Source: Phycisphaerales bacterium (lineage in GTDB: Bacteria; Planctomycetota; Phycisphaerae; Sedimentisphaerales; Anaerobacaceae). Taken from it: a stretch of DNA of 64,000 bases. The position numbers and the translations under genes were made by a program. Location of the stretch: assembly GCA_003170415.1 (NCBI GenBank), contig PMZJ01000027.1, forward strand, positions 62,001-126,000, read 5' to 3'. Below the pieces are notes generated by a model. The model searched no databases, was not told where the DNA came from, and worked only from the letters and a program-made list of their open reading frames with translations. Positions within the stretch are counted from its first letter, which is position 1; each line of letters starts with the position of its first letter. Shown here one piece after another: positions 1 to 64,000 of this stretch.

Positions 1-42
1 CGCCAATTTCAAAACATCTCTCCTTGTTTGCTTATCAACCAT
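1..42 (-). CDS. Start of a Tat-signal protein (cut by window edge)
   Basis: Only 14 codons are in the window, reading MVDKQTRRDVLKLA. The twin-arginine pattern T-R-R-D-V-L-K-L-A at the very start matches a Tat export signal. A Shine-Dalgarno-like AAAGGA lies about 10 bases upstream, and the start is 15 bases after the stop of the preceding minus-strand oxidoreductase, so the two are probably co-transcribed. The function cannot be told from this fragment. The Tat signal suggests a folded, often cofactor-bearing exported protein. Confidence 0.55.
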   Translation of the reverse strand, partial: MVDKQTRRDVLKLA

Positions 43-57
43 TTGCCTGTTCCTTTC

Positions 58-2982
58 TTATCTGGCTCTGTGTTCCCGAATTGGTCCGTATGCCTTTGCC
101 AAGACCTTTATTGGGTGCAGGGCATGTTTTCCGCTTATATGTTCAATCTGCATTCCGCAGGCGGCGCACTCGGTAAGGACGGACTGCGCGGATGTATTAT
201 CGAGCGCATCTTTGAGCGATTGTGCGATTCGCTCCGACAGTTCGTAATTTTTCTTTTGCATCCCGAATGTCCCCGCCAGGCCGCAGCAACCCGCCTTGAG
301 GTCTGTCACCGGTATATTACATAATTTTTGCAATAGTTCAATGCTTGCCCCGTATGCCCCGGTCGCGAACAAATGACAGGGCGTGTGATAGACGTATTCC
401 TGCAGGAACGTTCTTTTGGGCTTGTTCAATTTGCCCTGTCGCAACAGCTCGCGCAGGTATTCCATCAGTTCATAGGTATTTTCGGAAACAATTTTTGCGT
501 CCACGCTGTCAACATAATGCCGAAGTTCCTGCCTGAGGCATAGTGCCGCGCTTGGTTCAGAGCAGATAATTTTGTACCCATTTTTGACGGCCGCCGCGAG
601 ATATTTTACGCTGTAAGACAAATCTTTTTTCGCGGTTTTAACGTCGCCATACACAATCGCGGGCAGCGGCGCGGGTCTTTGTCTGGGGATTATCACCTCG
701 ACGGCGTTGTATCGCAGGACATCTATGACCGCATAGCCCAGCTCGTGGTCATTATAATTGACGTATGTATCCAAAAAGTACGCGACTTTATCAATGGGCA
801 TTTCGCTTGGCCTGCAGGTTTCGAGGTAGAGCCGGCCGGCAATTAAAAATGGGCCGAAGGCGAATTTGGGCATTCGTCGCCTGCTGTCAAGCCCGATTGA
901 CTTTTCGAGAAACGACCTGGTTATCGGCAATCGCATTATAAAATTTGATATTGGGGCGAAGGCGCTGCCCAGCATACTCAAATATCGATTGTGCCCGAGG
1001 ATTCGCTCGGTTAATCGCAGTCCTTTTCGGCGGACATATTCGGCGCGTGCTGCCGCTATAATTTTGGAGACGTCAACACCTGAAGGGCATTCAATCGAAC
1101 AGGCCTTACAGTTGACACACAAATCGAGGAACTGGCGAAATTCCGGGGAGTCGAAATTTTCTTCTTTAAGCTGCCCGCTGGACCAGAACCGCAGCACGTT
1201 CATTTTTGCGCGCGAGCCGGCCAGCTCATCACCCATTACCCTGAACACGGGACACATTCTAAATTGCTGTTCTTTGCTTCTGCACACGCCGCAGCCGCTG
1301 CACTGCTCAAGCTCAAGCGATATTTCGTCGTCCGCGAAGATGACGCCCGATTCCGCGAATGTTTTATTCACTCGGTGCCGGGCTTTTAGGTTTTCGACCA
1401 TCACATTGGGGTTATCGTTGATTATTTTTCCGGGATTGAGCAGGCCGGCGGGGTCGAAAATCTTTTTGATGCTGCAAAGCAGATTGTAAAATTCGTCGCC
1501 GTATTGCTTTCGCAGAAACGCCGCACGGACTAATCCGACCGCGTGCTCGCCGCTGACGGTCCCGCCAAGCGACCAGGCAAGGGTGAAGACCTCGTTGGCG
1601 ATTTGCGTCATCTTTTCTATATCGCCCTGCTCGCCCAAATCAAGGTATGGCCTTATATGCAGCTCGCCGTCGCCGGCGTGGCCATAGTAGCTCATCGCGA
1701 TATTGTATTTTTGGCCGATTGTTTGCAGGCCGGCGATATATTCCGCCAGCTTGTCGTTTTCGACCGACACATCCTCGATGAACGGCACGGGTCTTTGTCT
1801 GCCTTTTGCCCTGTCCAAAAGCGGGACGGCGTCCTTGCGCGCCTTCCAAATCTTTTTTTGCGTCTGCTCATCGAAGACAATCGTTCGATTGCTCGCGAGA
1901 TTGCCGATGGCGGAATCCGTGGTTTGAATTTTAGCCCTTACCTGTTCGGTTGTTTCGCCGACATGCTCAACAAGCAGTGCTGCCGTAGCGTTGGCGGGAA
2001 GAACATCTCGATATGCGGGCAAATGTTCAATCGCCATCGCAATCAGGCGATTGTCCATCAACTCACAGGCCGAAGCGCCAGTCGATACTATAATCGGCGC
2101 CGCTTTTGCCATTTTTTCCAGCGAATCGAATTCTAATTGCAGCAATCCTTTAGCTTTGGGCAGCGGCACGGTGCGAAGCGTGATTTTGGTGAATATGGCG
2201 AGCGTGCCCTCAGAGCCGGCCATCAGCCGGGCGAGATTTGCGTTGCCATCGTGATATGCCCCCGCGATATTGTATCCGCTGCGATTGCGCTTGGTCGCGG
2301 GGAGCGCATTTGTGATTATGTCCTTTTTGCCCGCCAGCAGCGATACGCATTGTTTGGCAATCTCATCAACGCGGCTATCGCTCTTGGCTTTTGGTTGATA
2401 ATCATTTACCAGTTCGACTATCGAGCCGTCCGCCAGGACCGCCTCGACTTTTTCGACATAATCGCCTGTATAGCCGAATTGCAGTGAGTGCGCCCCTGTT
2501 GCGTTGTTGGCAACACATCCGCCTATGACCGCCCGGTTGGCTGTCGATGGGTCAGGCCCGATTTTCCTGCCGAATTTTGCGAGATAGTTATTCAGTTCAT
2601 CAAGGACAACGCCCGGCTCGCAGATTACCAGCTCGCCATCGTTCTCGATGCCGATAATCCCGTTCATATAGCGGGTCACATCGAGCAGGATTCCATTAGT
2701 CAGTGATTCGCCTGCCACGCCGCTGCCCGCCCCGCGTGCGGCAACAGATATTTGTTTATTTTTGGCGTATTTGACGACCGCGGCGATATCCTGGGCGTTA
2801 CGCGGGCAGACCACGCAGGTCGGCACAATCTGGTAAATGCTGGCGTCGCTGCTGTAAGCCGAGCGATGTAAAATATCCGTGAATACCTCTCCATTGACGA
2901 GGCGAGCAAGGTCATCCCATTGATGATTGATTATTGATGATTGATTATTAGTTGTCCGTCGGCTCACAATGCTAATTATCAA
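58..2982 (-). CDS. FAD-linked oxidase fused to Fe-S domain (GlcD/GlpC type, D-lactate dehydrogenase-like)
   Basis: This 974-residue protein joins an FAD-binding PCMH domain with FAD-oxidase C domain (about residues 40-540) to an Fe-S and cysteine-rich half. Two ferredoxin-type clusters are visible: CSGCGVC with a later CP near residue 590, and CVNCKACSIECP near 650. The C-terminal part has heterodisulfide-reductase-like motifs, HTPCH near 866, CCG near 899 and CAACG near 939. The family (YdiJ/Dld-like) oxidises 2-hydroxy acids such as D-lactate or 2-hydroxyglutarate and passes electrons to the respiratory chain; the substrate here is not known. The first about 20 residues (rich in N, Q, S, I) are encoded by an ATTGATTATTGAT-type repeat, and no better start is visible, so translation seems to begin inside or just before the repeat. 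Confidence 0.88.
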   Translation of the reverse strand: MIISIVSRRTTNNQSSIINHQWDDLARLVNGEVFTDILHRSAYSSDASIYQIVPTCVVCPRNAQDIAAVVKYAKNKQISVAARGAGSGVAGESLTNGILLDVTRYMNGIIGIENDGELVICEPGVVLDELNNYLAKFGRKIGPDPSTANRAVIGGCVANNATGAHSLQFGYTGDYVEKVEAVLADGSIVELVNDYQPKAKSDSRVDEIAKQCVSLLAGKKDIITNALPATKRNRSGYNIAGAYHDGNANLARLMAGSEGTLAIFTKITLRTVPLPKAKGLLQLEFDSLEKMAKAAPIIVSTGASACELMDNRLIAMAIEHLPAYRDVLPANATAALLVEHVGETTEQVRAKIQTTDSAIGNLASNRTIVFDEQTQKKIWKARKDAVPLLDRAKGRQRPVPFIEDVSVENDKLAEYIAGLQTIGQKYNIAMSYYGHAGDGELHIRPYLDLGEQGDIEKMTQIANEVFTLAWSLGGTVSGEHAVGLVRAAFLRKQYGDEFYNLLCSIKKIFDPAGLLNPGKIINDNPNVMVENLKARHRVNKTFAESGVIFADDEISLELEQCSGCGVCRSKEQQFRMCPVFRVMGDELAGSRAKMNVLRFWSSGQLKEENFDSPEFRQFLDLCVNCKACSIECPSGVDVSKIIAAARAEYVRRKGLRLTERILGHNRYLSMLGSAFAPISNFIMRLPITRSFLEKSIGLDSRRRMPKFAFGPFLIAGRLYLETCRPSEMPIDKVAYFLDTYVNYNDHELGYAVIDVLRYNAVEVIIPRQRPAPLPAIVYGDVKTAKKDLSYSVKYLAAAVKNGYKIICSEPSAALCLRQELRHYVDSVDAKIVSENTYELMEYLRELLRQGKLNKPKRTFLQEYVYHTPCHLFATGAYGASIELLQKLCNIPVTDLKAGCCGLAGTFGMQKKNYELSERIAQSLKDALDNTSAQSVLTECAACGMQIEHISGKHALHPIKVLAKAYGPIREHRAR

Positions 2983-3005
2983 TAATCAATCGCAAATAAT
3001 CAATA
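2919..3005. repeat. Periodic ATTGATTATTGAT-type repeat, inverted pair
   Basis: Two tracts, 2919-2950 (units ATTGATGATTGATTATTG) and 2974-3005 (units AATCAATAATCAATCG), are near reverse complements of each other around a 20-base spacer, so they could form a long imperfect hairpin. The first tract is translated as the N-terminus of the FAD oxidase. Shorter pieces of the same word family occur at 5326-5345 and about 20928-20945. Confidence 0.7.
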
Positions 3006-3013
3006 GTTTGTAT

Positions 3014-3901
3014 TTAATCTTCTACGTCGCAGGGCAGGCGAACGGAAGAGCCGACGCTTGCTTTGTGAAGCTGCTCAAGCTCTTTTTTGCTGATTTCGCC
3101 CTTGATGAATTGCTGAACTATGGGGTCCGGATGGTTGCGGATGTAGTCGGCGTTGCCGTCGGCGATGATTTTGCCGTGGTGAAGCATCACGATGCGGTCA
3201 GCTATTTTGTAGGCGCTTTTCATATCATGCGTTACCGCCACGCTGGTCACGCCGAGTTCCCCCTTGAGCTTCAAAATCAGCTCGTTTATTGTGTCCGCCC
3301 GGATCGGGTCAAGCCCGGTCGTCGGCTCATCATACAGTATCACCTCCGGGTCAAGAGCTATGGCCCTTGCCAGGGCGACGCGTTTGCGCTGCCCGCCCGA
3401 AAGGTTTGCGGGGTAAAAGCGCTGAAGCCCGTCGAGTCCGACCATTTTAAGCTTGTTTCGCACAAGCTCTTCGACGGCGCTGAAGCGGGTTATCTGGCAG
3501 TGTTGCCTGACGGGGAACATTATGTTCTCGGCCACACTTAAGCTGTCGAAAAGAGCTCCCGCCTGGAACAGGTACCCGAAATGCGCCCGCACGCCGGTCA
3601 ATAACTGGTCGTCGAGGTTGTCGATTCGCTTGTTCTTGAAATAGACCTCGCCCAAAGTGGGTCGCATCAGGACTATCATATGTTTGAGCAGGACGCTCTT
3701 GCCGCAGCCGCTGGGGCCGATTACAACGGTGGTCTTACCCTTTTCTATTGCCAGCGAAATATCATCCAGGACGACGTTATTGCCGAACCTCCTGGTGAGG
3801 TTTTTCAGGACAATCAGCCCGTCGTCTGGTTTGACGCTCTGTTGTTCATTGTTCGTTGTTTGTTGTTCAGTGTTCATTGTCTGTTGTTTACGAACCACCA
3901 A
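3014..3901 (-). CDS. mlaF: MlaF-like ABC transporter ATP-binding protein
   Basis: ATPase of an Mla/Ttg2/MCE-type transporter that moves phospholipids between the outer and inner membranes. Walker A GPSGCGKS is at residues 62-69, the Q-loop at 112-113, signature LSGGQRKR at 167-174 and Walker B ILYDEPTTGLD at 188-198. It follows the MlaE-like permease by 18 bases in the same operon; no MCE (MlaD) gene is visible in the window. The first about 22 residues (MVVRKQQTMNTEQQTTNNEQQ) are encoded by a GTTCATTGTTCGTTG-type repeat and lie before the conserved ABC fold, which begins at LIVLKNLTRRFG. The second methionine (residue 9) is an equally possible start, also inside the repeat. Confidence 0.88.
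   Translation of the reverse strand: MVVRKQQTMNTEQQTTNNEQQSVKPDDGLIVLKNLTRRFGNNVVLDDISLAIEKGKTTVVIGPSGCGKSVLLKHMIVLMRPTLGEVYFKNKRIDNLDDQLLTGVRAHFGYLFQAGALFDSLSVAENIMFPVRQHCQITRFSAVEELVRNKLKMVGLDGLQRFYPANLSGGQRKRVALARAIALDPEVILYDEPTTGLDPIRADTINELILKLKGELGVTSVAVTHDMKSAYKIADRIVMLHHGKIIADGNADYIRNHPDPIVQQFIKGEISKKELEQLHKASVGSSVRLPCDVED
3838..3890. repeat. Periodic GTTCATTGTTCGTTGTTTG-type repeat
   Basis: Six to eight degenerate units of the form GTTNNTTGTT follow one another. The tract lies within the 5' end of the mlaF-like gene and encodes its Q/N/T-rich N-terminus. It differs in sequence from the other word-like tracts in the window but has the same style and the same kind of place, a gene junction. 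Confidence 0.65.
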
Positions 3902-3919
3902 CTATGTACTACGAACCGG

Positions 3920-4732
3920 TTATCCTACCAAGCTTCTCAATGGCCAGAAGATACTGTAAAGCGACTTGAAAATCACCACCATAGCGAAGTCAAGAACAAG
4001 TATCGAGATAAAGCTTATCACAAACGCGTCTGTGCAGGCCTGCCCCACGCCTCTGGCCCCTTCCTTGCAGTTGAATCCTTTGTAGCAGCTTATGATTGCC
4101 ATTGCTCCGCCAAAGAAGAACCCCTTGATGATGCCACAGGCGACGTCCCACAAATCGACGCCGTACGCGCTAAAACTCCAGTATGCCCTGGCGTTGATAT
4201 GCAGGTGAATGACGCTTATGAACCAGCCGCCGATGATACCCAGCAGGTCCGCGTAAACTATAAGAACCGGCGTCAGCAGGAGGCAGGCCAGTACGCGCGG
4301 CGCCACCAGATATTTGACGGGGTCGGTTCCCATACTTTCGATGGCATCTATCTGTTCGGTTACTTTCATCGTGCCCAATTCCGCCGTCAGCGCCCCGCCT
4401 ACTCGGCCCGCCAGCATAACCGCCGCCAAAACAGGCCCAAGCTCTTTAACGACCGAGATATTTATCAGCACGCCGAGGTGTTCTTCCAGCCCCATTCCTG
4501 CCAACTGGTCGTAGGCCTGAATTGCCAGTGTCATACCCACAAATGCGCCGGTTATCATAATTACAGGAACACTGCGGACGCCTATCGCCAGCATCTGCGC
4601 CCATATCAGAGGGTAGGTGTCGCTTTTGGCGATACTTTGCATGCCGGTTACGGCCGAACGCCAGACAAATCTGCCGAATTGCCCGATGTTGCCCACCTCT
4701 TCACCGATTTTGAATATCGTAGTCCCTATCAT
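3920..4732 (-). CDS. mlaE: MlaE family ABC transporter permease
   Basis: A 270-residue membrane protein of the MlaE/TrnL permease family. It carries the typical segments GAFVGMTLAIQAYDQL, VVKELGPVLAAVMLAGRVGGALTAELGTMKVTEQIDA (the family hallmark, with E-L-G-x-M) and several C-terminal membrane helices. It would form the channel partner of the MlaF-like ATPase directly downstream and act in inner-membrane lipid transport. An AGCGGATAGCGGATA-type repeat lies immediately upstream of the start. Confidence 0.88.
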   Translation of the reverse strand: MIGTTIFKIGEEVGNIGQFGRFVWRSAVTGMQSIAKSDTYPLIWAQMLAIGVRSVPVIMITGAFVGMTLAIQAYDQLAGMGLEEHLGVLINISVVKELGPVLAAVMLAGRVGGALTAELGTMKVTEQIDAIESMGTDPVKYLVAPRVLACLLLTPVLIVYADLLGIIGGWFISVIHLHINARAYWSFSAYGVDLWDVACGIIKGFFFGGAMAIISCYKGFNCKEGARGVGQACTDAFVISFISILVLDFAMVVIFKSLYSIFWPLRSLVG

Positions 4733-4736
4733 AGCG

Positions 4737-4765
4737 TAGAGCGGATAGCGGATATGCTACACGCT
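4737..4765. repeat. AGCGGATAGCGGATA-type repeat
   Basis: The tract has two AGCGGATA units, then GCTACACGCTC. The ends GAGCG and CGCTC are complementary. It resembles the tract at 36361-36426, which is also made of TAGCGTGTAGCG and AGCGGATA words. It lies just upstream of the mlaE-like start. Confidence 0.55.
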
Positions 4766-4934
4766 CTCTCCTAATCTAATCGCCCAATTTGCCGGCTATC
4801 CTGAATACAAAATACCCCCGATTTCGTCGGAGGTCAATCATAGCGCCTGCCAAGACCCTTGCTTATGGGACCTTGAACTTTCGAATAGTTTGGTCTTTTC
4901 TCGTTTGGTGTTTCGGCTTATAATGTGGCCGAGT

Positions 4935-5330
4935 ATGAGAACAAACAAGTCGCTACTTTTGTTTTGTGTTTTACTGGTCGGTGCAGCCGGCTGCGTTGAG
5001 CGCAAGCTTACCATCAACACAAATCCGGCTGGCGCACAAGTTTTCCTGAATGACGAAGAGATAGGCGTCTCGCCGGTGACCGCCTCGTTCAACTGGTATG
5101 GCGACTATAATGTAACAATCCGCAAGCAGGGCTGCGAAACACTCCAGACGCGTCGCAAACTACAGGCGCCCTGGTACGACCTTTTCCCCTTTGATTTCGT
5201 GACTCAAATCATCTACCCCGGTCGAATAGTTGATTCCCGCGTATGGTCGTTTAAGCTGGCGCCGCAGAAAGAGGTCGGCAGACAGGAATTGATTAAAGCC
5301 GCGGAACAGCTTAGCAAGCAAAGCAATTGA
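4935..5330 (+). CDS. PEGA-domain lipoprotein
   Basis: The 131-residue product starts with a lipoprotein signal, MRTNKSLLLFCVLLVGAAGC, with the lipobox A-A-G-C and Cys20 as the predicted lipidated residue. A PEGA-like beta domain follows (LTINTNPAGAQVFLNDEEIGVSPV), a fold often found in surface proteins. I chose the ATG at 4935 rather than upstream starts because it places the signal peptide at the N-terminus. The stop codon lies within a 20-bp perfect palindrome shared with the convergent epimerase gene. Its exact role is unknown. Confidence 0.75.
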   Translation: MRTNKSLLLFCVLLVGAAGCVERKLTINTNPAGAQVFLNDEEIGVSPVTASFNWYGDYNVTIRKQGCETLQTRRKLQAPWYDLFPFDFVTQIIYPGRIVDSRVWSFKLAPQKEVGRQELIKAAEQLSKQSN

Positions 5331-5345
5331 TAATCGATTATCAAT
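5326..5345. repeat. 20-bp perfect palindrome over two stop codons
   Basis: ATTGATAATCGATTATCAAT is its own reverse complement. It contains the TGA stop of the plus-strand lipoprotein (5328-5330) and the TGA stop of the minus-strand epimerase (5341-5343). It is AT-rich and has no classic U-run. It could end transcription in both directions or be a trimmed member of the ATTGATTATTGAT word family. Confidence 0.6.
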
Positions 5346-6285
5346 CTTTTACCAGGTTTGTGCGGTACCATTCGATTGCTTTTGTAAGTCCTCCTTTGAA
5401 CAGGACGACGGGCTTGAAACCTATGAGTTTTTTTGCCTGAGTAATATCGGCGAGCGAATGTTTTACGTCGCCTTTCCGGGAGGGGACATACGTCGGCTTT
5501 ATCTTTTTGCCGACGATATTGTTTATCATATCGATAATCGCGTTCACTGTTATCGCCTCGCCGCAGGCGATGTTGACGACCTCGCCTTTGGTTTGTTTCG
5601 CTCTTGCGGCAAGCAGGTTTGCCTCGACGACGTTATCGACGTATGTGAAATCCCTGCTTTGTTCCCCGTCGCCGTAAACGGTAGGCGGTTTGTTTTTGAG
5701 GATTGAGGTTACGAACGCCGGTATCGCCGCGGCATACTGGCTCGTCGGGTCCTGGTGCGGGCCAAAGACGTTGAAGTATCGAAGCGAAATTGTCTCAAGG
5801 CCAAAAACCTTGTAGAAAACGGAACAATAGTACTCGCCCATTAGTTTTGCCGCCGCATAAGGCGAAAGCGGATTGACGGGCATTGTTTCTACCTTCGGTA
5901 AAATCGGCGTGTCGCCGTAGGCCGAGGAACTGGCGGCATAAACAAAACGCTTCACTTTCGCGTCTCTTGCCGCCAATAGCAGCGTAAAAGTCGCATCTAC
6001 GCAGTGTCTGTGTGTGGCGGCCGGGTCGTCAACGCTGCGCGGCACCGAGGGCAAGGCCCCCTGATGCAAAACCACGTCAATTCCCTTCATCGCGGCCCGC
6101 GCGGCATCCGGGTTGCCCATATCCGCTTCGATGAATTCTATCTTGTCCGAAATAGCCGCAAGGTTACTTTTCTTGCCCGTGAGCAGATTGTCGATAACCC
6201 TGACAAAACAACCCTGTGAGATGAGTTTGGTGCAGATATTTGAGCCGATGAACCCGGCTCCGCCGGTAACCAGAAACTTGTCCAT
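5341..6285 (-). CDS. NDP-sugar 4-epimerase, WbpP/GalE type (extended SDR)
   Basis: 314 residues with Rossmann motif GGAGFIGS (8-15), catalytic Ser in AASSSAYGD (about 119-121) and Y143-x3-K147 in SPYAAAK. The segment ALPSVPRSVDDP together with SSSAYGDTPILPKVE resembles UDP-N-acetylglucosamine/galactosamine 4-epimerases (WbpP). UDP-glucuronate epimerase activity cannot be excluded. It is the last gene of the EPS/exosortase operon and would supply a sugar precursor. It is 63 bases downstream of the Wzc-like gene, separated by a repeat tract. Confidence 0.82.
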   Translation of the reverse strand: MDKFLVTGGAGFIGSNICTKLISQGCFVRVIDNLLTGKKSNLAAISDKIEFIEADMGNPDAARAAMKGIDVVLHQGALPSVPRSVDDPAATHRHCVDATFTLLLAARDAKVKRFVYAASSSAYGDTPILPKVETMPVNPLSPYAAAKLMGEYYCSVFYKVFGLETISLRYFNVFGPHQDPTSQYAAAIPAFVTSILKNKPPTVYGDGEQSRDFTYVDNVVEANLLAARAKQTKGEVVNIACGEAITVNAIIDMINNIVGKKIKPTYVPSRKGDVKHSLADITQAKKLIGFKPVVLFKGGLTKAIEWYRTNLVKD

Positions 6286-6296
6286 TCAAAAACCCT

Positions 6297-6345
6297 TCGA
6301 TACTCAATTTTCGATACTCGATTCCCGTTGCGGGCATCGAGTAAC
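6297..6345. repeat. Periodic CGATACTCAATTTTCGATACTCG-type repeat
   Basis: The gap between the Wzc-like gene and the epimerase is almost wholly made of this tract. On the minus strand it reads as ATCGAGTATCGA words and contains a small hairpin, CCCG-ttg-CGGG. The 9-mer GGGCATCGA and the same words recur inside mutL at 35155-35190. Confidence 0.6.
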
Positions 6346-6348
6346 ACG

Positions 6349-8577
6349 TTACGCCTTTGCTGGTTTAAGTGGCTGATATTCCCGATACAAGCGGAACATC
6401 TCCTGGAAGTAGCCGCCCTTTAATATTCTGACTCTCAGCAGCACGCAGCCGAGTATATTAGCGTTGACCTGTTTTAGCTCGCCTAAGGTTCTCACGCCGG
6501 TGCCTCGTCTGGTTGCGGCCGCATTGAACACCAGTATGGTGCCATCGACATATTTTGCCAGTATTTTCGCTTCGCTTGCCAACAGCACGGGCGGGCCGTC
6601 AATTACCACGTAATCATAACTGTCGCGTAATTGCCCGATTAAACGCTGCATTGCTTCGCTTCCCAGTGTTTCCGCCGGATTGGCCGGCATCGGTCCGGAT
6701 TCGATTATGGTTAACCCTTCCATCCCGCTGGGTCTTATCGTTTGCTGTAAATCGCACTGTCCTGCCAGCAGATTGCTCAATCCTGCGCTTACCTGGGTTC
6801 CACCTTGCTCGCTCGCAAAGATGGTGTGCAGACGCGGTCGCCTGAAATTGGCGTCTATCAGCAAAACTTTCTTGCCCTCGGCGACAAGCGTTGTCACAAA
6901 ATTGACCGCCACGGTGGTTTTGCCGTCTTTGGCGCCGCCGCTGGTAATCAGTATTGTTCGGGCTTTTCCGCCTGACTCCGACAGTTTCAGATTCGTTCTC
7001 GCCCTTCTATACGATTCGCTTAGGATGCTGTTTGGCGCCTGACGTGCCACAAATGCCGGTTCAATGTCTTCAACCTGCTCGTCCTCCTCGATGCCCGGTA
7101 TCATTCCCAAAAGCGGAATATGCAGGTACGTCGCCACGTCCTTCGGTGTCCGCACGAGGTCGTTAAGCATTTCTATAAGAAATGCAAGCCCTATGCCCAA
7201 CAGCAGCCCCAGGAACGTCCCGCCAGGGAAGAAAATTTGCCATTTCGGGAAGCTGGCTTCGAGCGGCTCAGGGGCGGGGTCCGTAAATTGGACTTTCGGC
7301 GTTTCAGGGTCGTCGTACATTATCTTAAGTTTTTCAGTCTGCGTTTTAATCGAATCGAGCATCGTTCTTCGTTCATCTCTTATTTTTACTCCCTTTGCGT
7401 ACTGAATTCGCGCCAGATCCATCTCCTCTTTTTCTTTTTCGGCCGCCTCTCGCAACTTCTCATACTGATCGAGCTTTCTCTCCAGTGTCCCAAGCTGATC
7501 CTGAGCGTTTCTCAGGTTTGCTTGCCTGGTTTCTTCGGCAATAATCGCCTTTCGTCGTAACCGTTCCTGCTGTATGGCATCGATATACTCTCTGAGTTGC
7601 CGGACAACCCGGTGGTCTTCGCCGAATCTCGCAAGTGCGCCTGCGAGCGACGATTCCTGTAGGGCCAGCTGCTGCGCCAACGAAAGCATCACCTGGTCCA
7701 TTTCCACCTCCCGCTCCACCTGTACCTGGACAGGTCCTTGTGCCTGTGCCGCAAGAGTTTCGATACTGGCTTGCGTCTGGCTGATGTCCAGCGAAAGAGT
7801 GTTCCCTTGGTTTTCCAGGTCATTGAGTCTCTGTTCGACTACTGACTGAAACGCGTGCTCGTCAAGATCGGTAACCCCGTATCTGCGCCGAACATCGTCA
7901 AGTGTACGTTCCGCCTGATCCAAATCCCGTTGAACGCGAACCTGCTCCTCATTGAGCTGGGCTAATTTTTCCGCCACCTCTTTTCGCTTTGCTCCTCCCT
8001 GGCCGTTGACAAACAGGGAGGCCATTTCGTTGACTATCAGCGCTGATTCTTCCTTGTCGCCACAGGTCATCGAAACGATAATTGAATCACCGTCCCTTTG
8101 CGGATTGGCGCTGAAGTGTTTCTCTAAATCTTTGATGGCTTTCCTTATACGGACATCCTTTATATCGCCGAATCCCTTAAACCATTTGGTCTGTTGGATT
8201 TTGTCTCTGTCGATCAACTGCTGCAACATACCCTGGCTTGTCAATCTCATAGCCAGCGACATTCGATTACCATATTGGATATCTTGCGCGACAGGAGAGG
8301 ATTGTATTATGGTGGGGTCCTGCTCGACAGGCGGAAGCACCTTGATGAAAGTTTGTGCCGTGTACTTTGGCCCATATTTTGAAAACAAATACCAGCTCAA
8401 GCCGCCGCAGCCGAGGCCTAATATTGTCAGTAAGACAATCATAAGCCAGTGTCGGCGCAGTATGGCGATAATCTCTCGCGGCGTCATTCCGCCAGCGGTC
8501 CCGCGCGCAGCCATAGCTGGCCTCGGGGCCATAACCCTGGGTTCACCCATCACCGGTTTTTGTCCTGCTTCTGTCAT
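6349..8577 (-). CDS. Wzc-like polysaccharide co-polymerase / bacterial tyrosine kinase
   Basis: 742 residues. A Wzz domain follows TM1 (about 45-67); a long coiled-coil periplasmic region (about 195-420) leads to TM2 (449-470) and a cytoplasmic CpsD-type ATPase. Walker A SGGAKDGKTT is at 546-555, Walker A' VLLIDANFRRP at 571-581 and Walker B YVVIDGPP near 670. The family controls polysaccharide chain length and export through cycles of tyrosine autophosphorylation. The C-terminal tail has few tyrosines (YFQEMFRLYREYQ), so the usual tyrosine cluster is reduced. This fits the exosortase-locus kinase group. Confidence 0.85.
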   Translation of the reverse strand: MTEAGQKPVMGEPRVMAPRPAMAARGTAGGMTPREIIAILRRHWLMIVLLTILGLGCGGLSWYLFSKYGPKYTAQTFIKVLPPVEQDPTIIQSSPVAQDIQYGNRMSLAMRLTSQGMLQQLIDRDKIQQTKWFKGFGDIKDVRIRKAIKDLEKHFSANPQRDGDSIIVSMTCGDKEESALIVNEMASLFVNGQGGAKRKEVAEKLAQLNEEQVRVQRDLDQAERTLDDVRRRYGVTDLDEHAFQSVVEQRLNDLENQGNTLSLDISQTQASIETLAAQAQGPVQVQVEREVEMDQVMLSLAQQLALQESSLAGALARFGEDHRVVRQLREYIDAIQQERLRRKAIIAEETRQANLRNAQDQLGTLERKLDQYEKLREAAEKEKEEMDLARIQYAKGVKIRDERRTMLDSIKTQTEKLKIMYDDPETPKVQFTDPAPEPLEASFPKWQIFFPGGTFLGLLLGIGLAFLIEMLNDLVRTPKDVATYLHIPLLGMIPGIEEDEQVEDIEPAFVARQAPNSILSESYRRARTNLKLSESGGKARTILITSGGAKDGKTTVAVNFVTTLVAEGKKVLLIDANFRRPRLHTIFASEQGGTQVSAGLSNLLAGQCDLQQTIRPSGMEGLTIIESGPMPANPAETLGSEAMQRLIGQLRDSYDYVVIDGPPVLLASEAKILAKYVDGTILVFNAAATRRGTGVRTLGELKQVNANILGCVLLRVRILKGGYFQEMFRLYREYQPLKPAKA

Positions 8578-8647
8578 TTGTTAGTCGATCCCAATAATCA
8601 ACCCGTCGAGGCGGGTCATCGCCGGCATCTATCGGGCAACGTTGGCA

Positions 8648-11600
8648 TTATTGCTCCTTTTTTTCATCGCCCTTGCTTTTCCCGAGCCGCTCGATTGCAG
8701 CGTTTATTCGTTCTTTGACCGGTTTCTGCATGTTTTCCCCGCCTGCTTCCAGCGCCTGCTGGTAAGCCGCACGCGCCTGTGACAACTCACCGAGCTGTTC
8801 GTTAGCTTGTGCTAAGTGCTCATAAACCTCTACAGGCGGTGACGTCTGTCGCGTGTCATACTGCTGTATTGCTGCCCGTTCGAACTGCGCCGCCTCAGAA
8901 TACTTGCCTTTCTTATAAAGCACGATGGCATAAGTATCGAGGTACTCCGGGTCGTCTGGTTGCATCTCATGAGCCCGCTTAGCATATTCGAGCGCCTTAT
9001 CAAGTTCCTGATTGTTATCAGCAAGTATGTACGCGACATTGTTCAGGATACTGGTGTTATTCGGCATTTTTGCCAGCAGACTTTCATAGACCCCCATAGC
9101 ATCTTTAAGGTATTTATTATCGGAGGTTTTGTTGAAAGCCAGTATCAACACCTCTGCCTTTTGCATTGTGTAGCCGAGCCATTGCGGCTGGTCCGGGCTT
9201 GTTGTCTTTAAGCATTTATCAAGATACTCCAGCGCCTTGCTATAATCGCCTTTGAGACGGCACAGGTTATACATACTCAAGTTTGCCGTGAGCGATTCCG
9301 GCTGCGCTTCGAGCTTTTGTCTGCACAATTGTTCTGTCTCTTGCTCTCCAAGCAACTCGTAGGTTTGCTGCAGCATTTGTACCGCTAACATATCGTTGTC
9401 GCCCGCCTTATCAACCGCTCTTTTGCAATATTGAACCGCAGTGGCGCGGTCGCCGAGTTTCATCTTGCCCTCTGCCATCTTTAAATATGCGACTGGAGCG
9501 AGGTTTCCATCGATGTATTTACCGGCCTCTTCGAACAGCTTATCCATTTTACCGGCAGCCATAATCGCCCGCAGATATCCTCCAAGGGCGTCACCGTCCG
9601 CATGTCCTTGTTCGATACTTTTTTGCAGCGCGGTACCATATAATTGTTCTGCCTTGGCAAAATCGCCGGCTCCGCCGGCAAATCCGGCGGCGCGCTTATA
9701 CCAGTAAACGCTGTCAGGCAGTTGGTTCAGAGTTTTCGTGTAGAAATCATCAAGGACCTCTTTTCGCCCGGCGTGTGTGTAGATCTGTTCGAGTATTGCC
9801 CGCGCTTCATCCGGCGCCTGCGGGTCCTCGACGACGCTTTTAAGTTCAGTGGTAGCGTCCTCGGTGCGTCCCACCTTAAGGTAAATTTTTGCAAGCGCAA
9901 TGCGAGTTACTGCTACGTCGGACAGGGTTTTGCTTCGTTTGAGGTCCATTATTGCCTGGTCGTAATCCGTCATCATACCGTTTATCTGTCCCCGCAGCCG
10001 CCAGGCGACCGCGTCGCTCTGGTCGCTCTCAAGTCGCTTGTTTGTCAACTCAAGCGCCTCTTTCAACTGCCCCTGTTTCATAGAAAGCCAGGCACTCAGC
10101 AGCATTCCTTCGCCGTTATTTGGATACTTTTCCCTGAAACTTGCCAGTTTTTGTTCAGCCTCCTTGATCAGCCCTAAATTTAGATAGGTCTGCACCAGCA
10201 AAAGATGATTTTCAGGCGTTTCTTCGGCGGACAATAGTTGTTCGCCGTATTTTATCGCAGCGGTTTTATCGCCTGCCCTTTCTGCGAGGAATAACAAACC
10301 CTGTAATGTGCTTATGTTCTTCGGATTGGCCTGATAAGATTGCTCAAGAACTTTACGGGCGTCATCATATCGTCCCGCCTTTATATAATGTTGCCACAAT
10401 AATAGTGATTCTTTTGTTCCTTTCAAAAGTTGCTCCGCTTTTTCTTCCTGGCCTGTCTGCCGATAAAATTCCGCATAACTTGCGAGCACAGCGGGGTTCT
10501 GCGGGTCGTAGCTTTTCGCCTGGTCCAAAGCCGAGGCCGCCATTGCGAGCAATGCCTGCCGACGTTGCGCATCGGTGCTGTCCAGACCAAGTCGCGTGGC
10601 AAGCCGGGCAAGTAGCAGCGCATTCTGCATACTCGGCATATTTTCCTGCAAGCTCTGCCGCAGCGCCAGCGCACGATTCGGCTCGTCTTCGCCGATGTAT
10701 TCTGCATAGAAGCTCATCAACTGCAAGTCGCCTGGATTGAGTGCCATAGCCCAGTCCAGCGCACCTTTGGCTTCGGCCAGTTGTGAGGACGAAACATTTT
10801 TGCCGAGGTTTTGATTGCGAATGTACAGTCGGTTGGCCAGTTCTCTGGCGATGGTCTTATCAAAAGGATTAGTGCTTGATGCCGTGCGTATATCGGTCAG
10901 TGCGGCCGCCTCGTTGCCGAGCGCGACGTCGATGCGGGACCGCAGCAGATAGCCGTATCCGAAAACAGGTCTTTGCGACAGGGCACTGTCTATGCTTGCC
11001 AGCGCAGTTTCATACTGCTCCTTCGCAAGGGCGACTCTCGCGGCAAAAAAGTCCCCTGAGCAGTCGTCGTAGTTTTCCTGCCTGGCTGTTTGTACAATTT
11101 TGTCGGCAACCTCCCAGTTCTTCTTCTCCAGGGCAATATCAAACAGGAACCCACCTGCTCGGCGCCGTGACATATCATCCGCCTGAAACTCTCCGGTGCC
11201 GACCGGTGGAGGGACCAGTTTTTTGAATTGCTCCGCCGCTTTATTGGGTTCATTATTCGTCTGGTAGAAAATGCCCAGTGATACAGTTCGCCTGACAGGG
11301 TCGGCAATCCCGGTCAGGATGTCCTCTCTAATTTGTCTGCTTTTTTCAGCGGAGATCTTTGCGGGTTCCGGCTCGGCGAGAAGCCGTTTGTAATACAGCA
11401 TAGTCGGATTGTCCGGCTGGTATTTCAGCAATTTGTCCACTATCAGATTTGCCTGGTCGAGCTGCCCGGCTGCTATCGCGTCTTCGCACATCGATGCGAT
11501 TGCGGTAACGTCCAGAGAATTCAAGTCCGCCGAGGACAGCTTGTCTATATATTCGATAAAAGCCGACAAGTTGCTTTTAATTTCCGCGACAAGCTGTTCA

Positions 11601-13597
11601 GTTGAACGCTGGTCAACCGCTTCCTGCGGCTGCTTTTGGGCAAGTACATTCATCAGAACCGTGCTGGTTCGCGGTTTTTCGTCTCGGCGGCTGAGAATTG
11701 TGCGTAGTTGCTGACCCTTGATTGCCAGCATAGCCATCTTAAGCGTTTTCCAGGATGGGTCTTGCTGTGAGAGTTGTTCCAGGTATCGCTCCGCATCCGC
11801 AAATTCCTTGGCGCCTATATGTGCACGAATACGCAATATTCGGCTTTCGTCTGTCACTCCATACCTTTCCTCGAACAGGTCGAGGTTTGCAAGAGCCGCC
11901 TTCCACATCGCAGCTTTGAGAAGAAGCTCAGTGTAGTCCAATCGTGCTTCCGGCTGCGCCGTTTCTATCGCGCTTTGCAGTGCGTCTACGAGAAACTGGC
12001 CAACCGCGCCACTTTCGGTGCCGTTGGCAAAGGTTTTCGCGAGTCGATATGCGAGGCGCGGGTCCGGGCGTGCCGATGCCTTTAGCTGCGTATAAGTTTT
12101 GTACAGTTTTCGTACAGCAGGCCCGGCATCGCCATTTCCGAGTTTGGCGGCGGCAAGCTCAACCATACCCTGCCATTTAATCACCTGCGGGTCATCGCCG
12201 CTGCCATAAAGCTGCTCAAGCTGCTGGACTTCCTGTTGAGCGTTAGCCAGCAATTGTTGCCCCTCCGATTCCCCCAGCGGCTTTGTTGAATCCAGTATCT
12301 GGTCGATATAACTGTTGGCGAGTATGGTATGTAGCCGCGCTTGATTTGCCCGTGTCACTGCTGACCGCGGGCCGGTTGTCTCCTGGGCATCGGGCAGCAA
12401 AAGCGCATTTTTCGCAAGCTCGATCGTCTTGTCCAGGTCCGCTTTTTGTTTGCGTATATTGAACCTCCTTGAGTACAAACTCGCGGCAGTTACCGCGTAA
12501 TCCACGTCATTTTTGTCGAGTGCGATTGCTTTCTCGATTGCCTCGATTGCCTTGTCGAGATAAGTCGGGCCAAGACGAAAGTCCGCGTAGAAGCCGGCGA
12601 GCGCCGAAATCGCCTCGGCGCTTGAGCTGAATTTAGCAGCAAGCGACAGATACTCCGGTTCCATTGCCAGAAGCTCTTTTCGCTGGTCGGATGATGCAAG
12701 ATTGGCCTGAGAAAAGCTGAAGTTGTGCTTCATATCGAGAAGAATTATATTGGCTTTTACCCCGTCGTTTGTTGCCTTAACTCCTTCCTTGAGCAGTTCT
12801 ATAGCTTCCTTCTGACCTCTGATTTTCGCATCCATGTCCCCTTTCGCTGTTTCCATTTCGCCTCTGAAAGCCGCCGCCTCTGCAAGATATTGATACGCAT
12901 CCTCGTTTGTCGGCTCCAGTTGTTTGACTATCTCAAGGTCGGCAACGGCCTGCTTGAGCGTCTCCTCCTTGTTAGTTACCATTCCGAGTTGAGCAATCTC
13001 GAGCTTGGCCCTTCCCTGTATCATGTGCAGGTAAGGTCCTAATTTGTGTGCCGTCTCTCCGGTTTGTTTGAGCGCGTCAATTTCCCACTTTGAGATATCT
13101 GTTGTGGCAAGTTCGGATGCGGCGCCGGGTTTTTCCATAATTTCTATAAATTCCGAGGCCTGTGTCGCTACCTCCTGCCAAACCGGGCCCGACGTTATCT
13201 GTGCGATTATATAAAAATATTTAAGGCGGCAATACCTTGCCTTTACGTCCTTGGAGTCAAGACGCACAATCTGGTTCCAGCATCCCAGCGTGTCCCGCCA
13301 GTCCCCGGTGTCTATATAAACGTCCGCGAGGCGATAAAGTGTTTCGACCTTTAGCTCGTCGGTCTTAGAACACCCGTAGGCCTTTCTATAATATCGTTCG
13401 GCTTCTTTATAAATATTTTTGCGTTGTTCTTTGTCCGTCGCCTGGCGAGCTGATGCGACGGCTGTATCGCCGTCTTTTATGAATTTATGCGGGTCTCTGC
13501 TTAGGAATAAAAATCCTCCTATGACCGCTATGGCCATAAACACAAAAACCACGAAACCAATCAGCGCCAATTTTCTGTTTAATCGTTTTTTTGCCAT
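8648..13597 (-). CDS. Giant TPR protein of the exosortase/EPS operon
   Basis: 1649 residues: a short basic N-terminus, one membrane helix (about 11-32), then tetratricopeptide repeats almost to the end, with units such as A-x-x-Y-L-x-L-A, D-A-V-A-W-R-L and ALEYAKRAHEMQPDDPEYLDTYA. It is anchored in the inner membrane with the repeats in the periplasm or cytoplasm (orientation not certain). Its place between epsI and the Wzc-like gene matches TPR proteins (PrsT-like) found in exosortase loci, but it is far longer than the usual about 900 residues. It probably scaffolds the export or sorting machinery. The start is well supported by a downstream membrane helix. Confidence 0.78.
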   Translation of the reverse strand: MAKKRLNRKLALIGFVVFVFMAIAVIGGFLFLSRDPHKFIKDGDTAVASARQATDKEQRKNIYKEAERYYRKAYGCSKTDELKVETLYRLADVYIDTGDWRDTLGCWNQIVRLDSKDVKARYCRLKYFYIIAQITSGPVWQEVATQASEFIEIMEKPGAASELATTDISKWEIDALKQTGETAHKLGPYLHMIQGRAKLEIAQLGMVTNKEETLKQAVADLEIVKQLEPTNEDAYQYLAEAAAFRGEMETAKGDMDAKIRGQKEAIELLKEGVKATNDGVKANIILLDMKHNFSFSQANLASSDQRKELLAMEPEYLSLAAKFSSSAEAISALAGFYADFRLGPTYLDKAIEAIEKAIALDKNDVDYAVTAASLYSRRFNIRKQKADLDKTIELAKNALLLPDAQETTGPRSAVTRANQARLHTILANSYIDQILDSTKPLGESEGQQLLANAQQEVQQLEQLYGSGDDPQVIKWQGMVELAAAKLGNGDAGPAVRKLYKTYTQLKASARPDPRLAYRLAKTFANGTESGAVGQFLVDALQSAIETAQPEARLDYTELLLKAAMWKAALANLDLFEERYGVTDESRILRIRAHIGAKEFADAERYLEQLSQQDPSWKTLKMAMLAIKGQQLRTILSRRDEKPRTSTVLMNVLAQKQPQEAVDQRSTEQLVAEIKSNLSAFIEYIDKLSSADLNSLDVTAIASMCEDAIAAGQLDQANLIVDKLLKYQPDNPTMLYYKRLLAEPEPAKISAEKSRQIREDILTGIADPVRRTVSLGIFYQTNNEPNKAAEQFKKLVPPPVGTGEFQADDMSRRRAGGFLFDIALEKKNWEVADKIVQTARQENYDDCSGDFFAARVALAKEQYETALASIDSALSQRPVFGYGYLLRSRIDVALGNEAAALTDIRTASSTNPFDKTIARELANRLYIRNQNLGKNVSSSQLAEAKGALDWAMALNPGDLQLMSFYAEYIGEDEPNRALALRQSLQENMPSMQNALLLARLATRLGLDSTDAQRRQALLAMAASALDQAKSYDPQNPAVLASYAEFYRQTGQEEKAEQLLKGTKESLLLWQHYIKAGRYDDARKVLEQSYQANPKNISTLQGLLFLAERAGDKTAAIKYGEQLLSAEETPENHLLLVQTYLNLGLIKEAEQKLASFREKYPNNGEGMLLSAWLSMKQGQLKEALELTNKRLESDQSDAVAWRLRGQINGMMTDYDQAIMDLKRSKTLSDVAVTRIALAKIYLKVGRTEDATTELKSVVEDPQAPDEARAILEQIYTHAGRKEVLDDFYTKTLNQLPDSVYWYKRAAGFAGGAGDFAKAEQLYGTALQKSIEQGHADGDALGGYLRAIMAAGKMDKLFEEAGKYIDGNLAPVAYLKMAEGKMKLGDRATAVQYCKRAVDKAGDNDMLAVQMLQQTYELLGEQETEQLCRQKLEAQPESLTANLSMYNLCRLKGDYSKALEYLDKCLKTTSPDQPQWLGYTMQKAEVLILAFNKTSDNKYLKDAMGVYESLLAKMPNNTSILNNVAYILADNNQELDKALEYAKRAHEMQPDDPEYLDTYAIVLYKKGKYSEAAQFERAAIQQYDTRQTSPPVEVYEHLAQANEQLGELSQARAAYQQALEAGGENMQKPVKERINAAIERLGKSKGDEKKEQ

Positions 13598-13670
13598 TTG
13601 TTTTTGCTCCTTATGTTTTTGGAATTACCTGCGTCACCTGATAAGCTGGCAAAGCAAATCCGTTTGTTAT

Positions 13671-14447
13671 TTACCAGTGCCCGCTGGGCCAGTATTCTTT
13701 TTCGAGAACGGGCAAAATAAATGTCAGCAGTTTCTCGCTCGCTGCCAGCGCCTCCTGTTTGTTCGGATAGGTTATCCGTCCGGTGGCGCGATTGAAGAAT
13801 TTCCATTCGACCTTCGAAAAATACGAAAATTTGCTGAATAAGTTCCTGTTCAGTGTTTTTCGGACGTCATCCCTGTCGCCGTATTTACCGTTGACGCTGA
13901 AAGTGTATAGAATCGGGAAAGAAGATGTTCCGCCGATTAGGCCGTCCGATTTTGTGTCGGCAAACACAAGGTAACGTGTTTTTATTTGCCGTTCGTTGAG
14001 GCCTTGTGTGATGCTAAGCATAACCGTCTCGAATTTTATTCCTTGCAGACCGCCTCCGATATAGCATTCCTCTGGTCTGTGCGGCACTATATCCGGCAGC
14101 GAATAATAAGTTATGAAGAACGTGCAAAACCGCACGTTGCTTTCCGCGGAGACGCTTGTGTCTTCCAGCGTCCATTGAATGTAATCCTCCGTGCCCAACG
14201 TGTTCAGAATATCCTGGTTTTCAATTTTTGTTTTCTCAACCACTTTGTATGGGGCAAGGTTTGATTTGTCCAGTTCGCTGAGCGGTTTTTTTAGGAGCAG
14301 CGGCTCTTTCTTGGTATATATCCCCGCCATTTTTATTGCTACCGACATTCCGCCGGCCGTTATTGCCAGCAGGCCGACGCATATAAGAAAAGCCGGCTGC
14401 AGGTAGTTGGCTTTAATGGTCTCGGTTATGTTCTTAGGCGTTATCAT
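13671..14447 (-). CDS. epsI: Exosortase-associated EpsI family protein
   Basis: 258 residues with an N-terminal membrane helix (about 16-40) and the family signature HRPEECYIGGG at 123-133. EpsI-family proteins (DUF3485) are encoded next to, or fused to, exosortases and are linked to exopolysaccharide production; their biochemical role is not settled. Here the gene follows the exosortase by 36 bases and precedes the TPR gene, so it is part of the same operon. Confidence 0.85.
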   Translation of the reverse strand: MITPKNITETIKANYLQPAFLICVGLLAITAGGMSVAIKMAGIYTKKEPLLLKKPLSELDKSNLAPYKVVEKTKIENQDILNTLGTEDYIQWTLEDTSVSAESNVRFCTFFITYYSLPDIVPHRPEECYIGGGLQGIKFETVMLSITQGLNERQIKTRYLVFADTKSDGLIGGTSSFPILYTFSVNGKYGDRDDVRKTLNRNLFSKFSYFSKVEWKFFNRATGRITYPNKQEALAASEKLLTFILPVLEKEYWPSGHW

Positions 14448-14483
14448 ATTTCGATTTTGTTTTCGACCTTCAATTTCTATGGT

Positions 14484-15488
14484 TTAGTGGCGTCTTAACA
14501 CAACATCCGGGGTTTTTGTCTCATCGCTCTCGACAAACAGGTTCGACATAAACCAGGCGATTCCCCCGTAAAGTCCGAATGCCAGCGGCAGCATAGCCAT
14601 TCCCAGCAGGTCGTGGTAAATTCCCTGGGCGTATTGCTGGTCGCCAAGCACATAAATAAAACCGGTTATGGTTACTCTGACGATATTGCAGAAAATCGCA
14701 ATTGGGACGGTACTGGCCAGAAGCACAAGCCGTTGCCACGCCGGCCTGTAGTGCAGGTACGCCATTGCAACACCCAAAGCGAAAAACGTCATAAGCAGCC
14801 GCATACCGCTGCATGCCTCAGCTACGTCGAGAGGCGGCTCCAGGGCCTTGCCTTTGTATATGATTTCTATTATGACGCCGTTGGCCGTCGCATCCAGATG
14901 TGGGAACGTATTAAGTATCGCAGTTGAAGCCGTCGCTGCCCATAAACGCATCGGTATCGTGGCGCTCCTTAATATCTCGTCGGGTAGCGGAATTGCGAAC
15001 AACAGGTATATGACGGGAAGCCACGTATATTTCAGTAAAGACCAGCCGCCAAGAAACAATACCACGGCCCCGAGTGCGCCGACAGCCGAGATTTGTCTGA
15101 AGTATCCATATCCCGCTGGGGTAACTGTGTTGAAAACGTAGAAGAGGATTACGCCCACCAGCAAAAGCAGCCCCAGATAGTTTGGTTTGGTTCGGGCGTT
15201 GAGTATTTCCTGTTTGGACTGGTTCAGGAAGTATAAGCTAAAAAGCGGTATTAGAAACCCGTGGGACCAGCCGGGGTCGGTCAGCCATTGATTGACGACG
15301 CCTCCCACTTCTTTGTGAAATAGGCAGCAAAGCAACGTCCCGATTATCACAATCCGGATATACGCGTGCACCCCGAGTTGTCGCCACGACTCCGCCGAAC
15401 CACGGGCGTGCCCCGCTGGGACCGGCTGTATTGGTTCCGGTGCCATTTTCTGTGATTCGGTCGCAGATGTAGTAATATTGTCAGCCAT
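14484..15488 (-). CDS. Exosortase (XrtA/EpsH-like transpeptidase)
   Basis: A 334-residue polytopic membrane protein. The three family catalytic residues are visible: Cys226 in AEACSGMR, Arg271 in CNIVRVT and His292 in YHDLLG. Exosortases cut and re-attach exported proteins carrying PEP-CTERM tails, much as sortase does in Gram-positives. No PEP-CTERM substrate is encoded in this window, so the substrates must be elsewhere. The XrtA subtype is suggested by the wza/wzc/EpsI context, not proven. Confidence 0.88.
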   Translation of the reverse strand: MADNITTSATESQKMAPEPIQPVPAGHARGSAESWRQLGVHAYIRIVIIGTLLCCLFHKEVGGVVNQWLTDPGWSHGFLIPLFSLYFLNQSKQEILNARTKPNYLGLLLLVGVILFYVFNTVTPAGYGYFRQISAVGALGAVVLFLGGWSLLKYTWLPVIYLLFAIPLPDEILRSATIPMRLWAATASTAILNTFPHLDATANGVIIEIIYKGKALEPPLDVAEACSGMRLLMTFFALGVAMAYLHYRPAWQRLVLLASTVPIAIFCNIVRVTITGFIYVLGDQQYAQGIYHDLLGMAMLPLAFGLYGGIAWFMSNLFVESDETKTPDVVLRRH

Positions 15489-15508
15489 ACGTCAAAAAGT
15501 CAGGCCCA

Positions 15509-17116
15509 TTAGAAGATGTTGAAAGGCGAGGCCGTGCCATAGGCGCTTGGTGGATAGACGAAATTGCGGTCGTAAGTAAGCCCGAAGCCGTAGCTCGCCC
15601 CGAACGCGTTGCGCAGTACCGCGCGCCATCTGGCCGTCGGGTGCGTCCCGACGTTGACTAAGTCGTTTGGCTTGATAAAGAAATCCGGCTGTTCGCCCAT
15701 CGCGATTTTGTCTAAATTCACCAACACGATTTCTTCGCGTTTCTTGCCAATTCTTCTGACGACCTCACAATTTTTTGGCCACGCCAGTTGTCCCAGGCCG
15801 CCCGCCGCGGCTATCGCCATCTTCAGCGTCATAGGCCGGCCCGTTATGTTAATAAACCCCTGGCTATTAACGTTGCCCATAATACAGAATTCGCCGATAA
15901 TATCAACCGGTACGTGAATATTATCGCCCGCCCTGATTACAATGTTGTATCGCGGGTCGCCGCCGAGGAGTTTGTCTGCGGGAATCCTTATGACTCGTCT
16001 CTGAGAACCTCCGGGGCCGATTTGGTCCCAGCTAAGAGTTGTCGGTTCTTTGCCGGCCGGCGATTTTTGGGGTTGCCCAGCCGCCTCTTTTGCCGGCTCT
16101 TGGGTCGGCTTCGGCTCGCCTATCTGGACCGGAATCCAGCGGCCATCTTGGAATATCCACTCAATCCGGCCCTCTTTAGCGACATTGCTCGGTGCCTGGC
16201 TCTCGCCCGGTGTACCGGAATTTGATGTCGAGAGACGGGTATCGGATGTCGGGGAGGTAGATGACGAGTCAGCAGATTGCAGTTTTTCCGGCAATGCGGC
16301 TTCAGCAAGCTCATCCGCCGTGGCCATTTCCGTTGAAGTGATAACTATATCACTGCCTGCCCCTCGCCCACGTTTCGCCATTGGAGCGATTACATCCAGC
16401 ATCTCGTCTCGCGGCTTGCTTGTGGGAATGGCGGTCTCGGTAGTTGTTTTTGGGGTCTCGACCGGAGGTGCGGCTTTTTCAGCCGGTGTTTCTTCCCCCG
16501 TAATCGGTCTGGAAACATATATGTAACTTATGTTGAACTGGCTTATACCACCCGCGATAGCCAGTGCATCCGCCAGCCGATAATCATAACGGGGTATACT
16601 ATATCTGCCCGGCCTCGAAATGCCGTTGCCCAGAATGGAAAACATCATGCTTTGCGACGTATCCAGTGTAACAGTTACCGACGGTTCCTTTAGAATGTTT
16701 GGTGAAAGGATTTGCTTAATTTCCTCCTCAAGCTGCGACTCAGTCAACCCTACCGCGTTCACCACGCCGACGTCTGGAATCGAGAGCTTCCCGGTTTCGG
16801 TGATAACAAGCTTGTTTGCGTATATCTGTCCTTCCTGAAACAGCTCGAAGATGCTTATTATAACAATATCGCCTGGGCCAAATACATAGTCGGTATCATA
16901 GGCGACAACATCGACGGGCTTTGGTTCCTCGCCGCTTTCCCAGGCCGCGGGCGTTTCTTCCGCCACACCTAATGAATCAAGTATGACATTCACGGCCGGA
17001 ACGGGCTTGAACCTGCCCACTTGGGTGGGGTCCCAAAACTTGTCGCTGCAACCGATTGCGCAAATACTCAGCGCAAACAGGAGAACGACCATAGATGCTG
17101 TCTTTATTTTCCTCAT
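15509..17116 (-). CDS. Wza-like polysaccharide export lipoprotein
   Basis: 535 residues beginning with a lipoprotein signal (lipobox A-I-G-C, Cys23). A polysaccharide export (PES) domain starts at YVFGPGDIVIISIFE (about 77-90), followed by SLBB-type segments (FSILGNGISRPGRYSIP and FCIMGNVNSQGFINITGRPMTLKMAIAAAGG). A long low-complexity P/E/S/T-rich linker (about 210-370) lies between the two SLBB parts. The protein would form the outer-membrane export channel with the Wzc-like partner. It is the first gene of the operon and has a leader with strong pairing potential. Confidence 0.85.
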   Translation of the reverse strand: MRKIKTASMVVLLFALSICAIGCSDKFWDPTQVGRFKPVPAVNVILDSLGVAEETPAAWESGEEPKPVDVVAYDTDYVFGPGDIVIISIFELFQEGQIYANKLVITETGKLSIPDVGVVNAVGLTESQLEEEIKQILSPNILKEPSVTVTLDTSQSMMFSILGNGISRPGRYSIPRYDYRLADALAIAGGISQFNISYIYVSRPITGEETPAEKAAPPVETPKTTTETAIPTSKPRDEMLDVIAPMAKRGRGAGSDIVITSTEMATADELAEAALPEKLQSADSSSTSPTSDTRLSTSNSGTPGESQAPSNVAKEGRIEWIFQDGRWIPVQIGEPKPTQEPAKEAAGQPQKSPAGKEPTTLSWDQIGPGGSQRRVIRIPADKLLGGDPRYNIVIRAGDNIHVPVDIIGEFCIMGNVNSQGFINITGRPMTLKMAIAAAGGLGQLAWPKNCEVVRRIGKKREEIVLVNLDKIAMGEQPDFFIKPNDLVNVGTHPTARWRAVLRNAFGASYGFGLTYDRNFVYPPSAYGTASPFNIF

Positions 17117-17130
17117 ATCCCTAAATTTAT

Positions 17131-17240
17131 CGGCTTAGGACATAAGCGGCTTTACCTGTTTTACCCCAATTCTATGCAGGGACGGATTAGCTTTTGCTTA
17201 CAAAAAACCGCTCCTCACGTATTCTATGGACACCTAAGCC
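17131..17240 (-). promoter_or_regulatory. Candidate structured leader RNA of the exosortase operon
   Basis: Upstream of the wza-like start (17116) the minus strand can form a closed structure. An 8-bp stem pairs GGCTTAGG (17132-17139) with CCTAAGCC (17233-17240). A nested stem pairs AGCGG (17144-17148) with CCGCT (17208-17212), and an inner hairpin pairs CCTG (17155-17158) with CAGG (17177-17180). The closing stem ends 15 bases before the start codon, close to the ribosome-binding site. I do not recognise it as a known riboswitch; the c-di-GMP-I consensus was compared from memory and does not fit. The rest of the 17117-17562 gap shows no gene. Confidence 0.35.
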
Positions 17241-17562
17241 AATAAAAAACGGTGCATAGCCCTAACGCCTTATTTGAAAAAGAGTTACGCTCGCATTTTG
17301 CCTCAATAATTCAGGGCAAAAGCAGAGCATTGCGTGTGCTCATCTCGCGCCGAAATGACCTCCGTGACACTACGCCCCTGCTTGACGGGGATTCCTTAAA
17401 ACGGTCGCCTTTTTATACTTGGCGATGCCAGCGTTTGTTCGGTACTGGCTTGCCGTTTTTGTGCGTCCCATAACAAAGGGCTTGGCAATATAGGCAAGAT
17501 GGGCAAACGAGTCAAGGGGAAAAGAAAGGACGGCAAGAATCTTTTTTTGCGTGTGAGAAGGG

Positions 17563-20484
17563 TTACCAATCGAATGTTTTTTGCCAGGCCTGTTTGAGCA
17601 ACTTAATTTCAGCGTTAACGACTTTTTTACCGTTTTGGTCTCTTATTATTAGTGTTTGAGCACCAGTTACCTTTGCGATTTGACCAAAAGGCAGATTTAA
17701 CATCAGTTTGGCAAAGGAGTTATAGTTTTTCGGTTCGACCTCAACTATGTATCGCGAGTTCGATTCGCTGAAGAGCTGGGCATCGGTTCGGTCACAATCT
17801 TTATTTTTTGGTAATCCTCGCAGGTCGGCCTCGATACCCAGCCCGCCCGCAAATGCCATCTCAGCAAGCGCGACCGCCAAGCCCCCTTCTGAACAGTCAT
17901 GGCAACTGACGACCAGACCATTTGCTATGGCCTCAGCTACTTTGCGGGCTATTTTGGGCGCCATTTTCAGGTCAACCTTTGGTACTTCGCCCTGATATTT
18001 GTTATCGAGCGACGAATAATGTGAACCGCCAAGCTCGTTTTTCGTCTCGCCAACAATGAACAGCAGGTTGCCCGGTTTTTTGGCGTCCATTGTTACACAC
18101 TTGCTGACGTCATCAACTAAGGATATCGCGCTTACCAGCAGCGTCGAGGGAATCGAGATTCGTGTGCCATCGTCGCGCCGGAATTCATTGTTGAGCGAGT
18201 CCTTGCCTGAAATGAACGGCGCATCGAACGCGATTGCCCCGTCATAGCAGGCTTGGGCCGCACGCACTAATGTGCCTAAGGTTTCCGGCTTTGTGCAGTC
18301 GCCCCAGCAGAAATTATCCAATAGCGCGATGCGGTCGGTTTTTGCGCCGACGCAGACGAGATTCCTGATTGCCTCGTCTATTCCGGAAAGCGCCATCCAA
18401 TATGGGTTGATGTCCCCATAGCAAGGGTTCATTCCGCAGCTTATCGCGACACCGCGGTCTGAATCGTATTTTGGTCTTATGACTGCCGCGTCGCCTGGGC
18501 CGTCGTTGCTGACGCCGGTCAACGGCTTGATGACCGATGCGCCCTGCACTTCGTGGTCATACTGGCGAATCACCCATTCTTTGCTTGCGACGTTGTAAGA
18601 ACCGAGAATTGAAAGTAGTTCATCATTGTAGTTGTCGTGCGGTTTAGCAGCGGCCGTGCCGGCCGCTGCCGTCGCCGTTTCGGCGACGGCTAAACGCGAA
18701 ACGCACGACGAATTCCACACCGCCTTGCGCGAATACTTCGGCACGCCATCGTGGAGAAACTCCATATCGAGTTCGCCTACGACAGTACCTTTGTAGCGGA
18801 GTTTCAGTTTTTTATCGCCCGTGAATGTGCCGATTACGGTGGCCTCGACGTTTTCATCGGCGAAGATTTTCATTATGGCGTCGAGGTTTTCCGGCTTTAC
18901 GGCGATGACCATTCGTTCCTGTGCTTCGCTAATCCAGATTTCGGTGTAATTGAGGCCCGCGTATTTGAGCGGGACTTTGTCGAGGTCCACTTCCGCGCCC
19001 AAATCCTGGCCCATTTCGCCTACCGCGCTGGAAAGTCCGCCCGCGCCGCAGTCGGTGATTGCCTCATACAGACCGTGTTCATTGGCCTGAACAAGCACGT
19101 CTAACATTTTCTTTTCGGTGATGGCGTTACCTATTTGCACGGCGTGGGAGAAAATCGTTTCGTGTTCGTGCGTCATTTCGCCAGATGAGAACGTTGCTCC
19201 GTGAATGCCGTCCCTGCCAGTTCTGCCGCCGACGACGATAACGAGGTTGCCCGCCTGCTGATGTTTGAAGCATTTATTTTTATCCATTATTCCTATGTTG
19301 CCGCAGAACACAAGCGGGTTGGCGATGTATCTGTCGTCGAAATATATTGCGCCGTTGACAGTGGGGATTCCCATCCTGTTGCCGTAGTCGCGGACGCCTG
19401 CTACTACGCCTTTCATAATTCGTCTGGGGTGCAGGACACCCTTGGGGACATCTTCGAGTTTCATATTCGGGTCGCCGAAACAGAAAATATCCGTGTTGGC
19501 GATTGGTCTTGCGCCCATTCCTGTCCCCATCGGGTCGCGTATGACGCCGCCTATGCCTGTTGCGGCTCCACCGTAAGGGTCGAGTGCGGATGGATGATTA
19601 TGCGTTTCGACTTTGAAGCAAACCGCTGATTCGTCGTCGAAATCGATGACGCCCGCGTTATCTGCGAAAACGCTTATGCACCAGGGCTTGTTCAAGTCCT
19701 TTGTGGCTTTGAAAACTGTTTCTTTGAGCAGATTATTGAACTGGATGTGTTGGCCGTCGAGGTCCATATCGACTTTGCTTTTGAGTGTTTTATGGACGCA
19801 GTGCTCACTCCAGGTTTGTGCGAGTGATTCAAGCTCGATATCTGTCGGCTCCCTGCCGATTTGTTTGAAGTAATCCTGAATCGTCTTCATTTCCACGGCG
19901 TTGAGGAACAGGTCTTTTTGTTTGCTTAGCCGGAGCAGGCCCTGCTCATCAAGCTCTCGTATAGGCAAGTGGACTAAATTCAACTCATAAGGTTTTATAT
20001 GCGGGCTTGGCGGTTCGGTGTCGTTGCCGACAACGCAGACCTCGATGCAGTCGTTGGCCAAAATTTTCCTGGCGATTGTGTCGATTTGTTTGCTGTTCAA
20101 TTCTCCGAGGAGGACGTATTTCCGGGCGGTGCGGACGCTATCGGGTTTTATACCCATATCGTTCATTGCGCTGGTTACGGATTGGGCAACCGGGTCTGTA
20201 ACGCCGCTTTTGAGATGCACTTCCATCAAAGTTGCTTTTGCCAGTCCTGCCGGTGCGCCGCTTCTGCCGATGTAATACTCTTCGCAAACGGGGTCTGCCA
20301 AAAGCTCTTTTGCAAGCCGGTCGGCGAAATCCTTGTCGAAATCCGCCTCGATAAGATAAACGCGGGCGAACTGCACCGCCTCGACTGCGGTTATGCCAAA
20401 TTCTTTTATATCCGTCAGAACGCTGGCTCCCTGCACGTCGGGAAAACCCGCCTTGTTGTAAACCTCAATTCGCCATTGTTTCAC
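17563..20484 (-). CDS. purL: Phosphoribosylformylglycinamidine synthase (PurL with fused PurS-like N-terminus)
   Basis: 973 residues. The N-terminus (about 1-150) has two PurS-like halves, followed by a PurL synthetase core with the active-site motif AQTWSEHCVHKT, nucleotide-binding VETHNHPSALDPYGGAATGIGG and the C-terminal GKDSLNN and CHDCSEGGLAVALAEMAF. It makes FGAM from FGAR, ATP and glutamine-derived ammonia in purine synthesis; the glutaminase PurQ is not in the window. The start is a GTG with GAGG 11 bases upstream. An in-frame palindromic element (18634-18709) encodes an A/T-rich stretch, AETATAAAGTAAAK, between the two PurL halves. Confidence 0.9.
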   Translation of the reverse strand: MKQWRIEVYNKAGFPDVQGASVLTDIKEFGITAVEAVQFARVYLIEADFDKDFADRLAKELLADPVCEEYYIGRSGAPAGLAKATLMEVHLKSGVTDPVAQSVTSAMNDMGIKPDSVRTARKYVLLGELNSKQIDTIARKILANDCIEVCVVGNDTEPPSPHIKPYELNLVHLPIRELDEQGLLRLSKQKDLFLNAVEMKTIQDYFKQIGREPTDIELESLAQTWSEHCVHKTLKSKVDMDLDGQHIQFNNLLKETVFKATKDLNKPWCISVFADNAGVIDFDDESAVCFKVETHNHPSALDPYGGAATGIGGVIRDPMGTGMGARPIANTDIFCFGDPNMKLEDVPKGVLHPRRIMKGVVAGVRDYGNRMGIPTVNGAIYFDDRYIANPLVFCGNIGIMDKNKCFKHQQAGNLVIVVGGRTGRDGIHGATFSSGEMTHEHETIFSHAVQIGNAITEKKMLDVLVQANEHGLYEAITDCGAGGLSSAVGEMGQDLGAEVDLDKVPLKYAGLNYTEIWISEAQERMVIAVKPENLDAIMKIFADENVEATVIGTFTGDKKLKLRYKGTVVGELDMEFLHDGVPKYSRKAVWNSSCVSRLAVAETATAAAGTAAAKPHDNYNDELLSILGSYNVASKEWVIRQYDHEVQGASVIKPLTGVSNDGPGDAAVIRPKYDSDRGVAISCGMNPCYGDINPYWMALSGIDEAIRNLVCVGAKTDRIALLDNFCWGDCTKPETLGTLVRAAQACYDGAIAFDAPFISGKDSLNNEFRRDDGTRISIPSTLLVSAISLVDDVSKCVTMDAKKPGNLLFIVGETKNELGGSHYSSLDNKYQGEVPKVDLKMAPKIARKVAEAIANGLVVSCHDCSEGGLAVALAEMAFAGGLGIEADLRGLPKNKDCDRTDAQLFSESNSRYIVEVEPKNYNSFAKLMLNLPFGQIAKVTGAQTLIIRDQNGKKVVNAEIKLLKQAWQKTFDW
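18634..18709. repeat. Cloverleaf-like palindromic element inside purL
   Basis: Outer arms GTCGTGC (18634-18640) and GCACGAC (18703-18709) and inner arms GTTTAGC (18642-18648) and GCTAAAC (18689-18695) enclose two strong hairpins: AGCGGCCG-tgc-CGGCCGCT (18649-18667) and CCGTCGCCG-ttt-CGGCGACGG (18669-18689). The reading frame of purL stays open across it. The peptide it encodes lies between conserved PurL segments and looks like an added linker. Confidence 0.7.
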
Positions 20485-20604
20485 GGTGATGTTACCTCAC
20501 AATTTAATGATAAGGTTTGAAAGTTCAGCGAATTATACGGCGGGGCGATTGGGTCGTCAAGAAATGCAGCGTTTGGATAGCGGCGTAAAAACCCGTAAGA
20601 AACA

Positions 20605-20714
20605 CTAATGCTGTTATTAGGAATTTTTTAGTTGCCCCTACTTGCCCCTTGTTGCCCCTCGTTTTTGTGTGTGGGGGTAGAGGGGCAAGTTCGTTTTTAC
20701 GCTGAAAATGAGGG
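20605..20714 (+). repeat. Dispersed structured element, copy 1
   Basis: The element opens with a hairpin, CTAAT-gctgtt-ATTAG, then TTTTTTAGTTGCCCC, a second arm pair TTGCCCCTC/GAGGGGCAA, and ends with AAGTTCGTTTTTACGCTGAAAATGAGGG. The minus strand at 40614-40725 carries the same sequence over about 110 bases with scattered differences. The opening hairpin is kept by a compensatory pair change (CTTAT/ATAAG in copy 2). Confidence 0.75.
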
Positions 20715-20794
20715 TGGCGATTTTGCCACAAAAAGGTTTAGACGCTGATTGCGCAGATTGACGCAGAGAATTCTTGGCCACAGATTCCACTGTA

Positions 20795-20909
20795 TTTGCT
20801 CAGCTTGGTGTTCTCGACGAACCTTGCTTTTTAAGCGAGCTTAGTCGCAAGATTCGTCATCGACCACCGAATCCCGAAAAACACGGGATTCTTTTTAAAG
20901 CTGAGCAAA
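20795..20909. repeat. Three-stem palindromic element
   Basis: A 12-bp outer stem pairs TTTGCTCAGCTT (20795-20806) with AAGCTGAGCAAA (20898-20909). Inside are a 12-bp stem with one mismatch, GACGAACCTTGC (20816-20827) with GCAAGATTCGTC (20847-20858), and an 8-bp stem, GAATCCCG (20869-20876) with CGGGATTC (20884-20891), followed by TTTTT. The last hairpin alone looks like a rho-independent terminator on the plus strand, but no plus-strand gene precedes it. Confidence 0.6.
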
Positions 20910-20986
20910 AAACACGGATTAAATTCATTTATGATTGATGATTTAAATGACGGTTGCTGTCCCCCGGTTATCCGCTGGTTCTATTG

Positions 20987-21052
20987 TGTATGGTAACTAA
21001 TTTCAAGCAGTTACCATACAATATGCAGATTTTGAGGTTTTGTATGGTAACT
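20987..21052. repeat. Three copies of a 12-bp word (one inverted pair)
   Basis: TGTATGGTAACT occurs at 20987-20998 and 21041-21052, and its reverse complement AGTTACCATACA at 21009-21020. The first two form a perfect 12-bp hairpin with a 10-base loop. It could be an operator or the end of a small mobile element. Confidence 0.6.
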
Positions 21053-21159
21053 GTTCAATTCAGCCCGTTTTCGTCCTTGAAAGGACTACGCCGAGGTCTT
21101 CGCTGCGCTTCGAAAAAAAACAGCTGTCCCCGGTTATTTCCCCGGTTATTACATTGCTC

Positions 21160-21801
21160 CTAATCCTTCTGTAAAAAACTTAGAAGACTGTCGTGAGCTT
21201 TTTCAATTGCCTCTTTTGTTTTTGGTGTCGCCTTCTTAATCTGTTCTCTATTAGATCCCTGTACCTTCTCTCTATAACCTTCATTTATAAAAGCAGAGAA
21301 TAATTGATTTAAGTGACTGGTTTCCGAATACGCTGAATTTATCTTGTCTTTCAAATCAGGTTCAAGGAGTGAAATAGCTCCTCTTCTTAATGCTTCATTG
21401 AATTGGGAAATACTTAATGATGAACCTAAACATTCACATGCTTTAATATTATATTCCAGTTCATCTATTAGCGAATTTAGGGGACCTGTGTCAGAACTCT
21501 GAAATGGTTGGCTAAAGATTCCAGGATTATTATCGCAAATCTTTAACCATTGCTCTTTATGTGTGCGAAGTTCTCTTTCTGTAAATCTTCTTCCACGAGG
21601 ATGGGCGGTATTATAACAATGTATTTCTGAATGACATTCAAAGCACACGGGTAATGCATTGTTGATATCGTCTGTGCCATCTTCACCGGTAGGCTTTATA
21701 TGATCTGTTTCCATTTTAAATCCGCAAAAACGATGGCAGATACAACAACGTCTGTGGCACTTGGCTAGTAAGTCGGCTACTTGATCTCTGTCAAATGCCA
21801 T
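21160..21801 (-). CDS. HNH endonuclease domain protein
   Basis: 213 residues. The N-terminal HNH/McrA-like fold shows the zinc pairs C19-x2-C22 and C53-x2-C56, the catalytic D33-H34 in METDHIKP, N48 and H57/H61. The C-terminal about 120 residues are of unknown function. A clear ribosome-binding site (AAAGGGG) lies 6 bases before the start. It is the last gene of an AT-rich three-gene operon. It may be a nuclease of a mobile or defence island; no partner that names a system was recognised. Confidence 0.75.
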   Translation of the reverse strand: MAFDRDQVADLLAKCHRRCCICHRFCGFKMETDHIKPTGEDGTDDINNALPVCFECHSEIHCYNTAHPRGRRFTERELRTHKEQWLKICDNNPGIFSQPFQSSDTGPLNSLIDELEYNIKACECLGSSLSISQFNEALRRGAISLLEPDLKDKINSAYSETSHLNQLFSAFINEGYREKVQGSNREQIKKATPKTKEAIEKAHDSLLSFLQKD

Positions 21802-21815
21802 TGTTCCCCTTTCAT

Positions 21816-22016
21816 CTAATAATAATTATACATTCTGCATAAAATTGGAAACGCTGTTTCTGCCAGTATAAGCAGTTCCCGTTGCTTCTTTAATACTCGT
21901 CCAATCTCTTGCATTTCAACAGATGAAAACCGAAGGTGAGAGTTTTTTGGTTCTTTAGGCGGTCGCAATTTGCGACTACCTCTTGCTTCTTTCTTTCGTT
22001 CGGTTTTGTTCGGCAT
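21816..22016 (-). CDS. Small basic protein of unknown function
   Basis: A 66-residue ORF with a very basic, P/K/R-rich N-terminal half and a more hydrophobic C-terminus (RELLILAETAFPILCRMYNYY). It is not recognised. It lies between the 154-residue ORF (6 bases) and the HNH gene (14 bases), on the same strand and with the same low GC, which supports it being real. No clear ribosome-binding site is seen, so translation may be coupled. Confidence 0.4.
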   Translation of the reverse strand: MPNKTERKKEARGSRKLRPPKEPKNSHLRFSSVEMQEIGRVLKKQRELLILAETAFPILCRMYNYY

Positions 22017-22022
22017 TTATGG

Positions 22023-22487
22023 TCAATGTTTTGAAATATAATTTTTCACTTGTTCCCTTATAGAGTTGGAAGTAATTAAAATGTTTATACAATGTTGTCC
22101 AAATTTACTTAATTGCACAAAAATTATATTTCCTTCTGGTGCATCCCAATAATACTTTTTAGAGAGAAAGGGATGTTCGTTGTATTTGCCCATTTCTTTT
22201 ATCATGTAATTGAGCGTTGATTTGAAAATATACTCTATATGCTTTCTGTTCACATCTATGATCTGCAAAGAAATTTTATAAATTTTGCCATTAGTAGCGC
22301 CGATTATTGTGTACCACAAACTCCCGTTTAGATTAGTTTCCTTGCCGTGATATATCTTTTCGTCTTCCCACATTCTTTTATACCCAGCCGACGCAAACAT
22401 AAGATATTCTTCTTCGGTATATTCTTTCAAGTCAGGTGCTTCCTCAATAGCTTGATTCAAATAATAGTTTTCTATTTTAGTAATCAT
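22023..22487 (-). CDS. Hypothetical protein in the HNH island
   Basis: 154 residues, not recognised. It looks like a small alpha/beta cytoplasmic protein with no signal peptide or membrane helix (MITKIENYYLNQAIEEAPDL at the N-terminus). It is the first gene of the AT-rich operon with the 66-residue ORF and the HNH gene, has an AAAAGG-like ribosome-binding site, and has base use unlike the flanking tyrA and purL. This suggests recent transfer. Confidence 0.55.
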   Translation of the reverse strand: MITKIENYYLNQAIEEAPDLKEYTEEEYLMFASAGYKRMWEDEKIYHGKETNLNGSLWYTIIGATNGKIYKISLQIIDVNRKHIEYIFKSTLNYMIKEMGKYNEHPFLSKKYYWDAPEGNIIFVQLSKFGQHCINILITSNSIREQVKNYISKH

Positions 22488-22505
22488 GGTTTTGTACGCC
22501 TTTTA

Positions 22506-22520
22506 TCCGCCTCAGGCGGA
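22506..22520. repeat. Short GC palindrome TCCGCC-tca-GGCGGA
   Basis: A 6-bp perfect hairpin with a 3-base loop lies between the AT-rich island and tyrA. It looks like a dispersed intergenic palindrome and may mark the boundary of the island. Confidence 0.45.
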
Positions 22521-22548
22521 CTGGTGGGCTGCATAAACCGAGAAACAC

Positions 22549-23421
22549 CTAAATCAGTTCCTTCCTGTTCATTTTGTATTTCACAAGCTCGGTGCGTTTG
22601 GCTCTCGCGGCGTCGAGGAGCTTCTCAATCTTTTTTCTGTCCCCGGAACGAATGGCCTTTTTAAGCTTTACAAGTTCTGCGGTCAATCGGTCGATTCCGC
22701 GAACGGTATTTTGAGCGTTGGTCATCAGGACGTCCGCCCAGATATTGGCGGGGCCTGAGGCGATTCGCGAGCAATCCATAAAGCCCTTGCCCGCGAATTT
22801 CAGTTCTTCGGCGTTACTGGCGTTGACCAGCGCGGCAGCGGTAATATGCGGCAAATGACTGACATCTGCGAAGATGCGGTCGTGTCGGACAGGGGACATT
22901 ATTTTTAGAAAGCAGCCCAGGGAAGACCAGAATTCTTTCACGATTTGCAGCGAGCGTTTGTTTGTGGTCTTTGTGGTTGTGAGGATGCACAGCGCCTTAT
23001 AGAAAAGGTCGTCTCTGGAGGACTCAACGCCTCTTTGTTCAGAGCCGGCGATTGGATGCGAGCCGACGTAACGGATATTTTTTGGCAGGCATTTGTCGGC
23101 CCAGCGGTGCGGCATTATCTTGGTGGAACCGACGTCTGTAACGATGCAGCCCGGGGCAAGTGCATCGGCGATTTGGCGAAACGTCTCCTCGAAATTGCCT
23201 ATCGGTGTTGCGAGAATGACTAAATCCGCGTCTTTGACGCTTGCCTTTATGTCGTCGAAGACCTCATCGACCACTTTTAGCCGACGTGCCTTTGCGCGAG
23301 TGCCGGCCCGATGGGAAAAACCCGCCGTTTTTACGCCGGTTAGTGCCCGCGATACGGCTAAACCCACGGAACCGCCCAATAAACCCAGCCCAATGACCGT
23401 TATTTTTCTTAAGTGCTGCAT
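22549..23421 (-). CDS. tyrA: Prephenate/arogenate dehydrogenase
   Basis: 290 residues. Rossmann motif GLGLLGGSVGLA (about 12-23), GSHPIAGSEQRGVESSR substrate loop and DVSHLPHITAAALVN are typical of TyrA. It converts prephenate (or arogenate) towards tyrosine in the cytoplasm. No chorismate mutase or ACT domain is attached. It is alone between the HNH island and the divergent accA gene. Confidence 0.87.
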   Translation of the reverse strand: MQHLRKITVIGLGLLGGSVGLAVSRALTGVKTAGFSHRAGTRAKARRLKVVDEVFDDIKASVKDADLVILATPIGNFEETFRQIADALAPGCIVTDVGSTKIMPHRWADKCLPKNIRYVGSHPIAGSEQRGVESSRDDLFYKALCILTTTKTTNKRSLQIVKEFWSSLGCFLKIMSPVRHDRIFADVSHLPHITAAALVNASNAEELKFAGKGFMDCSRIASGPANIWADVLMTNAQNTVRGIDRLTAELVKLKKAIRSGDRKKIEKLLDAARAKRTELVKYKMNRKELI

Positions 23422-23616
23422 AATAAAGACCTTATAGAAAATAGACGCGATACCAATCGCTGTTAAAAGTTATAATAAGCCGGGCGCAATGTCAATTTTT
23501 TTCTTTCATTTGGGGCGCGTTAATGCTACTATGGTTGTCCGCTCGATAGATATCAAATGATAAACAATCGCACCACTTGTGTGCTTATATTGTTAAGTAG
23601 GACAGATTAAGAACGA

Positions 23617-24696
23617 ATGGCGATAGCGCAAGATAAAAATCCTGAAAAAATCGGGGACGGCGATTACCTCGATTTTGAGCAGAAGGTGGCGGATTTTGAC
23701 CGCCAGATGGACGAGCTGCGCCGCCTCAGCTCTATCAAGGGCATTGATTATTCTGCGGAGGTTCGCCGGCTTCAGCAGGAACAAGTGGCCGAGCTTAAGC
23801 AAATCTATTCGCAACTCACCGCCTGGCAGACGGTGCAGGTCGCCCGCCATCCGAAAAGGCCCCTGCTGCCAGATTACCTTAACTTGATGGTGAAGGACTT
23901 CCGCGAGCTTCACGGCGACAGATGTTTCGGCGACGACCGGGCGATGGTTGCGGGTTTCGGCCAGATAGGCAGAGAGAAAGTCCTGATTGTCGGCCAGAAT
24001 AAAGGACGGGGGCTGAAGGAGAAGGTGGCGTGCAATTTCGGCTGCGCCAACCCGGAAGGTTATCGCAAGGCCCTGGCCAAAATGAAATTCGCCGCGAAAT
24101 TCGGCATACCCGTCGTTACGCTTATCGATACCCCCGGTGCATATCCGGGAATCGGGGCCGAAGAACGGGGCCAGGCGCAGGCGATAGCGGTCAATCTGTT
24201 TGAGATGTCCCGATTGCCGGTGCCTGTAATCTGTATCTGCATAGGCGAAGGCGGTTCGGGCGGAGCGCTTGGCATAGGCGTCGGCGATCGCCTCGCTATG
24301 CTTGAATTCTCGTACTATTCAGTAATCAGCCCCGAAGGATGTGCGGGTATTTTGTGGCGTGACGGCTCGCAGGCGCCCGAAGCGGCAGAGGCGCTTAAAC
24401 TTACCAGCAAAGACCTGCTCAAACTGAAACTCGTCGATGAGGCGATTGCCGAGCCATTAGGCGGCGCTCATCGAAACATCCACGATACCGTTTATAACGT
24501 CGAGCAATATATCATCAGAACGCTTGCGGTCCTCAAGCGAACAAAACTCGAAACACTGCTGGAAAACAGATACGCGAAACTGCGAGCGGTAGGCAGTGAG
24601 CCGACGGCGGTGCTGCGTGATAAAGAGCACAAGACGAAGATAAAGACCATCGAGATTAAACACGTCAAGCCAAAATCGGTGCCCGCAAAAGCGTAA
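23617..24696 (+). CDS. accA: Acetyl-CoA carboxylase carboxyltransferase subunit alpha
   Basis: 359 residues of the AccA family: PRPLLPDYL-like entry region, FRELHGDRCFGDDRAMVAGFG, TLIDTPGAYPGIGAEERGQ and GEGGSGGALGIGVGDRLAMLEFSYYSVISPEGCAGILWRD. It works with AccD to transfer a carboxyl group from biotin to acetyl-CoA, the first step of fatty acid synthesis. AccB, C and D are not in the window. The C-terminus has about 30 extra basic residues. The start is at ATG 23617 with AGGA 14 bases upstream. Confidence 0.92.
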   Translation: MAIAQDKNPEKIGDGDYLDFEQKVADFDRQMDELRRLSSIKGIDYSAEVRRLQQEQVAELKQIYSQLTAWQTVQVARHPKRPLLPDYLNLMVKDFRELHGDRCFGDDRAMVAGFGQIGREKVLIVGQNKGRGLKEKVACNFGCANPEGYRKALAKMKFAAKFGIPVVTLIDTPGAYPGIGAEERGQAQAIAVNLFEMSRLPVPVICICIGEGGSGGALGIGVGDRLAMLEFSYYSVISPEGCAGILWRDGSQAPEAAEALKLTSKDLLKLKLVDEAIAEPLGGAHRNIHDTVYNVEQYIIRTLAVLKRTKLETLLENRYAKLRAVGSEPTAVLRDKEHKTKIKTIEIKHVKPKSVPAKA

Positions 24697-24762
24697 GCTG
24701 CACAGTTCAGCTGAAGCGGGAAGATGGGTTTGCTAAATATCTCAGAGTCCAGTTGCTGATAG

Positions 24763-25311
24763 TTATTCTTCTGGGCTGCTGTCGTGGTCAAAATGGCTGC
24801 CGCTGTCGGTTTCCGGCTCGTCTTCGCCTTCTTCGTCGGCTTCCGGTTCGGTGCCGGCTTCATAAGGCGGAATCTCGCCTGTTTCCCCGGCTTCGCCCTC
24901 AACCAGCCGACCTTTCTCTTTCAGTTCCGCGCAGGCGACACAGTAACGCGCCCAGGGTATGGCGTTTAGCCGGGCCTTGGAGATTGACTCGCCCTTGCCT
25001 TCACAAACGCCGAACACGCCTTCCCCAATGCGAGCAAGTGCGTCGTTGATTTCCTTTAGCATTTTCTTTTCGCTGTCCATCAGGTCCAGCGCGAATTCCT
25101 GCTCAAAATTATCTGAACCGGCGTCGGCCATATGGAAGGGCATGCTCGACAATTCGCTTCGCTCCTTCTTGAAAGTTTCATCTTCCATAGTGGAGACGTT
25201 GCCGAGCAACTCACGGCGCTTGGCGAGCAGCAGCTCCCTGAATTTCACAATCTCTGCCGCCGTCAATCCGTTTTTGCCGCTTTTATTACTATTGGTTTTT
25301 CGCTTTGCCAT
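24763..25311 (-). CDS. TraR/DksA family protein with degenerate zinc finger
   Basis: 182 residues. A coiled-coil N-terminal half (about 15-95) leads to the DksA-type finger GVFGVCEGKGESISKARLNAIPWARYCVACA. Only three zinc ligands are visible (Cys103, Cys124, Cys127); the second Cys of the first C-x2-C pair is replaced. A strongly acidic tail of about 45 residues (E/D/G-rich) follows. DksA proteins bind the RNA polymerase secondary channel and modulate initiation with ppGpp; whether this one does is inferred only. Confidence 0.75.
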   Translation of the reverse strand: MAKRKTNSNKSGKNGLTAAEIVKFRELLLAKRRELLGNVSTMEDETFKKERSELSSMPFHMADAGSDNFEQEFALDLMDSEKKMLKEINDALARIGEGVFGVCEGKGESISKARLNAIPWARYCVACAELKEKGRLVEGEAGETGEIPPYEAGTEPEADEEGEDEPETDSGSHFDHDSSPEE

Positions 25312-25589
25312 TTTGCACTAACCATCCGTTCAAGGATAAATCGAAATCAGCATTGCTCACCCGATAAAGGTCTGTCCGCTGAATTATATACGTAAAAGTC
25401 GGACGCCAGATTATAGGATTCTTTTGCTGGCTCACAACTAAATTCCGCCAGGCAAAAAATTATTTCGACAGAAACACCTTGCCACTTTTCTCAAAAGCCG
25501 GCGCAAATGACAAAATTCACTTCCTGCGGGCTAAAATAAATGCTCGGCTCTTTAGATAACCTGCCTGAGAGTGTATTTGGCAGCGGTAT

Positions 25590-26060
25590 CTAACGGGTCA
25601 AGCTGTCGAGGATAAAGGTTACCGGTCCATCGTTGACGCTCGATACCTGCATATTTGCGCCGAAAACGCCCTTAGCAACCTTCAAACCCTTCTCGGCAAT
25701 CAACTGGGCCGTTTTATCATACAGCCGTTCGGCAATTGCCGGTTCGGCAGCACCATCAAATCCGGGTCTGCGGCCCTTGCGGCAATCGCCCTGGAGCGTG
25801 AAATTGCTGACTAATAAAACCTGGCCCGCGATGTCCAGCACGCTGCGATTCATTTTGCCTGCCCTGAGCGAAGTCGAAGGGCCCTCATCGTCCGCAAATA
25901 TCCTCAAATTGACAAGTTTTTCAGCCATAAACGCCGCGTCGCTATCGCTGTCGGCCTTTCCAATGCCTAAATACACGAGCAACCCCCTGCCGATCCGGCC
26001 GACGACTTGCCCATCTACCTCGACGGTTGCGCTTGATACTCTTTGTATGACAGCCCGCAT
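25590..26060 (-). CDS. dtd: D-aminoacyl-tRNA deacylase with repeat-derived insert
   Basis: 156 residues. DTD removes D-amino acids mischarged on tRNA. Typical motifs are [17 protein letters not shown] at the start, [11 protein letters not shown] (family S-Q-F-T-L, with N for Q) and the C-terminal NDGPVTF. Between DDEG and KMNRS, normally adjacent, eight residues (PSTSLRAG, 61-68) are added; they are encoded by a repeat-like 24-base sequence. The ORF stays open, and the insert falls in a surface loop region of the family, so the protein may still fold. Confidence 0.87.
25857..25880. repeat. In-frame dispersed repeat inside dtd
   Basis: On the minus strand the sequence reads CCTTCGACTTCGCTCAGG plus GCAGGC and encodes PSTSLRAG. 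Its plus strand holds GCCCT...AGGGC arms. This word is of a kind I recall as widespread in environmental bacterial genomes. It is exactly 24 bases, a multiple of three. Confidence 0.7.
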
Positions 26061-26226
26061 ACCGGCGGATTATAGCCGACAATCGAATCCGACAAAACCC
26101 CCTGCTTTTCGGATACTCGAAACAAGCAGGCGAACCGAAATATTCTGCGGCATTGGCCGGAGGGGCAGAAAGAAAGCAAGGTCGCTGCTCGAAGATGTGC
26201 CTCTCAAGGGCCAGACAAGCCCGACG

Positions 26227-26385
26227 ATGGAAAGAACGCATTTGTGTCCCAGATGCACCAAACTGCTTATAAAGGACTATTACGCCTGTCCGGACTGTTC
26301 GCTGGAATTCAAGAAGAAGCCACTGACCACGGAATTGTCGATGTTTTTTCGGGCGGCAGCCATTTTTACGCACGGCACCCAATAA
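26227..26385 (+). pseudogene. Small zinc-ribbon protein, probably frameshifted
   Basis: A 52-codon ORF with a zinc ribbon, CPRCTKLLIKDYYACPDC, then K/P-rich and hydrophobic sequence. After the ribbon comes a run of six T (about 26343-26348). One extra T would give LSMFFSGGSHFYARHPIIGL (stop at 26394-26396), much like zinc-ribbon membrane proteins whose helix starts with F-P-G-x-G-H-F-Y. It is therefore read as a one-base loss in a T run, or a slippage site. It overlaps no other supported gene. Confidence 0.4.
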
Positions 26386-26737
26386 TTGGATTATAAGAAG
26401 CTGTTATAGGGACAATAGCGTTTGTTTTTTTTGTCACATTCACGACGACGTATTTTATCAGCCCCCCTTCCGCTCCGCGGGGGCATCGGTCTTCACCTGA
26501 ACCAGAAGAGGCGCTCGTTGCCGGCCGGCGTTCCCGTCAAATCGCAGGTTCTCAACAAATTCCAAAATATAACAGGTCGTTAGCGGCAACTACGCCCCCT
26601 TTGCCCAATGCGGCACCCATAGCGACGTTATTATAGGACATTAAGGGTGCCAATGGTTTATTGGTGTATGTACAACTAACATACATATCATTTGCAATCT
26701 AAAGAACAAACGAAAAGAGTGATTGACATTTTAGAGA

Positions 26738-26753
26738 TGTTTCACGTGAAACA
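26738..26753. promoter_or_regulatory. parS: parS site 1
   Basis: TGTTTCACGTGAAACA is an exact match to the bacterial parS consensus, a 16-bp palindrome bound by ParB. It lies 667 bases upstream of parB. Confidence 0.9.
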
Positions 26754-27252
26754 CGGCTCGGTGGAAGATGCGTTGCTCATTCATCACATTAGCCATAGCA
26801 ATCAAAATAGCTACCGCCCTCTCGATTCGAGTAAAATCGGCAAACATGCGAAACCAAAGTTCCATGTCATCAGCAAGATATGGAACCGGGTTAGAGTTGA
26901 AGTAGTACAGCATTATTGCTGCTCTGGCTTGGCGGCCTCAAGGGGTTGCAATGTGGCACATAGTGGGCTTGAGAAGCGAATGTAACCAGTGAAGCCAGGC
27001 GATTTCCAACTTGTTGTTCCGCTCTGATAGGTGGTAATGAAAAAATAAAAGGAATTTGATGGTGTCGCCGGCTATGCCCATCTTTCACTGGCCAAGCGCA
27101 TAGGCATAACCCGTATCCAGAAGCTGCCCACCTGCCACAGCAAATCCTAAATGTTGTTTCTCCGGTAGCCACGCAATCCGAGCCACGCACGATAGAGGAG
27201 AGTTGGAAAGCCACAGGGCTGCTGGGACATACAATCTTGACCCCATTGCAAA

Positions 27253-27268
27253 AGTTTCACGTGAAACA
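27253..27268. promoter_or_regulatory. parS: parS site 2
   Basis: AGTTTCACGTGAAACA matches the parS consensus except the first base; the inner 14 bases are a perfect palindrome. It lies 152 bases upstream of the parB start, so ParB spreading could also repress or modulate parB. Confidence 0.85.
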
Positions 27269-27419
27269 TTTTTTTTCACAGTGGGCAATTTTGTCTGGCA
27301 ACACTGGAGAGTTTACGCTACAAACACCGAAATATTTTGTGAAGACCTTAATGGTATTTGAAATAACCCGAAGCCATGGCTGGCGCAGAAAAAATTGGAA
27401 TTGTTGAAGGAGCGAAATA

Positions 27420-28367
27420 ATGACTGAAAAGATGGACAAACCCAAACATCTCGGCAGGGGGCTGGCGTCGCTTTTAGGTCCTATAACCACAAGCGAGCAG
27501 GAATCCCCCCTACCTATTCCGATAGCCGAAATAGACCATAACATCCTGTCGCATAACGACTTACGCTATTCGCTTCGAGAGATAAAGGTTGATGAAATTC
27601 AGCCAAATCCTTACCAGGTTCGTTTCATTTGGAATGAACAGGAGTTGGCGGAATTGGCGCAGTCAATCAAGGCAAACGGCGTGATTCAGCCGATTATTGT
27701 TCGGCCTATAAGTTCCGGTTACCAGCTTATTGCCGGCGAAAGGCGTTGGCGTGCGGCCAAGCTGGCGGGCCTGCAAATGGTTCCTGCGATTATCAGGCCT
27801 GTTAAGGACGATGAGATGCTCGAGCTGGCCCTGGTGGAAAATATCCATCGGGCAGACCTGAATCCCATCGAGCGAGCAAATGCATATCAAAGGTACTTAA
27901 GCACCTTATCGCTGACGCAGGCCGATGCTGCACAGCGGCTCGGAGAAGACAGGTCCGTGATAGCTAACTATTTGCGAATACTTGACTTACCATCGGAAAT
28001 CAAACAAATGCTAATCGAAGGCCAGCTAACAATGGGGCACGCTCGTGCGATACTGGCGTTACCAACCGATGAATTGAGGCGAAAACTTGCTAATCGGGCG
28101 ATGGCAGGGCGGTTAAGCGTAAGAGAGGTGGAACGGCTGGTTAGACAATACCTGACCGCAAATGATGCGCAAAAAGTAAAAATCAGGACAAGGCCGGCAC
28201 ATATACAGGACCTCGAAAGCCGGCTAAGCAAAGAACTTGGAACAAACGTGGCGATAGAGACACGCAAAAACGGAAAATGCGGAAGAATTGTTGTCGAGTT
28301 TCATTCGCTCGAAGAATTTGATAGAATTATGCAGCGTATCGGCGTAACAAGCGCCGAGGAAATTTAA
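27420..28367 (+). CDS. parB: Chromosome partitioning protein ParB
   Basis: 315 residues with the ParB CTP-binding motifs GERRWRAAK (106-114) and ENIHRADLNPIERA (140-153), an HTH (about 165-190, LTQADAAQRLGEDRSVIANYL) and a C-terminal dimerisation segment. The N-terminus has K-H-L-G-R-G-L-A-S-L-L-G, the stretch that in other ParB proteins contacts ParA. ParB binds parS and loads SMC; two parS sites lie just upstream. An AAGGAG ribosome-binding site lies 9 bases before the ATG. No parA neighbour is present. Confidence 0.93.
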   Translation: MTEKMDKPKHLGRGLASLLGPITTSEQESPLPIPIAEIDHNILSHNDLRYSLREIKVDEIQPNPYQVRFIWNEQELAELAQSIKANGVIQPIIVRPISSGYQLIAGERRWRAAKLAGLQMVPAIIRPVKDDEMLELALVENIHRADLNPIERANAYQRYLSTLSLTQADAAQRLGEDRSVIANYLRILDLPSEIKQMLIEGQLTMGHARAILALPTDELRRKLANRAMAGRLSVREVERLVRQYLTANDAQKVKIRTRPAHIQDLESRLSKELGTNVAIETRKNGKCGRIVVEFHSLEEFDRIMQRIGVTSAEEI

Positions 28368-28423
28368 AACGAACTTGAGATGTATTTGCTGCCCCGACGA
28401 GGGCCTGACGAAAGGCGTGTAAT

Positions 28424-29230
28424 ATGAAATGCCGGAATATAATGAAAGACATTGTGAATCTGATAAACTATGAAAAATCGGCAATAGCACTAAGTTTTAT
28501 TTTATGTCTTTGCTTGATCGGGCCTGGCGCTTTACGGACGGCGTATGGGCAGGGGAGTTTGGTGGAGACAGTCGGAACGATGGAGATATCGCAGGAGGTT
28601 GATAATGGTGTAAATCAGTCGGCGCCGAAGAGGTCGACTAACATTCGAAAGCCGGCGAGGGACGCAAACGCCGCAGCGGAACCCAACCGTGCGCCGGCAA
28701 ATGCGCCGGGTGGGCCTTATAACACTGGGACTGTTAATTCACCTGATTCGAATGAGCAAGAGCGGGCAGCGACGGGCGTTTCGATACCGTCAAAGGTCCC
28801 CGCTATGACTGCGGATACGAATGTCCCCGACGTAAACGATTTCAACACGTTCAAGCGGGAAATCGACCGTATTGATATGGAGGCACGCGGCGAAGATACC
28901 CAGTGGCTGGGAAAACCGGAGAAAAAACAGGAGCTTGCAAGGGCGATGGATGATGTGGTTGTCGCGGAATTAAGATTTCTGCGAAAAGTTGCCGCGGCCG
29001 CGAATGACACAAATACCGTAGAGGCAATAGACCTGGTATTGAAGAAGAGGCATGACCGCCTGAATAAACTGGTAACCAAACTTGAGAATGAAGCGAAGGA
29101 GGAGCGCCAACAGCAACGCGAACGCAGAGCACCCAGGACGGGTACGCAGCAGCAGACCCAGACCGAACGTCCCGTCAGGAGCACGAACCCGGTGCAGCGT
29201 GCAAAGGAAACCATTAACCAGGATCAGTAG
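28424..29230 (+). CDS. Exported low-complexity protein of unknown function
   Basis: 268 residues. A signal-like hydrophobic stretch (about 20-40, ending A-Y-G-Q) is followed by a disordered N/P/A/T-rich region (about 60-130). A charged helical part (about 130-225) and a Q/R/T-rich tail come next. No domain is recognised. It is plus-strand, 56 bases after parB and 142 before the signal peptidase gene. A second possible start is the ATG at 28442. Confidence 0.6.
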   Translation: MKCRNIMKDIVNLINYEKSAIALSFILCLCLIGPGALRTAYGQGSLVETVGTMEISQEVDNGVNQSAPKRSTNIRKPARDANAAAEPNRAPANAPGGPYNTGTVNSPDSNEQERAATGVSIPSKVPAMTADTNVPDVNDFNTFKREIDRIDMEARGEDTQWLGKPEKKQELARAMDDVVVAELRFLRKVAAAANDTNTVEAIDLVLKKRHDRLNKLVTKLENEAKEERQQQRERRAPRTGTQQQTQTERPVRSTNPVQRAKETINQDQ

Positions 29231-29372
29231 TTTCAGGATTGCCGTTGCGGCGGGGCCGCGGATGGCTGCTGTTATTGTCGAAACAGAGGCGCGGTTATAG
29301 TTGACCTGTCGTGGAGTTGGCCGCATAATAGTCCCCTTGATTTCTGATAACGGAGATATCTGTTGAAAATTT

Positions 29373-30869
29373 ATGACGAAGGATATGGAAACAAAATCGA
29401 GAAGCCGCGCGGCCGAGATAGCCAGCACATTTGAATGGCTTATAACGGCCTTTGCGCTGGCGTTTGTGTTTCGCGCGTTTGTGATGGAGGCGTTTCGTAT
29501 CCCGACGGGCAGTATGGCCGACACGCTGCTGGGCGCGCATTACACGATGCGATGCACACAGTGCGGCTACAAGTACTACTACGGACAAAATATTTATGCG
29601 CCGGCACGACTCAGGGGGCAGACCAGGCAGGAGTATTCCCGCTGTCCGAGCTGCGGGTATTATCAGATTACCGCCGGCGATATGTCGCCTTCGAGCGGCG
29701 ACCGGATATTAGTGCTGAAAAGCATTTATCAGTTTGAGGAGCCGAAGCAGTGGGACGTGGTGGTTTTCAAGAATCCGCTTGACCCGTCGGAGAATTATAT
29801 AAAACGGCTGGCTGGCCGGCCCGGCGAGACGGTTGAGATAATCGACGGGGACGTTTATATCAACGGGCAAATCAGCAGAAAGCCGGCGAAGGTTCAGGAA
29901 GAGTTGTGGATGCCGATTTACGACAATGATTACCAGCCGGCCCGGCCTGAGGAGCCGGCGTTTAACAGGCATACCTGGCAGCGGCCGTTCAGAAACGACG
30001 AGGGCTCGAAGTGGACTATAGCGGACGACAGCCCGACGATTTTCCGGCTTACCGGCGACCCCAACGAGAAAAATACGCTTGTTTACGATACGACGCGAGG
30101 CAATGATTTCAGGGCGACATACGCGTATGATGAGATTATGGATTACAGAGCTATGCCTTACTGCAGCGACCTGATGGTCCGCTTTTGGGTCAACTCAGGC
30201 CGGCCTGAGGGGCTTGCGGGGGCGTCGTTGAGCAAATACGGGATACAATACACAGGCCGGGTTGATTTTAGAGGACAAATGACAATATCCCGGCTTGCGG
30301 ACGGCAATGAGCAGGTGCTGGCGACTAAAACGATTGGCCCGTTGGCGGTTGGCAGCCAAAGGATGTTCAGGTTTGCCAATGTTGACCACGAACTGGTGCT
30401 GGAATTTGGCGACGAGAAGCTGACCAAAGACCTTGGCCGGGGGCCGAATGACGCAGGGGCCAGGAATACGGGTATCGAGCCGGAGGCGAGGATTTTCGGC
30501 GCGGGAGAAATCACGGTTTCGCACCTGGCGTTGTTCAGGGACATTCACTATACCGGCAGAAATCCGAACACCAACGAGCCGGGCAGGGCTACCGAGGGCA
30601 ATCCGCTGACGCTCAAAGCGGACCAGTTCTTTATGCTGGGAGATAACAGCCCTCGCAGCGAAGACGGCAGATGGTGGGCACGGCCGGGTAAGGGAAACAA
30701 CGGTAAAGTGTATGCCGAGGGTATCGTCCCTCGCGAATATCTCATAGGCAAGGCCTTGTTCGTATATTGGCCCGCCGGCTTCAAACCTTTCCCGAAATTC
30801 CCCCTGTCGATTGTTCCAAACGTCGGCGAAATCCGCTTCATTTACGGCGGCTCAGATAAGACCATGTAG
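29373..30869 (+). CDS. lepB: Signal peptidase I with zinc-ribbon and beta-rich insertions
   Basis: 498 residues, against about 200-320 for usual LepB. An N-terminal membrane helix precedes the catalytic Ser47 (PTGSM) and Lys144 (NYIKRLAG). The S26 box LGDNSPRSEDGRWW lies near 425. Two insertions are unusual: a zinc ribbon (C61-x2-C64 and C91-x2-C94) between the Ser and Lys boxes, and about 240 residues between the Lys and C-terminal boxes that look like a beta-sandwich (FRATYAYDEIMDYRAMPYCS onward). It cleaves signal peptides on the outer face of the inner membrane. The insertions may alter substrate choice or bind a partner. Confidence 0.85.
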   Translation: MTKDMETKSRSRAAEIASTFEWLITAFALAFVFRAFVMEAFRIPTGSMADTLLGAHYTMRCTQCGYKYYYGQNIYAPARLRGQTRQEYSRCPSCGYYQITAGDMSPSSGDRILVLKSIYQFEEPKQWDVVVFKNPLDPSENYIKRLAGRPGETVEIIDGDVYINGQISRKPAKVQEELWMPIYDNDYQPARPEEPAFNRHTWQRPFRNDEGSKWTIADDSPTIFRLTGDPNEKNTLVYDTTRGNDFRATYAYDEIMDYRAMPYCSDLMVRFWVNSGRPEGLAGASLSKYGIQYTGRVDFRGQMTISRLADGNEQVLATKTIGPLAVGSQRMFRFANVDHELVLEFGDEKLTKDLGRGPNDAGARNTGIEPEARIFGAGEITVSHLALFRDIHYTGRNPNTNEPGRATEGNPLTLKADQFFMLGDNSPRSEDGRWWARPGKGNNGKVYAEGIVPREYLIGKALFVYWPAGFKPFPKFPLSIVPNVGEIRFIYGGSDKTM

Positions 30870-30932
30870 CGTTCCTTCGATTGCCAGGAAGGAAACAATC
30901 GATGTTAATCCTGTAGTGATGGGCTGTATATT

Positions 30933-31877
30933 ATGAAAAAATCAATAAGACACGAATTGTTCGAGCGTTGTCCGAAAAATCCCATACTCACTGTCGAGGA
31001 CTGGCCATATCCCGCCAACGCGGTTTTTAACGCTGCTGCCGCAATCGTGGACGGCGAAACGCTTCTTCTGGTTCGGGTGGAGGATTTTCGCGGCGCTTCT
31101 CATTTGACCGTTGCCAGGAGCAAAGACGGTATAAGCAATTGGCGAATCGACGAACAGCCGACGTTTGCGCCGAGTCCCGCGCATCCCGAGGAAGTTTGGG
31201 GTATAGAGGACCCTCGGATAACCTGGCTCGATGAGCTGAAGGAATGGGCGATTACATACACCGCGTTTTCATCGGGCGGGCCTTTGGTGTCACTGGCCAC
31301 TACGAAGGATTTTAAAAAGTTCTCGCGGTTAGGCCCCGTGATGCCGCCGGAAGACAAGGACGCCGCGATTTTCCCTGTAAAAATCAACGGCCTGTGGGCG
31401 ATGCTGCATCGGCCCGTCGTCGGCTTCCCGCACATAGAGGGACATATCTGGTTGTCGTTTTCGCCAAACCTCAAACACTGGGGCGAGCATCACATTCTGC
31501 TTCGCGCCAGGCAGGGGAGCTGGTGGGACGCGAGCAAGATAGGTCTTTCAGCGCCGCCGATACAGACAAAGCACGGCTGGTTGATTTTGTATCACGGGGT
31601 TCGGACGACGGCATCCGGCTCAATATATCGGCTTGGGCTTGCGCTGCTTGATTTGGAAAAGCCGGTGAAGGTTTTGCGACGGTCCGACGAATGGGTATTT
31701 GGGCCCAAGGCATCGTATGAGCGTGAGGGCGACGTGGATGACGTAGTTTTCCCCTGCGGCTGGACGGCGCAAGACGGAACGGTTTATATGTATTATGGTG
31801 CGGCGGATTCCTGCATCGCCCTTGCCACGGCAAAATTAAAAGACCTTATCGATTACGTTCTCGCCTGTCCCGGTTAG
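30933..31877 (+). CDS. GH130 family glycoside phosphorylase/hydrolase
   Basis: 314 residues of a five-bladed beta-propeller. Features typical of GH130 are N-P-I-L near the start, VWGIEDPRITWLDE, AAIFPVKINGLWAMLHRP and LGLALLDLEKPVKVLRRSDEWVFGP. The family cleaves beta-mannosides, often by phosphorolysis; the linkage here is not known. No signal peptide is seen, so it is likely cytoplasmic. Its TAG stop overlaps the stop of the minus-strand ABC ATPase by 3 bases. Confidence 0.83.
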   Translation: MKKSIRHELFERCPKNPILTVEDWPYPANAVFNAAAAIVDGETLLLVRVEDFRGASHLTVARSKDGISNWRIDEQPTFAPSPAHPEEVWGIEDPRITWLDELKEWAITYTAFSSGGPLVSLATTKDFKKFSRLGPVMPPEDKDAAIFPVKINGLWAMLHRPVVGFPHIEGHIWLSFSPNLKHWGEHHILLRARQGSWWDASKIGLSAPPIQTKHGWLILYHGVRTTASGSIYRLGLALLDLEKPVKVLRRSDEWVFGPKASYEREGDVDDVVFPCGWTAQDGTVYMYYGAADSCIALATAKLKDLIDYVLACPG

Positions 31878-32686
31878 AAGCCGGGCGGGGACGATTGGCT
31901 TTTGGTGAACTTGCCTAACGGGAAAAAGAATTTCGTTTGGCCTATTTGAGCGGAGAGCGTCTGGACGCCAAAGACGCGTTCGATTCGCTCGGTTGTGAGG
32001 ATTTCCTGAGTTGTGCCGAAGTCGTAACTGCCGTCGGCAGAGAGCAGCAGAATCATATCGCTGTATTGTGCGGCTAAATTGATATCGTGCGTTACCGACA
32101 CAATCGTCTTTTGTTTTTCTATTTGCATTTTTTTCAGCAGGTCATAAATACCTACCTGGTGTTTCATATCGAGAAAGCTCGTCGGCTCATCGAGAAGCAG
32201 CATTGGCGTCTGCTGCGCAAGTGCGCGGGCGATGAAAATTTGCTGGCGTTCGCCGCCGCTAAGATGCCCCAGGGGCCTGTCGGCGAATCGCGTGGTATCA
32301 GTCATTTCGAGCGCCTCGGCTACAGCTTTTCTGTCGGCATCGGTCTCGAACGCAAGCGCACCCAAATAGGGCGTTCTGGCCATTGAAACAACCTGTGCCG
32401 CGGAAAACTCGAAGACCGGGACAAATTCCTGACGCACGACGGCTATTTTTTTGGCGAGCCGCCTGACGGAATACGAGTTTATCGGTTTCGAGTCGATTTC
32501 GATTGAGCCGGAGGCGGGCTTTAAAAGGCCTGAGAGTAAATTCAGAAGCGTTGTCTTGCCCGCGCCATTGGGGCCTGCGATTGACAAAAATGTGCCGGCG
32601 GAGATTTCAAAGCTGAGGTTCTTTAGTATCTGGGCTTGTGGCCCATAAGAAAAACCAAGATTTTCGACTTGTATGCAAATGCTCAT
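31874..32686 (-). CDS. ABC importer ATP-binding protein (BtuD/FecE type)
   Basis: 270 residues. Walker A GPNGAGKTT (38-46), signature LSGGERQQ near 141 and Walker B LLLDEPTSFLD near 163. It is the ATPase for the permease and binding protein upstream, in a vitamin B12- or siderophore-type import operon. The gene overlaps the permease stop by 4 bases. The substrate is not proven; no cobalamin riboswitch was recognised. Confidence 0.87.
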   Translation of the reverse strand: MSICIQVENLGFSYGPQAQILKNLSFEISAGTFLSIAGPNGAGKTTLLNLLSGLLKPASGSIEIDSKPINSYSVRRLAKKIAVVRQEFVPVFEFSAAQVVSMARTPYLGALAFETDADRKAVAEALEMTDTTRFADRPLGHLSGGERQQIFIARALAQQTPMLLLDEPTSFLDMKHQVGIYDLLKKMQIEKQKTIVSVTHDINLAAQYSDMILLLSADGSYDFGTTQEILTTERIERVFGVQTLSAQIGQTKFFFPLGKFTKSQSSPPGF

Positions 32687-33714
32687 CGCAGAGTCCCCAC
32701 TTTCTTGCTGTATCTGGAAAGCAGGACCAAGAATACCGGTCCGCCGATGATGGCGGTTATTACGCCCACCGGAAGCTGAGCCGGCGAGATTATAGTGCGA
32801 GCGATTGTGTCGCAGATGACGACAAAAGCTGCGCCAAGTAATGCGCTTGTTGGTAATAGCTGACGGTGGTCGGGGCCGAAAATAAGACGAACCGAATGCG
32901 GGACGACTAATCCCACGAAGCCAACCAGTCCGCTCAGGCCGACAGCGACGGCGGTGATGAAAGACGCGAGGGCGAATGCGACCAAAGTAATCTTGCGAGG
33001 ATTGACGCCTAATGATTGCGCCTCACCGGCACCGAATGCCAGGACGTTTAGTTTTTGGCTGATTGTGAATAATCCCGCGATGCCGGCGATTATGAATATC
33101 GCGCTGGCGAGCAGTGTTGGAAAATCTTTTTCGCCGATACTGCCCATAAGCCACATAATCGTGGAGCGCAATTGTTCGCTATCTATCAGGGAGGTCATCA
33201 ACATTATCACCGCGGAGAAAAACGCGTTGATGACCACACCCGCCAAAAGCAAACTGGTTACCGTTGAACCGCCTGCCAAATGTCCCGTGAACCAGACCAG
33301 CCAGACGGTGCCGATAGCGAACAAAAACGCCATCCCGGCCATTGGTGAGCCGCCCAGGAACGACCAGCTTACCCCGGCAAGCGCAGCCGTCATCACGCCC
33401 AAAGCCGCGCCGCTTGATATGCCGAGGATATATGGTTCTGCGAGCGGGTTGCGTAAGATTGCCTGAAGGGCGACTCCGCTCGCGGCTAATGCCGCCCCGA
33501 CAAGCGCAGCGAGAATTATTCGCGGGATGCGAACACGGACGAATATATCATAATCGGTATTCTGGCCCGGCTTGTCGCCAGGCCCGGCGAAAACCGCAGA
33601 CAGCGATATTTTTTGTGTCCCCACAAGCGAACATACAAACATCACAATGACGAGCGCCGCTAAGCACAGGACGATTTTGGTAATCAAACTTCTTGGCGTC
33701 AGCAGGTCAGTCAT
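32683..33714 (-). CDS. FecCD/BtuC family permease
   Basis: 343 residues with about 10 predicted membrane helices. Family motifs include VRIPRIILAALVGAALAASGVALQAILRNPLAEPYILGISSGAALG and GLIGFVGLVVPH-like GLVGFVGLVVPHSVRLIFGPDHR. It forms the inner-membrane channel with the ATPase downstream and overlaps the binding-protein gene by 8 bases. Confidence 0.9.
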   Translation of the reverse strand: MTDLLTPRSLITKIVLCLAALVIVMFVCSLVGTQKISLSAVFAGPGDKPGQNTDYDIFVRVRIPRIILAALVGAALAASGVALQAILRNPLAEPYILGISSGAALGVMTAALAGVSWSFLGGSPMAGMAFLFAIGTVWLVWFTGHLAGGSTVTSLLLAGVVINAFFSAVIMLMTSLIDSEQLRSTIMWLMGSIGEKDFPTLLASAIFIIAGIAGLFTISQKLNVLAFGAGEAQSLGVNPRKITLVAFALASFITAVAVGLSGLVGFVGLVVPHSVRLIFGPDHRQLLPTSALLGAAFVVICDTIARTIISPAQLPVGVITAIIGGPVFLVLLSRYSKKVGTLR

Positions 33715-34588
33715 TTGTGCGTTTGGTCTCCCGGTTCAAGTTCTTTGGCTGCGAGAATAATTCCGGGTGCAGCAGCTTTGCGACGGCCTTTACGCCCTCC
33801 GGCAGGCGAGGCCCCAGCCGAAGCACAGTGTCGGCTTCTATGACGTAAACTTTTTTATCTTTCACCGCCGGCAGATTAGCATATCTGCTCCAGAATTTCT
33901 CGGCGGCCTCCTGCTGTTTTGTAATATCCTCTGTCCCCATCGCCGATTGGATTATTACCTCGGCGCCGCAGGTCAGGATTGTTTCTGTTCCGACGGATGG
34001 ATACTGGTCGCCGGTTGGTTCAATGACGTTTTGTCCGCCCGCCAAATCTATTATCTCATTTACGAATGTTTTTACGCCCACGACCCGCATCGGCTCGGTC
34101 TGCACTGCCCAGAGGACTTTGACCTTTTTTGCGGTGGATGCTTTAATACGGATTTGGTCGAGTTCGCTTTTTATTTTAGCGGCAAGCGTTTCGGCTTTAT
34201 CCGGGCAGCCGGCGCCTTGGCCGATGCTTAAGATGGTATTGTAAAGCTCTTCAATTGATTCCACCCGCAGAGAAAGGACGTTTATGCCCGACCTTTTGAG
34301 CGTTTCCGCGACCTCTTTGTGCTGAAGGAACGACTCGCATACGACTAAATCGGGTTTGGCGGCAATAATCGTTTCGGTATTGGGCTGCCAGAATGTCCCC
34401 ATCTTTGGTTTTTGTTTTGCTTCGGCTGGCCAGTCGCTGTCGCTTGAAACACCGACAACTTTGTCGCCAAGTCCGAGAGCAAAAACAATTTCGGTGAGAT
34501 TTGGCGACAGTGAAACTATTCTCTGCGGCGGGCTGGCGGCAGCGCCGCAAAAAACAGCAATTAATAATAGCGCTGATATATTTTTCAT
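33707..34588 (-). CDS. Periplasmic substrate-binding protein (BtuF type)
   Basis: 293 residues. A signal peptide (MKNISALLLIAVFCGAAAS) precedes the Peripla_BP_2 fold: PQRIVSLSPNLTEIVFALGLGDKVVGVSSDSDWP at the start, WAVQTEPMRVVGVKTFVNEIIDLAGGQNV in the middle. It would capture B12 or a metal chelate and feed the importer encoded next. It begins 2 bases after the mutL stop, so it is read in one operon with mutL. Confidence 0.85.
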   Translation of the reverse strand: MKNISALLLIAVFCGAAASPPQRIVSLSPNLTEIVFALGLGDKVVGVSSDSDWPAEAKQKPKMGTFWQPNTETIIAAKPDLVVCESFLQHKEVAETLKRSGINVLSLRVESIEELYNTILSIGQGAGCPDKAETLAAKIKSELDQIRIKASTAKKVKVLWAVQTEPMRVVGVKTFVNEIIDLAGGQNVIEPTGDQYPSVGTETILTCGAEVIIQSAMGTEDITKQQEAAEKFWSRYANLPAVKDKKVYVIEADTVLRLGPRLPEGVKAVAKLLHPELFSQPKNLNRETKRTND

Positions 34589-34590
34589 AC

Positions 34591-36345
34591 TTATGTTCTC
34601 TTGAACTGTTTTTCGAGGTCAGCCACGGTAAATTTAATTATGGTGGGTCTGCCGTGGGGACAATGGCTCGATTGTTCGACCGTTTCTTTGTCGGCGATAA
34701 GCTGCTCAATCTCGCCGTCGGTCAGTTTTTGTCCCGCTTTGATTGCCGCCTTGCACGCCGCCATATGCAAAACCTCATCGAATAAGCTGTCCGCATCGAG
34801 CGTCGAGGTCTTTTCCGTGAGCATATCAATTGCGTCCCGGAGAAAATCCGCCGGCTCGGCCTTTGCCAAAAGCACGGGAAACGCCTGAATGGCAATGGTC
34901 TTAGGCCCAAATGGGACAAGCTCAATTCCCAGTTTTTCAAAAAGCTGCGAATTGTTTTCGAGCGTATCCGATTGTTCTTTGGTCAGTTGAAAACTTTCCG
35001 GCACTAAAAGTTTTTGCGATTCGAGCGGGCTGTTATGAACGCGCCTTTTCAAATGCTCATACATAATCCGTTCGTGCAATGCGTGCTGGTCGATAATACA
35101 AAAACCATCTTCGTTTTCAGCGATAATGAAGCAGTCGTGAATCTGCAGGAATTTCGATGCCCGATTCTCAATACTCGGTTCTCGATATTCATTAATGTGT
35201 TGAATGCCAGAAGGGCGCCCATCAGGTGTAAAATCCAGTTGTCGCTGACCTGCGGGTCGGTGCCTTTTGAAAAATTCCTCCATCGCCTCCGCGATTCGAC
35301 CATCGCGTCGCATAGGCGGGGCGGACTGCTGCGGGACGCTCGCGAGGGTATCAAGGTCGGTAGCCAGAAGTTTTTCGCGGATACAGGCGAGAATCTGCGA
35401 ATGAACAAGATTGGCGTTATAGAACCGCACCTCGATTTTTGTCGGGTGGACGTTGGCGTCGTAATCCTCGTAAGGCATCCTGATAAATATAAATGCGGCG
35501 GGGAATCTGCTGGGGTCGATTGCTCCGCGATACGCCTCTTTGATTGCGTGCGATATGAATTTGTCGCGTATGAATCTGCCGTTGAGGAATATGTATTGCA
35601 GCCGGTTGCTGGTGGTTGCGATTGCTGGTTTGCCTAAAAGGGCGGCTATGTGCAGGCCCTTTTCATCGCTTTCGGTTTCGAGAAGATTTTCCGCTACCTC
35701 CTGCGAGAATAATTCTGCAATTCTCATTCGGAGACCTTGTCCGGCTAAGAGCCGGTATTGCTCTTTGCCGTTGTGCGTCAGGGCAAGCTCGATAGTGGTA
35801 TTAGCAAGAGCTATCCTGATGAACTGCTCGACGATGTGAGTCATCTCGGTATTCGCGCTTTTGAGAAATTTTCTTCTGGCGGGCAATTTATAAAAAATGT
35901 CCCTGACCTGAATGGTCGTGCCAACGTCTGCGCTGCAGGGTACAAGGCCCGCTTTGTCGCCGCAGTCGATTTCGACACAGTTGCCCGAAAGCTCGTCCAT
36001 TCTCCTGCTGACGGCTTTCACCTGGGCAATTGAGGCAATACTGGCAAGGGCTTCACCGCGAAAACCCAGCGTTGATATCGCCCGCAGGTCGTCGCTTGTT
36101 TTTATTTTGCTCGTGGCGTGTGGTTCGAATGCGCTGGCGAGGTCTTCGGCGTCCATTCCGCTGCCGTTATCGGTTACAGAGATGAGTTTTCTGCCGCCAT
36201 CCTCCACGGCGACCGTGATTTTTGTCGCGCCGGCGTCGATGCTGTTCTCGACCAATTCCTTGACCACGCTGGCGGGCCTCTCGATTACCTCGCCGGCGGC
36301 AATCATATTCACCATATTCTGGTCAAGAACTACTATCCGGCCCAT
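34591..36345 (-). CDS. mutL: DNA mismatch repair protein MutL with repeat-derived insert
   Basis: 584 residues from the ATG at 36345, chosen over an upstream GTG at 36360 because GGGAG lies 5-9 bases before it and MGRIVVLDQNMVNMIAAGEV matches the family start. GHKL motifs: E30-N34 region ELVENSIDAGA, DNGSGM (59-64), GFRGEAL (94-100). The C-terminal endonuclease motif is DQHALHERIMYE (D-Q-H-A-x2-E-x4-E), so this is a nicking MutL. Twelve residues (EYREPSIENRAS) just before the C-terminal domain are encoded by a repeat tract (35155-35190). It precedes the importer operon. Confidence 0.92.
   Translation of the reverse strand: MGRIVVLDQNMVNMIAAGEVIERPASVVKELVENSIDAGATKITVAVEDGGRKLISVTDNGSGMDAEDLASAFEPHATSKIKTSDDLRAISTLGFRGEALASIASIAQVKAVSRRMDELSGNCVEIDCGDKAGLVPCSADVGTTIQVRDIFYKLPARRKFLKSANTEMTHIVEQFIRIALANTTIELALTHNGKEQYRLLAGQGLRMRIAELFSQEVAENLLETESDEKGLHIAALLGKPAIATTSNRLQYIFLNGRFIRDKFISHAIKEAYRGAIDPSRFPAAFIFIRMPYEDYDANVHPTKIEVRFYNANLVHSQILACIREKLLATDLDTLASVPQQSAPPMRRDGRIAEAMEEFFKRHRPAGQRQLDFTPDGRPSGIQHINEYREPSIENRASKFLQIHDCFIIAENEDGFCIIDQHALHERIMYEHLKRRVHNSPLESQKLLVPESFQLTKEQSDTLENNSQLFEKLGIELVPFGPKTIAIQAFPVLLAKAEPADFLRDAIDMLTEKTSTLDADSLFDEVLHMAACKAAIKAGQKLTDGEIEQLIADKETVEQSSHCPHGRPTIIKFTVADLEKQFKRT
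35155..35190. repeat. In-frame periodic repeat inside mutL
   Basis: The 36-base tract (minus strand TATCGAG, CCGAGTATTGAG words) encodes EYREPSIENRAS between the disordered linker and the C-terminal domain. It shares words and the 9-mer GGGCATCGA (extended to 35152) with the intergenic tract at 6297-6345. The length is 12 codons, so the frame is kept. Confidence 0.65.
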
Positions 36346-36360
36346 TTTTCTCCCACCCAC

Positions 36361-36426
36361 AATATAGCGTGTAGCGTGTAGCGTTTAGCGGATACTTTTT
36401 CCGCCCTTTCTGCACGCTATCCGCTA
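36361..36426. repeat. TAGCGTGTAGCG/AGCGGATA-type repeat
   Basis: The tract fills the junction between gpmI and mutL. It has direct TAGCGTG units, then AGCGGATA, and a second run reading CACGCTATCCGCTAT, which is partly inverted. It includes the gpmI TAG stop codon (36424-36426). The related tract is at 4737-4765. Confidence 0.65.
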
Positions 36427-37995
36427 TTTTTCCAGCAAGCTTCTTCCGGTCATTTCTTCCGGCTTAGGCAGCCCCATCATATCAAGCAGCGTCGGCCCAA
36501 TGTCGGCAAGAATGCCGACGGAACGAAGCTTTCTGCCCTTGTATCGCTCATCAAAAACAATCAGCGGCACATCGCCGACGGTATGCGCGGTGTGCGGCTT
36601 GTCGGGGGTGCCGTCTATCATTTTCTCGAAGTTGCCGTGGTCGGCGGTTACTATGGCCGCGCCGCCCATTTGTTTTACCTTGGCTAAAATTTTGCCCACG
36701 CAGGCATCAACCGTTTCGGCCGCCTTAATCGCCGCTTCGAGGATGCCCGTGTGGCCGACCATATCGGGGTTCGCAAAATTGATTACCATCACGTCATACT
36801 GGTTTGTGTCTAACCGCTGGAGAACAACGTCGCAGACCTCATACGCGCTCATCTCCGGCTTCAAATCGTAAGTCCGCACTCTTGGCGACGGGACAATCTG
36901 CCTGTCCTCGCCGGGGAATGGCTTTTCGGTGTAGTCGTTGAAGAAGAACGTTACATGTGCGTATTTCTCAGTTTCCGCACAGCGGAACTCCTTAAGTCCC
37001 AGCGAGCCCCAATATTCGGCTAAGATGTTTTTCATTTTAGGCGGTTTAAGAAATGCCACCGGCGCTGGAATCGTCGCGTCGTATTCGGTCATACAGACGA
37101 AATAAATATCCGGCTTTGTGTTTCGCGGGAATTCCTTGAAGTCGGGCATAACGAACGCCCTGGTGATTTCGCGTGTTCTGTCGCCGCGGAAGTTGAAGAA
37201 CACCGCGCCGTCGCCGTCGGCTATCGTCCCTATCGGTTCGTTATCTTCATTAACGATTGACGTCGGCTCAATGAATTCATCGGTTACCTGTTTTGCGTAG
37301 CTATTGGCTATGGCCTCGGCGGCGTTTTTGGCCTTGAGTCCCTTGCCTACCCGCAGACACTCGTAGGCCTTCTGGACACGGTCCCATCGGCTGTCGCGGT
37401 CCATCGCGTAAAATCTGCCCATCACCGAAGCGATTTTACCCACGCCGATTTGGGCTGCCTTTTTCTCTATTCTTTCGATGTAGCCGGCGCCGCTGTCTGG
37501 CGGTGAATCCCGGCCGTCGGTAAACGCGTGAATGAATACGTCCTTGAGGTCGTTTCTTTTGGCAAGCTCCAGCAAGCCGTACAAATGGTCAAGCAGCGAA
37601 TGAACGCCTATATTGCTGCACAGGCCCATAAAATGTATTCTGCCCTTGTGTTCTTTTACAAATTTGACGCAGTTTGCGAATTGTTCGTTTTTGAAAAACG
37701 ACCCGTCGCGGATGGCGTGGCTCAGCCGGACGGATTCCTGCGGAACTATCCTGCCCGCCCCGATATTCTGATGGCCGACTTCGCTGTTGCCCATTGTCCC
37801 GTCGGGCAGCCCCACGTATTCACCATAGGTATGGATGAGGGTGTTGGGGTATTCACTCATCAGCATTTTATCGGTGGGGACCTTCGCGCATTTTACGGAG
37901 TTATAAGCGTCCTCTTTGGGATTGGGGTTGTAGCCCCAGCCGTCACGGATAATCAGCACAAATGGTTTGCGTTCCAAAACCGCTTTTTTTGCCAT
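36424..37995 (-). CDS. gpmI: 2,3-bisphosphoglycerate-independent phosphoglycerate mutase
   Basis: 523 residues. Metal-site residue D18 in IIRDGWGYN, catalytic Ser71 in TMGNSEVGH, and the C-terminal ADHGNFEKMIDGTPDKPHTAHT are the family hallmarks. It interconverts 3- and 2-phosphoglycerate in glycolysis/gluconeogenesis. The start has GGAAAGG about 11 bases upstream. It may be the first gene of a run ending in the importer genes. Confidence 0.93.
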   Translation of the reverse strand: MAKKAVLERKPFVLIIRDGWGYNPNPKEDAYNSVKCAKVPTDKMLMSEYPNTLIHTYGEYVGLPDGTMGNSEVGHQNIGAGRIVPQESVRLSHAIRDGSFFKNEQFANCVKFVKEHKGRIHFMGLCSNIGVHSLLDHLYGLLELAKRNDLKDVFIHAFTDGRDSPPDSGAGYIERIEKKAAQIGVGKIASVMGRFYAMDRDSRWDRVQKAYECLRVGKGLKAKNAAEAIANSYAKQVTDEFIEPTSIVNEDNEPIGTIADGDGAVFFNFRGDRTREITRAFVMPDFKEFPRNTKPDIYFVCMTEYDATIPAPVAFLKPPKMKNILAEYWGSLGLKEFRCAETEKYAHVTFFFNDYTEKPFPGEDRQIVPSPRVRTYDLKPEMSAYEVCDVVLQRLDTNQYDVMVINFANPDMVGHTGILEAAIKAAETVDACVGKILAKVKQMGGAAIVTADHGNFEKMIDGTPDKPHTAHTVGDVPLIVFDERYKGRKLRSVGILADIGPTLLDMMGLPKPEEMTGRSLLEK

Positions 37996-38017
37996 AAAAT
38001 TAAGACCTTTCCAGTGG

Positions 38018-38169
38018 TGAGCTCATCGAACCAGTCGAACCACAACCGATAACTATATTGAAGCAGCCCAACATGATAGAACCTAATGACCGAAAAGTCA
38101 AACAATTGCGCCAGCAAGAACGTTGGCGGGCATCCTGCCAGCACTGAGCTTGTCGAACCAGTCGGAGGG
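38018..38169. repeat. Two copies of a GAGCTTGTCGAACCAGTCG-type word
   Basis: GTGAGCTCATCGAACCAGTCG (38018-38037 without the first base) and CTGAGCTTGTCGAACCAGTC (38144-38163) are direct repeats with three or four differences. They belong to the same style as the element inside dtd and look like dispersed intergenic sequence. Confidence 0.55.
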
Positions 38170-38290
38170 CCCCGCATGGCAGAAGACAGAAGGTCGTTTT
38201 GTCCCGCCAAGGTGACTGGCGGGGAAAGGTTGGTTTTTAAGCGAAAAATCGCATTTAGGTGCATTTGTCCGTAAAAAGCAAGTTTTGCTG

Positions 38291-38318
38291 TTGTATGTAG
38301 TATATATACTACATACAA
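38291..38318. promoter_or_regulatory. 28-bp perfect palindrome (AbiE region, site 1)
   Basis: A perfect palindrome centred on AGTATATATACT, flanked by TTGTATGT and ACATACAA. It lies 372 bases upstream of the antitoxin start. The core is shared with the sites at 38406-38441 and 38551-38578. Confidence 0.75.
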
Positions 38319-38405
38319 TAGGTAACTTTGTACTTTTCGCAAGTATAGTGCCTTTTCTACGCTTTAAAAGCTGTTTTGGTTGTAATGTGCCATTATTTAT
38401 TTATG

Positions 38406-38441
38406 AGCTATATGTGCAGTATATATACTGCACATATAGCT
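38406..38441. promoter_or_regulatory. 36-bp perfect palindrome (AbiE region, site 2)
   Basis: The longest of the three, with arms AGCTATATGTGC and GCACATATAGCT around the shared core AGTATATATACT. Its centre is 119 bases from the centre of site 1 and 141 from that of site 3. Confidence 0.75.
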
Positions 38442-38534
38442 GTGTAGCAATAGTGCTTAGGACTTCAAAATGCGGGATTTATCTGTGGCTTAAGCAGAAT
38501 TTACTTGAGATAACCGCTAAATTAAAGTTTTTGA

Positions 38535-38563
38535 TTGACAAAGAACACCATCTAATGTAGTAT
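38535..38563 (+). promoter_or_regulatory. Candidate promoter of the AbiEi-like gene
   Basis: TTGACA (38535-38540), a 17-base spacer and TAGTAT (38558-38563) match a sigma-70 promoter. The -10 lies within the third palindrome, so a protein bound there would block transcription. The leader to the start codon would be about 120 bases. Confidence 0.5.
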
Positions 38564-38578
38564 ATATACTACATTAGA
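38551..38578. promoter_or_regulatory. 28-bp perfect palindrome (AbiE region, site 3)
   Basis: Arms TCTAATGT and ACATTAGA around AGTATATATACT. It overlaps the candidate -10 box, which makes it the best operator candidate for autoregulation by the AbiEi-like protein. Confidence 0.7.
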
Positions 38579-38689
38579 ACCTTAATTTTTTAGTAAGTTT
38601 ACGACGATTGTATTCGAGAAAAATTGTAAGCAACACAAAAGGAGCAAAATCCGTAAAGTAAACATAGATAATGAAACGACTCATATCTT

Positions 38690-39565
38690 ATGGCAACCAG
38701 AATCCAAATAGCCAAACAGGACATTGTTAAACATTTCGACAATTACCCCAAAAAGGTCTTTGATAAAGCAGAAGTTAGCGATATTTACAAAAAGAATAGA
38801 GATTTTTGGCGTCTGGCGCAGTCTATGTCTATGGGGAAGTTCATCGACTTCCTTGTTAAGAATAGCAAGTTGAAAGTTGCTAAGTTTAAATTTCCCGGCC
38901 GGTCAATAATCAAATATACCTGGAGTGAGGTTTCCCTGTATCAGATTTTGGTGAATCTCCGCCCCAAGTGTTACTTCACCCACTATACAGCAATGTATTT
39001 TCATGAGCTTACCGAGCAGATTCCAAAAGTAATATATGTGAACGTGGAACAAACCCCCAAACCCAAAAGTGCGTCTCTACTCGAACAATCACGAATAGAC
39101 AATGCTTTCAAAGGACCGGCTCGTATATCCAGTAATATCACAGAGTATGCCGGCTACGAGATACGCCTCCTCAACGGGATGTTCACAGGCAATAACGGCG
39201 TAATAGAAATGCCCGGCCCGGAAGGGGAGGCACTCCAAGTCACTGACGTGGAACGCACACTGATAGACATAACCGTCAGGCCTGAATACGCAGGCGGTGT
39301 GTTTGAGGTTTTAAAAGCATTCAGAAATGCCCACCAAAAGGTTTCGGTGAATCGTTTGGCTGCGATGCTGAGAAAAATTAATTATACATACCCATATCAT
39401 CAAGCAATAGGATTCTATATGGACAAAGCAGGCGTTTATTCGTCTTCACAAATAGAGCTGCTTCAGAAATTTGATGTTTCTTTTGATTTTTATTTAGCGC
39501 ATCAACTTGACAGTCCACACTATTCAGCCAAGTGGCGATTATACTTGCCCGAGGGGCTTCAATAA
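38690..39565 (+). CDS. AbiEi-like antitoxin / transcriptional regulator
   Basis: 291 residues. The N-terminal about 80 residues (KQDIVKHFDNYPKKVF onward) look like a winged helix, and the middle has VTDVERTLIDITVRPEYAGGVFEVLKAF, the AbiEi-type signature. AbiEi antitoxins neutralise AbiEii and repress their own promoter by binding inverted repeats. Its stop codon lies 27 bases inside the toxin gene, which runs the other way. Three palindromes and a promoter-like sequence lie upstream. GC is lower than in neighbouring genes, suggesting transfer. Confidence 0.72.
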   Translation: MATRIQIAKQDIVKHFDNYPKKVFDKAEVSDIYKKNRDFWRLAQSMSMGKFIDFLVKNSKLKVAKFKFPGRSIIKYTWSEVSLYQILVNLRPKCYFTHYTAMYFHELTEQIPKVIYVNVEQTPKPKSASLLEQSRIDNAFKGPARISSNITEYAGYEIRLLNGMFTGNNGVIEMPGPEGEALQVTDVERTLIDITVRPEYAGGVFEVLKAFRNAHQKVSVNRLAAMLRKINYTYPYHQAIGFYMDKAGVYSSSQIELLQKFDVSFDFYLAHQLDSPHYSAKWRLYLPEGLQ

Positions 39566-40420
39566 ACGATCTCCCAGTTCAGCAACATAGTCAAAATAGA
39601 AATCGAAATCACGGATTTTTACCCCCGGCCTGATAGTTTGCTGAACAATTGGAAAATCCGCTCTATGCTGCTCCTTATAATCTCGAATTTTCCCGATGAG
39701 CGACAGTGGCACTTCTTTAGCGGAAAATATATTCTTACACAACTGAATGTTTTCAGGACTCATTAAATCAACACCCAAAGCATTAATAATCGTATAGATA
39801 TCAAAGAAATCTCTTGCCCGTCCTTCGTGGTGAGATTTTCCGATCTGGTCAGCATACTCCTTGGTTTGCTGGCAAATTGCCCGAAGTTTTTCGAAAGCAA
39901 TCATCGCGGGCGTGTAAACATAAATAGCATAACCTTTGATTTCCCGTTGAGTTTTGCCGAGGCAGAATTCAAACTTGCTGATGTCAATAGTGAATTTTCT
40001 TTTGTTGTTGGGTCCAACAATTTCAGCATTACGCCGCAAATCTGCGATATTACCTGCTCTCTGTTGATATTCCTCGCTCGGGACTATCTTAAACGCAAGC
40101 TCATAACCACCCCACCATTCCGGCATGTCGGCTCCGGCAATTTCCGGCTTTGGGACTAATGTCACATCAAATGCCTCATAACCATTTTCACTAAAAACCT
40201 TCTTCAAGTTCTTTTCTATCTTCTGGCGAACGTCATCGAGTTGTTCGCCATCAAAATCTTTATCAATTGAGAAATCCAAGTCGATCGACGCACGAGAAGT
40301 GATATTATATATGAGATTGAGGGCATTGCCGCCCTTCAAGACGAATATTTCCATGAGTTCATCATCGGAAACCATTGCCATCAGGGCCAATTGCTTAATT
40401 TTTTCAATGTTATCAGCCAT
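39539..40420 (-). CDS. AbiEii/AbiGii-type nucleotidyltransferase toxin
   Basis: 293 residues. The nucleotidyltransferase signature is seen as KGGNALNLIYNI (G30-G31-N32) with D47-L-D49 after it, then PAMIAFEKLRAICQQ and RARDFFDIYTI, typical of the DUF1814/AbiEii family. AbiEii toxins act on nucleotides or tRNA and halt growth; activity here is inferred. It is convergent with the AbiEi-like gene and overlaps it by 27 bases, unlike the usual co-directional operon. Its own promoter must lie at 40420-40600. Confidence 0.78.
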   Translation of the reverse strand: MADNIEKIKQLALMAMVSDDELMEIFVLKGGNALNLIYNITSRASIDLDFSIDKDFDGEQLDDVRQKIEKNLKKVFSENGYEAFDVTLVPKPEIAGADMPEWWGGYELAFKIVPSEEYQQRAGNIADLRRNAEIVGPNNKRKFTIDISKFEFCLGKTQREIKGYAIYVYTPAMIAFEKLRAICQQTKEYADQIGKSHHEGRARDFFDIYTIINALGVDLMSPENIQLCKNIFSAKEVPLSLIGKIRDYKEQHRADFPIVQQTIRPGVKIRDFDFYFDYVAELGDRLLKPLGQV

Positions 40421-40861
40421 TACAAATGTTCCTCAAATCTCACATACTTCTTCCCACGGGGTACTACGAAGAAAATTGTAGTCAAGAATAAAGGTCGATG
40501 CAAATGGTAAATGATGCGAGATTAAAACCCTGCCATACACCCCGTCACACGCCTTCGGCGGGGGGAATAAGAATTTATGATTTGAGAGAATCGGCCGCAA
40601 AGCACATCAGGCACCCCTCGTTTTTAGCGTGAAAACGAACTTGCCCTTCAACCCCTACACACAAAAAGGTGGGGGCAACAAGGGGCAAGTAGGGGCAACT
40701 AAAAAAATACTTATGCTGCTATAAGAAAAATTTGCGTAATTTTAAGAGGCCGCGAACATCGAATTTCCAACCCGCCGGCGGCTAAGCCGTCGCTTTACAG
40801 TTGTTTGCATAACTGTTAACATAACAGGGATTTATGAAACCAATTTTGTTCGGAGCAGATT
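40421..40861. other. Gene-free stretch between AbiEii-like toxin and polysaccharide locus
   Basis: No gene is supported. The stretch contains copy 2 of the dispersed structured element (40614-40725). Near 40777-40794 it also has a GC-rich stretch, GGCGGCTAAGCCGTCGC, of the same style as the element in purL. GTACTAC...GTAGTC (about 40480-40502) is a weak inverted pair. Confidence 0.5.
40614..40725 (-). repeat. Dispersed structured element, copy 2
   Basis: Read on the minus strand, this copy matches copy 1 (20605-20714) nearly end to end, from hairpin CTTAT-agcagc-ATAAG, through TTTTTTTAGTTGCCCC and CTTGCCCCTTGTTGCCCC, to AAGTTCGTTTTCACGCTAAAAACGAGGGG. The hairpin differs from copy 1 by one base in each arm such that pairing is kept. 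Confidence 0.75.
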
Positions 40862-41836
40862 ATGAGCGGACAGTCGGCTGAAGTATCCGTGGTAGTGCCC
40901 TTGTTGAACGAGCAGGACAACATAAGGCCATTATATAACCAGCTAACGCAGGCGCTTAGTAACAAGTATAAGTACGAGTTGGTTTTCATAGACGACGGCA
41001 GCACGGACGACAGCTTCAGGATATTATCTGAGCTGCACAAAGCCGACGACAAAGTCAAGGTTATCCGCTTCCGGAAGAACTTTGGCCAGACGGCTGCGCT
41101 CAGCGCCGGCTTTGCCAATTCGCAGGGGCAGATAGTCATCGCCATCGATGCCGACCTGCAGAACGACCCCGCTGATATACCCAAAATGATAGAGCAACTG
41201 CACAAGGGTTATGACGTGGTCAGCGGCTGGCGCAAAAAAAGGCACGACAATGCCATTACCCGTTTGATACCGTCGATGACCGCCAACTGGTTTATCGCGA
41301 AGATTACCGGGGTGAAACTGCACGATTTCGGCTGCACATTGAAGGCGTACCGACGCGAGGTCCTGGCGGAGACGAGGTTATATGGCGAAATGCACAGGTT
41401 TATACCGGTGCTGGCGAGCTGGAGCGGGGCGAACATCTGCGAAATGGTGGTCAACCACAGGCCCAGGACCGCCGGGGTCGCCAAATACGGACTGGGACGA
41501 ACCTGGAAGGTGATGCTCGACCTGATTACCGTCAAATTCCTCGGCTCATTTTCGACCAAGCCCATTTACATATTCGGAGGACTGGGATTTGCAAGCGCAC
41601 TGGGAGCAATACTTATGGTTTTGATTATGTTTTATCAGAAGTTCTCGGCCCAACAGCTTCCGATGAACAGGAATCCGCTGCTGATTTTGTCGGCGGTCCT
41701 CATTATGTCAACGGTACAGTTTATCCTGATGGGTCTGCTGGCGGAACTGCTGGTTCGGACGTATCACGAGAGCCAGAATCGGCCAACATACGTGATTCGC
41801 GAAATCCTCGGTTCTTCCGCCGGAGACGGCAAATGA
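40862..41836 (+). CDS. GT2 polyprenyl-phosphate glycosyltransferase
   Basis: 324 residues. A GT-A domain with VVVPLLNEQDN, FIDDGSTDDS and the D-x-D-like AIDADLQNDP (D-A-D) precedes two C-terminal membrane helices (about 230-300). This matches the DPM1/ArnC/GtrB group, which puts a sugar on a polyprenyl phosphate at the inner membrane. It starts the plus-strand polysaccharide set and overlaps the next gene by 4 bases, so the sugar-lipid it makes could feed the GT39 proteins. Confidence 0.85.
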   Translation: MSGQSAEVSVVVPLLNEQDNIRPLYNQLTQALSNKYKYELVFIDDGSTDDSFRILSELHKADDKVKVIRFRKNFGQTAALSAGFANSQGQIVIAIDADLQNDPADIPKMIEQLHKGYDVVSGWRKKRHDNAITRLIPSMTANWFIAKITGVKLHDFGCTLKAYRREVLAETRLYGEMHRFIPVLASWSGANICEMVVNHRPRTAGVAKYGLGRTWKVMLDLITVKFLGSFSTKPIYIFGGLGFASALGAILMVLIMFYQKFSAQQLPMNRNPLLILSAVLIMSTVQFILMGLLAELLVRTYHESQNRPTYVIREILGSSAGDGK

Positions 41837-43698
41837 CCACGGCCTCTGCGAAGGGTATGCCGATGCGGAAAGGCAAAAAATCGGCCGTGACCGCGGGCAA
41901 AAACAATGCGGATACTGCTGCGATTATTCTCATTGTGATTCTGGCGGGCATTCCCTTTGTTCTTGGGCGGTATTTTGAGTTCAACTATCCGGACCCATTC
42001 GACAGCGCCTCCAATGTTTATTCTGCGCAACATATCCTCAATGGCGCGAGAATCGGGATTGAGGAAAATCCCAGCGCCGCGCTGGGGACGCTGCTGGTCA
42101 ACATGCTCGGAGTCCGGCTGTTTGGGTTCAGTGAATTCGGGCCGAAGCTGATTCAGGCGATTATGCAGGCGGTCGCCCTTGTTTTGATGTTTGTCGCGAT
42201 GCGGAAGATATTCGGCAAGCTGCCGGCGGCCGTGGGGGTAATCGTTGCCGCGATTTATACGTCATCGCCGCTTATCGCCAAGTTCGGCAACGTCAAAGAG
42301 CAGTATATGATAGCGTGTATGGTGATGGCGATAAGTTTGCTGATTATGCGGCAATTGGGCGGGAAGTGGTGGCTTGGTTTCCTGGCCGGCGCAATCGTCG
42401 CGTGGGCGCCGCTTTTTAAGGAGACCGGCGCATCGGCAATCGGGGCGATGGGGCTTTTTGTGATTGTCCAGCCGATATTTAAACACAGAACCTGGAAGCA
42501 GACCGGCGTTGATATTGTGCTGCTGCTGGCAGGGGCGGCAGTGTCAATGGCGCCCTTATATATCTGGATAATCGGCTGGAAAGTGCAGATGTCTTTGCCG
42601 TATTCGTTCGTATGGAATACGATTTCAGGATTATTCCCTGCTCCTGCCGTGGCAACTCCACAGGGGGCTTCTTACGTCTCCGGCATAAGAAACGTAATGC
42701 CGTTTTCTGAGCAGTGGCCTAAGGTTTTGCGATTCTACCTTGCCCTGTGCCTGCCGGTCTCATTGGCGCTTGGCGCTATCATATCAGGACTCGTAAAAAT
42801 GATTCTGGGTTTGCGTCAAAGGTCACAGTCGTCGTCCGCCGGAACGGATTACGACCGTTTTCTGCTGCTGCTTGCCGTCTGGTGGCTGCTTGATATGGCC
42901 TTTGTCTGGATAAGCCCGGCTTCGTACGAGCAGTATTATCTTCCGCTGACGGTATCGGGCGCAATGACGGGCGGCTATCTTGTAGCTGTTTATCGCGACA
43001 AATTAGCCGGAGCTGTATTCAAAACTAAATGGGTCATTACCGGCATCGTTGGTTTTGTCCTGATGGTGGTTATGTCCTGGCACATATTTTTCGGCCTGCC
43101 GAAAAGCCCGTATTCGGGAATGACGTACCCGCAAAAGCGAAACGGGTATGTTCAGCGGTGGCAGGACGTATCACAGCGACGCAGTTTTGGAGCCAAGGGT
43201 TACTGGGAGCAGGCGGGCGAATACGTACGCAGCCGAACTCAGCCGACGGACAAAATATACGTTTGGGGCTGGGTTCCGGGAGTATATCTTTCGGCGCAAA
43301 GATTCAGCAGTTCGCCGGTTGCCTTTGAGAGCGAGATGCACACAAGGCCGCCTCAACAACTCGAGCAGGTGGTTGATGGTCTTCTCAGCGCGTTTGGCAA
43401 GGAGATGCCCAAATATATCGTTGATAGCCGCAAGCAGCATTTGCCGCTGGACAGGTTCAAATTTGAACTATGGCCAATCGTGGGTTATTCTGCCCAGGGA
43501 CAGCCGCAGTTTTTGCCGCCAGACCCGCAGACGGTGGCGATGTTCGAACAAAAATGGGGCGAGATGACCCGGGAAAGGTTTGGCGACGACGAGGCCCGTA
43601 GATTTGAAATTATGGGCAAATTCAGAAAGTTCATAAGAGAACATTACGAGATTGAGCAGATATTCGGCGACGAAATCGTTTTCAAATTGAAATCTTGA
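41833..43698 (+). CDS. GT39-type membrane glycosyltransferase
   Basis: 621 residues with about 10-12 membrane helices, a D-x-D/E-type first loop (FNYPDPFDSASNVYSAQHILNGARIGIEENP), and a large C-terminal soluble part. This matches ArnT/PMT-type glycosyltransferases that use a polyprenyl-linked sugar donor. It overlaps the upstream GT2 gene by 4 bases (ATGA). Confidence 0.75.
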   Translation: MTTASAKGMPMRKGKKSAVTAGKNNADTAAIILIVILAGIPFVLGRYFEFNYPDPFDSASNVYSAQHILNGARIGIEENPSAALGTLLVNMLGVRLFGFSEFGPKLIQAIMQAVALVLMFVAMRKIFGKLPAAVGVIVAAIYTSSPLIAKFGNVKEQYMIACMVMAISLLIMRQLGGKWWLGFLAGAIVAWAPLFKETGASAIGAMGLFVIVQPIFKHRTWKQTGVDIVLLLAGAAVSMAPLYIWIIGWKVQMSLPYSFVWNTISGLFPAPAVATPQGASYVSGIRNVMPFSEQWPKVLRFYLALCLPVSLALGAIISGLVKMILGLRQRSQSSSAGTDYDRFLLLLAVWWLLDMAFVWISPASYEQYYLPLTVSGAMTGGYLVAVYRDKLAGAVFKTKWVITGIVGFVLMVVMSWHIFFGLPKSPYSGMTYPQKRNGYVQRWQDVSQRRSFGAKGYWEQAGEYVRSRTQPTDKIYVWGWVPGVYLSAQRFSSSPVAFESEMHTRPPQQLEQVVDGLLSAFGKEMPKYIVDSRKQHLPLDRFKFELWPIVGYSAQGQPQFLPPDPQTVAMFEQKWGEMTRERFGDDEARRFEIMGKFRKFIREHYEIEQIFGDEIVFKLKS

Positions 43699-43739
43699 AT
43701 AGCATCCTCTGTCGGACGATAAAACCTCATAGGAAAACC

Positions 43740-45521
43740 GTGGCTAAGAAAAGAGATAAAAAGCCCAAAACTGTCCCGGATACCAGCCGGAATACTTTGA
43801 TGACGACCGCAGCCGAAAAGCGGTTGGATATTCTGACGGGCGTGGTGCTGTTCGCTTTCGGAGCGTATCATTCGATTCTTTATTTCGGGCACGCGGCGAT
43901 TCCCAATTCGGATTTCCCCGACTTCTTTCGGGAAGGCAGGAACTTGCTGTCGTTGCATCTGCCGTACAGCTTCAAGCATACCCCCGTGCTGGGCCTGCTG
44001 CAGAATTTTCTTTATCCGTTTGCCTGGGGATCTTCGCGTGAGCTTACCGCCGGCTGGCTGCTGAACGCGATACTGCATCCCCTCACGGTTGTCTTGTTCT
44101 GGCTTGTCGGGAAAAAGATTATCGGCAGGGCTGCCGTATGGTTTGCGATAATAGCGTCAATCAATCCCTGGACGATTTATTCCCTTATTGACCCGGTAGT
44201 TGAAACGCCGTTTTTGTTTTTCATTCTTTTGAGCATATACCTGATTTTCCGCCGTTCCCGCTGGGCGTATCTGGCGGCTTCGATTACTTCTATGATTCGC
44301 TATGAAGGGGCGGCTTTGATTGCCGCCGCGTTTGTGGCGGATATAATTAATAGAGAAGACAAGCGCGATGTCGCAAAAGCATTCATCTTTTCGGCGATTG
44401 CCGCCGTCCCTTTGATGTTTTGGCTGACGCTTACCGTTATGAACTGGCGGACGGAATCGGGCACGACTCATTATTTCAACGTTTTATTTTCCAAGGATTA
44501 TTCGAAAACCTTTGCCGAGGGACAGGGCAAACGCGGGATTGGTCTTCATTTACAGCTTCTCTGGCAGGTGGCGTTCCAGCCCCTTCTTATTCCTTATCCC
44601 GGCGCAAGCGAGGATTTTTCGGAAACTATTTTGAAGCTCGGTAAGGCCGTGGTGGTAATCGGTTTTGTTCTGGGATGCGTTGTTGCCGCCTTCAGACGGC
44701 GGTGGGAAATGCTGGTACTGCTTTTATTTTTAGTGCCATATTTTATATTGCACGCTTATTACCCATATCCGCTGCCGCGGTTTCACTCAACGGTCTTCTG
44801 GATACCGTTGCTCGTTGCGTGGTTCGGGCTGCAAAGCGCAGGTGGTTTTTTGGCGCAAAAAGCCCGGCTTCCGTGGCAGGCGACATTGGTGCTCAAGTTA
44901 GGCGTGGCTGTGGCCGCGGGCGTGTGGTTTGTCGATTTCGCCCGGAATTTCGGCTACGCATCGAGCATTAGTCCGACCTCGGCATCTATGCCCTATGTCG
45001 CGATGCTTGTGACGGCAATAATTATCGCGGCCGGAATGCTTGTTGAACGCCCCATACCTGTGTCCCGGCATTTATGCGTGGTTTCGATGCTGTGTCTGGT
45101 TATTGCGTCAAACCAGTTTATCCTGACTAGGATTGTTGGCGACGGAAAGCGGGAGATTGAGTTCAAAATGCTGGGTGAGTGGTTTGCGGCCAACGGCAAA
45201 CCGGGTGAAAAACTGGCCGTCTATCAGAATGATACGCAACTGTTCGCGGGGAAAAATGCGCCCAATGTTGTGGGGTTTCCCAAGGCAGGCAGCCCCGAGG
45301 AGCTTGTGGAAAAGCTTCGCCAGGAGGGAGTAACGTATGTTGTTTGGGCCACCAGAGAAGGTATAGGCCAGCGACACAATGATTATACCTTTTTGGGACT
45401 GGACAAAAATCTCGCATTGCTCAGCCAGCCGCGTAGTATCGGGCCTTTCCAATTCGTCAGGCAAATCGGCTCAGAGAGAGGATACGTGAACGTCTTTCGC
45501 CTGGAAAACGCGGATAAATAA
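43740..45521 (+). CDS. GT39-like polytopic membrane protein
   Basis: 593 residues from a GTG at 43740 (TAGGAAA upstream, and MAKKRDKKP is a plausible N-terminus); a TTG at 43695, overlapping the previous gene, is an alternative. It has about 11 helices, a first loop with NSDFPDFFREGRNLLSLHLPY, and a C-terminal periplasmic domain (about 450-593). The layout is like GT39/GT83 membrane glycosyltransferases. The sequence is diverged from its neighbour, so the substrate is not assigned. Confidence 0.7.
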   Translation: MAKKRDKKPKTVPDTSRNTLMTTAAEKRLDILTGVVLFAFGAYHSILYFGHAAIPNSDFPDFFREGRNLLSLHLPYSFKHTPVLGLLQNFLYPFAWGSSRELTAGWLLNAILHPLTVVLFWLVGKKIIGRAAVWFAIIASINPWTIYSLIDPVVETPFLFFILLSIYLIFRRSRWAYLAASITSMIRYEGAALIAAAFVADIINREDKRDVAKAFIFSAIAAVPLMFWLTLTVMNWRTESGTTHYFNVLFSKDYSKTFAEGQGKRGIGLHLQLLWQVAFQPLLIPYPGASEDFSETILKLGKAVVVIGFVLGCVVAAFRRRWEMLVLLLFLVPYFILHAYYPYPLPRFHSTVFWIPLLVAWFGLQSAGGFLAQKARLPWQATLVLKLGVAVAAGVWFVDFARNFGYASSISPTSASMPYVAMLVTAIIIAAGMLVERPIPVSRHLCVVSMLCLVIASNQFILTRIVGDGKREIEFKMLGEWFAANGKPGEKLAVYQNDTQLFAGKNAPNVVGFPKAGSPEELVEKLRQEGVTYVVWATREGIGQRHNDYTFLGLDKNLALLSQPRSIGPFQFVRQIGSERGYVNVFRLENADK

Positions 45522-45558
45522 CGATTGTAGTGATGTGTGAAATTATTACGGTGTGTTT

Positions 45559-46986
45559 ATGAGCGAATTGGCAGGCAAAATTTCCGAACCAGTCATGTCG
45601 GATAATGATACGCTGCTTAAATGGCGCAGACGCAACAGCTATTACTATGGCTGGCTTGACAGGATATACAAATTCGTCGTCCGACCAAACAGCAGGGTCC
45701 TGCACATCGGCTGCGAGTGCGGCGACCTTCTGGCGGCGGTGCAGCCGGCATACGGCGTGGGCGTTGACAGCAATGAAGCAGCAATCTCGCTGGCAAAAAA
45801 ACGGTTCCCGCATTTGAATTTCATAGTCGCCGACCCGCACGAGCTGCAACTCAATGAGAAATTCGATTATGTCCTGATATGCAATTCGCTGGGTGACTGG
45901 CAGGATATTCAGCGCGTGTTGGAACGGATTCATCCGCTTACCGACGACCATACGAGGATTGTCGTTACATATTACAATTACCTCTGGGAGTGGGTCTTGC
46001 GGCTGGGTTCCTCGCTGGGCGTTCGCAGGCCGCGTCGGCACCAGAACTGGCTGCCGCCCCAGGACATCGCGAATCTGCTTAATCTCGGCAATTTTGACGT
46101 CATTCGCACGGATTCCTTTGTCCTGCTCCCAAAGGGTATCTGGCTTATTAGTGCGTTGTTCAATTATATTCTTTCGCTGTTGCCAGGCTTCCGCGTTTTC
46201 AACATGGTCAATCTGATTATAGCAAGGCGTTCCGTGAAGTCCGGGCAGGACAAGGATTTATCGGTATCGGTGATAGTGCCCTGCAGAAACGAGCGGGGCA
46301 ACATCGAGGACGCCATAAAACGCATACCCGATATGGGCAGAGAAACCGAGATAATCTTCGTGGATGGCTCCAGCACTGACGGCACAGCCGAGGAGATAGA
46401 AAACCAAATCAAGAAACGCCCAGAGCGCAAAATCCGGCTGATACATCAGGGAAACGGCATCGGTAAAGGCGACGCGGTCAGGAAGGGTTTTGCGGCCGCG
46501 ACCGGGGACGTGCTGGTAATCCAGGACGCGGACCTTACCGCTCCGCCTGAGGATTTGCCGAAATTTTTTGCGGCTCTCCGTGACGGCAAAGGAGAATACA
46601 TCAACGGTTCCCGGCTTGTATATCCGATGGAAAAAGAGGCGATGCGGTTTTTGAATCTGCTGGCCAATAAATTTTTCGGGGCGTTGTTTTCCTGGCTTCT
46701 GGGCCAGCGGTTCAGGGACACCCTGTGCGGGACAAAGATGATTCGCAAAAGCGATTACGAAATAATCGCTGCCAACAGGTCGTATTTTGGCGACTTTGAC
46801 CCATTTGGCGATTTCGACCTCATATTCGGTGCCATCAAACAAAACCTCAAGGTAATTGAGGTGCCGGTGGGATATCGCGCAAGAACCTACGGCGAAACCA
46901 ATATAAGCAGGTTCAGGCACGGGTGGCTTTTGCTGAAAATGAGCTGGATAGCGTTCAAGAAAATCAAATGGTTAGGACGGGAGTAA
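45559..46986 (+). CDS. Methyltransferase-GT2 fusion protein
   Basis: 475 residues from ATG 45559 (a GTG two codons earlier is possible). The first about 225 residues are a class I SAM methyltransferase (VLHIGCECGDLLAAV, D-S-N-E-A, followed by VLICNSLGDW). The rest is a DPM1-like GT2 (VSVIVPCRNERGNIEDAIKRIP, FVDGSSTDGT, IQDADLTAPPED). Such fusions may link polyprenyl-P-sugar synthesis to a methylation step. The stop overlaps the next start (TAATG). Confidence 0.8.
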   Translation: MSELAGKISEPVMSDNDTLLKWRRRNSYYYGWLDRIYKFVVRPNSRVLHIGCECGDLLAAVQPAYGVGVDSNEAAISLAKKRFPHLNFIVADPHELQLNEKFDYVLICNSLGDWQDIQRVLERIHPLTDDHTRIVVTYYNYLWEWVLRLGSSLGVRRPRRHQNWLPPQDIANLLNLGNFDVIRTDSFVLLPKGIWLISALFNYILSLLPGFRVFNMVNLIIARRSVKSGQDKDLSVSVIVPCRNERGNIEDAIKRIPDMGRETEIIFVDGSSTDGTAEEIENQIKKRPERKIRLIHQGNGIGKGDAVRKGFAAATGDVLVIQDADLTAPPEDLPKFFAALRDGKGEYINGSRLVYPMEKEAMRFLNLLANKFFGALFSWLLGQRFRDTLCGTKMIRKSDYEIIAANRSYFGDFDPFGDFDLIFGAIKQNLKVIEVPVGYRARTYGETNISRFRHGWLLLKMSWIAFKKIKWLGRE

Positions 46987-49139
46987 TGAAAAACTCAAAA
47001 GGCAAAACCATGCCTCTGCATAACGCGGCCGGGGAGCAAGACCGCCGATTGCGCCTGGCGAGAATCGCGCTGCCTGCAGTGGTTTTCCTGTGGCCGTTGG
47101 TGTATCTGTTCCGCCTCGTTGTCCCGATAAACGGGGAATATACAGCCATCGGTAACGATTTTATTTCGCTGTACTACAGGTATAAAATCTATTTGCTTGC
47201 CAATCTTGCCGAGTTTCGTTTCCCGCTCTGGTCTCCATCTGAAGCGGCGGGCTTCCCGTTTTATACCAATCCGTTTGCCCAGGTGTTCTATCCCCTCAAT
47301 TTACTTCTCGTGGCCTGGTATAAGATATTAGGCGGCTACAGCTCGCTTGACCACCAGCTTTTTACGGTCCTCGGCATCTCGATATTTGCACTCGGCCTTT
47401 TTATGTGGCTCAAAACCATCAATAAAAACGTCACGGCTGTGCTTTTCGCTACCCTGATAATGTCCGTAAGTTTCAAAGTTACGGAAATTATCAGGTTCCC
47501 GAACGCTGTGCATACCGCTGCCTGGTATCCCTGGGTGCTTTATGCAATGACAAAAATCATACAAAGCCAGTCGTTGAAAAAGGCGATTTGGCATGGTTTT
47601 CTGCTGGCCTTTTCAATTATATGTATATGCACGGGTGGGTACCCGTATTTTTCTTATTACAGTATATTCCTGTTCACGCCGTATCTGCTGGTAATTCTTA
47701 TTAGACCCCTGCGTATTCGATTTATCGACGCGGGGCCGGTAAACTGGAAACGCTCCTTGCCGACCCTGGTTTTAGCCGGGGTCGCAGCCGTTGTTATATG
47801 CAGTCCATACATACTCGCGGTTAAATCGCTTATGCCGCTGGTCACGGACCGCAACGGAACGGACTTTGCCTTTTCCACGGAACACGTATTCAACCTCAAA
47901 GATACGGCCGGGTCGCTGGTGTACCCGCCCGATGCATCGACCGAAGGATGGTATTTCTTCAGCATAACGGCCTTACTGATTATTCTGATGTATCTGTTCT
48001 CGAGAAATAGAAAGATTCAAAATTCAGGTCAAAATAAAAACGACCTCAATTGCGCATCAGCCGGCGGAGCCGCAATCAAGCTTTTCCTTTTCGCCTGGAT
48101 TGCGACCATAACTTACATCAGTTATGGCCGCAGTTCATACCTGTTTATGTTTCTGTGGAAATTTTTGCCGGGCTTTTCATCTCTGCGTATCTGGGGTCGG
48201 ATTAATATAATTATGGTGCCCATTATTGCATGGCTGCTGTCTCTGGCTTATGCGCATTTTGAATCGCTGATTGCAGACAAAATCGCCGGCGCCGAAAAAC
48301 AATCTAAAATCCGGCCGGCTATTTTAACATTGGCGGCGGTTTACGCCGTTATTCTTGCAGTTCAATTATATTTTTACGTCAACGATATTTACGGCGTCTA
48401 CTGGGTTGAGTATTTCAAGCACCTCACGCCGTTGCGTATAAATTTCATAATTCGCGGGCTAATGTCCTTTACTATTATTGTCGTGCTTGTGATTTTTTCC
48501 AAACGTGCGCGAGCAAGCCGCCGTTACTATCCTAAGCTGGCGATGGTTATCTTGCTGGCAACGGCGGTTTTAGAGATGCGGTACATGGCGGTTCAAATCT
48601 GGACGCATCAGCAGCAATGGGAGCCGGGGCGAATAAAGCTGGATATAGCGCAAATGAACGAAACGTCGTTTCGGTACAAGAGAATCGACCGGAATTTCAC
48701 GATTGCGTTAAACCCGATTTTCAGCGTCGGCGTCATTGAGAACTGGTATTTTAACAGTTATGTCAAATTTCTCAAAAACACCGAAAATGAGCTGGAGGCC
48801 AGAAGGGTTTTACTGGGTGTTGCCGACGGCACGAGGATTTTCTTTTCCGAATCGATACAGCATTCCACGGTGACATCTTTTTTGCGGGACGCCAGCCGGT
48901 ATGCCACGGCGTCTGGCCGGCTGTTGTCTTACGACGGCGACGAGCTTGACTGGCAGATAGAGGCGCCGACGGCGGGATACCTCAGTTTCATTGACAACTG
49001 GGCGCCTGGCTGGAAGGCATGGGTGGATGGCCAGCCGACGGATATCGAACTTCTGTTCGGCACATTCAAGTGCGTTCGACTGACTCCCGGGAGACACCGT
49101 GTCAGATTCTGCTACCTGCCGGAAGTTTTTCAATGGTAG
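46986..49139 (+). CDS. YfhO-like polytopic membrane protein
   Basis: 717 residues from the ATG at 46986, which overlaps the TAA of the previous gene; the ORF is open further 5' but inside that gene. About 12 membrane helices follow a loop with WSPSEAAGFPFYTNPFAQVFYPLNLL. The C-terminal beta-rich segment YLSFIDNWAPGWKAWVDGQPTDIELLFGTFKCVRLTPGRHRVRFCYLPEV is the YfhO hallmark. YfhO proteins are thought to glycosylate lipoteichoic or other surface polymers. Confidence 0.8.
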   Translation: MKNSKGKTMPLHNAAGEQDRRLRLARIALPAVVFLWPLVYLFRLVVPINGEYTAIGNDFISLYYRYKIYLLANLAEFRFPLWSPSEAAGFPFYTNPFAQVFYPLNLLLVAWYKILGGYSSLDHQLFTVLGISIFALGLFMWLKTINKNVTAVLFATLIMSVSFKVTEIIRFPNAVHTAAWYPWVLYAMTKIIQSQSLKKAIWHGFLLAFSIICICTGGYPYFSYYSIFLFTPYLLVILIRPLRIRFIDAGPVNWKRSLPTLVLAGVAAVVICSPYILAVKSLMPLVTDRNGTDFAFSTEHVFNLKDTAGSLVYPPDASTEGWYFFSITALLIILMYLFSRNRKIQNSGQNKNDLNCASAGGAAIKLFLFAWIATITYISYGRSSYLFMFLWKFLPGFSSLRIWGRINIIMVPIIAWLLSLAYAHFESLIADKIAGAEKQSKIRPAILTLAAVYAVILAVQLYFYVNDIYGVYWVEYFKHLTPLRINFIIRGLMSFTIIVVLVIFSKRARASRRYYPKLAMVILLATAVLEMRYMAVQIWTHQQQWEPGRIKLDIAQMNETSFRYKRIDRNFTIALNPIFSVGVIENWYFNSYVKFLKNTENELEARRVLLGVADGTRIFFSESIQHSTVTSFLRDASRYATASGRLLSYDGDELDWQIEAPTAGYLSFIDNWAPGWKAWVDGQPTDIELLFGTFKCVRLTPGRHRVRFCYLPEVFQW

Positions 49140-49174
49140 AATAAGAGGTTTGTAACCCGGGAAATTAACTTACA

Positions 49175-50311
49175 ATGAAAGTGCTGATGCTCAATTACGA
49201 GTTTCCGCCCATCGGCGGCGGAGCGGGCAAGGCCCATTTGGCCATACTCAAACAGTACGCCGGAAAAAGCAATTTACAGGTGGACGTGCTGGCGTCGGCG
49301 CCGAAACCAGGTTTTGTGGTTCAAAAGTTGTCGGATAATGTCACCATTTACACCGTTGGCGTGCACAAGAAAAATCTGCACTACTGGCGCAAGATTGAGG
49401 TTGTGGAATGGGTTGCCCGTGCCACGCCGCCTTATCGGCGTTTGCTGAAGGAAAACCGTTACGACCTCGTTCACGCATTTTTCGGTCTGCCCACCGGCTG
49501 GCTTTGTTACAGAACAGCTAATCGCCTGCCGTATATAATCTCGCTCCGCGGTTCAGATGTCCCCGGCGGACACGCCCGGCTGCAGTTCGAATACAAACTG
49601 CTGGGGCCGCTTCTGAAGCGAATCTGGACAGATGCTTCGGTGCTTGTTGCGTGCAGCGAAGGTCTGAAAAACAGGGCACTGAGGTTTTTACCTTCGGCAA
49701 ATATAGATATCATTCCAAACGGTATCGACCTGGATAAATTTCATCCGGTGTCGAGCAGGGAATTATCCAGCGAGTTGAAACTCCTCACTGTTGGCCGGCT
49801 GTCGGTAACAAAGAGATTCGAAATGCTCGTCGAGGCAGTCGAGATATTAAGCAAACAGGGCAAAAATGTTCGCCTGACAATATCGGGCGGCGGGGGACTG
49901 CTTGACGAGTTGAAAAATCTTGTTGAGCAGAAAAAACTGACTGATATCATCAACCTGACCGGCAGAATCGAATCCGAGAAAATGCCCGATGTTTATGGCG
50001 CCCACGATATGTTCGTCAGCGCCAGTATGCAGGAAGGAATGAGCAACGCTATGCTCGAAGCGATGGCGTCGGGCCTGCCGATTATAACAACTCGGTGCGA
50101 GGGCGTGGATGAGCTGATTTCCGACAATGGTGTTGTCGTGGAAAAAGATTCCGCAGAGGCCCTAGCCGAGGCCATAAATAATCTGGCTGAAAACAAAAAG
50201 GCCTACGGGACGATGTGTGCGTTGGCAAGGAAACGAGCGGAAAATTTCGACTGGGACAAAGTGGCGAATGGATATATAAAACTTTATCAGCAGGTTCTCG
50301 GCAAAAAATAG
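49175..50311 (+). CDS. GT4 family glycosyltransferase
   Basis: 378 residues of a GT-B fold. N-terminal MLNYEFPPIGGGAGKAHLAI binds the acceptor side, and the C-terminal half has LTVGRLSVTKRFEMLVEAV, SASMQEGMSNAMLEAMASGLPIITTRCEGVDELI, the E-x7-E retaining motif region. It would add a sugar from a nucleotide-sugar to the growing chain on the cytoplasmic side. Confidence 0.87.
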   Translation: MKVLMLNYEFPPIGGGAGKAHLAILKQYAGKSNLQVDVLASAPKPGFVVQKLSDNVTIYTVGVHKKNLHYWRKIEVVEWVARATPPYRRLLKENRYDLVHAFFGLPTGWLCYRTANRLPYIISLRGSDVPGGHARLQFEYKLLGPLLKRIWTDASVLVACSEGLKNRALRFLPSANIDIIPNGIDLDKFHPVSSRELSSELKLLTVGRLSVTKRFEMLVEAVEILSKQGKNVRLTISGGGGLLDELKNLVEQKKLTDIINLTGRIESEKMPDVYGAHDMFVSASMQEGMSNAMLEAMASGLPIITTRCEGVDELISDNGVVVEKDSAEALAEAINNLAENKKAYGTMCALARKRAENFDWDKVANGYIKLYQQVLGKK

Positions 50312-50325
50312 TCGGCGAAAACAAA

Positions 50326-51255
50326 ATGGCAGGAATTATTTGCGTAACGATAGATACTGAGCCGGATTGCGACGTGCACTGGAGACGCTCGCGGCCGCTG
50401 ACGTTTGAATCCGTAACCTTCGGCATCCCTTCAATCCTCAGGCCAATCTGGGACAAGTTCGGCATCAAGCCGGTTTATTTTGTTTCGCCGGAGGTGGCCG
50501 AAAATGACCAGTGCTGCCGGGCGCTAAGGGATGAAATCGGACGTGGCGCTGAGATAGGGACACATTTGCACAGCGAATATATCGAGCCGCAGAAAAAATA
50601 CGAGGATATTTCCGGTACTGCCAGTGATGAATTCCCCTGTTTCGCTTATGATGCAGAAATAGAATCGGCGAAGATAAAAAACCTGACTGACCTGATTGAA
50701 AAGAAATTAGGCGTCAGACCGATTTCCTACAGGGCGGCCCGATACGGCGCGGATTTGGATACGATAAAAGCGTTGGAAAAACTGGACTACAAAGTCGATA
50801 GCTCGGTAACGCCTGATACCGACTGGCGAAGTTACGGCGGTCCGGACCATTCGCGGGCGCCGAAGCAGCCGTATTTTATTTCTCAAACGGATTATTATTC
50901 AGCGGGCAACGGCGCAATTTTGGAAGTGCCTATTACTGTTTCGGGCAAGCGGTTGCCGTTTTTGCCCGACAAGTGGATGTTTTACCGATGGCTGCGGCCT
51001 ACGCATATGACCGCCTTCGAGATGAAATCGCTCGTTGCCGAATTCGCGAGAAACCATAGCTCGCCGGTGCTTAACCTGATGTTTCATTCGATGGAGGTTT
51101 TGCCCGGCAAAACGCCCTTTGTAAGAACAAAGCTTGGCCAAAAGATGTATTTATGTCGGCTGAATTCAATTTTTCGATATATGAAAAAATTGGGCTTTGA
51201 GAGCAAAACACTGACAGAAGTTTACGCTGGAATGGTCAGCAGGAGCAGTAAATAG
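50326..51255 (+). CDS. Polysaccharide deacetylase family protein
   Basis: 309 residues from ATG 50326, 14 bases after the GT4 stop (longer ORF starts lie inside that gene). Motif 1 is TIDTEPDCD, and the metal-binding H-x3-H appears as THLHSEY. YRAARYGADLDTIKALEKLDYKVDSSVTP is typical of NodB-like/WalW proteins. These remove acetyl groups from sugars of polysaccharides; the substrate is unknown. The next gene starts in its stop codon (TAGTG). Confidence 0.78.
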   Translation: MAGIICVTIDTEPDCDVHWRRSRPLTFESVTFGIPSILRPIWDKFGIKPVYFVSPEVAENDQCCRALRDEIGRGAEIGTHLHSEYIEPQKKYEDISGTASDEFPCFAYDAEIESAKIKNLTDLIEKKLGVRPISYRAARYGADLDTIKALEKLDYKVDSSVTPDTDWRSYGGPDHSRAPKQPYFISQTDYYSAGNGAILEVPITVSGKRLPFLPDKWMFYRWLRPTHMTAFEMKSLVAEFARNHSSPVLNLMFHSMEVLPGKTPFVRTKLGQKMYLCRLNSIFRYMKKLGFESKTLTEVYAGMVSRSSK

Positions 51256-53075
51256 TGTGCGGAATAGCCGGCTTTAACTGGAAAGATAACGGGACAATCG
51301 AGGCGATGACCGAGGTGATGCGGCTCCGCGGCCCCGACGACCGGGGGACATATCTCGATGACAAGGTCTCACTGGGACATACGCGCCTGTCAATCCTGGA
51401 TTTGTCCCCAAAAGGCCATCAGCCGATGTATTTTCAGAACCTTGCCATTGTCTTCAACGGCGAAATTTACAACTTCCAGGAAATACGCAGCGAACTCGAA
51501 TCCGTCGGCTACAAATTCACGTCTGGCACAGATACCGAGGTTATTCTGGCCGCTTATCACCGCTGGGGTGATAAATGCGTCGAAAAATTCAACGGGATGT
51601 GGGCCTTTTGCATTTATGACAGGGACAAACAGACGCTGTTTTTGTCGCGAGACAGGTTCGGCATAAAGCCGGTTTATTATTATTTCGACGGCCGGCGTTT
51701 TATCTTCGCTTCGGAACTCAAAGCAATCAGAAAACACTATATCACCCTTGAAACCGACCCCGCAGGCGTGAATTACTTCTTCTACCAAAAGTACATCGGC
51801 AGCGATTTAACGATTTACAAAAATTGCCGAAAACTAAAACCATCTCACAACATCCTCTTTGACCTCAATACAAAAAAGCTTTCTATCTCAAAACACTATG
51901 ACCTCGAAGCCGAAATAGAAAAAAGAAGTGAAATGCCCGTTCAAAACCGGCTCGAAATGGCGGAGGAAATTCTTGCCGATGCCGTGCTAAAACGCCTCAT
52001 TGCCGATGTGCCTGTGGGAAGTTTCCTTTCGGGCGGCGTCGATTCGTCGCTCATATCCGCAATAATTGCTAAAAACAAAAAGGACTTCGACACCTTCTCA
52101 ATCGGCTTCAAAGACGAATCATACAATGAACTGGAGTTTTCGAAGATTGTCGCCGAGCACATCAAAACGGCTCATCACTACGAATATATGGACGTCAACG
52201 AGGACGTTATCCAGCAGGTAATTGGCGAGATGGATGAGCCGTTTGGCGACTCGTCGGTATTCCCGACGTATCTGCTCTCGAAGATTACCCGGCAAAAAGT
52301 TACGGTGTCACTGTCGGGCGACGCGGGCGACGAGGTGTTCGGCGGCTACGATACCTACAGGGCGTATAAACTGGCGAAATTCATTCCCGCTCCCTTTGCC
52401 GGATTGTCCCGATTCCTTGTGAATATGATTCCGCCTTCGGATAAAAAAGTAACTCTCGACTTCAAAATGAAAAGGTTCCTGCGTGATTTCGACGCGGGCT
52501 GCAACAGGCGACATCTTAACTGGATGGCGACATTCACAGAGGCGAACAGAAAAAACCTGTTAACTAATGGTTTTATTCCGGACGAGCAGCTTATCCCCTG
52601 CGGCAGTGAAGACAGTTTGCTCTCAGTGCAGTTGAACGATATCCATAACTATCTTGCCGAAGACATACTCAAAAAAGTTGACTTTGCTTCGATGTTAGTT
52701 TCTTTGGAGGCGCGAGTGCCGTATCTGGACTATCGTCTGGTGCCGCTGGTCTTGTCGCTTCCGGACAAATACAAAATCAGATGCCTGACGACTAAATGGT
52801 TTTTGAAGAGGATAGCCGATAAATATCTGCCCCGACAGATAGTGCGCAGAACTAAAAGGGGCTTTACTGTCCCCGTGAGCAGTTGGATTAGAAGCAGTGA
52901 TTTGATAAAGGAATTTCTTACCGGCCGCAGATATTATGAAAGCGGGCCGGTGAATTACGAGCAAACACAGCAATTATTTAACGAGCACGTCAGCCGACAG
53001 CGCGATAACGCGAGAGAACTTTGGCTGATTTTCGTGTTCAACTTTTGGCAATCCAGGCAAGCGTCATCGGCGTAA
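51255..53075 (+). CDS. asnB: Asparagine synthase (glutamine-hydrolysing)
   Basis: 606 residues starting with MCGIAGFNW, so Cys2 is the glutaminase nucleophile after Met removal; FNGEIYNFQEIR follows. The synthetase half has the PP-loop LSGGVDSSLI. The start is a GTG overlapping the previous TAG. In surface-polysaccharide loci AsnB-type proteins often amidate sugar carboxyls, so it may modify the polymer rather than make free asparagine; this is inferred. Confidence 0.88.
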   Translation: MCGIAGFNWKDNGTIEAMTEVMRLRGPDDRGTYLDDKVSLGHTRLSILDLSPKGHQPMYFQNLAIVFNGEIYNFQEIRSELESVGYKFTSGTDTEVILAAYHRWGDKCVEKFNGMWAFCIYDRDKQTLFLSRDRFGIKPVYYYFDGRRFIFASELKAIRKHYITLETDPAGVNYFFYQKYIGSDLTIYKNCRKLKPSHNILFDLNTKKLSISKHYDLEAEIEKRSEMPVQNRLEMAEEILADAVLKRLIADVPVGSFLSGGVDSSLISAIIAKNKKDFDTFSIGFKDESYNELEFSKIVAEHIKTAHHYEYMDVNEDVIQQVIGEMDEPFGDSSVFPTYLLSKITRQKVTVSLSGDAGDEVFGGYDTYRAYKLAKFIPAPFAGLSRFLVNMIPPSDKKVTLDFKMKRFLRDFDAGCNRRHLNWMATFTEANRKNLLTNGFIPDEQLIPCGSEDSLLSVQLNDIHNYLAEDILKKVDFASMLVSLEARVPYLDYRLVPLVLSLPDKYKIRCLTTKWFLKRIADKYLPRQIVRRTKRGFTVPVSSWIRSSDLIKEFLTGRRYYESGPVNYEQTQQLFNEHVSRQRDNARELWLIFVFNFWQSRQASSA

Positions 53076-53076
53076 T

Positions 53077-53673
53077 ATGGCCAACTACGACAGATACAAA
53101 GCGCAGACGGCGGAATCATACGAGAATAGGTGTCTTATGGATTATCTCGTTCGGATTCCCTCCGACAGGAAACTTATCCCGTTTATTTCACAGATAAAAG
53201 GGGGAAAGATATTGGACGTAGGCCCTGGTAGCGGGCGATATACGAAATTACTGTTGAACGATAACGAGGTTGTCGGTATCGACCGAAATCCGCATCTTTG
53301 TCGATTGCCGATAAAAGTTCATCAGGGAGACGCAACACAACTTGCGCAATTAGTCGAGGCACACAGTTTAGATATGGTTTTCTCGACCTGGATGACTGAA
53401 TATCTGAATCCGCAACAGTTGAGTACTTTCTTCCAGCAGGCCAGAATAGCGATAAAGCAAGGCGGTGAACTTGTTACCACCATTATTTCAAAAAAAGGAT
53501 TTGGATTTTTATACATTACTGCGGCTGGGCTTTTGCGGGGTGTCAGCAAATACAATTACAGTAAACGCGAACTACAAGACAAACTCCGCGAGGCCGGCTT
53601 CAAAGAAATTTCGATTGTCAACCTGAGCTCCTGGCTGGGCATCCCCTGGGCGTACCTGGTTATTGCCGGCTAA
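53077..53673 (+). CDS. Class I SAM-dependent methyltransferase
   Basis: 198 residues. Motif I ILDVGPGSGRYTKLLL (about residues 46-61), then VVGIDRNPHL and MVFSTWMTEYLNPQQL. The likely role is methylation of a sugar of the polymer or of the lipid carrier. It begins 1 base after the asnB stop. It is the last plus-strand gene, facing the convergent GT2 genes 9 bases away. Confidence 0.8.
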   Translation: MANYDRYKAQTAESYENRCLMDYLVRIPSDRKLIPFISQIKGGKILDVGPGSGRYTKLLLNDNEVVGIDRNPHLCRLPIKVHQGDATQLAQLVEAHSLDMVFSTWMTEYLNPQQLSTFFQQARIAIKQGGELVTTIISKKGFGFLYITAAGLLRGVSKYNYSKRELQDKLREAGFKEISIVNLSSWLGIPWAYLVIAG

Positions 53674-53682
53674 TTCAATCTA

Positions 53683-54627
53683 TCACCATGGAAGTTTCTT
53701 CTTTTTTATAAAATTATGAATACCAACAATCAACTTCCTGCAAGGCAGCGATATTAATATAACTCCGCCCCAGTTGACCGGGTCAAAAGGATATCTCTTT
53801 AAGGCAGTCCAGTAATAGCTCTTCGCTTCTGTCAGATTGCCCTCGGATGCCAGATAAAAGCCGGTTACAAAATAAGAGCGAGAAAACCTCTTACAAATAG
53901 CCCTCTTTCCAACAGATTCTCTTAACTTGGGATATCTGTCTAATACTTTTTCCAGTGCATCTCGCGTTTTGGCAGACCACTCCCTTTTTTTAATTACTTT
54001 CGAGGTGTTGGTCTCGTGCCTTCTCACATACGCTAGAGGCCTGGGGTCATAGTAGGTCTTACTAATTAAAGCGATTTCAATCCATTTCATGTACTCTATT
54101 GCGTTTCTCGTAGGGTCAAAAAGGCCGGTTTTCAGAAATATTTCCTTCCTAACCATTACTGCGGCAATAGACACAAAACAATAATGTGCAACCAGCTTCT
54201 CCGCAAGATTACCATCAACAACCGGATAAACATCGTTAAATCTGCCTATGATATTGTCCTCCGTGTTGACTATATACGCGTCAGAATATACCAGCCCTGT
54301 TTCAGGGTCGTTTTCCATGACCTCAATCTGGCGCTCAAATCTCTCCGGGGCCGACATATCGTCGCTGTCCACAAAACAAATATATTTACCACTTGATAAT
54401 TCTATGCCCCTGTTTCTGGTAGCATCTACCCCCTGATTTTGCTGGACAAAAATCCTGGCTCTTGAGTTCGCTTTTTTCGCCATCTCGACAGTCCTGTCAG
54501 TACTTCCATCATCAATTAATATTATTTCGAAGTCCTGAAAGGTCTGTTCTTCAATGCTTTTTAGCGTTCGCTCAACGAAATTTTCGTGATTATAAGAGGC
54601 GATTATTACGGATAATTTGACGCTCAC
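53683..54627 (-). CDS. GT2 glycosyltransferase
   Basis: 314 residues. GT-A motifs VIIASYNHENFVERTLKSI, LIDDGSTDRT and FVDSDDMSAPERF (D-S-D). No transmembrane helix is evident; the C-terminus is basic. It transfers a sugar from a nucleotide donor in the polysaccharide pathway. It forms a pair with the GT2 gene directly upstream; they may stem from duplication. Confidence 0.85.
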   Translation of the reverse strand: MSVKLSVIIASYNHENFVERTLKSIEEQTFQDFEIILIDDGSTDRTVEMAKKANSRARIFVQQNQGVDATRNRGIELSSGKYICFVDSDDMSAPERFERQIEVMENDPETGLVYSDAYIVNTEDNIIGRFNDVYPVVDGNLAEKLVAHYCFVSIAAVMVRKEIFLKTGLFDPTRNAIEYMKWIEIALISKTYYDPRPLAYVRRHETNTSKVIKKREWSAKTRDALEKVLDRYPKLRESVGKRAICKRFSRSYFVTGFYLASEGNLTEAKSYYWTALKRYPFDPVNWGGVILISLPCRKLIVGIHNFIKKKKLPW

Positions 54628-54674
54628 TTTTCAAAATCCCCTAAGCTTTAATTGGTTTTGTTTCTTAAAGTTTT

Positions 54675-55664
54675 TCAGGGTATCCATCTTCTGGATATGT
54701 CTTTTTCGAGTCCTAACTTGTAATAAATATATGCTCCAAACTTCAAAGCAGCAGAATTCATTTTGGGGGCAACGGTCAGACAGTATGTAAGCGGTTTCCA
54801 GTATGGCGCGAACAAAACGTCCAGTTTTTTTATAAACTCACGTGCGTGTTCTTTATGTCCATTGAAGATGGCGGATACTAAAGCGTCTCTCGCAGTTTTT
54901 TTTGCATAAAGAACAAAATCATCGTTTGGAGGATATTTTTTTGCCAGCTCTATGTGCCGGAGCAGCATATTCTGTATGTCAGTCCCCTTTTTACTTTCGA
55001 GTCTTAGTTTGTTTGAGACGGCATCCTGCTTTTCCATATATACGCGTGCCAGGGGCTCCGCACAAAAGCCTATTTTGGGGAAAACATAAGCGATTCGCCA
55101 CTGCATATCCAGGTCTGCGCATCTGCTCCAGCGCGATTCGTAAAAACCAGCAATTTCAAAAACTTTTTTCTCAACAACCACTGTACTTGTAATAAAAGTG
55201 CATTGATTTGAATTTAAGGCCTTAAAATAATTTTCAAAATAATCTTTTTTGTTCAACCAGGATTTTAATTTTGTCTGGTCTCCAAAGACGATTTTTTTCT
55301 GATAAGATTGTTTATAATAGCTGCAGGAGCACCATTTCAGGTCAGGATTTTCTTTCAGGATTTTAATTTGTTTTTCCAGCTTTTCCGGCAGCCATTCGTC
55401 GTCGTGGTCGAGGAACGCTATCCACTTACCCTTTGCCGCATTTATACCCGTGTTTCTCGCGGGGCCATCGCCTGCGTTGGGCTGGTAGATATACCGCACT
55501 TTCGTGCCATAGCTTTTAACTGCCTCGGCCGTATTGTCGGTTGAGCCGTCATCGACGACAATAACCTCATAGTCATTATAGGTTTGCGCAAGGACACTGT
55601 TTATTGTCCTGTTGATGAATCCGCCGGCGTTGAACGCAGGTATGACGACACTAACCTCAGGCAT
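54675..55664 (-). CDS. GT2 glycosyltransferase
   Basis: 329 residues. Motifs VVIPAFNAGGFINRTINSVLA, VVDDGSTDNTAEAV, FLDHDDEWLPEKL (D-H-D) and ARNTGINAAKGKW are diagnostic. The C-terminal third is basic and helical (VAPKMNSAALKFGAYIYYKLG). It runs head-to-tail with the GT2 gene at 53683-54627, separated by 47 bases. Confidence 0.86.
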   Translation of the reverse strand: MPEVSVVIPAFNAGGFINRTINSVLAQTYNDYEVIVVDDGSTDNTAEAVKSYGTKVRYIYQPNAGDGPARNTGINAAKGKWIAFLDHDDEWLPEKLEKQIKILKENPDLKWCSCSYYKQSYQKKIVFGDQTKLKSWLNKKDYFENYFKALNSNQCTFITSTVVVEKKVFEIAGFYESRWSRCADLDMQWRIAYVFPKIGFCAEPLARVYMEKQDAVSNKLRLESKKGTDIQNMLLRHIELAKKYPPNDDFVLYAKKTARDALVSAIFNGHKEHAREFIKKLDVLFAPYWKPLTYCLTVAPKMNSAALKFGAYIYYKLGLEKDISRRWIP

Positions 55665-55711
55665 TTTTGTATTCCCTGTTCGGATTCACATTCTTTTCAG
55701 CTGCAAATAAA

Positions 55712-56593
55712 TTACTTCGCATCTTGATGGCTCATCATAATTTTTGCTAATTCACCTATTGTTGTGGTAACTTGCCATCCTAATGAGTTAATTGTCACAG
55801 GATTTGAGACCAATATCTGATATTCTGCTTTAAAGTTTGTCTTCTGTCTGACGTAGTGTCGCCAATCTTTATTAATTAGCTTGAAACATTCATCAAGCCA
55901 ATCTTCGACTGAATATGCATGCCCTGAGCCAATCGTTGCCTCGAATACCTGATTCTGCTCGATAAGAGTAATAATTCCTTCTGCGATATTTTCAGCAAAC
56001 GTCCACTCTTTCCTTACGGAAATGTCGCCTACCTCAAGAATTTCCTCACTTCCATCGGCAATTCGTCGCGCTGCCTGAGCAATCTTCTGGCAGAGGTGCT
56101 GTGCTCCCCGTAACGGACTTTCGTGATGGAAAAGGTATCCGACATACGCCTGGACGCCGATGTTGCGGAAGTATCGTGACAGATATACCGAATAGTTTCT
56201 GACCGCCGCATAAGAACTGCTGTGGTCAAATGGGTCCGTTTCGGATATTGGCTGGCCATTATTGATAAACTGCAACCCGCTTCCCGTAATGAATACTTTA
56301 CTGCATGGAGACCATCGCTTGACAGATTCCAGTATATTAATAGTCCCGGTGCCGATGGCGGCATGATTCTCATAAATTGCATCATGGCTGGTTGTTGATG
56401 TGGCCGCAAGATGAAATATCATCTCCGGACGATGACCGCGAACAAGCTTTTCTACTGTTTCAGGGGAAGCGACATCACCGCATATCCAGGGACCACTTCG
56501 TGATACGCCTATTACCTCTATCTGTCGCTTGCGACAGGCCTCAGACAGATAGTATCCATCCTGTCCATTGGCTCCGAATATTAGTGCTTTCAC
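55712..56593 (-). CDS. SDR-type NDP-sugar epimerase/dehydratase
   Basis: 293 residues from a GTG at 56593 that overlaps the TGA of the upstream methyltransferase by 4 bases; the ORF extends 39 codons further but inside that gene. The Rossmann motif GANGQDG is close to GDP-mannose dehydratase (GMD) types. The expected Y-x3-K is read as Y-A-A-V-R in SSYAAVRNYS, so the catalytic Lys is replaced by Arg. Activity is therefore uncertain. Confidence 0.72.
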   Translation of the reverse strand: MKALIFGANGQDGYYLSEACRKRQIEVIGVSRSGPWICGDVASPETVEKLVRGHRPEMIFHLAATSTTSHDAIYENHAAIGTGTINILESVKRWSPCSKVFITGSGLQFINNGQPISETDPFDHSSSYAAVRNYSVYLSRYFRNIGVQAYVGYLFHHESPLRGAQHLCQKIAQAARRIADGSEEILEVGDISVRKEWTFAENIAEGIITLIEQNQVFEATIGSGHAYSVEDWLDECFKLINKDWRHYVRQKTNFKAEYQILVSNPVTINSLGWQVTTTIGELAKIMMSHQDAK

Positions 56594-57870
56594 CGGCCAG
56601 GCGCCTTTCCCCTGGAAACGATCTCTATCTTGGGAAGCGGGAATATCAGTTGTGTCCCCCGCTCCAGGATTTCCCGTTCCCGTTCGATGAATTCGTCCTT
56701 GAAATGCCACGGCAGCACAAGGTAGTAATCAGGATTCAGCTTGCGCGACTCCGCCTCGCTAACAATTGGAATGTCCGTACCCAGGGTGTGGGCGCCGTAC
56801 TTTTCGGGGCTCCTTTCTGCGGCACAGTCGATAATTTTGTTGTCGATACCGCACCACTGCAGGATGGTATTGCCCTTGGTTGACGCGCCGTAGATATGAA
56901 TTTTTTTGCCTTCCGCCTTGAGTTTCTTTAGTAAAGCAACTAATTCATCCCGGTGAACATTGATTCTGTCCTGAAAATTTTTATAGGGCTTATCCGTATC
57001 CAATTCGAGGTCGAACTCGGCCTTGTGCATCGCCTGGATATTTCGAAAGTATTGTTCATTCTTATATTTGAAGTTTGTGATGTGTGTTGCGTAACAGCGC
57101 AAACTCCCGCCATTGATGTCGTTGAGCGTTACGTTGAGGACTTTCATGCCGCTCTTCTTTAGAATATATTCGATAACCGCCAAGCTGTAGAATTCCAGAT
57201 GCTCATGGCAAATCGTATCGTATGAGGTCATTTTCAGCATCATGGGCATATAAGACATCTCGAAAATCCAGATGCCTTCCGGTGCAAGGATGTTTTTTAT
57301 GCCATTAGCAAACGCAACGGGGTCCTCCAGGTCATAAAACATCGCGATGGAGGTAATGATGTCCATTTTTGTCCCGTGTAAACAGTTCAGAAGCTCATCC
57401 GATGGAAATATGTCCTGAATGACTGTCGCCGTTTTTTTGTCAATCTCCTGAGCAACATCGGAAGGGTCAACCCCGTATTTTCGGAATCCTTCCGGGTAGA
57501 AGTTAAATAACGTTCCATCGTTGCACCCAATATCAAGGACCGAGCCACTCGATTTATTAAGCATCGAAACGGCTTCTTCAACAATGCTCTTGAGGTGCTT
57601 TTTCATGGTATTGTTCGTTCCCGAACGATACCAATAGGCGGAGTAGAGGACTTCAGGCGGCACTGTATGTTCCATTTGCAAAAGGCCGCATGCTTTTTCA
57701 TCTTTGGTAGGGTCACATCGGACGAGAGACAGAGGAATTTTTCTCATGGGAGGCATTTCCTTGCCTGGTTTGACGAACGAACCCTGCAGGTATTGATCGC
57801 CAAGGTTTATTACGGGTGTCAGAGCAGTGGAACCACAAACCCTGCAACTTTTCCTGTGAATCAAATGCAT
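56590..57870 (-). CDS. Sugar C-methyltransferase (zinc-binding N-terminus)
   Basis: 426 residues. The N-terminus has C-R-V-C and downstream C residues (RCDPTKDEKACGLLQ), the zinc-binding part of Methyltransf_13 types. The middle holds the SAM motif VLDIGCNDGTLFNFYPEG, and the C-terminal half (KIHIYGASTKGNTILQW, the Methyltransf_14 type) matches the NDP-hexose C-3 methyltransferases. It would make a branched deoxysugar for the polymer. It overlaps the epimerase start by 4 bases. Confidence 0.82.
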   Translation of the reverse strand: MHLIHRKSCRVCGSTALTPVINLGDQYLQGSFVKPGKEMPPMRKIPLSLVRCDPTKDEKACGLLQMEHTVPPEVLYSAYWYRSGTNNTMKKHLKSIVEEAVSMLNKSSGSVLDIGCNDGTLFNFYPEGFRKYGVDPSDVAQEIDKKTATVIQDIFPSDELLNCLHGTKMDIITSIAMFYDLEDPVAFANGIKNILAPEGIWIFEMSYMPMMLKMTSYDTICHEHLEFYSLAVIEYILKKSGMKVLNVTLNDINGGSLRCYATHITNFKYKNEQYFRNIQAMHKAEFDLELDTDKPYKNFQDRINVHRDELVALLKKLKAEGKKIHIYGASTKGNTILQWCGIDNKIIDCAAERSPEKYGAHTLGTDIPIVSEAESRKLNPDYYLVLPWHFKDEFIEREREILERGTQLIFPLPKIEIVSRGKAPGR

Positions 57871-57901
57871 ATCGCCTCCTTTTATTCTATTTATGAGATT
57901 G

Positions 57902-59005
57902 TCAGCGGCCTTTTCTTCTCATAATATTCATAATACTATTCTCATTGCTCTCAAGAGCATAAATGATCATCATCGCTTCTTTCTTTGTCTTTTTGAAATA
58001 TGATAGCACGAACAGATTTGCAAAACAAGCCGGCATTATGGCTATAAACAATGCAGCAAGCCCCCGCATCATTTTAAAGTATGACAGCAGGAACAGATTC
58101 ACAAGACAGGCCGGCATTATAGCTATAAACAACACAACGAACCTCCACCACAAGGACGAATCTTTTGATGCAAACCATTTTTGGTATTCTTTTAGTGAAT
58201 ATCCTCCCATTGCCCTGAATGTAATAATGTTTCTCAATCTGAGCCAGGACTGTGTCTTTCGATATTCCTGCCTGGCTTGCTCCGAAAGATGGGTAAATGA
58301 GCAAAGGAGATTTGGCCATTTGTGCATCCATATCTCAAATGCTCGCGGCGTCCATTGAGCATTACCAAGCCTGATAGTGATATACGGTTCCGCAATTACC
58401 AGTACCGGGGCAGGCAGAGGGGCCTGAAAAATAACGCCCACATGAATAAACTCGGTGCCAAAATAGCGTTCCTTCTCTCGCTGTAGCCATAAATTGCGAT
58501 TTATTACAACGCAGCCGATGAAAGACATATATGAAACAGCACGATTAAATAGCAGCTCCATCTCAGATTCTGAGTATATTTCATTTGTATCCATCTGAAG
58601 GCGTTTATTTTCAAGGACCTTCGAAAAATCCTTGTTCATTACCTGGGCGTTTAGGACGATCAGGCTGTATCCTTTAGGGATTTCGTTAAGCACTGCGCCT
58701 ACAGCATTGGGCTTCAGCAGATCGTCATCCGGAAAGAGCCAGCAGTATTCGCCTTTTGCATGTTCAACCGCTTTGCAGAAATCCTGGTCAATCCCGCCTT
58801 TTGATTGAAGCTGTATATAGTGAATCTGCTTACAAACTTCAATATAATGCCTGACCACATCGCTCGTGTTGTCAGTTGAAGCGCCGTCAACTATAACAAT
58901 TTCTACCTCATCAGTTACTTGAGGGATGATGCTTTCCAGCGTTTCTCCAATATACTCGGCGCGGTTGTAGGTAGCAATGCATATGGATAAAAGGGGCTTT
59001 GTCAT
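57902..59005 (-). CDS. GT2 glycosyltransferase with duplicated membrane segment
   Basis: 367 residues. GT-A motifs SICIATYNRAEYIGETLESI, VDGASTDNTSDVV and FPDDDLLKPNA (D-D-D). The C-terminal about 60 residues contain two near-identical membrane segments, FIAIMPACLVNLFLLSYFK and FIAIMPACFANLFVLSYFK, encoded by a tandem DNA repeat of 81 bases. It resembles the next GT2 (59024-60058) over the whole GT domain, so the two are likely tandem paralogs. Confidence 0.84.
   Translation of the reverse strand: MTKPLLSICIATYNRAEYIGETLESIIPQVTDEVEIVIVDGASTDNTSDVVRHYIEVCKQIHYIQLQSKGGIDQDFCKAVEHAKGEYCWLFPDDDLLKPNAVGAVLNEIPKGYSLIVLNAQVMNKDFSKVLENKRLQMDTNEIYSESEMELLFNRAVSYMSFIGCVVINRNLWLQREKERYFGTEFIHVGVIFQAPLPAPVLVIAEPYITIRLGNAQWTPRAFEIWMHKWPNLLCSFTHLSEQARQEYRKTQSWLRLRNIITFRAMGGYSLKEYQKWFASKDSSLWWRFVVLFIAIMPACLVNLFLLSYFKMMRGLAALFIAIMPACFANLFVLSYFKKTKKEAMMIIYALESNENSIMNIMRRKGR
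57994..58140. repeat. Tandem duplication of 81 bases
   Basis: The plus-strand copies begin at about 57994 and 58075; the second is cut a little short. Both carry GCCGGCATTAT and GCTATAAACAA at an 81-base (27-codon) distance. Differences are scattered, so the duplication is not very recent. It doubles a membrane helix of the GT2 protein without breaking the frame. Confidence 0.7.
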
Positions 59006-59023
59006 GGCCTTACAAGCTCCGCA

Positions 59024-60058
59024 TTACGATCCCGTATCATAATCATATCCCTTTATCCTGGCACAAGTTCGCTTCGCTGCATAAAGCAGCAAATTAGGAG
59101 AAAACATATAGATAAAATAATATAAATTATAAAGCAAATAATTGTCGTTGTATGCTTTACGAAAGAGCGAGTCAAGAACGCTCTTGTCTTCACGAGACGG
59201 ATTTTTCCAGCATAATACTTTCGCCTCCAGAAAGGTCCGCAAATCAAACTCGTGGCGAATCACCCTCCTGATATGATATGCCTCATAACTCTTATGCCCG
59301 AAGAAAACATCTCCTATCTTATGATAACCGTCTATTGCTATTCTGTAACGATTTACAACGCCCTTGTCGGCGAAAGAATCGTTATCTCCACGACGGTCAA
59401 GAAGCGGTTCAGCAAGGTACTTTACCGTAAGCCCCGTCGATATCAATTCAAATATCCTTGCCGCATGTCCCCAGCAACTTCCCACGAACATCTCATTTAT
59501 TGGAACAGAGTCCCACTTCGATTTCTTTATGATAATCCCGCCCAAAAAACTGAAAAACGACTCAGTAGTAATTGCAAGCTCGAAATAACGTTGCCGGTCC
59601 GACTGGTTTGTAAGGTTAAACTCGACAGCTTCATTGGACCTCAACACAGGATGCTCGCTAACAAATTTCATATCTAAAGTACAATTAGTATGCTTACACA
59701 GGTACAGGTCGTGTCCGTGTTTAATTTGACTGAGTATCTTTGCGATTGCGCCTTTTCTCATTACATCGTCGCTGCTAAACAGCCAACAATACTCGCCGTT
59801 AGCCAATTCAATTGATTTTGCAATATCGCGGTCAATTCCACCCCTTTTATCGAGTCGATGATATCTCAGGTTTGGACAGTTCGCTTGAAATTGGCGCACG
59901 ATATCCGACGTATTATCTGTGGATGCTCCATCGAGCACTACAATCTCTGCGTCGTCAGTTAATTGGCAAACTATACTTTCAAGAGTTTCCCCGATAAATT
60001 TGCCGAAGTTATATGTTGGGATGCATATGGAAAGCGAGGTAGAAGACATAATTTCCAA
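59024..60058 (-). CDS. GT2 glycosyltransferase
   Basis: 344 residues. Motifs SICIPTYNFGKFIGETLESI, LDGASTDNTSDIV and FSSDDVMRKGA (S-D-D) are close to its downstream neighbour at 57902-59005, including the segment RGGIDRDIAKSIELANGEYCWLF. It lies 18 bases upstream of that gene in the same operon and 22 bases after the flippase gene. No membrane helix is duplicated here. Confidence 0.84.
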   Translation of the reverse strand: MEIMSSTSLSICIPTYNFGKFIGETLESIVCQLTDDAEIVVLDGASTDNTSDIVRQFQANCPNLRYHRLDKRGGIDRDIAKSIELANGEYCWLFSSDDVMRKGAIAKILSQIKHGHDLYLCKHTNCTLDMKFVSEHPVLRSNEAVEFNLTNQSDRQRYFELAITTESFFSFLGGIIIKKSKWDSVPINEMFVGSCWGHAARIFELISTGLTVKYLAEPLLDRRGDNDSFADKGVVNRYRIAIDGYHKIGDVFFGHKSYEAYHIRRVIRHEFDLRTFLEAKVLCWKNPSREDKSVLDSLFRKAYNDNYLLYNLYYFIYMFSPNLLLYAAKRTCARIKGYDYDTGS

Positions 60059-60080
60059 TTCCTTATCGGCGATTATGCGT

Positions 60081-61598
60081 TCATTTAGCGCTGTAAACCA
60101 ATTTTATTTTTGATAGCTGCATAAACAGCCACGTCCTCGTTACGGGGGTTATAATCGCTGTTATTCCGAGTGTTAAGGCCGAAATGACAATTAAATTTAG
60201 CAACATCATAAATTGAGACATCGGTCCGTTAATAAGCATTCGACCAAGACCGGCGACAACTATACACACAATAAGCGGAAGGCATACATCCTGCAAATAC
60301 CATCGCCATTTTTCTTTACGCAATAATCGAAGGTGCATTACTGGAATTTCAAAAAGGACATAGCCCAAATTTAAAATAAACCATACGCTGGCTGCACCCA
60401 CAACTCCATAGTGCGTAGCCATATAAATCATTAGAGGCACAACCAGAATCACGGCAATAACATTTGCAAAAAATGATAAACTGGTCCAGCCAAATGCAAA
60501 TTGCAGGGCACAGGGGAAATACGTTAATCCGTTAAGTGCCGTTCCACAAATCAGAACACTTACAATGAGATGGGTGTTCTCTGCCGTTGTTGGGTTCTGT
60601 GTCCATAAAAGGAGGATATCGTTGGAAAACAAAGCTATAACGATGGCGGCAGGTAGAATCAAAACCGACATAAACTGGCAGCTTTCATGATAGAGTCGTT
60701 TCAGTTCGTCCTGGTCGTTAATAGAAACCAATTGCGTCAATCTCGGATAAATACTGCTAAATACAGGCGTGAAAAGGCCGGCAATGCTCGCCGCTACTGT
60801 CGAAGCAAGAGCGTAATAACCGAACATTTTAAGCGGGAGTATCGTGCTTAATATTATCTTGTCTGATTGAGTAAGAATTAATGCCAGTATCGTTATGCCA
60901 CCCATTCCTGCACTAAACTTCCAAATCCCCTCGAGCAGTTGCTTTTGGAAAATCGCTTTGTTGCCGCGAAACGAGAGTCGGCGCTTAAGAAACATCGCCA
61001 AAAGAAATGTATTTAGTATGCTGATGACGATTTGCCATATAAAAAAGGCCTGAATTGTCGGGGAAACCAGCCACAAAATCAGGACGGCGCCGACGCCTCG
61101 CAGTGTGCTTGTGCCGATAATAATCGCGTTAAGCAGAACCTGCCGTTGTAACCCCATCAGCCCTCCGGAGTAAAATCCGATAGGCATCTGGAGGGCTGTT
61201 GCCAATCCCATCATTAAAAGCGCTTGTGCGACGGTTGTGCCGGATAACTGCTCTGCTTTAACCCAGTGGTGCGCAATAACCGGTGATAATAGCACCACGA
61301 TAATCCCGGCAAACACGGCGACGCTCCAATAAATAATTTCCAGTGTCCGGACAAGATTACGCATTTCATGTTCCCGACCTTCCAATGCTGACAGCCGCGC
61401 CATTTCACGATTCAGTGTATTGCTCATACCAAGGTCTAAAATGCCGGACATGGCCTGTAGCGTAAAAAAAATACCAATCAGCCCCCAGGCCTCCATCCCA
61501 AGAAATTTCATGTAAAACGGGAAAAAAATCAGTCCAATCAGGTTCTGCCACATATTCCCGGCAAAATTAGCAACCATGTTTTTCTTTATAAGTTTCAT
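60081..61598 (-). CDS. Polysaccharide flippase (Wzx/MATE-like)
   Basis: 505 residues with about 12-14 membrane helices, beginning MKLIKKNMVANFAGNMWQNLIGLIFFPFYMKFLG. This is typical of the MOP exporter superfamily (Wzx). It would move lipid-linked oligosaccharide units across the inner membrane. It heads the minus-strand half of the locus. No Wzy-like polymerase was recognised with confidence. Confidence 0.85.
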   Translation of the reverse strand: MKLIKKNMVANFAGNMWQNLIGLIFFPFYMKFLGMEAWGLIGIFFTLQAMSGILDLGMSNTLNREMARLSALEGREHEMRNLVRTLEIIYWSVAVFAGIIVVLLSPVIAHHWVKAEQLSGTTVAQALLMMGLATALQMPIGFYSGGLMGLQRQVLLNAIIIGTSTLRGVGAVLILWLVSPTIQAFFIWQIVISILNTFLLAMFLKRRLSFRGNKAIFQKQLLEGIWKFSAGMGGITILALILTQSDKIILSTILPLKMFGYYALASTVAASIAGLFTPVFSSIYPRLTQLVSINDQDELKRLYHESCQFMSVLILPAAIVIALFSNDILLLWTQNPTTAENTHLIVSVLICGTALNGLTYFPCALQFAFGWTSLSFFANVIAVILVVPLMIYMATHYGVVGAASVWFILNLGYVLFEIPVMHLRLLRKEKWRWYLQDVCLPLIVCIVVAGLGRMLINGPMSQFMMLLNLIVISALTLGITAIITPVTRTWLFMQLSKIKLVYSAK

Positions 61599-61760
61599 CG
61601 ATTATCTGCCGTTGGCTTCCATCGGTTTTTTTGGGACTCCGTCTTCATGAGACGAGCTCAATTATAAACGAAACATCAGGACGGGCTTTGCCCTGAAATA
61701 CGCCTTTATTATAACAACACGGGCCGGATACGCCATAACCGTTACAAACGCGGGGCCGTG

Positions 61761-63101
61761 TCAGCGGAGAGGAAATTCGTTAGCCAGGTCTTTTGCCTGG
61801 CCCCTGACATGGTCTGCAACCGATTGGTCGATTGCGTGACCTGAGGACTTCAAATTGCTCAGCACCGTATCGACCAGCTCGGCTATCAGGTCGATTTCAG
61901 CCGTGCCCATACCATTTTTCGTAATAATAGGTGTGCCTAATCGTATGCCGCTTGGGCCATTAGGGTTATCATCATAAGGCAAAAGCATCTTATCGACGAC
62001 TATGCCGCAGCGTTCGAGGCATTGTTGGGCGCTGAGTCCCGTGAGATGAGACGAGTTGTCGGCAATGTTGACAAGCATCAGGTGATTGTCGGTCCCGCCG
62101 GTAAGAACGTTGTATCCTTTTCGCAGCAATATGCTCGCCAGCCGTTTTGAGTTTTCAACCACCTTAACCTGCCTCGCTTTATATTCTTCCGATAAGGCCT
62201 CTTTGAAAAATACCGCCTTGGCGGCGATATTGCTGAAATATGGTGTCCCCTGAATGCCGGGGAACGTCGTTTTTTCTATCAACTGCCACAATTGTGTTTC
62301 TCCGCTCGCTGTTTTAATCCTGCGGTCGTAATCCTTGCCCGACAAAATCAGCCCGCCCCTCGGCCCGCCGGGCTTATAAGTGCTCGTTGTCGTAACGTGA
62401 GCATAATCGATGGGCGATGCGTGAACTCCTCCCATAACCAGCGCCGACAAATGCGAAATATCCGCGAGCAATAACGCTCCCGCCTCGTCGGCGATTTGCC
62501 TGAACTTGGCGAAGTCGATTGCGCGGGGATATGCGCTTGCCCCGCATATAATCAATTTTGGCCCGAATCGCCTCGCCTGCTTTCGTATTTCGTCATAGTC
62601 CAGAAGAAACGTGTCCCGGTTAACGTGATAACTTTCAATCTCGAAAAATCTTGCGGTGATTGAATCTATAAAGCCGTGTGAATAGTGTCCGCCGTGGCTC
62701 GTCGCCATACTCAGTATCTTGTCGCCCGGCCTGAGCAGGGCGGTTATTACGATTTGATTCGCCGTCGTTCCCGAATGCGGCTGGACGTTGGCGTATTTGG
62801 CGCAGAATGCCCGTTTGGCTCGCTCGATGGCCAGCCCCTCGACCTCGTCCATCACGCTGCTGCCGCCGTGAAGCCGGGCCGCGGGGAATCCCTCACAGGT
62901 CTTGTTTTGCAGGATTGAACCGAGTGCCGCCAGTGCTGCCCGCGAACACTGATTTTCCGCCGCCAAAAGCTGTATCGTATCCTGCAATCGCTCGTATTCC
63001 TTCGCTATCAGCTTGTGGACTTCGGGGTCAAACTGTATCAGCGCCGCCTGCAGGTTGTCGTGATATGCCTCCGATGTTAGCTTCTCAAGCGTCATTGTCA
63101 T
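61761..63101 (-). CDS. Divergent serine hydroxymethyltransferase family protein
   Basis: 446 residues of the PLP fold type I SHMT family. The PLP lysine is K243 in TTSTYKPGGPRGG; D214 and H217 (ADISH) are conserved. In the segment NKTCEGFPAARLHGG (66-80) the usual N-K-Y-A-E-G-Y-P-x-K-R-Y-Y-G-G tyrosines are all lost (Y to T, F, L, H), while Glu70 remains. Canonical GlyA uses these tyrosines in substrate binding. It may act on another aldol substrate. It is next to the polysaccharide locus; whether it belongs to it is unclear. GAAAGGA lies before the start. Confidence 0.8.
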   Translation of the reverse strand: MTMTLEKLTSEAYHDNLQAALIQFDPEVHKLIAKEYERLQDTIQLLAAENQCSRAALAALGSILQNKTCEGFPAARLHGGSSVMDEVEGLAIERAKRAFCAKYANVQPHSGTTANQIVITALLRPGDKILSMATSHGGHYSHGFIDSITARFFEIESYHVNRDTFLLDYDEIRKQARRFGPKLIICGASAYPRAIDFAKFRQIADEAGALLLADISHLSALVMGGVHASPIDYAHVTTTSTYKPGGPRGGLILSGKDYDRRIKTASGETQLWQLIEKTTFPGIQGTPYFSNIAAKAVFFKEALSEEYKARQVKVVENSKRLASILLRKGYNVLTGGTDNHLMLVNIADNSSHLTGLSAQQCLERCGIVVDKMLLPYDDNPNGPSGIRLGTPIITKNGMGTAEIDLIAELVDTVLSNLKSSGHAIDQSVADHVRGQAKDLANEFPLR

Positions 63102-63120
63102 TACCAGAATCCTTTCTGAT

Positions 63121-64000
63121 TTACAAATTAATCTTTTCGAGAATCAGGCGCAATATATCATTGAATGTTACATACAGCATAAGCGAGCCGACCAGCCCCC
63201 AGGCCACGTAGGCAATAATTTCCTGTGTTCGCATGCTTATCGCCGAACCTTTGATTTTCTCGACCAGCAGCAGCACCGTCAGCCCGCCGTCAAATGGCGG
63301 CAGCGGCAGGAAATTCAGCACCGCGATGGATGCGCTTATAAGGCCGAGGAAATAAATGTAATAAATGAACGGTTGCGCCGCGACGATGCGGTAGCTGAAC
63401 GTCAGGATACCCACCGGCCCCATGAGCTGCTTGGGGCTTACAAGCCCGCCCACCAGTCGATGCAAAGTAACATACGTCTGAATGATAAACGTCTTTGTGC
63501 GTTTGTATCCCATCCGTATCGCGTCAACAGGCCCGTCGGCTTTGTACAGCCGTTCCAGCTCCGCAAACGGCACTGGCTGCTCGACGAAAGCGTATGCGGT
63601 GACAACATCCTTTTTCTCGCCGACGTCAATGATCGTGTTGCCGGCCGTCTGTGCGTCAAGCCGCCAGTCAATCGTAACTCGCTGGCCTGAGTTCTGCTTC
63701 AACAGGCGTGCAACATCGTAAAAACTGGACACTTCAACACCATCGACGGCGGTTATTGTCGCACCACGAGGAATTGCAGGCGGATTAGGACGCCGTTCGG
63801 TCGCGATGGTCTTGGCGACTACCGGATGCTCCGTATCAAGTTCAGGCAGTATACCTATGACCACCCGGTTGGAATCCGATTCCTTCCGGGGAATCACCGA
63901 CACGGTCAGACGCTTCTCAATGCCATTGGCGTCCGTGCGAAGAACCGTAACCGCAAGGTCGTTGTTTTCGTGTGCCGTGGTAATCTCTCGCATCTCGGTA
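63121..64000 (-). CDS. RseP-type intramembrane protease, C-terminal part (cut by window edge)
   Basis: The reading frame is open to the edge; about 293 residues are seen. They hold a PDZ domain (PPAIPRGATITAVDGVEVSSFYDVARLL), the VGILTFSYRIVA region and the M50 C-terminal box NFLPLPPFDGG, with the last membrane helices after it. The N-terminal HExxH zinc site would lie beyond the window. RseP cuts membrane anti-sigma factors and leftover signal peptides. Confidence 0.8.
   Translation of the reverse strand, partial: TEMREITTAHENNDLAVTVLRTDANGIEKRLTVSVIPRKESDSNRVVIGILPELDTEHPVVAKTIATERRPNPPAIPRGATITAVDGVEVSSFYDVARLLKQNSGQRVTIDWRLDAQTAGNTIIDVGEKKDVVTAYAFVEQPVPFAELERLYKADGPVDAIRMGYKRTKTFIIQTYVTLHRLVGGLVSPKQLMGPVGILTFSYRIVAAQPFIYYIYFLGLISASIAVLNFLPLPPFDGGLTVLLLVEKIKGSAISMRTQEIIAYVAWGLVGSLMLYVTFNDILRLILEKINL

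Follow-up and report, generated by a model that had tools for sequence, protein, structure and literature searches.

The lepB gene of this locus raises the question of whether a type I signal peptidase that carries four cysteines between its catalytic Ser and Lys, and a large beta-rich insertion between that Lys and its C-terminal box, is still a working signal peptidase, and what the added parts may contribute to it. The gene lies in the window (the whole 64,000-nucleotide stretch of DNA that was analysed), in an assembly of 2.67 Mb in 43 contigs; the named genomes closest to it are MAGs that carry the label Phycisphaerales or Sedimentisphaerales. Signal peptidase I is described as essential in E. 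coli (PMC9360617), and the answer bears on the processing of secreted proteins in Planctomycetota, with their unusual envelopes.

The original prediction, made from the sequence letters, named the product signal peptidase I. This identity was borne out by matches to PF10502 (E 1.1e-33, 117 bits, cut-off 22.9) and TIGR02227 (106 bits, cut-off 47), as well as by the S26 fold of the AlphaFold2 model, which VIA-align superimposes on E. coli LepB 3s04 with Z 15.4 over 145/209 residues at 37% identity. Ser47 (IPTGSM), Lys144 (YIKR) and the GDN motif were found at the positions given to them in that prediction. In alignment A1, which comprises 81 rows (the window protein and 80 of 86 full-length relatives), S47 and M48 of the box B GSM, K144 and R145 of the box D KR, and G423, D424, N425, S429, D431 and R433 of the C-terminal GDN.S.DSR box are all invariant. 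The Ser, the Lys and the GDN Asp are also kept in 48/48 rows of alignment A3, which joins 26 of the 81 sequences with 22 distant family proteins; the latter are held by 20 regions from distant genomes, picked among matches and not randomly. From these intact residues we infer that the window protein is probably a catalytically competent signal peptidase. Alignment A2 contains 63 of the 81 rows. Near-identical or repeated loci (L002-L008, L012, L020, L025) were omitted before the first alignment. Omitted from A1 were fragments and the ordinary enzyme of contig C13 (two L054 pieces, L080, L083, L051, L001) and six paralogues (L064:2261, L061:2239, L058:2849, L068:2518, L056:2473 and the insert-free L081:3469). 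The features of the gene are collected in Table 1.

Table 1. Features of the signal peptidase gene and its product, with coordinates in the window
Feature	Residues	Coordinates	Strand	Basis
Type I signal peptidase (S26) gene, 498 aa		29373..30869	+	Pfam, NCBIfam, AF2 model
Putative single N-terminal membrane helix	~14-36	29412..29480	+	AF2 helix 3-36, hydrophobic sequence
Box B, IPTGSMA, nucleophile Ser47	43-49	29499..29519	+	I43-A49 invariant in 81/81 rows
Four-Cys zinc-ribbon-like hairpins (C61, C64, C91, C94)	59-99	29547..29669	+	Alignment, AF2; low confidence at 71-90
Catalytic core before insert, general base Lys144	110-175	29700..29897	+	Alignment, fold match
Predicted concanavalin-A-like beta-sandwich in domain II place; D266, D338, D390 invariant	176-395	29898..30557	+	Models, profiles
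C-terminal core, GDN 423-425, D431/R433	414-491	30612..30845	+	Alignment, fold match

The spacing between the catalytic Lys and the GDN Asp is 280 residues in the window protein, against 128 in E. coli LepB (phmmer alignment) and 59 in the insert-free tandem paralogue L081:3469-4176, which keeps the four-Cys motif. The addition amounts to about 220 residues over the minimal enzyme (difference 221) and to about 150 over E. coli LepB; a large insertion is thus real, and only its proposed size of about 240 residues was slightly high. The difference of 221 matches the extent of the predicted sandwich, and the 64 residues of 3s04 that stay unaligned agree closely with the 69 by which the E. coli enzyme exceeds the insert-free paralogue (128 - 59).

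The AlphaFold2 model of the window protein, built with 81 sequences, has a pLDDT of 91.0 and a pTM of 0.89, with low confidence at residues 71-90. Its top Foldseek matches in the PDB are CBM66 (E 1.1e-7) and the E. coli signal peptidase (E 1.1e-7). Residues 183-392 of the model align with CBM66 4azz (Z 14.9, rmsd 2.7, 151/165 residues), ERGIC-53 and legume lectins are among the next matches (Z ~13-14), and galectins are also found among the best structural matches of the insert. In the model of the distant homologue L087 (498 aa, pLDDT 88.8), similar matches were obtained: 3s04 with Z 16.9, ERGIC-53 with Z 15.8 (model 238-433) and CBM66 with Z 15.6 (model 256-434). Since a LepB core and a lectin or carbohydrate-binding module match occur together in both models, we predict the insert to form a concanavalin-A-like two-sheet sandwich that replaces domain II of the E. 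coli enzyme. The early guess of a carbohydrate-binding or lectin-like sandwich is in this way supported with regard to fold. The match lists also hold generic entries, e.g., clostridial neurotoxin receptor-binding domains, which share the common sandwich fold only.

This fold is visible solely via structure prediction and not in sequence searches. A profile search of the PDB with the A2 insert returned four chance-level sequences (best E 0.16) and no lectin, and Pfam searches with 63 insert sequences gave eight hits, each in one member only. The lectin hits of this kind are weak: Gal-bind_lectin (0.0038) in one of 63 sequences and Laminin_G_3 (0.0077) in one of 48. No Pfam or NCBIfam model in the releases scanned was seen to cover the insert, and the insert profile found no second match elsewhere in the genome at E 10. 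No description of a signal peptidase with this architecture was found in the titles, abstract openings or passages of the accessible PMC papers listed, and an earlier account may exist elsewhere. Whether the insert belongs to the usual, published make-up of the family thus has a mixed answer: it is widespread in Planctomycetota, but no covering model was seen in the Pfam and NCBIfam releases, nor a description within that literature. Our results point to a domain seemingly unmodelled in the Pfam and NCBIfam releases scanned.

The sandwich is not peculiar to the window genome and recurs widely in Planctomycetota. A full-length query gave a strong match in 59 of 61 near genomes, its own included. 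With a full-length profile, to which ordinary S26 cores respond as well, matches were found in 289 of 292 Planctomycetota genomes. A profile of the insert alone gave matches in 175 of 195 genomes of the phylum, with weak hits possibly lying outside signal peptidases. On the question raised in the original prediction, whether all LepB proteins of the phylum share the insertion, the result is wide occurrence, with 20 of the 195 genomes giving no match. Among these 20, at least G073, G089 and G275 match the whole profile near full length, so that 175 may be a lower bound. In all 22 distant proteins the Ser, the Lys and the GDN Asp are kept, and the Lys-to-Asp spacing is 252-364 residues. A scan of genome contigs, in which one-query patterns reach close relatives alone, gave 50 loci, all with Planctomycetota names, and plasmid records gave five matches, each confined to the core and spanning 14-34% of the query. 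Outside this phylum, the chlamydial signal peptidase is described as highly diverged (PMC1403754).

Conservation within the sandwich is uneven. Its mean majority fraction is 0.44, versus 0.69 and 0.59 in the core, which makes it the less conserved part. D266, D338 and R389 are nevertheless invariant in the 81 rows of A1, and W202, W214, Y252, D266, D338, R389, D390 and Y393 are each kept in at least 93% of these rows. In A3, D266, D338 and D390 are invariant (48/48), while R389 is kept in 46 of 48 rows and is His in two. Five divergent sandwich-bearing paralogues outside the alignments, read by eye, also keep the D266/D338/R389/D390 positions. Low conservation overall, combined with an Asp and Arg set that is kept almost without exception, points to a compact fixed site within an otherwise variable scaffold; this site may make contact with the core, hold a metal or serve in binding.

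The four-Cys C-x2-C/C-x2-C motif that had been noticed between Ser47 and Lys144 proved real as well. Both C61-x2-C64 and C91-x2-C94 lie in this interval, on predicted hairpins (strands 56-60, 67-70, 88-90 and 96-99 of the AF2 model). Of the 81 aligned sequences, the window protein among them, 69 carry the complete set of four Cys and 12 lack Cys at every one of these positions. This presence or absence corresponds to one change on a quick tree built from core columns only, in which 29 of the 78 inner branches are unresolved and which carries a warning of long branches. The all-or-none occurrence of the set and its single change on the tree argue that the motif is not due to chance. Among the 22 distant proteins, the ribbon segment is wholly missing in nine, with catalytic residues intact, the Ser-to-Lys interval of seven holds 7 to 12 Cys, and several of these Cys-rich proteins contain an extra C-x2-C pair about 10-20 residues ahead of the Lys. 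Since the ribbon is missing in some lineages and multiplied in others, the putative zinc is unlikely to be catalytic or needed for catalysis, and the proposed structuring of the substrate groove by such a site was not upheld as a general feature. In the distant lineages L086, L087 and L098, 12 Cys in six C-x2-C pairs lie between the catalytic Ser and Lys and apparently form three ribbons, one of them shortly before the catalytic Lys.

Genes flanking lepB in the window encode ParB, a protein without Pfam match, a GH130 phosphorylase, a FecCD-type importer and MutL. The protein without Pfam match (268 aa, window 28424-29230, upstream of lepB), ParB and GH130 adjoin lepB in the nearest relatives only, among the loci fetched, many of which have short flanks; they were dropped as candidate operon partners on account of this limited adjacency. 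In the Planctomycetia-type loci L055-L084, an ABC ATPase gene lies downstream of lepB in 20 of 30 cases, and all eight of these 20 ATPases that were scanned pass the NCBIfam cut-off for LptB (LPS export), making lepB-lptB a recurrent pair there. No lptB was found directly beside the window lepB.

At least 16 of 74 loci carry S26 genes in tandem, a lower bound given the short flanks; L054 was removed from an initial count of 17 as one broken frame with unknown residues. In seven loci (L045, L046, L047, L049, L050, L052 and L053) the upstream and downstream copies form separate clades, which points to an old duplication. Divergent S26 genes lie directly upstream of lepB in L056, L058, L061, L064, L068 and L081; box B is altered in four of these genes (GGSM, GSSM, GDSM) and reads SGSM in two. 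The L081 upstream copy keeps the four-Cys motif and is without the sandwich, and in L068 three S26 genes directly follow one another. The other S26 gene of the window's own genome (L001:1153-2130, contig C13) encodes hydrophobic N-terminal segments and no sandwich, and has an in-frame TAA after residue 207 with the GDN part beyond it in frame, which may reflect an assembly error or a pseudogene. The records of L059, L080 and L082 are titled Candidatus Kuenenia stuttgartiensis; as L059 and L082 group with Planctomycetaceae-titled records in the core tree (L080, a fragment, is outside it), these titles look wrong.

We consider it probable, though well short of certain, that the window protein is a membrane-anchored working signal peptidase whose cap has been exchanged for a docking or positioning sandwich. 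One N-terminal helix would anchor the enzyme with its active site on the outer face of the membrane, where Ser47 would attack with Lys144 as the general base. Domain II, the variable non-catalytic cap, would be replaced by the concanavalin-A-like sandwich, acting as a rigid module that is held on the core through D266/D338/R389/D390 and presents the enzyme to a partner, for instance the Sec translocon, a component of the envelope or a substrate. Next to the nucleophile box, on its C-terminal side, the four-Cys hairpins would have a structural role as an edge close to the membrane, probably held together by zinc; as the catalytic residues persist in lineages that lack them, we regard the hairpins as accessory.

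With lectins and carbohydrate-binding modules as its nearest folds, the sandwich would fit a sugar-binding role as well. As a true carbohydrate-binding module it would read glycans or fix the enzyme to a glycan of the envelope, be it LPS, a wall polymer or capsule, and the matches to CBM66, ERGIC-53, legume lectins and galectins, the joint conservation of aromatic, acidic and Arg residues from W202 to Y393, and the ABC ATPase gene after lepB in many of the L055-L084 loci, LptB-like where scanned, are all consistent with such a function. Nevertheless, we hold it to be unlikely, as the fold is common to many non-lectins, the Pfam lectin matches are weak and confined to single members, and the insert profile recognizes nothing else in the genome. 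Gene adjacency, moreover, is no proof of binding, and the pairing with lptB does not extend to the window copy. Distinctly improbable, in our opinion, is a Planctomycetota-wide signal peptidase with a built-in lectin, in which the sandwich would bind an envelope glycan or glycolipid via W214/Y252/D266/D338/R389/D390. If true, it would couple signal-peptide removal to the places where the envelope is assembled, in line with the lptB-like gene found after lepB in many Planctomycetia-type loci, and entry to the active site would be tuned by the ribbons.

The reading of the hairpins as a zinc-held edge of a docking-type signal peptidase has to be weighed against disulfides, which the four Cys could form because the region would lie outside the cytoplasm: the topology suggested by the one N-terminal helix places residues 37-498 on the outer side, and the appearance or loss of Cys as a set of four is possible for disulfides too. 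C-P-x-C-G knuckles on hairpins are, on the other hand, typical of zinc ribbons, and several zinc-ribbon models match L087 and some other members weakly (the matches of the window protein are below the cut-off), which leaves disulfides somewhat unlikely. As to the enzyme as a whole, the sandwich-free gene on contig C13 and the frequency of tandem S26 copies would suit an inactive or specialised paralogue, with ordinary secretion served by the other gene. Such a division of labour is very improbable given that all catalytic residues are kept, that near genomes almost always give a strong match, that the full profile, for all its scoring of ordinary cores, matches nearly all of the Planctomycetota genomes scanned, and that the C13 copy in this assembly is interrupted by a stop codon.

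Among known systems, Streptococcus pyogenes SipA (4N31) is similar in having an S26 core with a variable non-catalytic cap, and the accessible text of its description gives signal peptidase domain II as a cap that varies in size and has no conserved motifs (PMC4049620). Domain I of SipA comprises residues 36-92 and 132-173, so its cap has just about 39 residues, and no ribbon is mentioned in that text. E. coli LepB is described as consisting of two antiparallel beta-sheet domains, I and II (PMC12984324). The sandwich of B. subtilis CBM66 (4azz, 4b1l) is of the same concanavalin-A-like type as that predicted here, but the two are only about 10% identical and that of the window protein is inserted within a protease. 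ERGIC-53 and the legume L-type lectins share its overall fold (Z ~13-15.8) at about 6-11% identity, a likeness seen at the level of fold. LepB itself (S26A; 3s04, 9nlo, 1b12) has the same Ser-Lys dyad, boxes and core fold, and also bears an extra domain, domain II, between the Lys and the GDN motif. It has two N-terminal helices, whereas the window model has one, and it differs from the window protein in having neither the four-Cys hairpins after box B nor, in place of domain II, the predicted sandwich. We know of no clear role for the signal peptidase cap, domain II, and a phylum with a lectin-like sandwich in the cap position would offer a natural domain swap for testing its function.

Follow-up and report, generated by a model that had tools for sequence, protein, structure and literature searches.

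The window analysed here, a 64-kb stretch of a 2.67-Mb host genome, carries a toxin-antitoxin (TA) module that is best read as a horizontally acquired AbiE-type system of a distinct, mostly convergent subfamily. Perfect palindromes lie upstream of its antitoxin gene, and comparisons of related loci give good support to a constraint on the pairing of their arms. On balance, we lean slightly towards the view that these palindromes are operators, autoregulated by AbiEi and able to extrude as hairpins or cruciforms. The analysis thereby defines a widespread convergent AbiE subfamily. Our literature searches, which mostly did not extend to subscription papers, returned no description of such a subfamily or of covarying palindromes, and nothing that matched the core or cruciform operators of TA systems.

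Family, layout and linkage of the module

A sequence-only reading had described convergent AbiEi and AbiEii genes that overlap by 27 bases, and strands and coordinates proved exact. The features of the locus are listed below, where hairpin energies refer to the folding of a single strand.

38110-40776: inserted module, approximate extent (~2.67 kb), two congeners lack it at the corresponding position, which is flanked by the iPGM and GT2 genes
38291-38318: palindrome 1, 28 bp, perfect, distal operator candidate; DNA hairpin -8.8 kcal/mol, z -5
38406-38441: palindrome 2, 36 bp, perfect; DNA hairpin -15.8 kcal/mol, z -6.3
38446-38418, minus strand: weak promoter match TACACA-17-TATACT (consensus match), with its -10 inside palindrome 2
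38535-38563, plus strand: promoter-like TTGACA-17-TAGTAT for abiEi (consensus match, 10/12)
38551-38578: palindrome 3, 28 bp, perfect, proximal operator candidate over the -10; hairpin -8.5 kcal/mol, z -7
38690-39565, plus strand: AbiEi-like antitoxin gene (PADLOC, AlphaFold, Foldseek)
39539-40420, minus strand: AbiEii nucleotidyltransferase toxin gene, 293 aa (Pfam, conserved motifs, Foldseek)
39539-39565: tail-to-tail overlap of the coding sequences, 27 nt (this length is found in the 5 family members, and 24 nt in many further relatives)

Family matches in PADLOC and Pfam support the assignment to AbiE. The antitoxin was matched to AbiEi by PADLOC (6e-24); Pfam AbiEi_1 matched it below the cut-off and matched 14 of 26 relatives at E <= 0.1, and an NCBIfam search gave no match. 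Its AlphaFold model (pLDDT 93) has the N-terminal winged helix-turn-helix (wHTH) and the C-terminal domain of AbiEi. The wHTH fold resembles those of AbiEi and Rv2827c, which were also the best Foldseek matches (6y8q, 2e-7, and 1zel, 5e-7, respectively). The toxin is an AbiEii DUF1814 nucleotidyltransferase (Pfam PF08843, 3e-22) carrying GG, DxD and further conserved motifs, and its catalytic-type residues G30, G31, D47, D49, K178, R201, D204 and D207 are invariant across 21 relatives. Its predicted fold (pLDDT 90) was closest to TglT/MenT3 in Foldseek. The AbiE systems in the literature found are operons with both genes in one direction, and their imperfect 23-bp repeats are separated by 3 or 13 bp (PMC3985639, PMC7319586). 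The window pair does not form the co-directional bicistronic operon, antitoxin first, that is typical of the family, and because its genes are convergent with a 27-nt overlap, we filed it as an AbiE variant by layout.

Relatives were sought in the family, class and phylum, and in GTDB contigs, plasmids and viral contigs, which yielded more than 40 distinct loci. Viral contigs contributed one relative and the phage records searched contributed none; three loci (L027, L028 and L036) were omitted from several alignments owing to stops in the compared stretch. The convergent pair was found in Planctomycetota, Pseudomonadota (Burkholderiales), an Aminicenantes MAG, Bacteroidota and most Bacillota, so that the layout first noticed in the window is conserved over phyla. 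The antisense control suggested in the sequence-only reading would act through the overlap, which measures 27 nt within the window's family and 24 nt in many other relatives; it is widely kept, but a divergent Bacillota clade manages without it. In this clade, comprising S. aureus, Lactococcus and Streptococcus plasmids, the palindromes lie between the genes. In the tree, the divergent three form a single clade, and convergent and divergent loci together are separated from the co-directional planctomycete AbiEi (100/100). The AbiEi of the Candidatus Aminicenantes MAG groups with Burkholderiales, so a binning error or a transfer is possible for this carrier.

Two congeners have the same flanking genes and just a short stretch in place of the module, so the palindromes and both genes were gained or lost together, as one block of ~2.67 kb. 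The core of the palindromes, AGTATATATACT, occurs three times in the host genome, each time at the AbiE locus, and among 20 carrier genomes and plasmids nearly every copy is at an AbiE locus. Similarly, GNAGTATATATACTNC is present in 6 of 89 family genomes, five of which are module carriers.

A few sites were met elsewhere. One contig (G079 contig 215, 1721-1748 of L114) has a solo 28-bp palindrome, TCTGGCGTAGTATATATACTACGCCAGA, with no AbiE pair nearby and, close to it, an ORF that is TIR-like by eye. Another (G074 contig 175, 996-1017 of L089) has a AGTATATATACT core whose arms are 11 bp long; no AbiE gene lies within 1 kb of it. Two contigs of G038 (657 and 371; L007 and L090) both start inside apparently the same palindrome, which suggests that assemblies break there and that copies in draft genomes may be undercounted. 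At a contig end in G237 (L096, 2482-2623) lies a 142-bp perfect palindrome with three core sites, possibly an assembly fold-back.

Palindromes and promoters upstream of abiEi

All three perfect palindromes described in the sequence-only reading, which are 28, 36 and 28 bp long, were recovered in full together with their common core, AGTATATATACT. The 64-kb window has just one other perfect palindrome of at least 20 bp (20 bp, 5326-5345), and 203 kb of DNA outside the upstream regions has one of at least 24 bp. As the earlier reading said, palindrome 3 covers a promoter-like -10: TTGACA-17-TAGTAT overlaps it. The number of such matches in the region, 8 found against 6.5 expected, is not above chance. 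Palindrome 3 ends 111 bp before the abiEi start codon.

Nearly all intact relatives have one to four perfect or near-perfect palindromes of 22-60 bp upstream of abiEi, and such palindromes occur there in at least four phyla. Cores vary by lineage: most are AGTATATATACT, and others include CGTATATATACG, GGTATATATACC, ATTATATATAAT and GGTACGCGTACC. Sites in Hymenobacter and Burkholderia have centres other than TATATA and would extrude less readily. Only an imperfect palindrome was seen in L040/L097. One locus is a clear exception (L094, in G492): its convergent pair is apparently intact and its two TATATATA cores have no paired arms, which makes it useful as a natural control. The fragmentary copies examined (L029/L042 and L043) had no palindromes, and the co-directional distant AbiE loci examined (L009-L014) had no such palindromes. 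The annotation of S. suis HN105 shows both genes as short fragments, and this copy has lost both palindromes at 90% DNA identity; its relatives at 96-100% identity retain them. On the Lysinibacillus plasmid pFN9D (NZ_CP106866.1, 81 kb), by contrast, the palindromes are still perfect, even though the annotation gives both genes as split. On this plasmid the site cluster recurs six times at a spacing of ~13.5 kb, with four core sites each, which may reflect either a real multimer or a misassembly.

In relatives, the gene-proximal palindrome usually ends 8-35 bp before the abiEi start codon. The -10 of Bacillota frequently falls within its left arm, as in Brevibacillus (TTGACT-17-TATAAT), B. subtilis (TTGATT-17-TATAAT) and Veillonella (TTGACA-17-TACTAT). 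Proximal palindromes of Bacillota lie on forward -10 boxes far more often than in the shuffled control: 5 of 10 reach 10/12 consensus matches, against 0.39 with shuffled -35 regions. The proximal palindrome of Bacteroidota comes directly after a TAACTTTG box, and some distal sites (S. epidermidis, Macrococcus) have a reverse promoter TTGACA-17-TATACT. The promoter evidence from outside Bacillota and Bacteroidota is weak. The earlier suggestions of an AbiE-type pair, of palindromes linked to abiEi and of their operator-like position on a promoter are supported.

Pairing of the palindrome arms

We took every AGTATATATACT core in the 700 bp that precede abiEi, which gave 44 sites from 20 loci; choosing by the core alone avoids picking sites for palindromicity. 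Complementarity of the arms was 95-100% at positions ±7 to 14 (28-51% after shuffling), 61% at 15 and near background by 19, and all four bases occur at ±11 to 14. In a second set, picked by the shorter core GTATATATAC (78 sites, 35 loci), 94% were complementary at 14 versus 64% at 15, with p = 8e-6; this and other p-values are nominal, as the sites of related loci are not independent.

At positions 11-14, left arms paired with their own right arms in 172 of 176 cases (98%), versus 91 of 256 (36%) when matched with right arms of other sites at the same locus. None of 20,000 within-locus permutations reached the observed own-arm count. This cross-pairing within loci rules out that the arms match solely because AbiEi and its operator sequence have co-evolved differently in each lineage. 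Among 89 palindromes with any core, which had been chosen as palindromes, 9 of 1,197 pairs were mismatched, two of the nine being G-T. A compensatory change was found at a homologous site, which reads TAAGG..CCTTA in S. anginosus and TAAGC..GCTTA in S. suis.

The most robust results of this test are the 14-nt edge and the contrast within loci. Arm pairing is conserved independently of sequence, as expected for cruciform- or hairpin-forming DNA. Given the complementarity, the within-locus contrast and the few G-T mismatches, pairing itself appears to be selected at the DNA level, beyond the sequence read by a repressor. An ordinary operator does not account for outer arms that have no common sequence, covary as base pairs and end at a sharp 14-nt edge, features that the sequence-only reading had not noticed. 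Base-pair covariation is a signal usually used for finding RNA structure; the present data are a clear case of it in DNA, in a promoter conserved over phyla.

Possible mechanism, alternatives and known systems

We propose that AbiEi would act as a winged-helix repressor that binds the core of each palindrome, about ±10 bp, and represses its own promoter, with the gene-nearest palindrome covering the -10 or the start region. The toxin would be transcribed from its own promoter on the opposite strand. Past the core, the arms of each site stay complementary out to at least ±14 regardless of the bases used, so that either strand can form a hairpin of about 12 bp capped by a 4-nt TATA loop and the site can extrude as a cruciform. 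Control of the antitoxin may then depend partly on a switch between the linear operator and the extruded form, or on hairpins in single-stranded DNA; we infer cruciform formation in the cell, and its signal.

A stronger form of this proposal is that the antitoxin promoter is switched by DNA folding, the operators being read both by sequence (the core) and by shape (at least 14 nt per arm), so that supercoiling or single-stranded DNA decides the antitoxin supply. We offer it tentatively and put its chances below even. If it were true, phage infection or plasmid transfer would be the situations that change supercoiling or single-stranded DNA. If the operators must fold, DNA topology or single-stranded DNA would be a concrete and testable trigger of AbiE systems.

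The main rival is a plain operator with repaired arms: AbiEi would bind dimeric sites on the linear core, and template switching in hairpins would copy one arm to the other, the pairing having no function. Quasi-palindrome correction is a known mutational process. It could add to the concordance of the arms, and it would fit the fact that some arms run far past the 14-nt minimum, to as much as 30 bp; published AbiEi and Rv2827c also repress via inverted repeats at promoters (PMC3985639, PMC7319586). Mutation alone would not be expected to produce a fixed edge, yet 94-98% of sites are paired at ±14 and 61-64% at ±15 across both core-picked sets, with few sites shorter, and the palindromes decay in the copy with truncated genes. 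The fixed edge thus speaks against template switching, which may have had a share in shaping the arms; as the whole explanation we consider it unlikely. More improbable still is that the palindromes act as RNA, either as antitoxin leader hairpins or as small transcripts, serving translational control or as decoys for a tRNA-acting toxin. The 28-nt hairpin does have a 12-bp stem, most proximal sites end 8-35 nt ahead of the start codon, and AbiEii relatives target tRNA acceptor stems (PMC10435456). An RNA reader would, however, tolerate G-U, and G-T makes up two of nine mismatches, about the level of chance. Moreover, several Bacillota have the -10 in the left arm, so their transcripts begin inside the palindrome, and no known RNA family in Rfam reached its threshold. 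The absent G-U enrichment and the promoter position thus disfavour RNA hairpins.

That the two genes are no TA unit, AbiEi being merely a regulator beside an unrelated neighbour, seems very improbable. AbiEi relatives are mostly annotated as hypothetical proteins, but the genes are adjacent in relatives, the overlap is kept over phyla, and both predicted folds match known TA partners. Least credible of all is that the palindromes belong to a dispersed repeat or a mobile element with no relation to AbiE, a possibility that the sequence-only reading had itself raised. The solo palindrome in G079 is in its favour; against it, the genome-wide counts place the core at AbiE loci in nearly every genome searched, which rules this explanation out, and the arms differ between sites while palindromes precede abiEi in at least four phyla.

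Among known systems, the S. agalactiae AbiE type IV TA (6Y8Q; Dy et al. 2014, PMC3985639) is similar in its AbiEi fold with wHTH and C-terminal domain, its AbiEii nucleotidyltransferase with GG and DxD, and its inverted repeats at the abiEi promoter. It is co-directional and bicistronic, with a 4-nt overlap and a single pair of imperfect 23-bp repeats separated by 3 bp, whereas the window subfamily has convergent genes, putatively separate promoters and one to four palindromes of 22-60 bp with covarying arms; the two AbiEi proteins are ~16% identical in a structural alignment. In a type IV system of this kind, AbiEii is toxic and AbiEi counteracts it without the two forming a complex. Rv2827c-Rv2826c (MenA4-MenT4) of M. 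tuberculosis (PMC7319586) shares the antitoxin fold (1zel) and has several upstream operator sites. Unlike the window module, it is co-directional, and its four 23-bp repeats, in pairs 13 bp apart, are read by sequence, whereas window-type sites lie ~50-270 bp apart and keep pairing, not sequence, beyond ±10. MenT3/TglT (Rv1045) is the best fold match of the window toxin, but differs in sequence (~16% identity) and in antitoxin layout.
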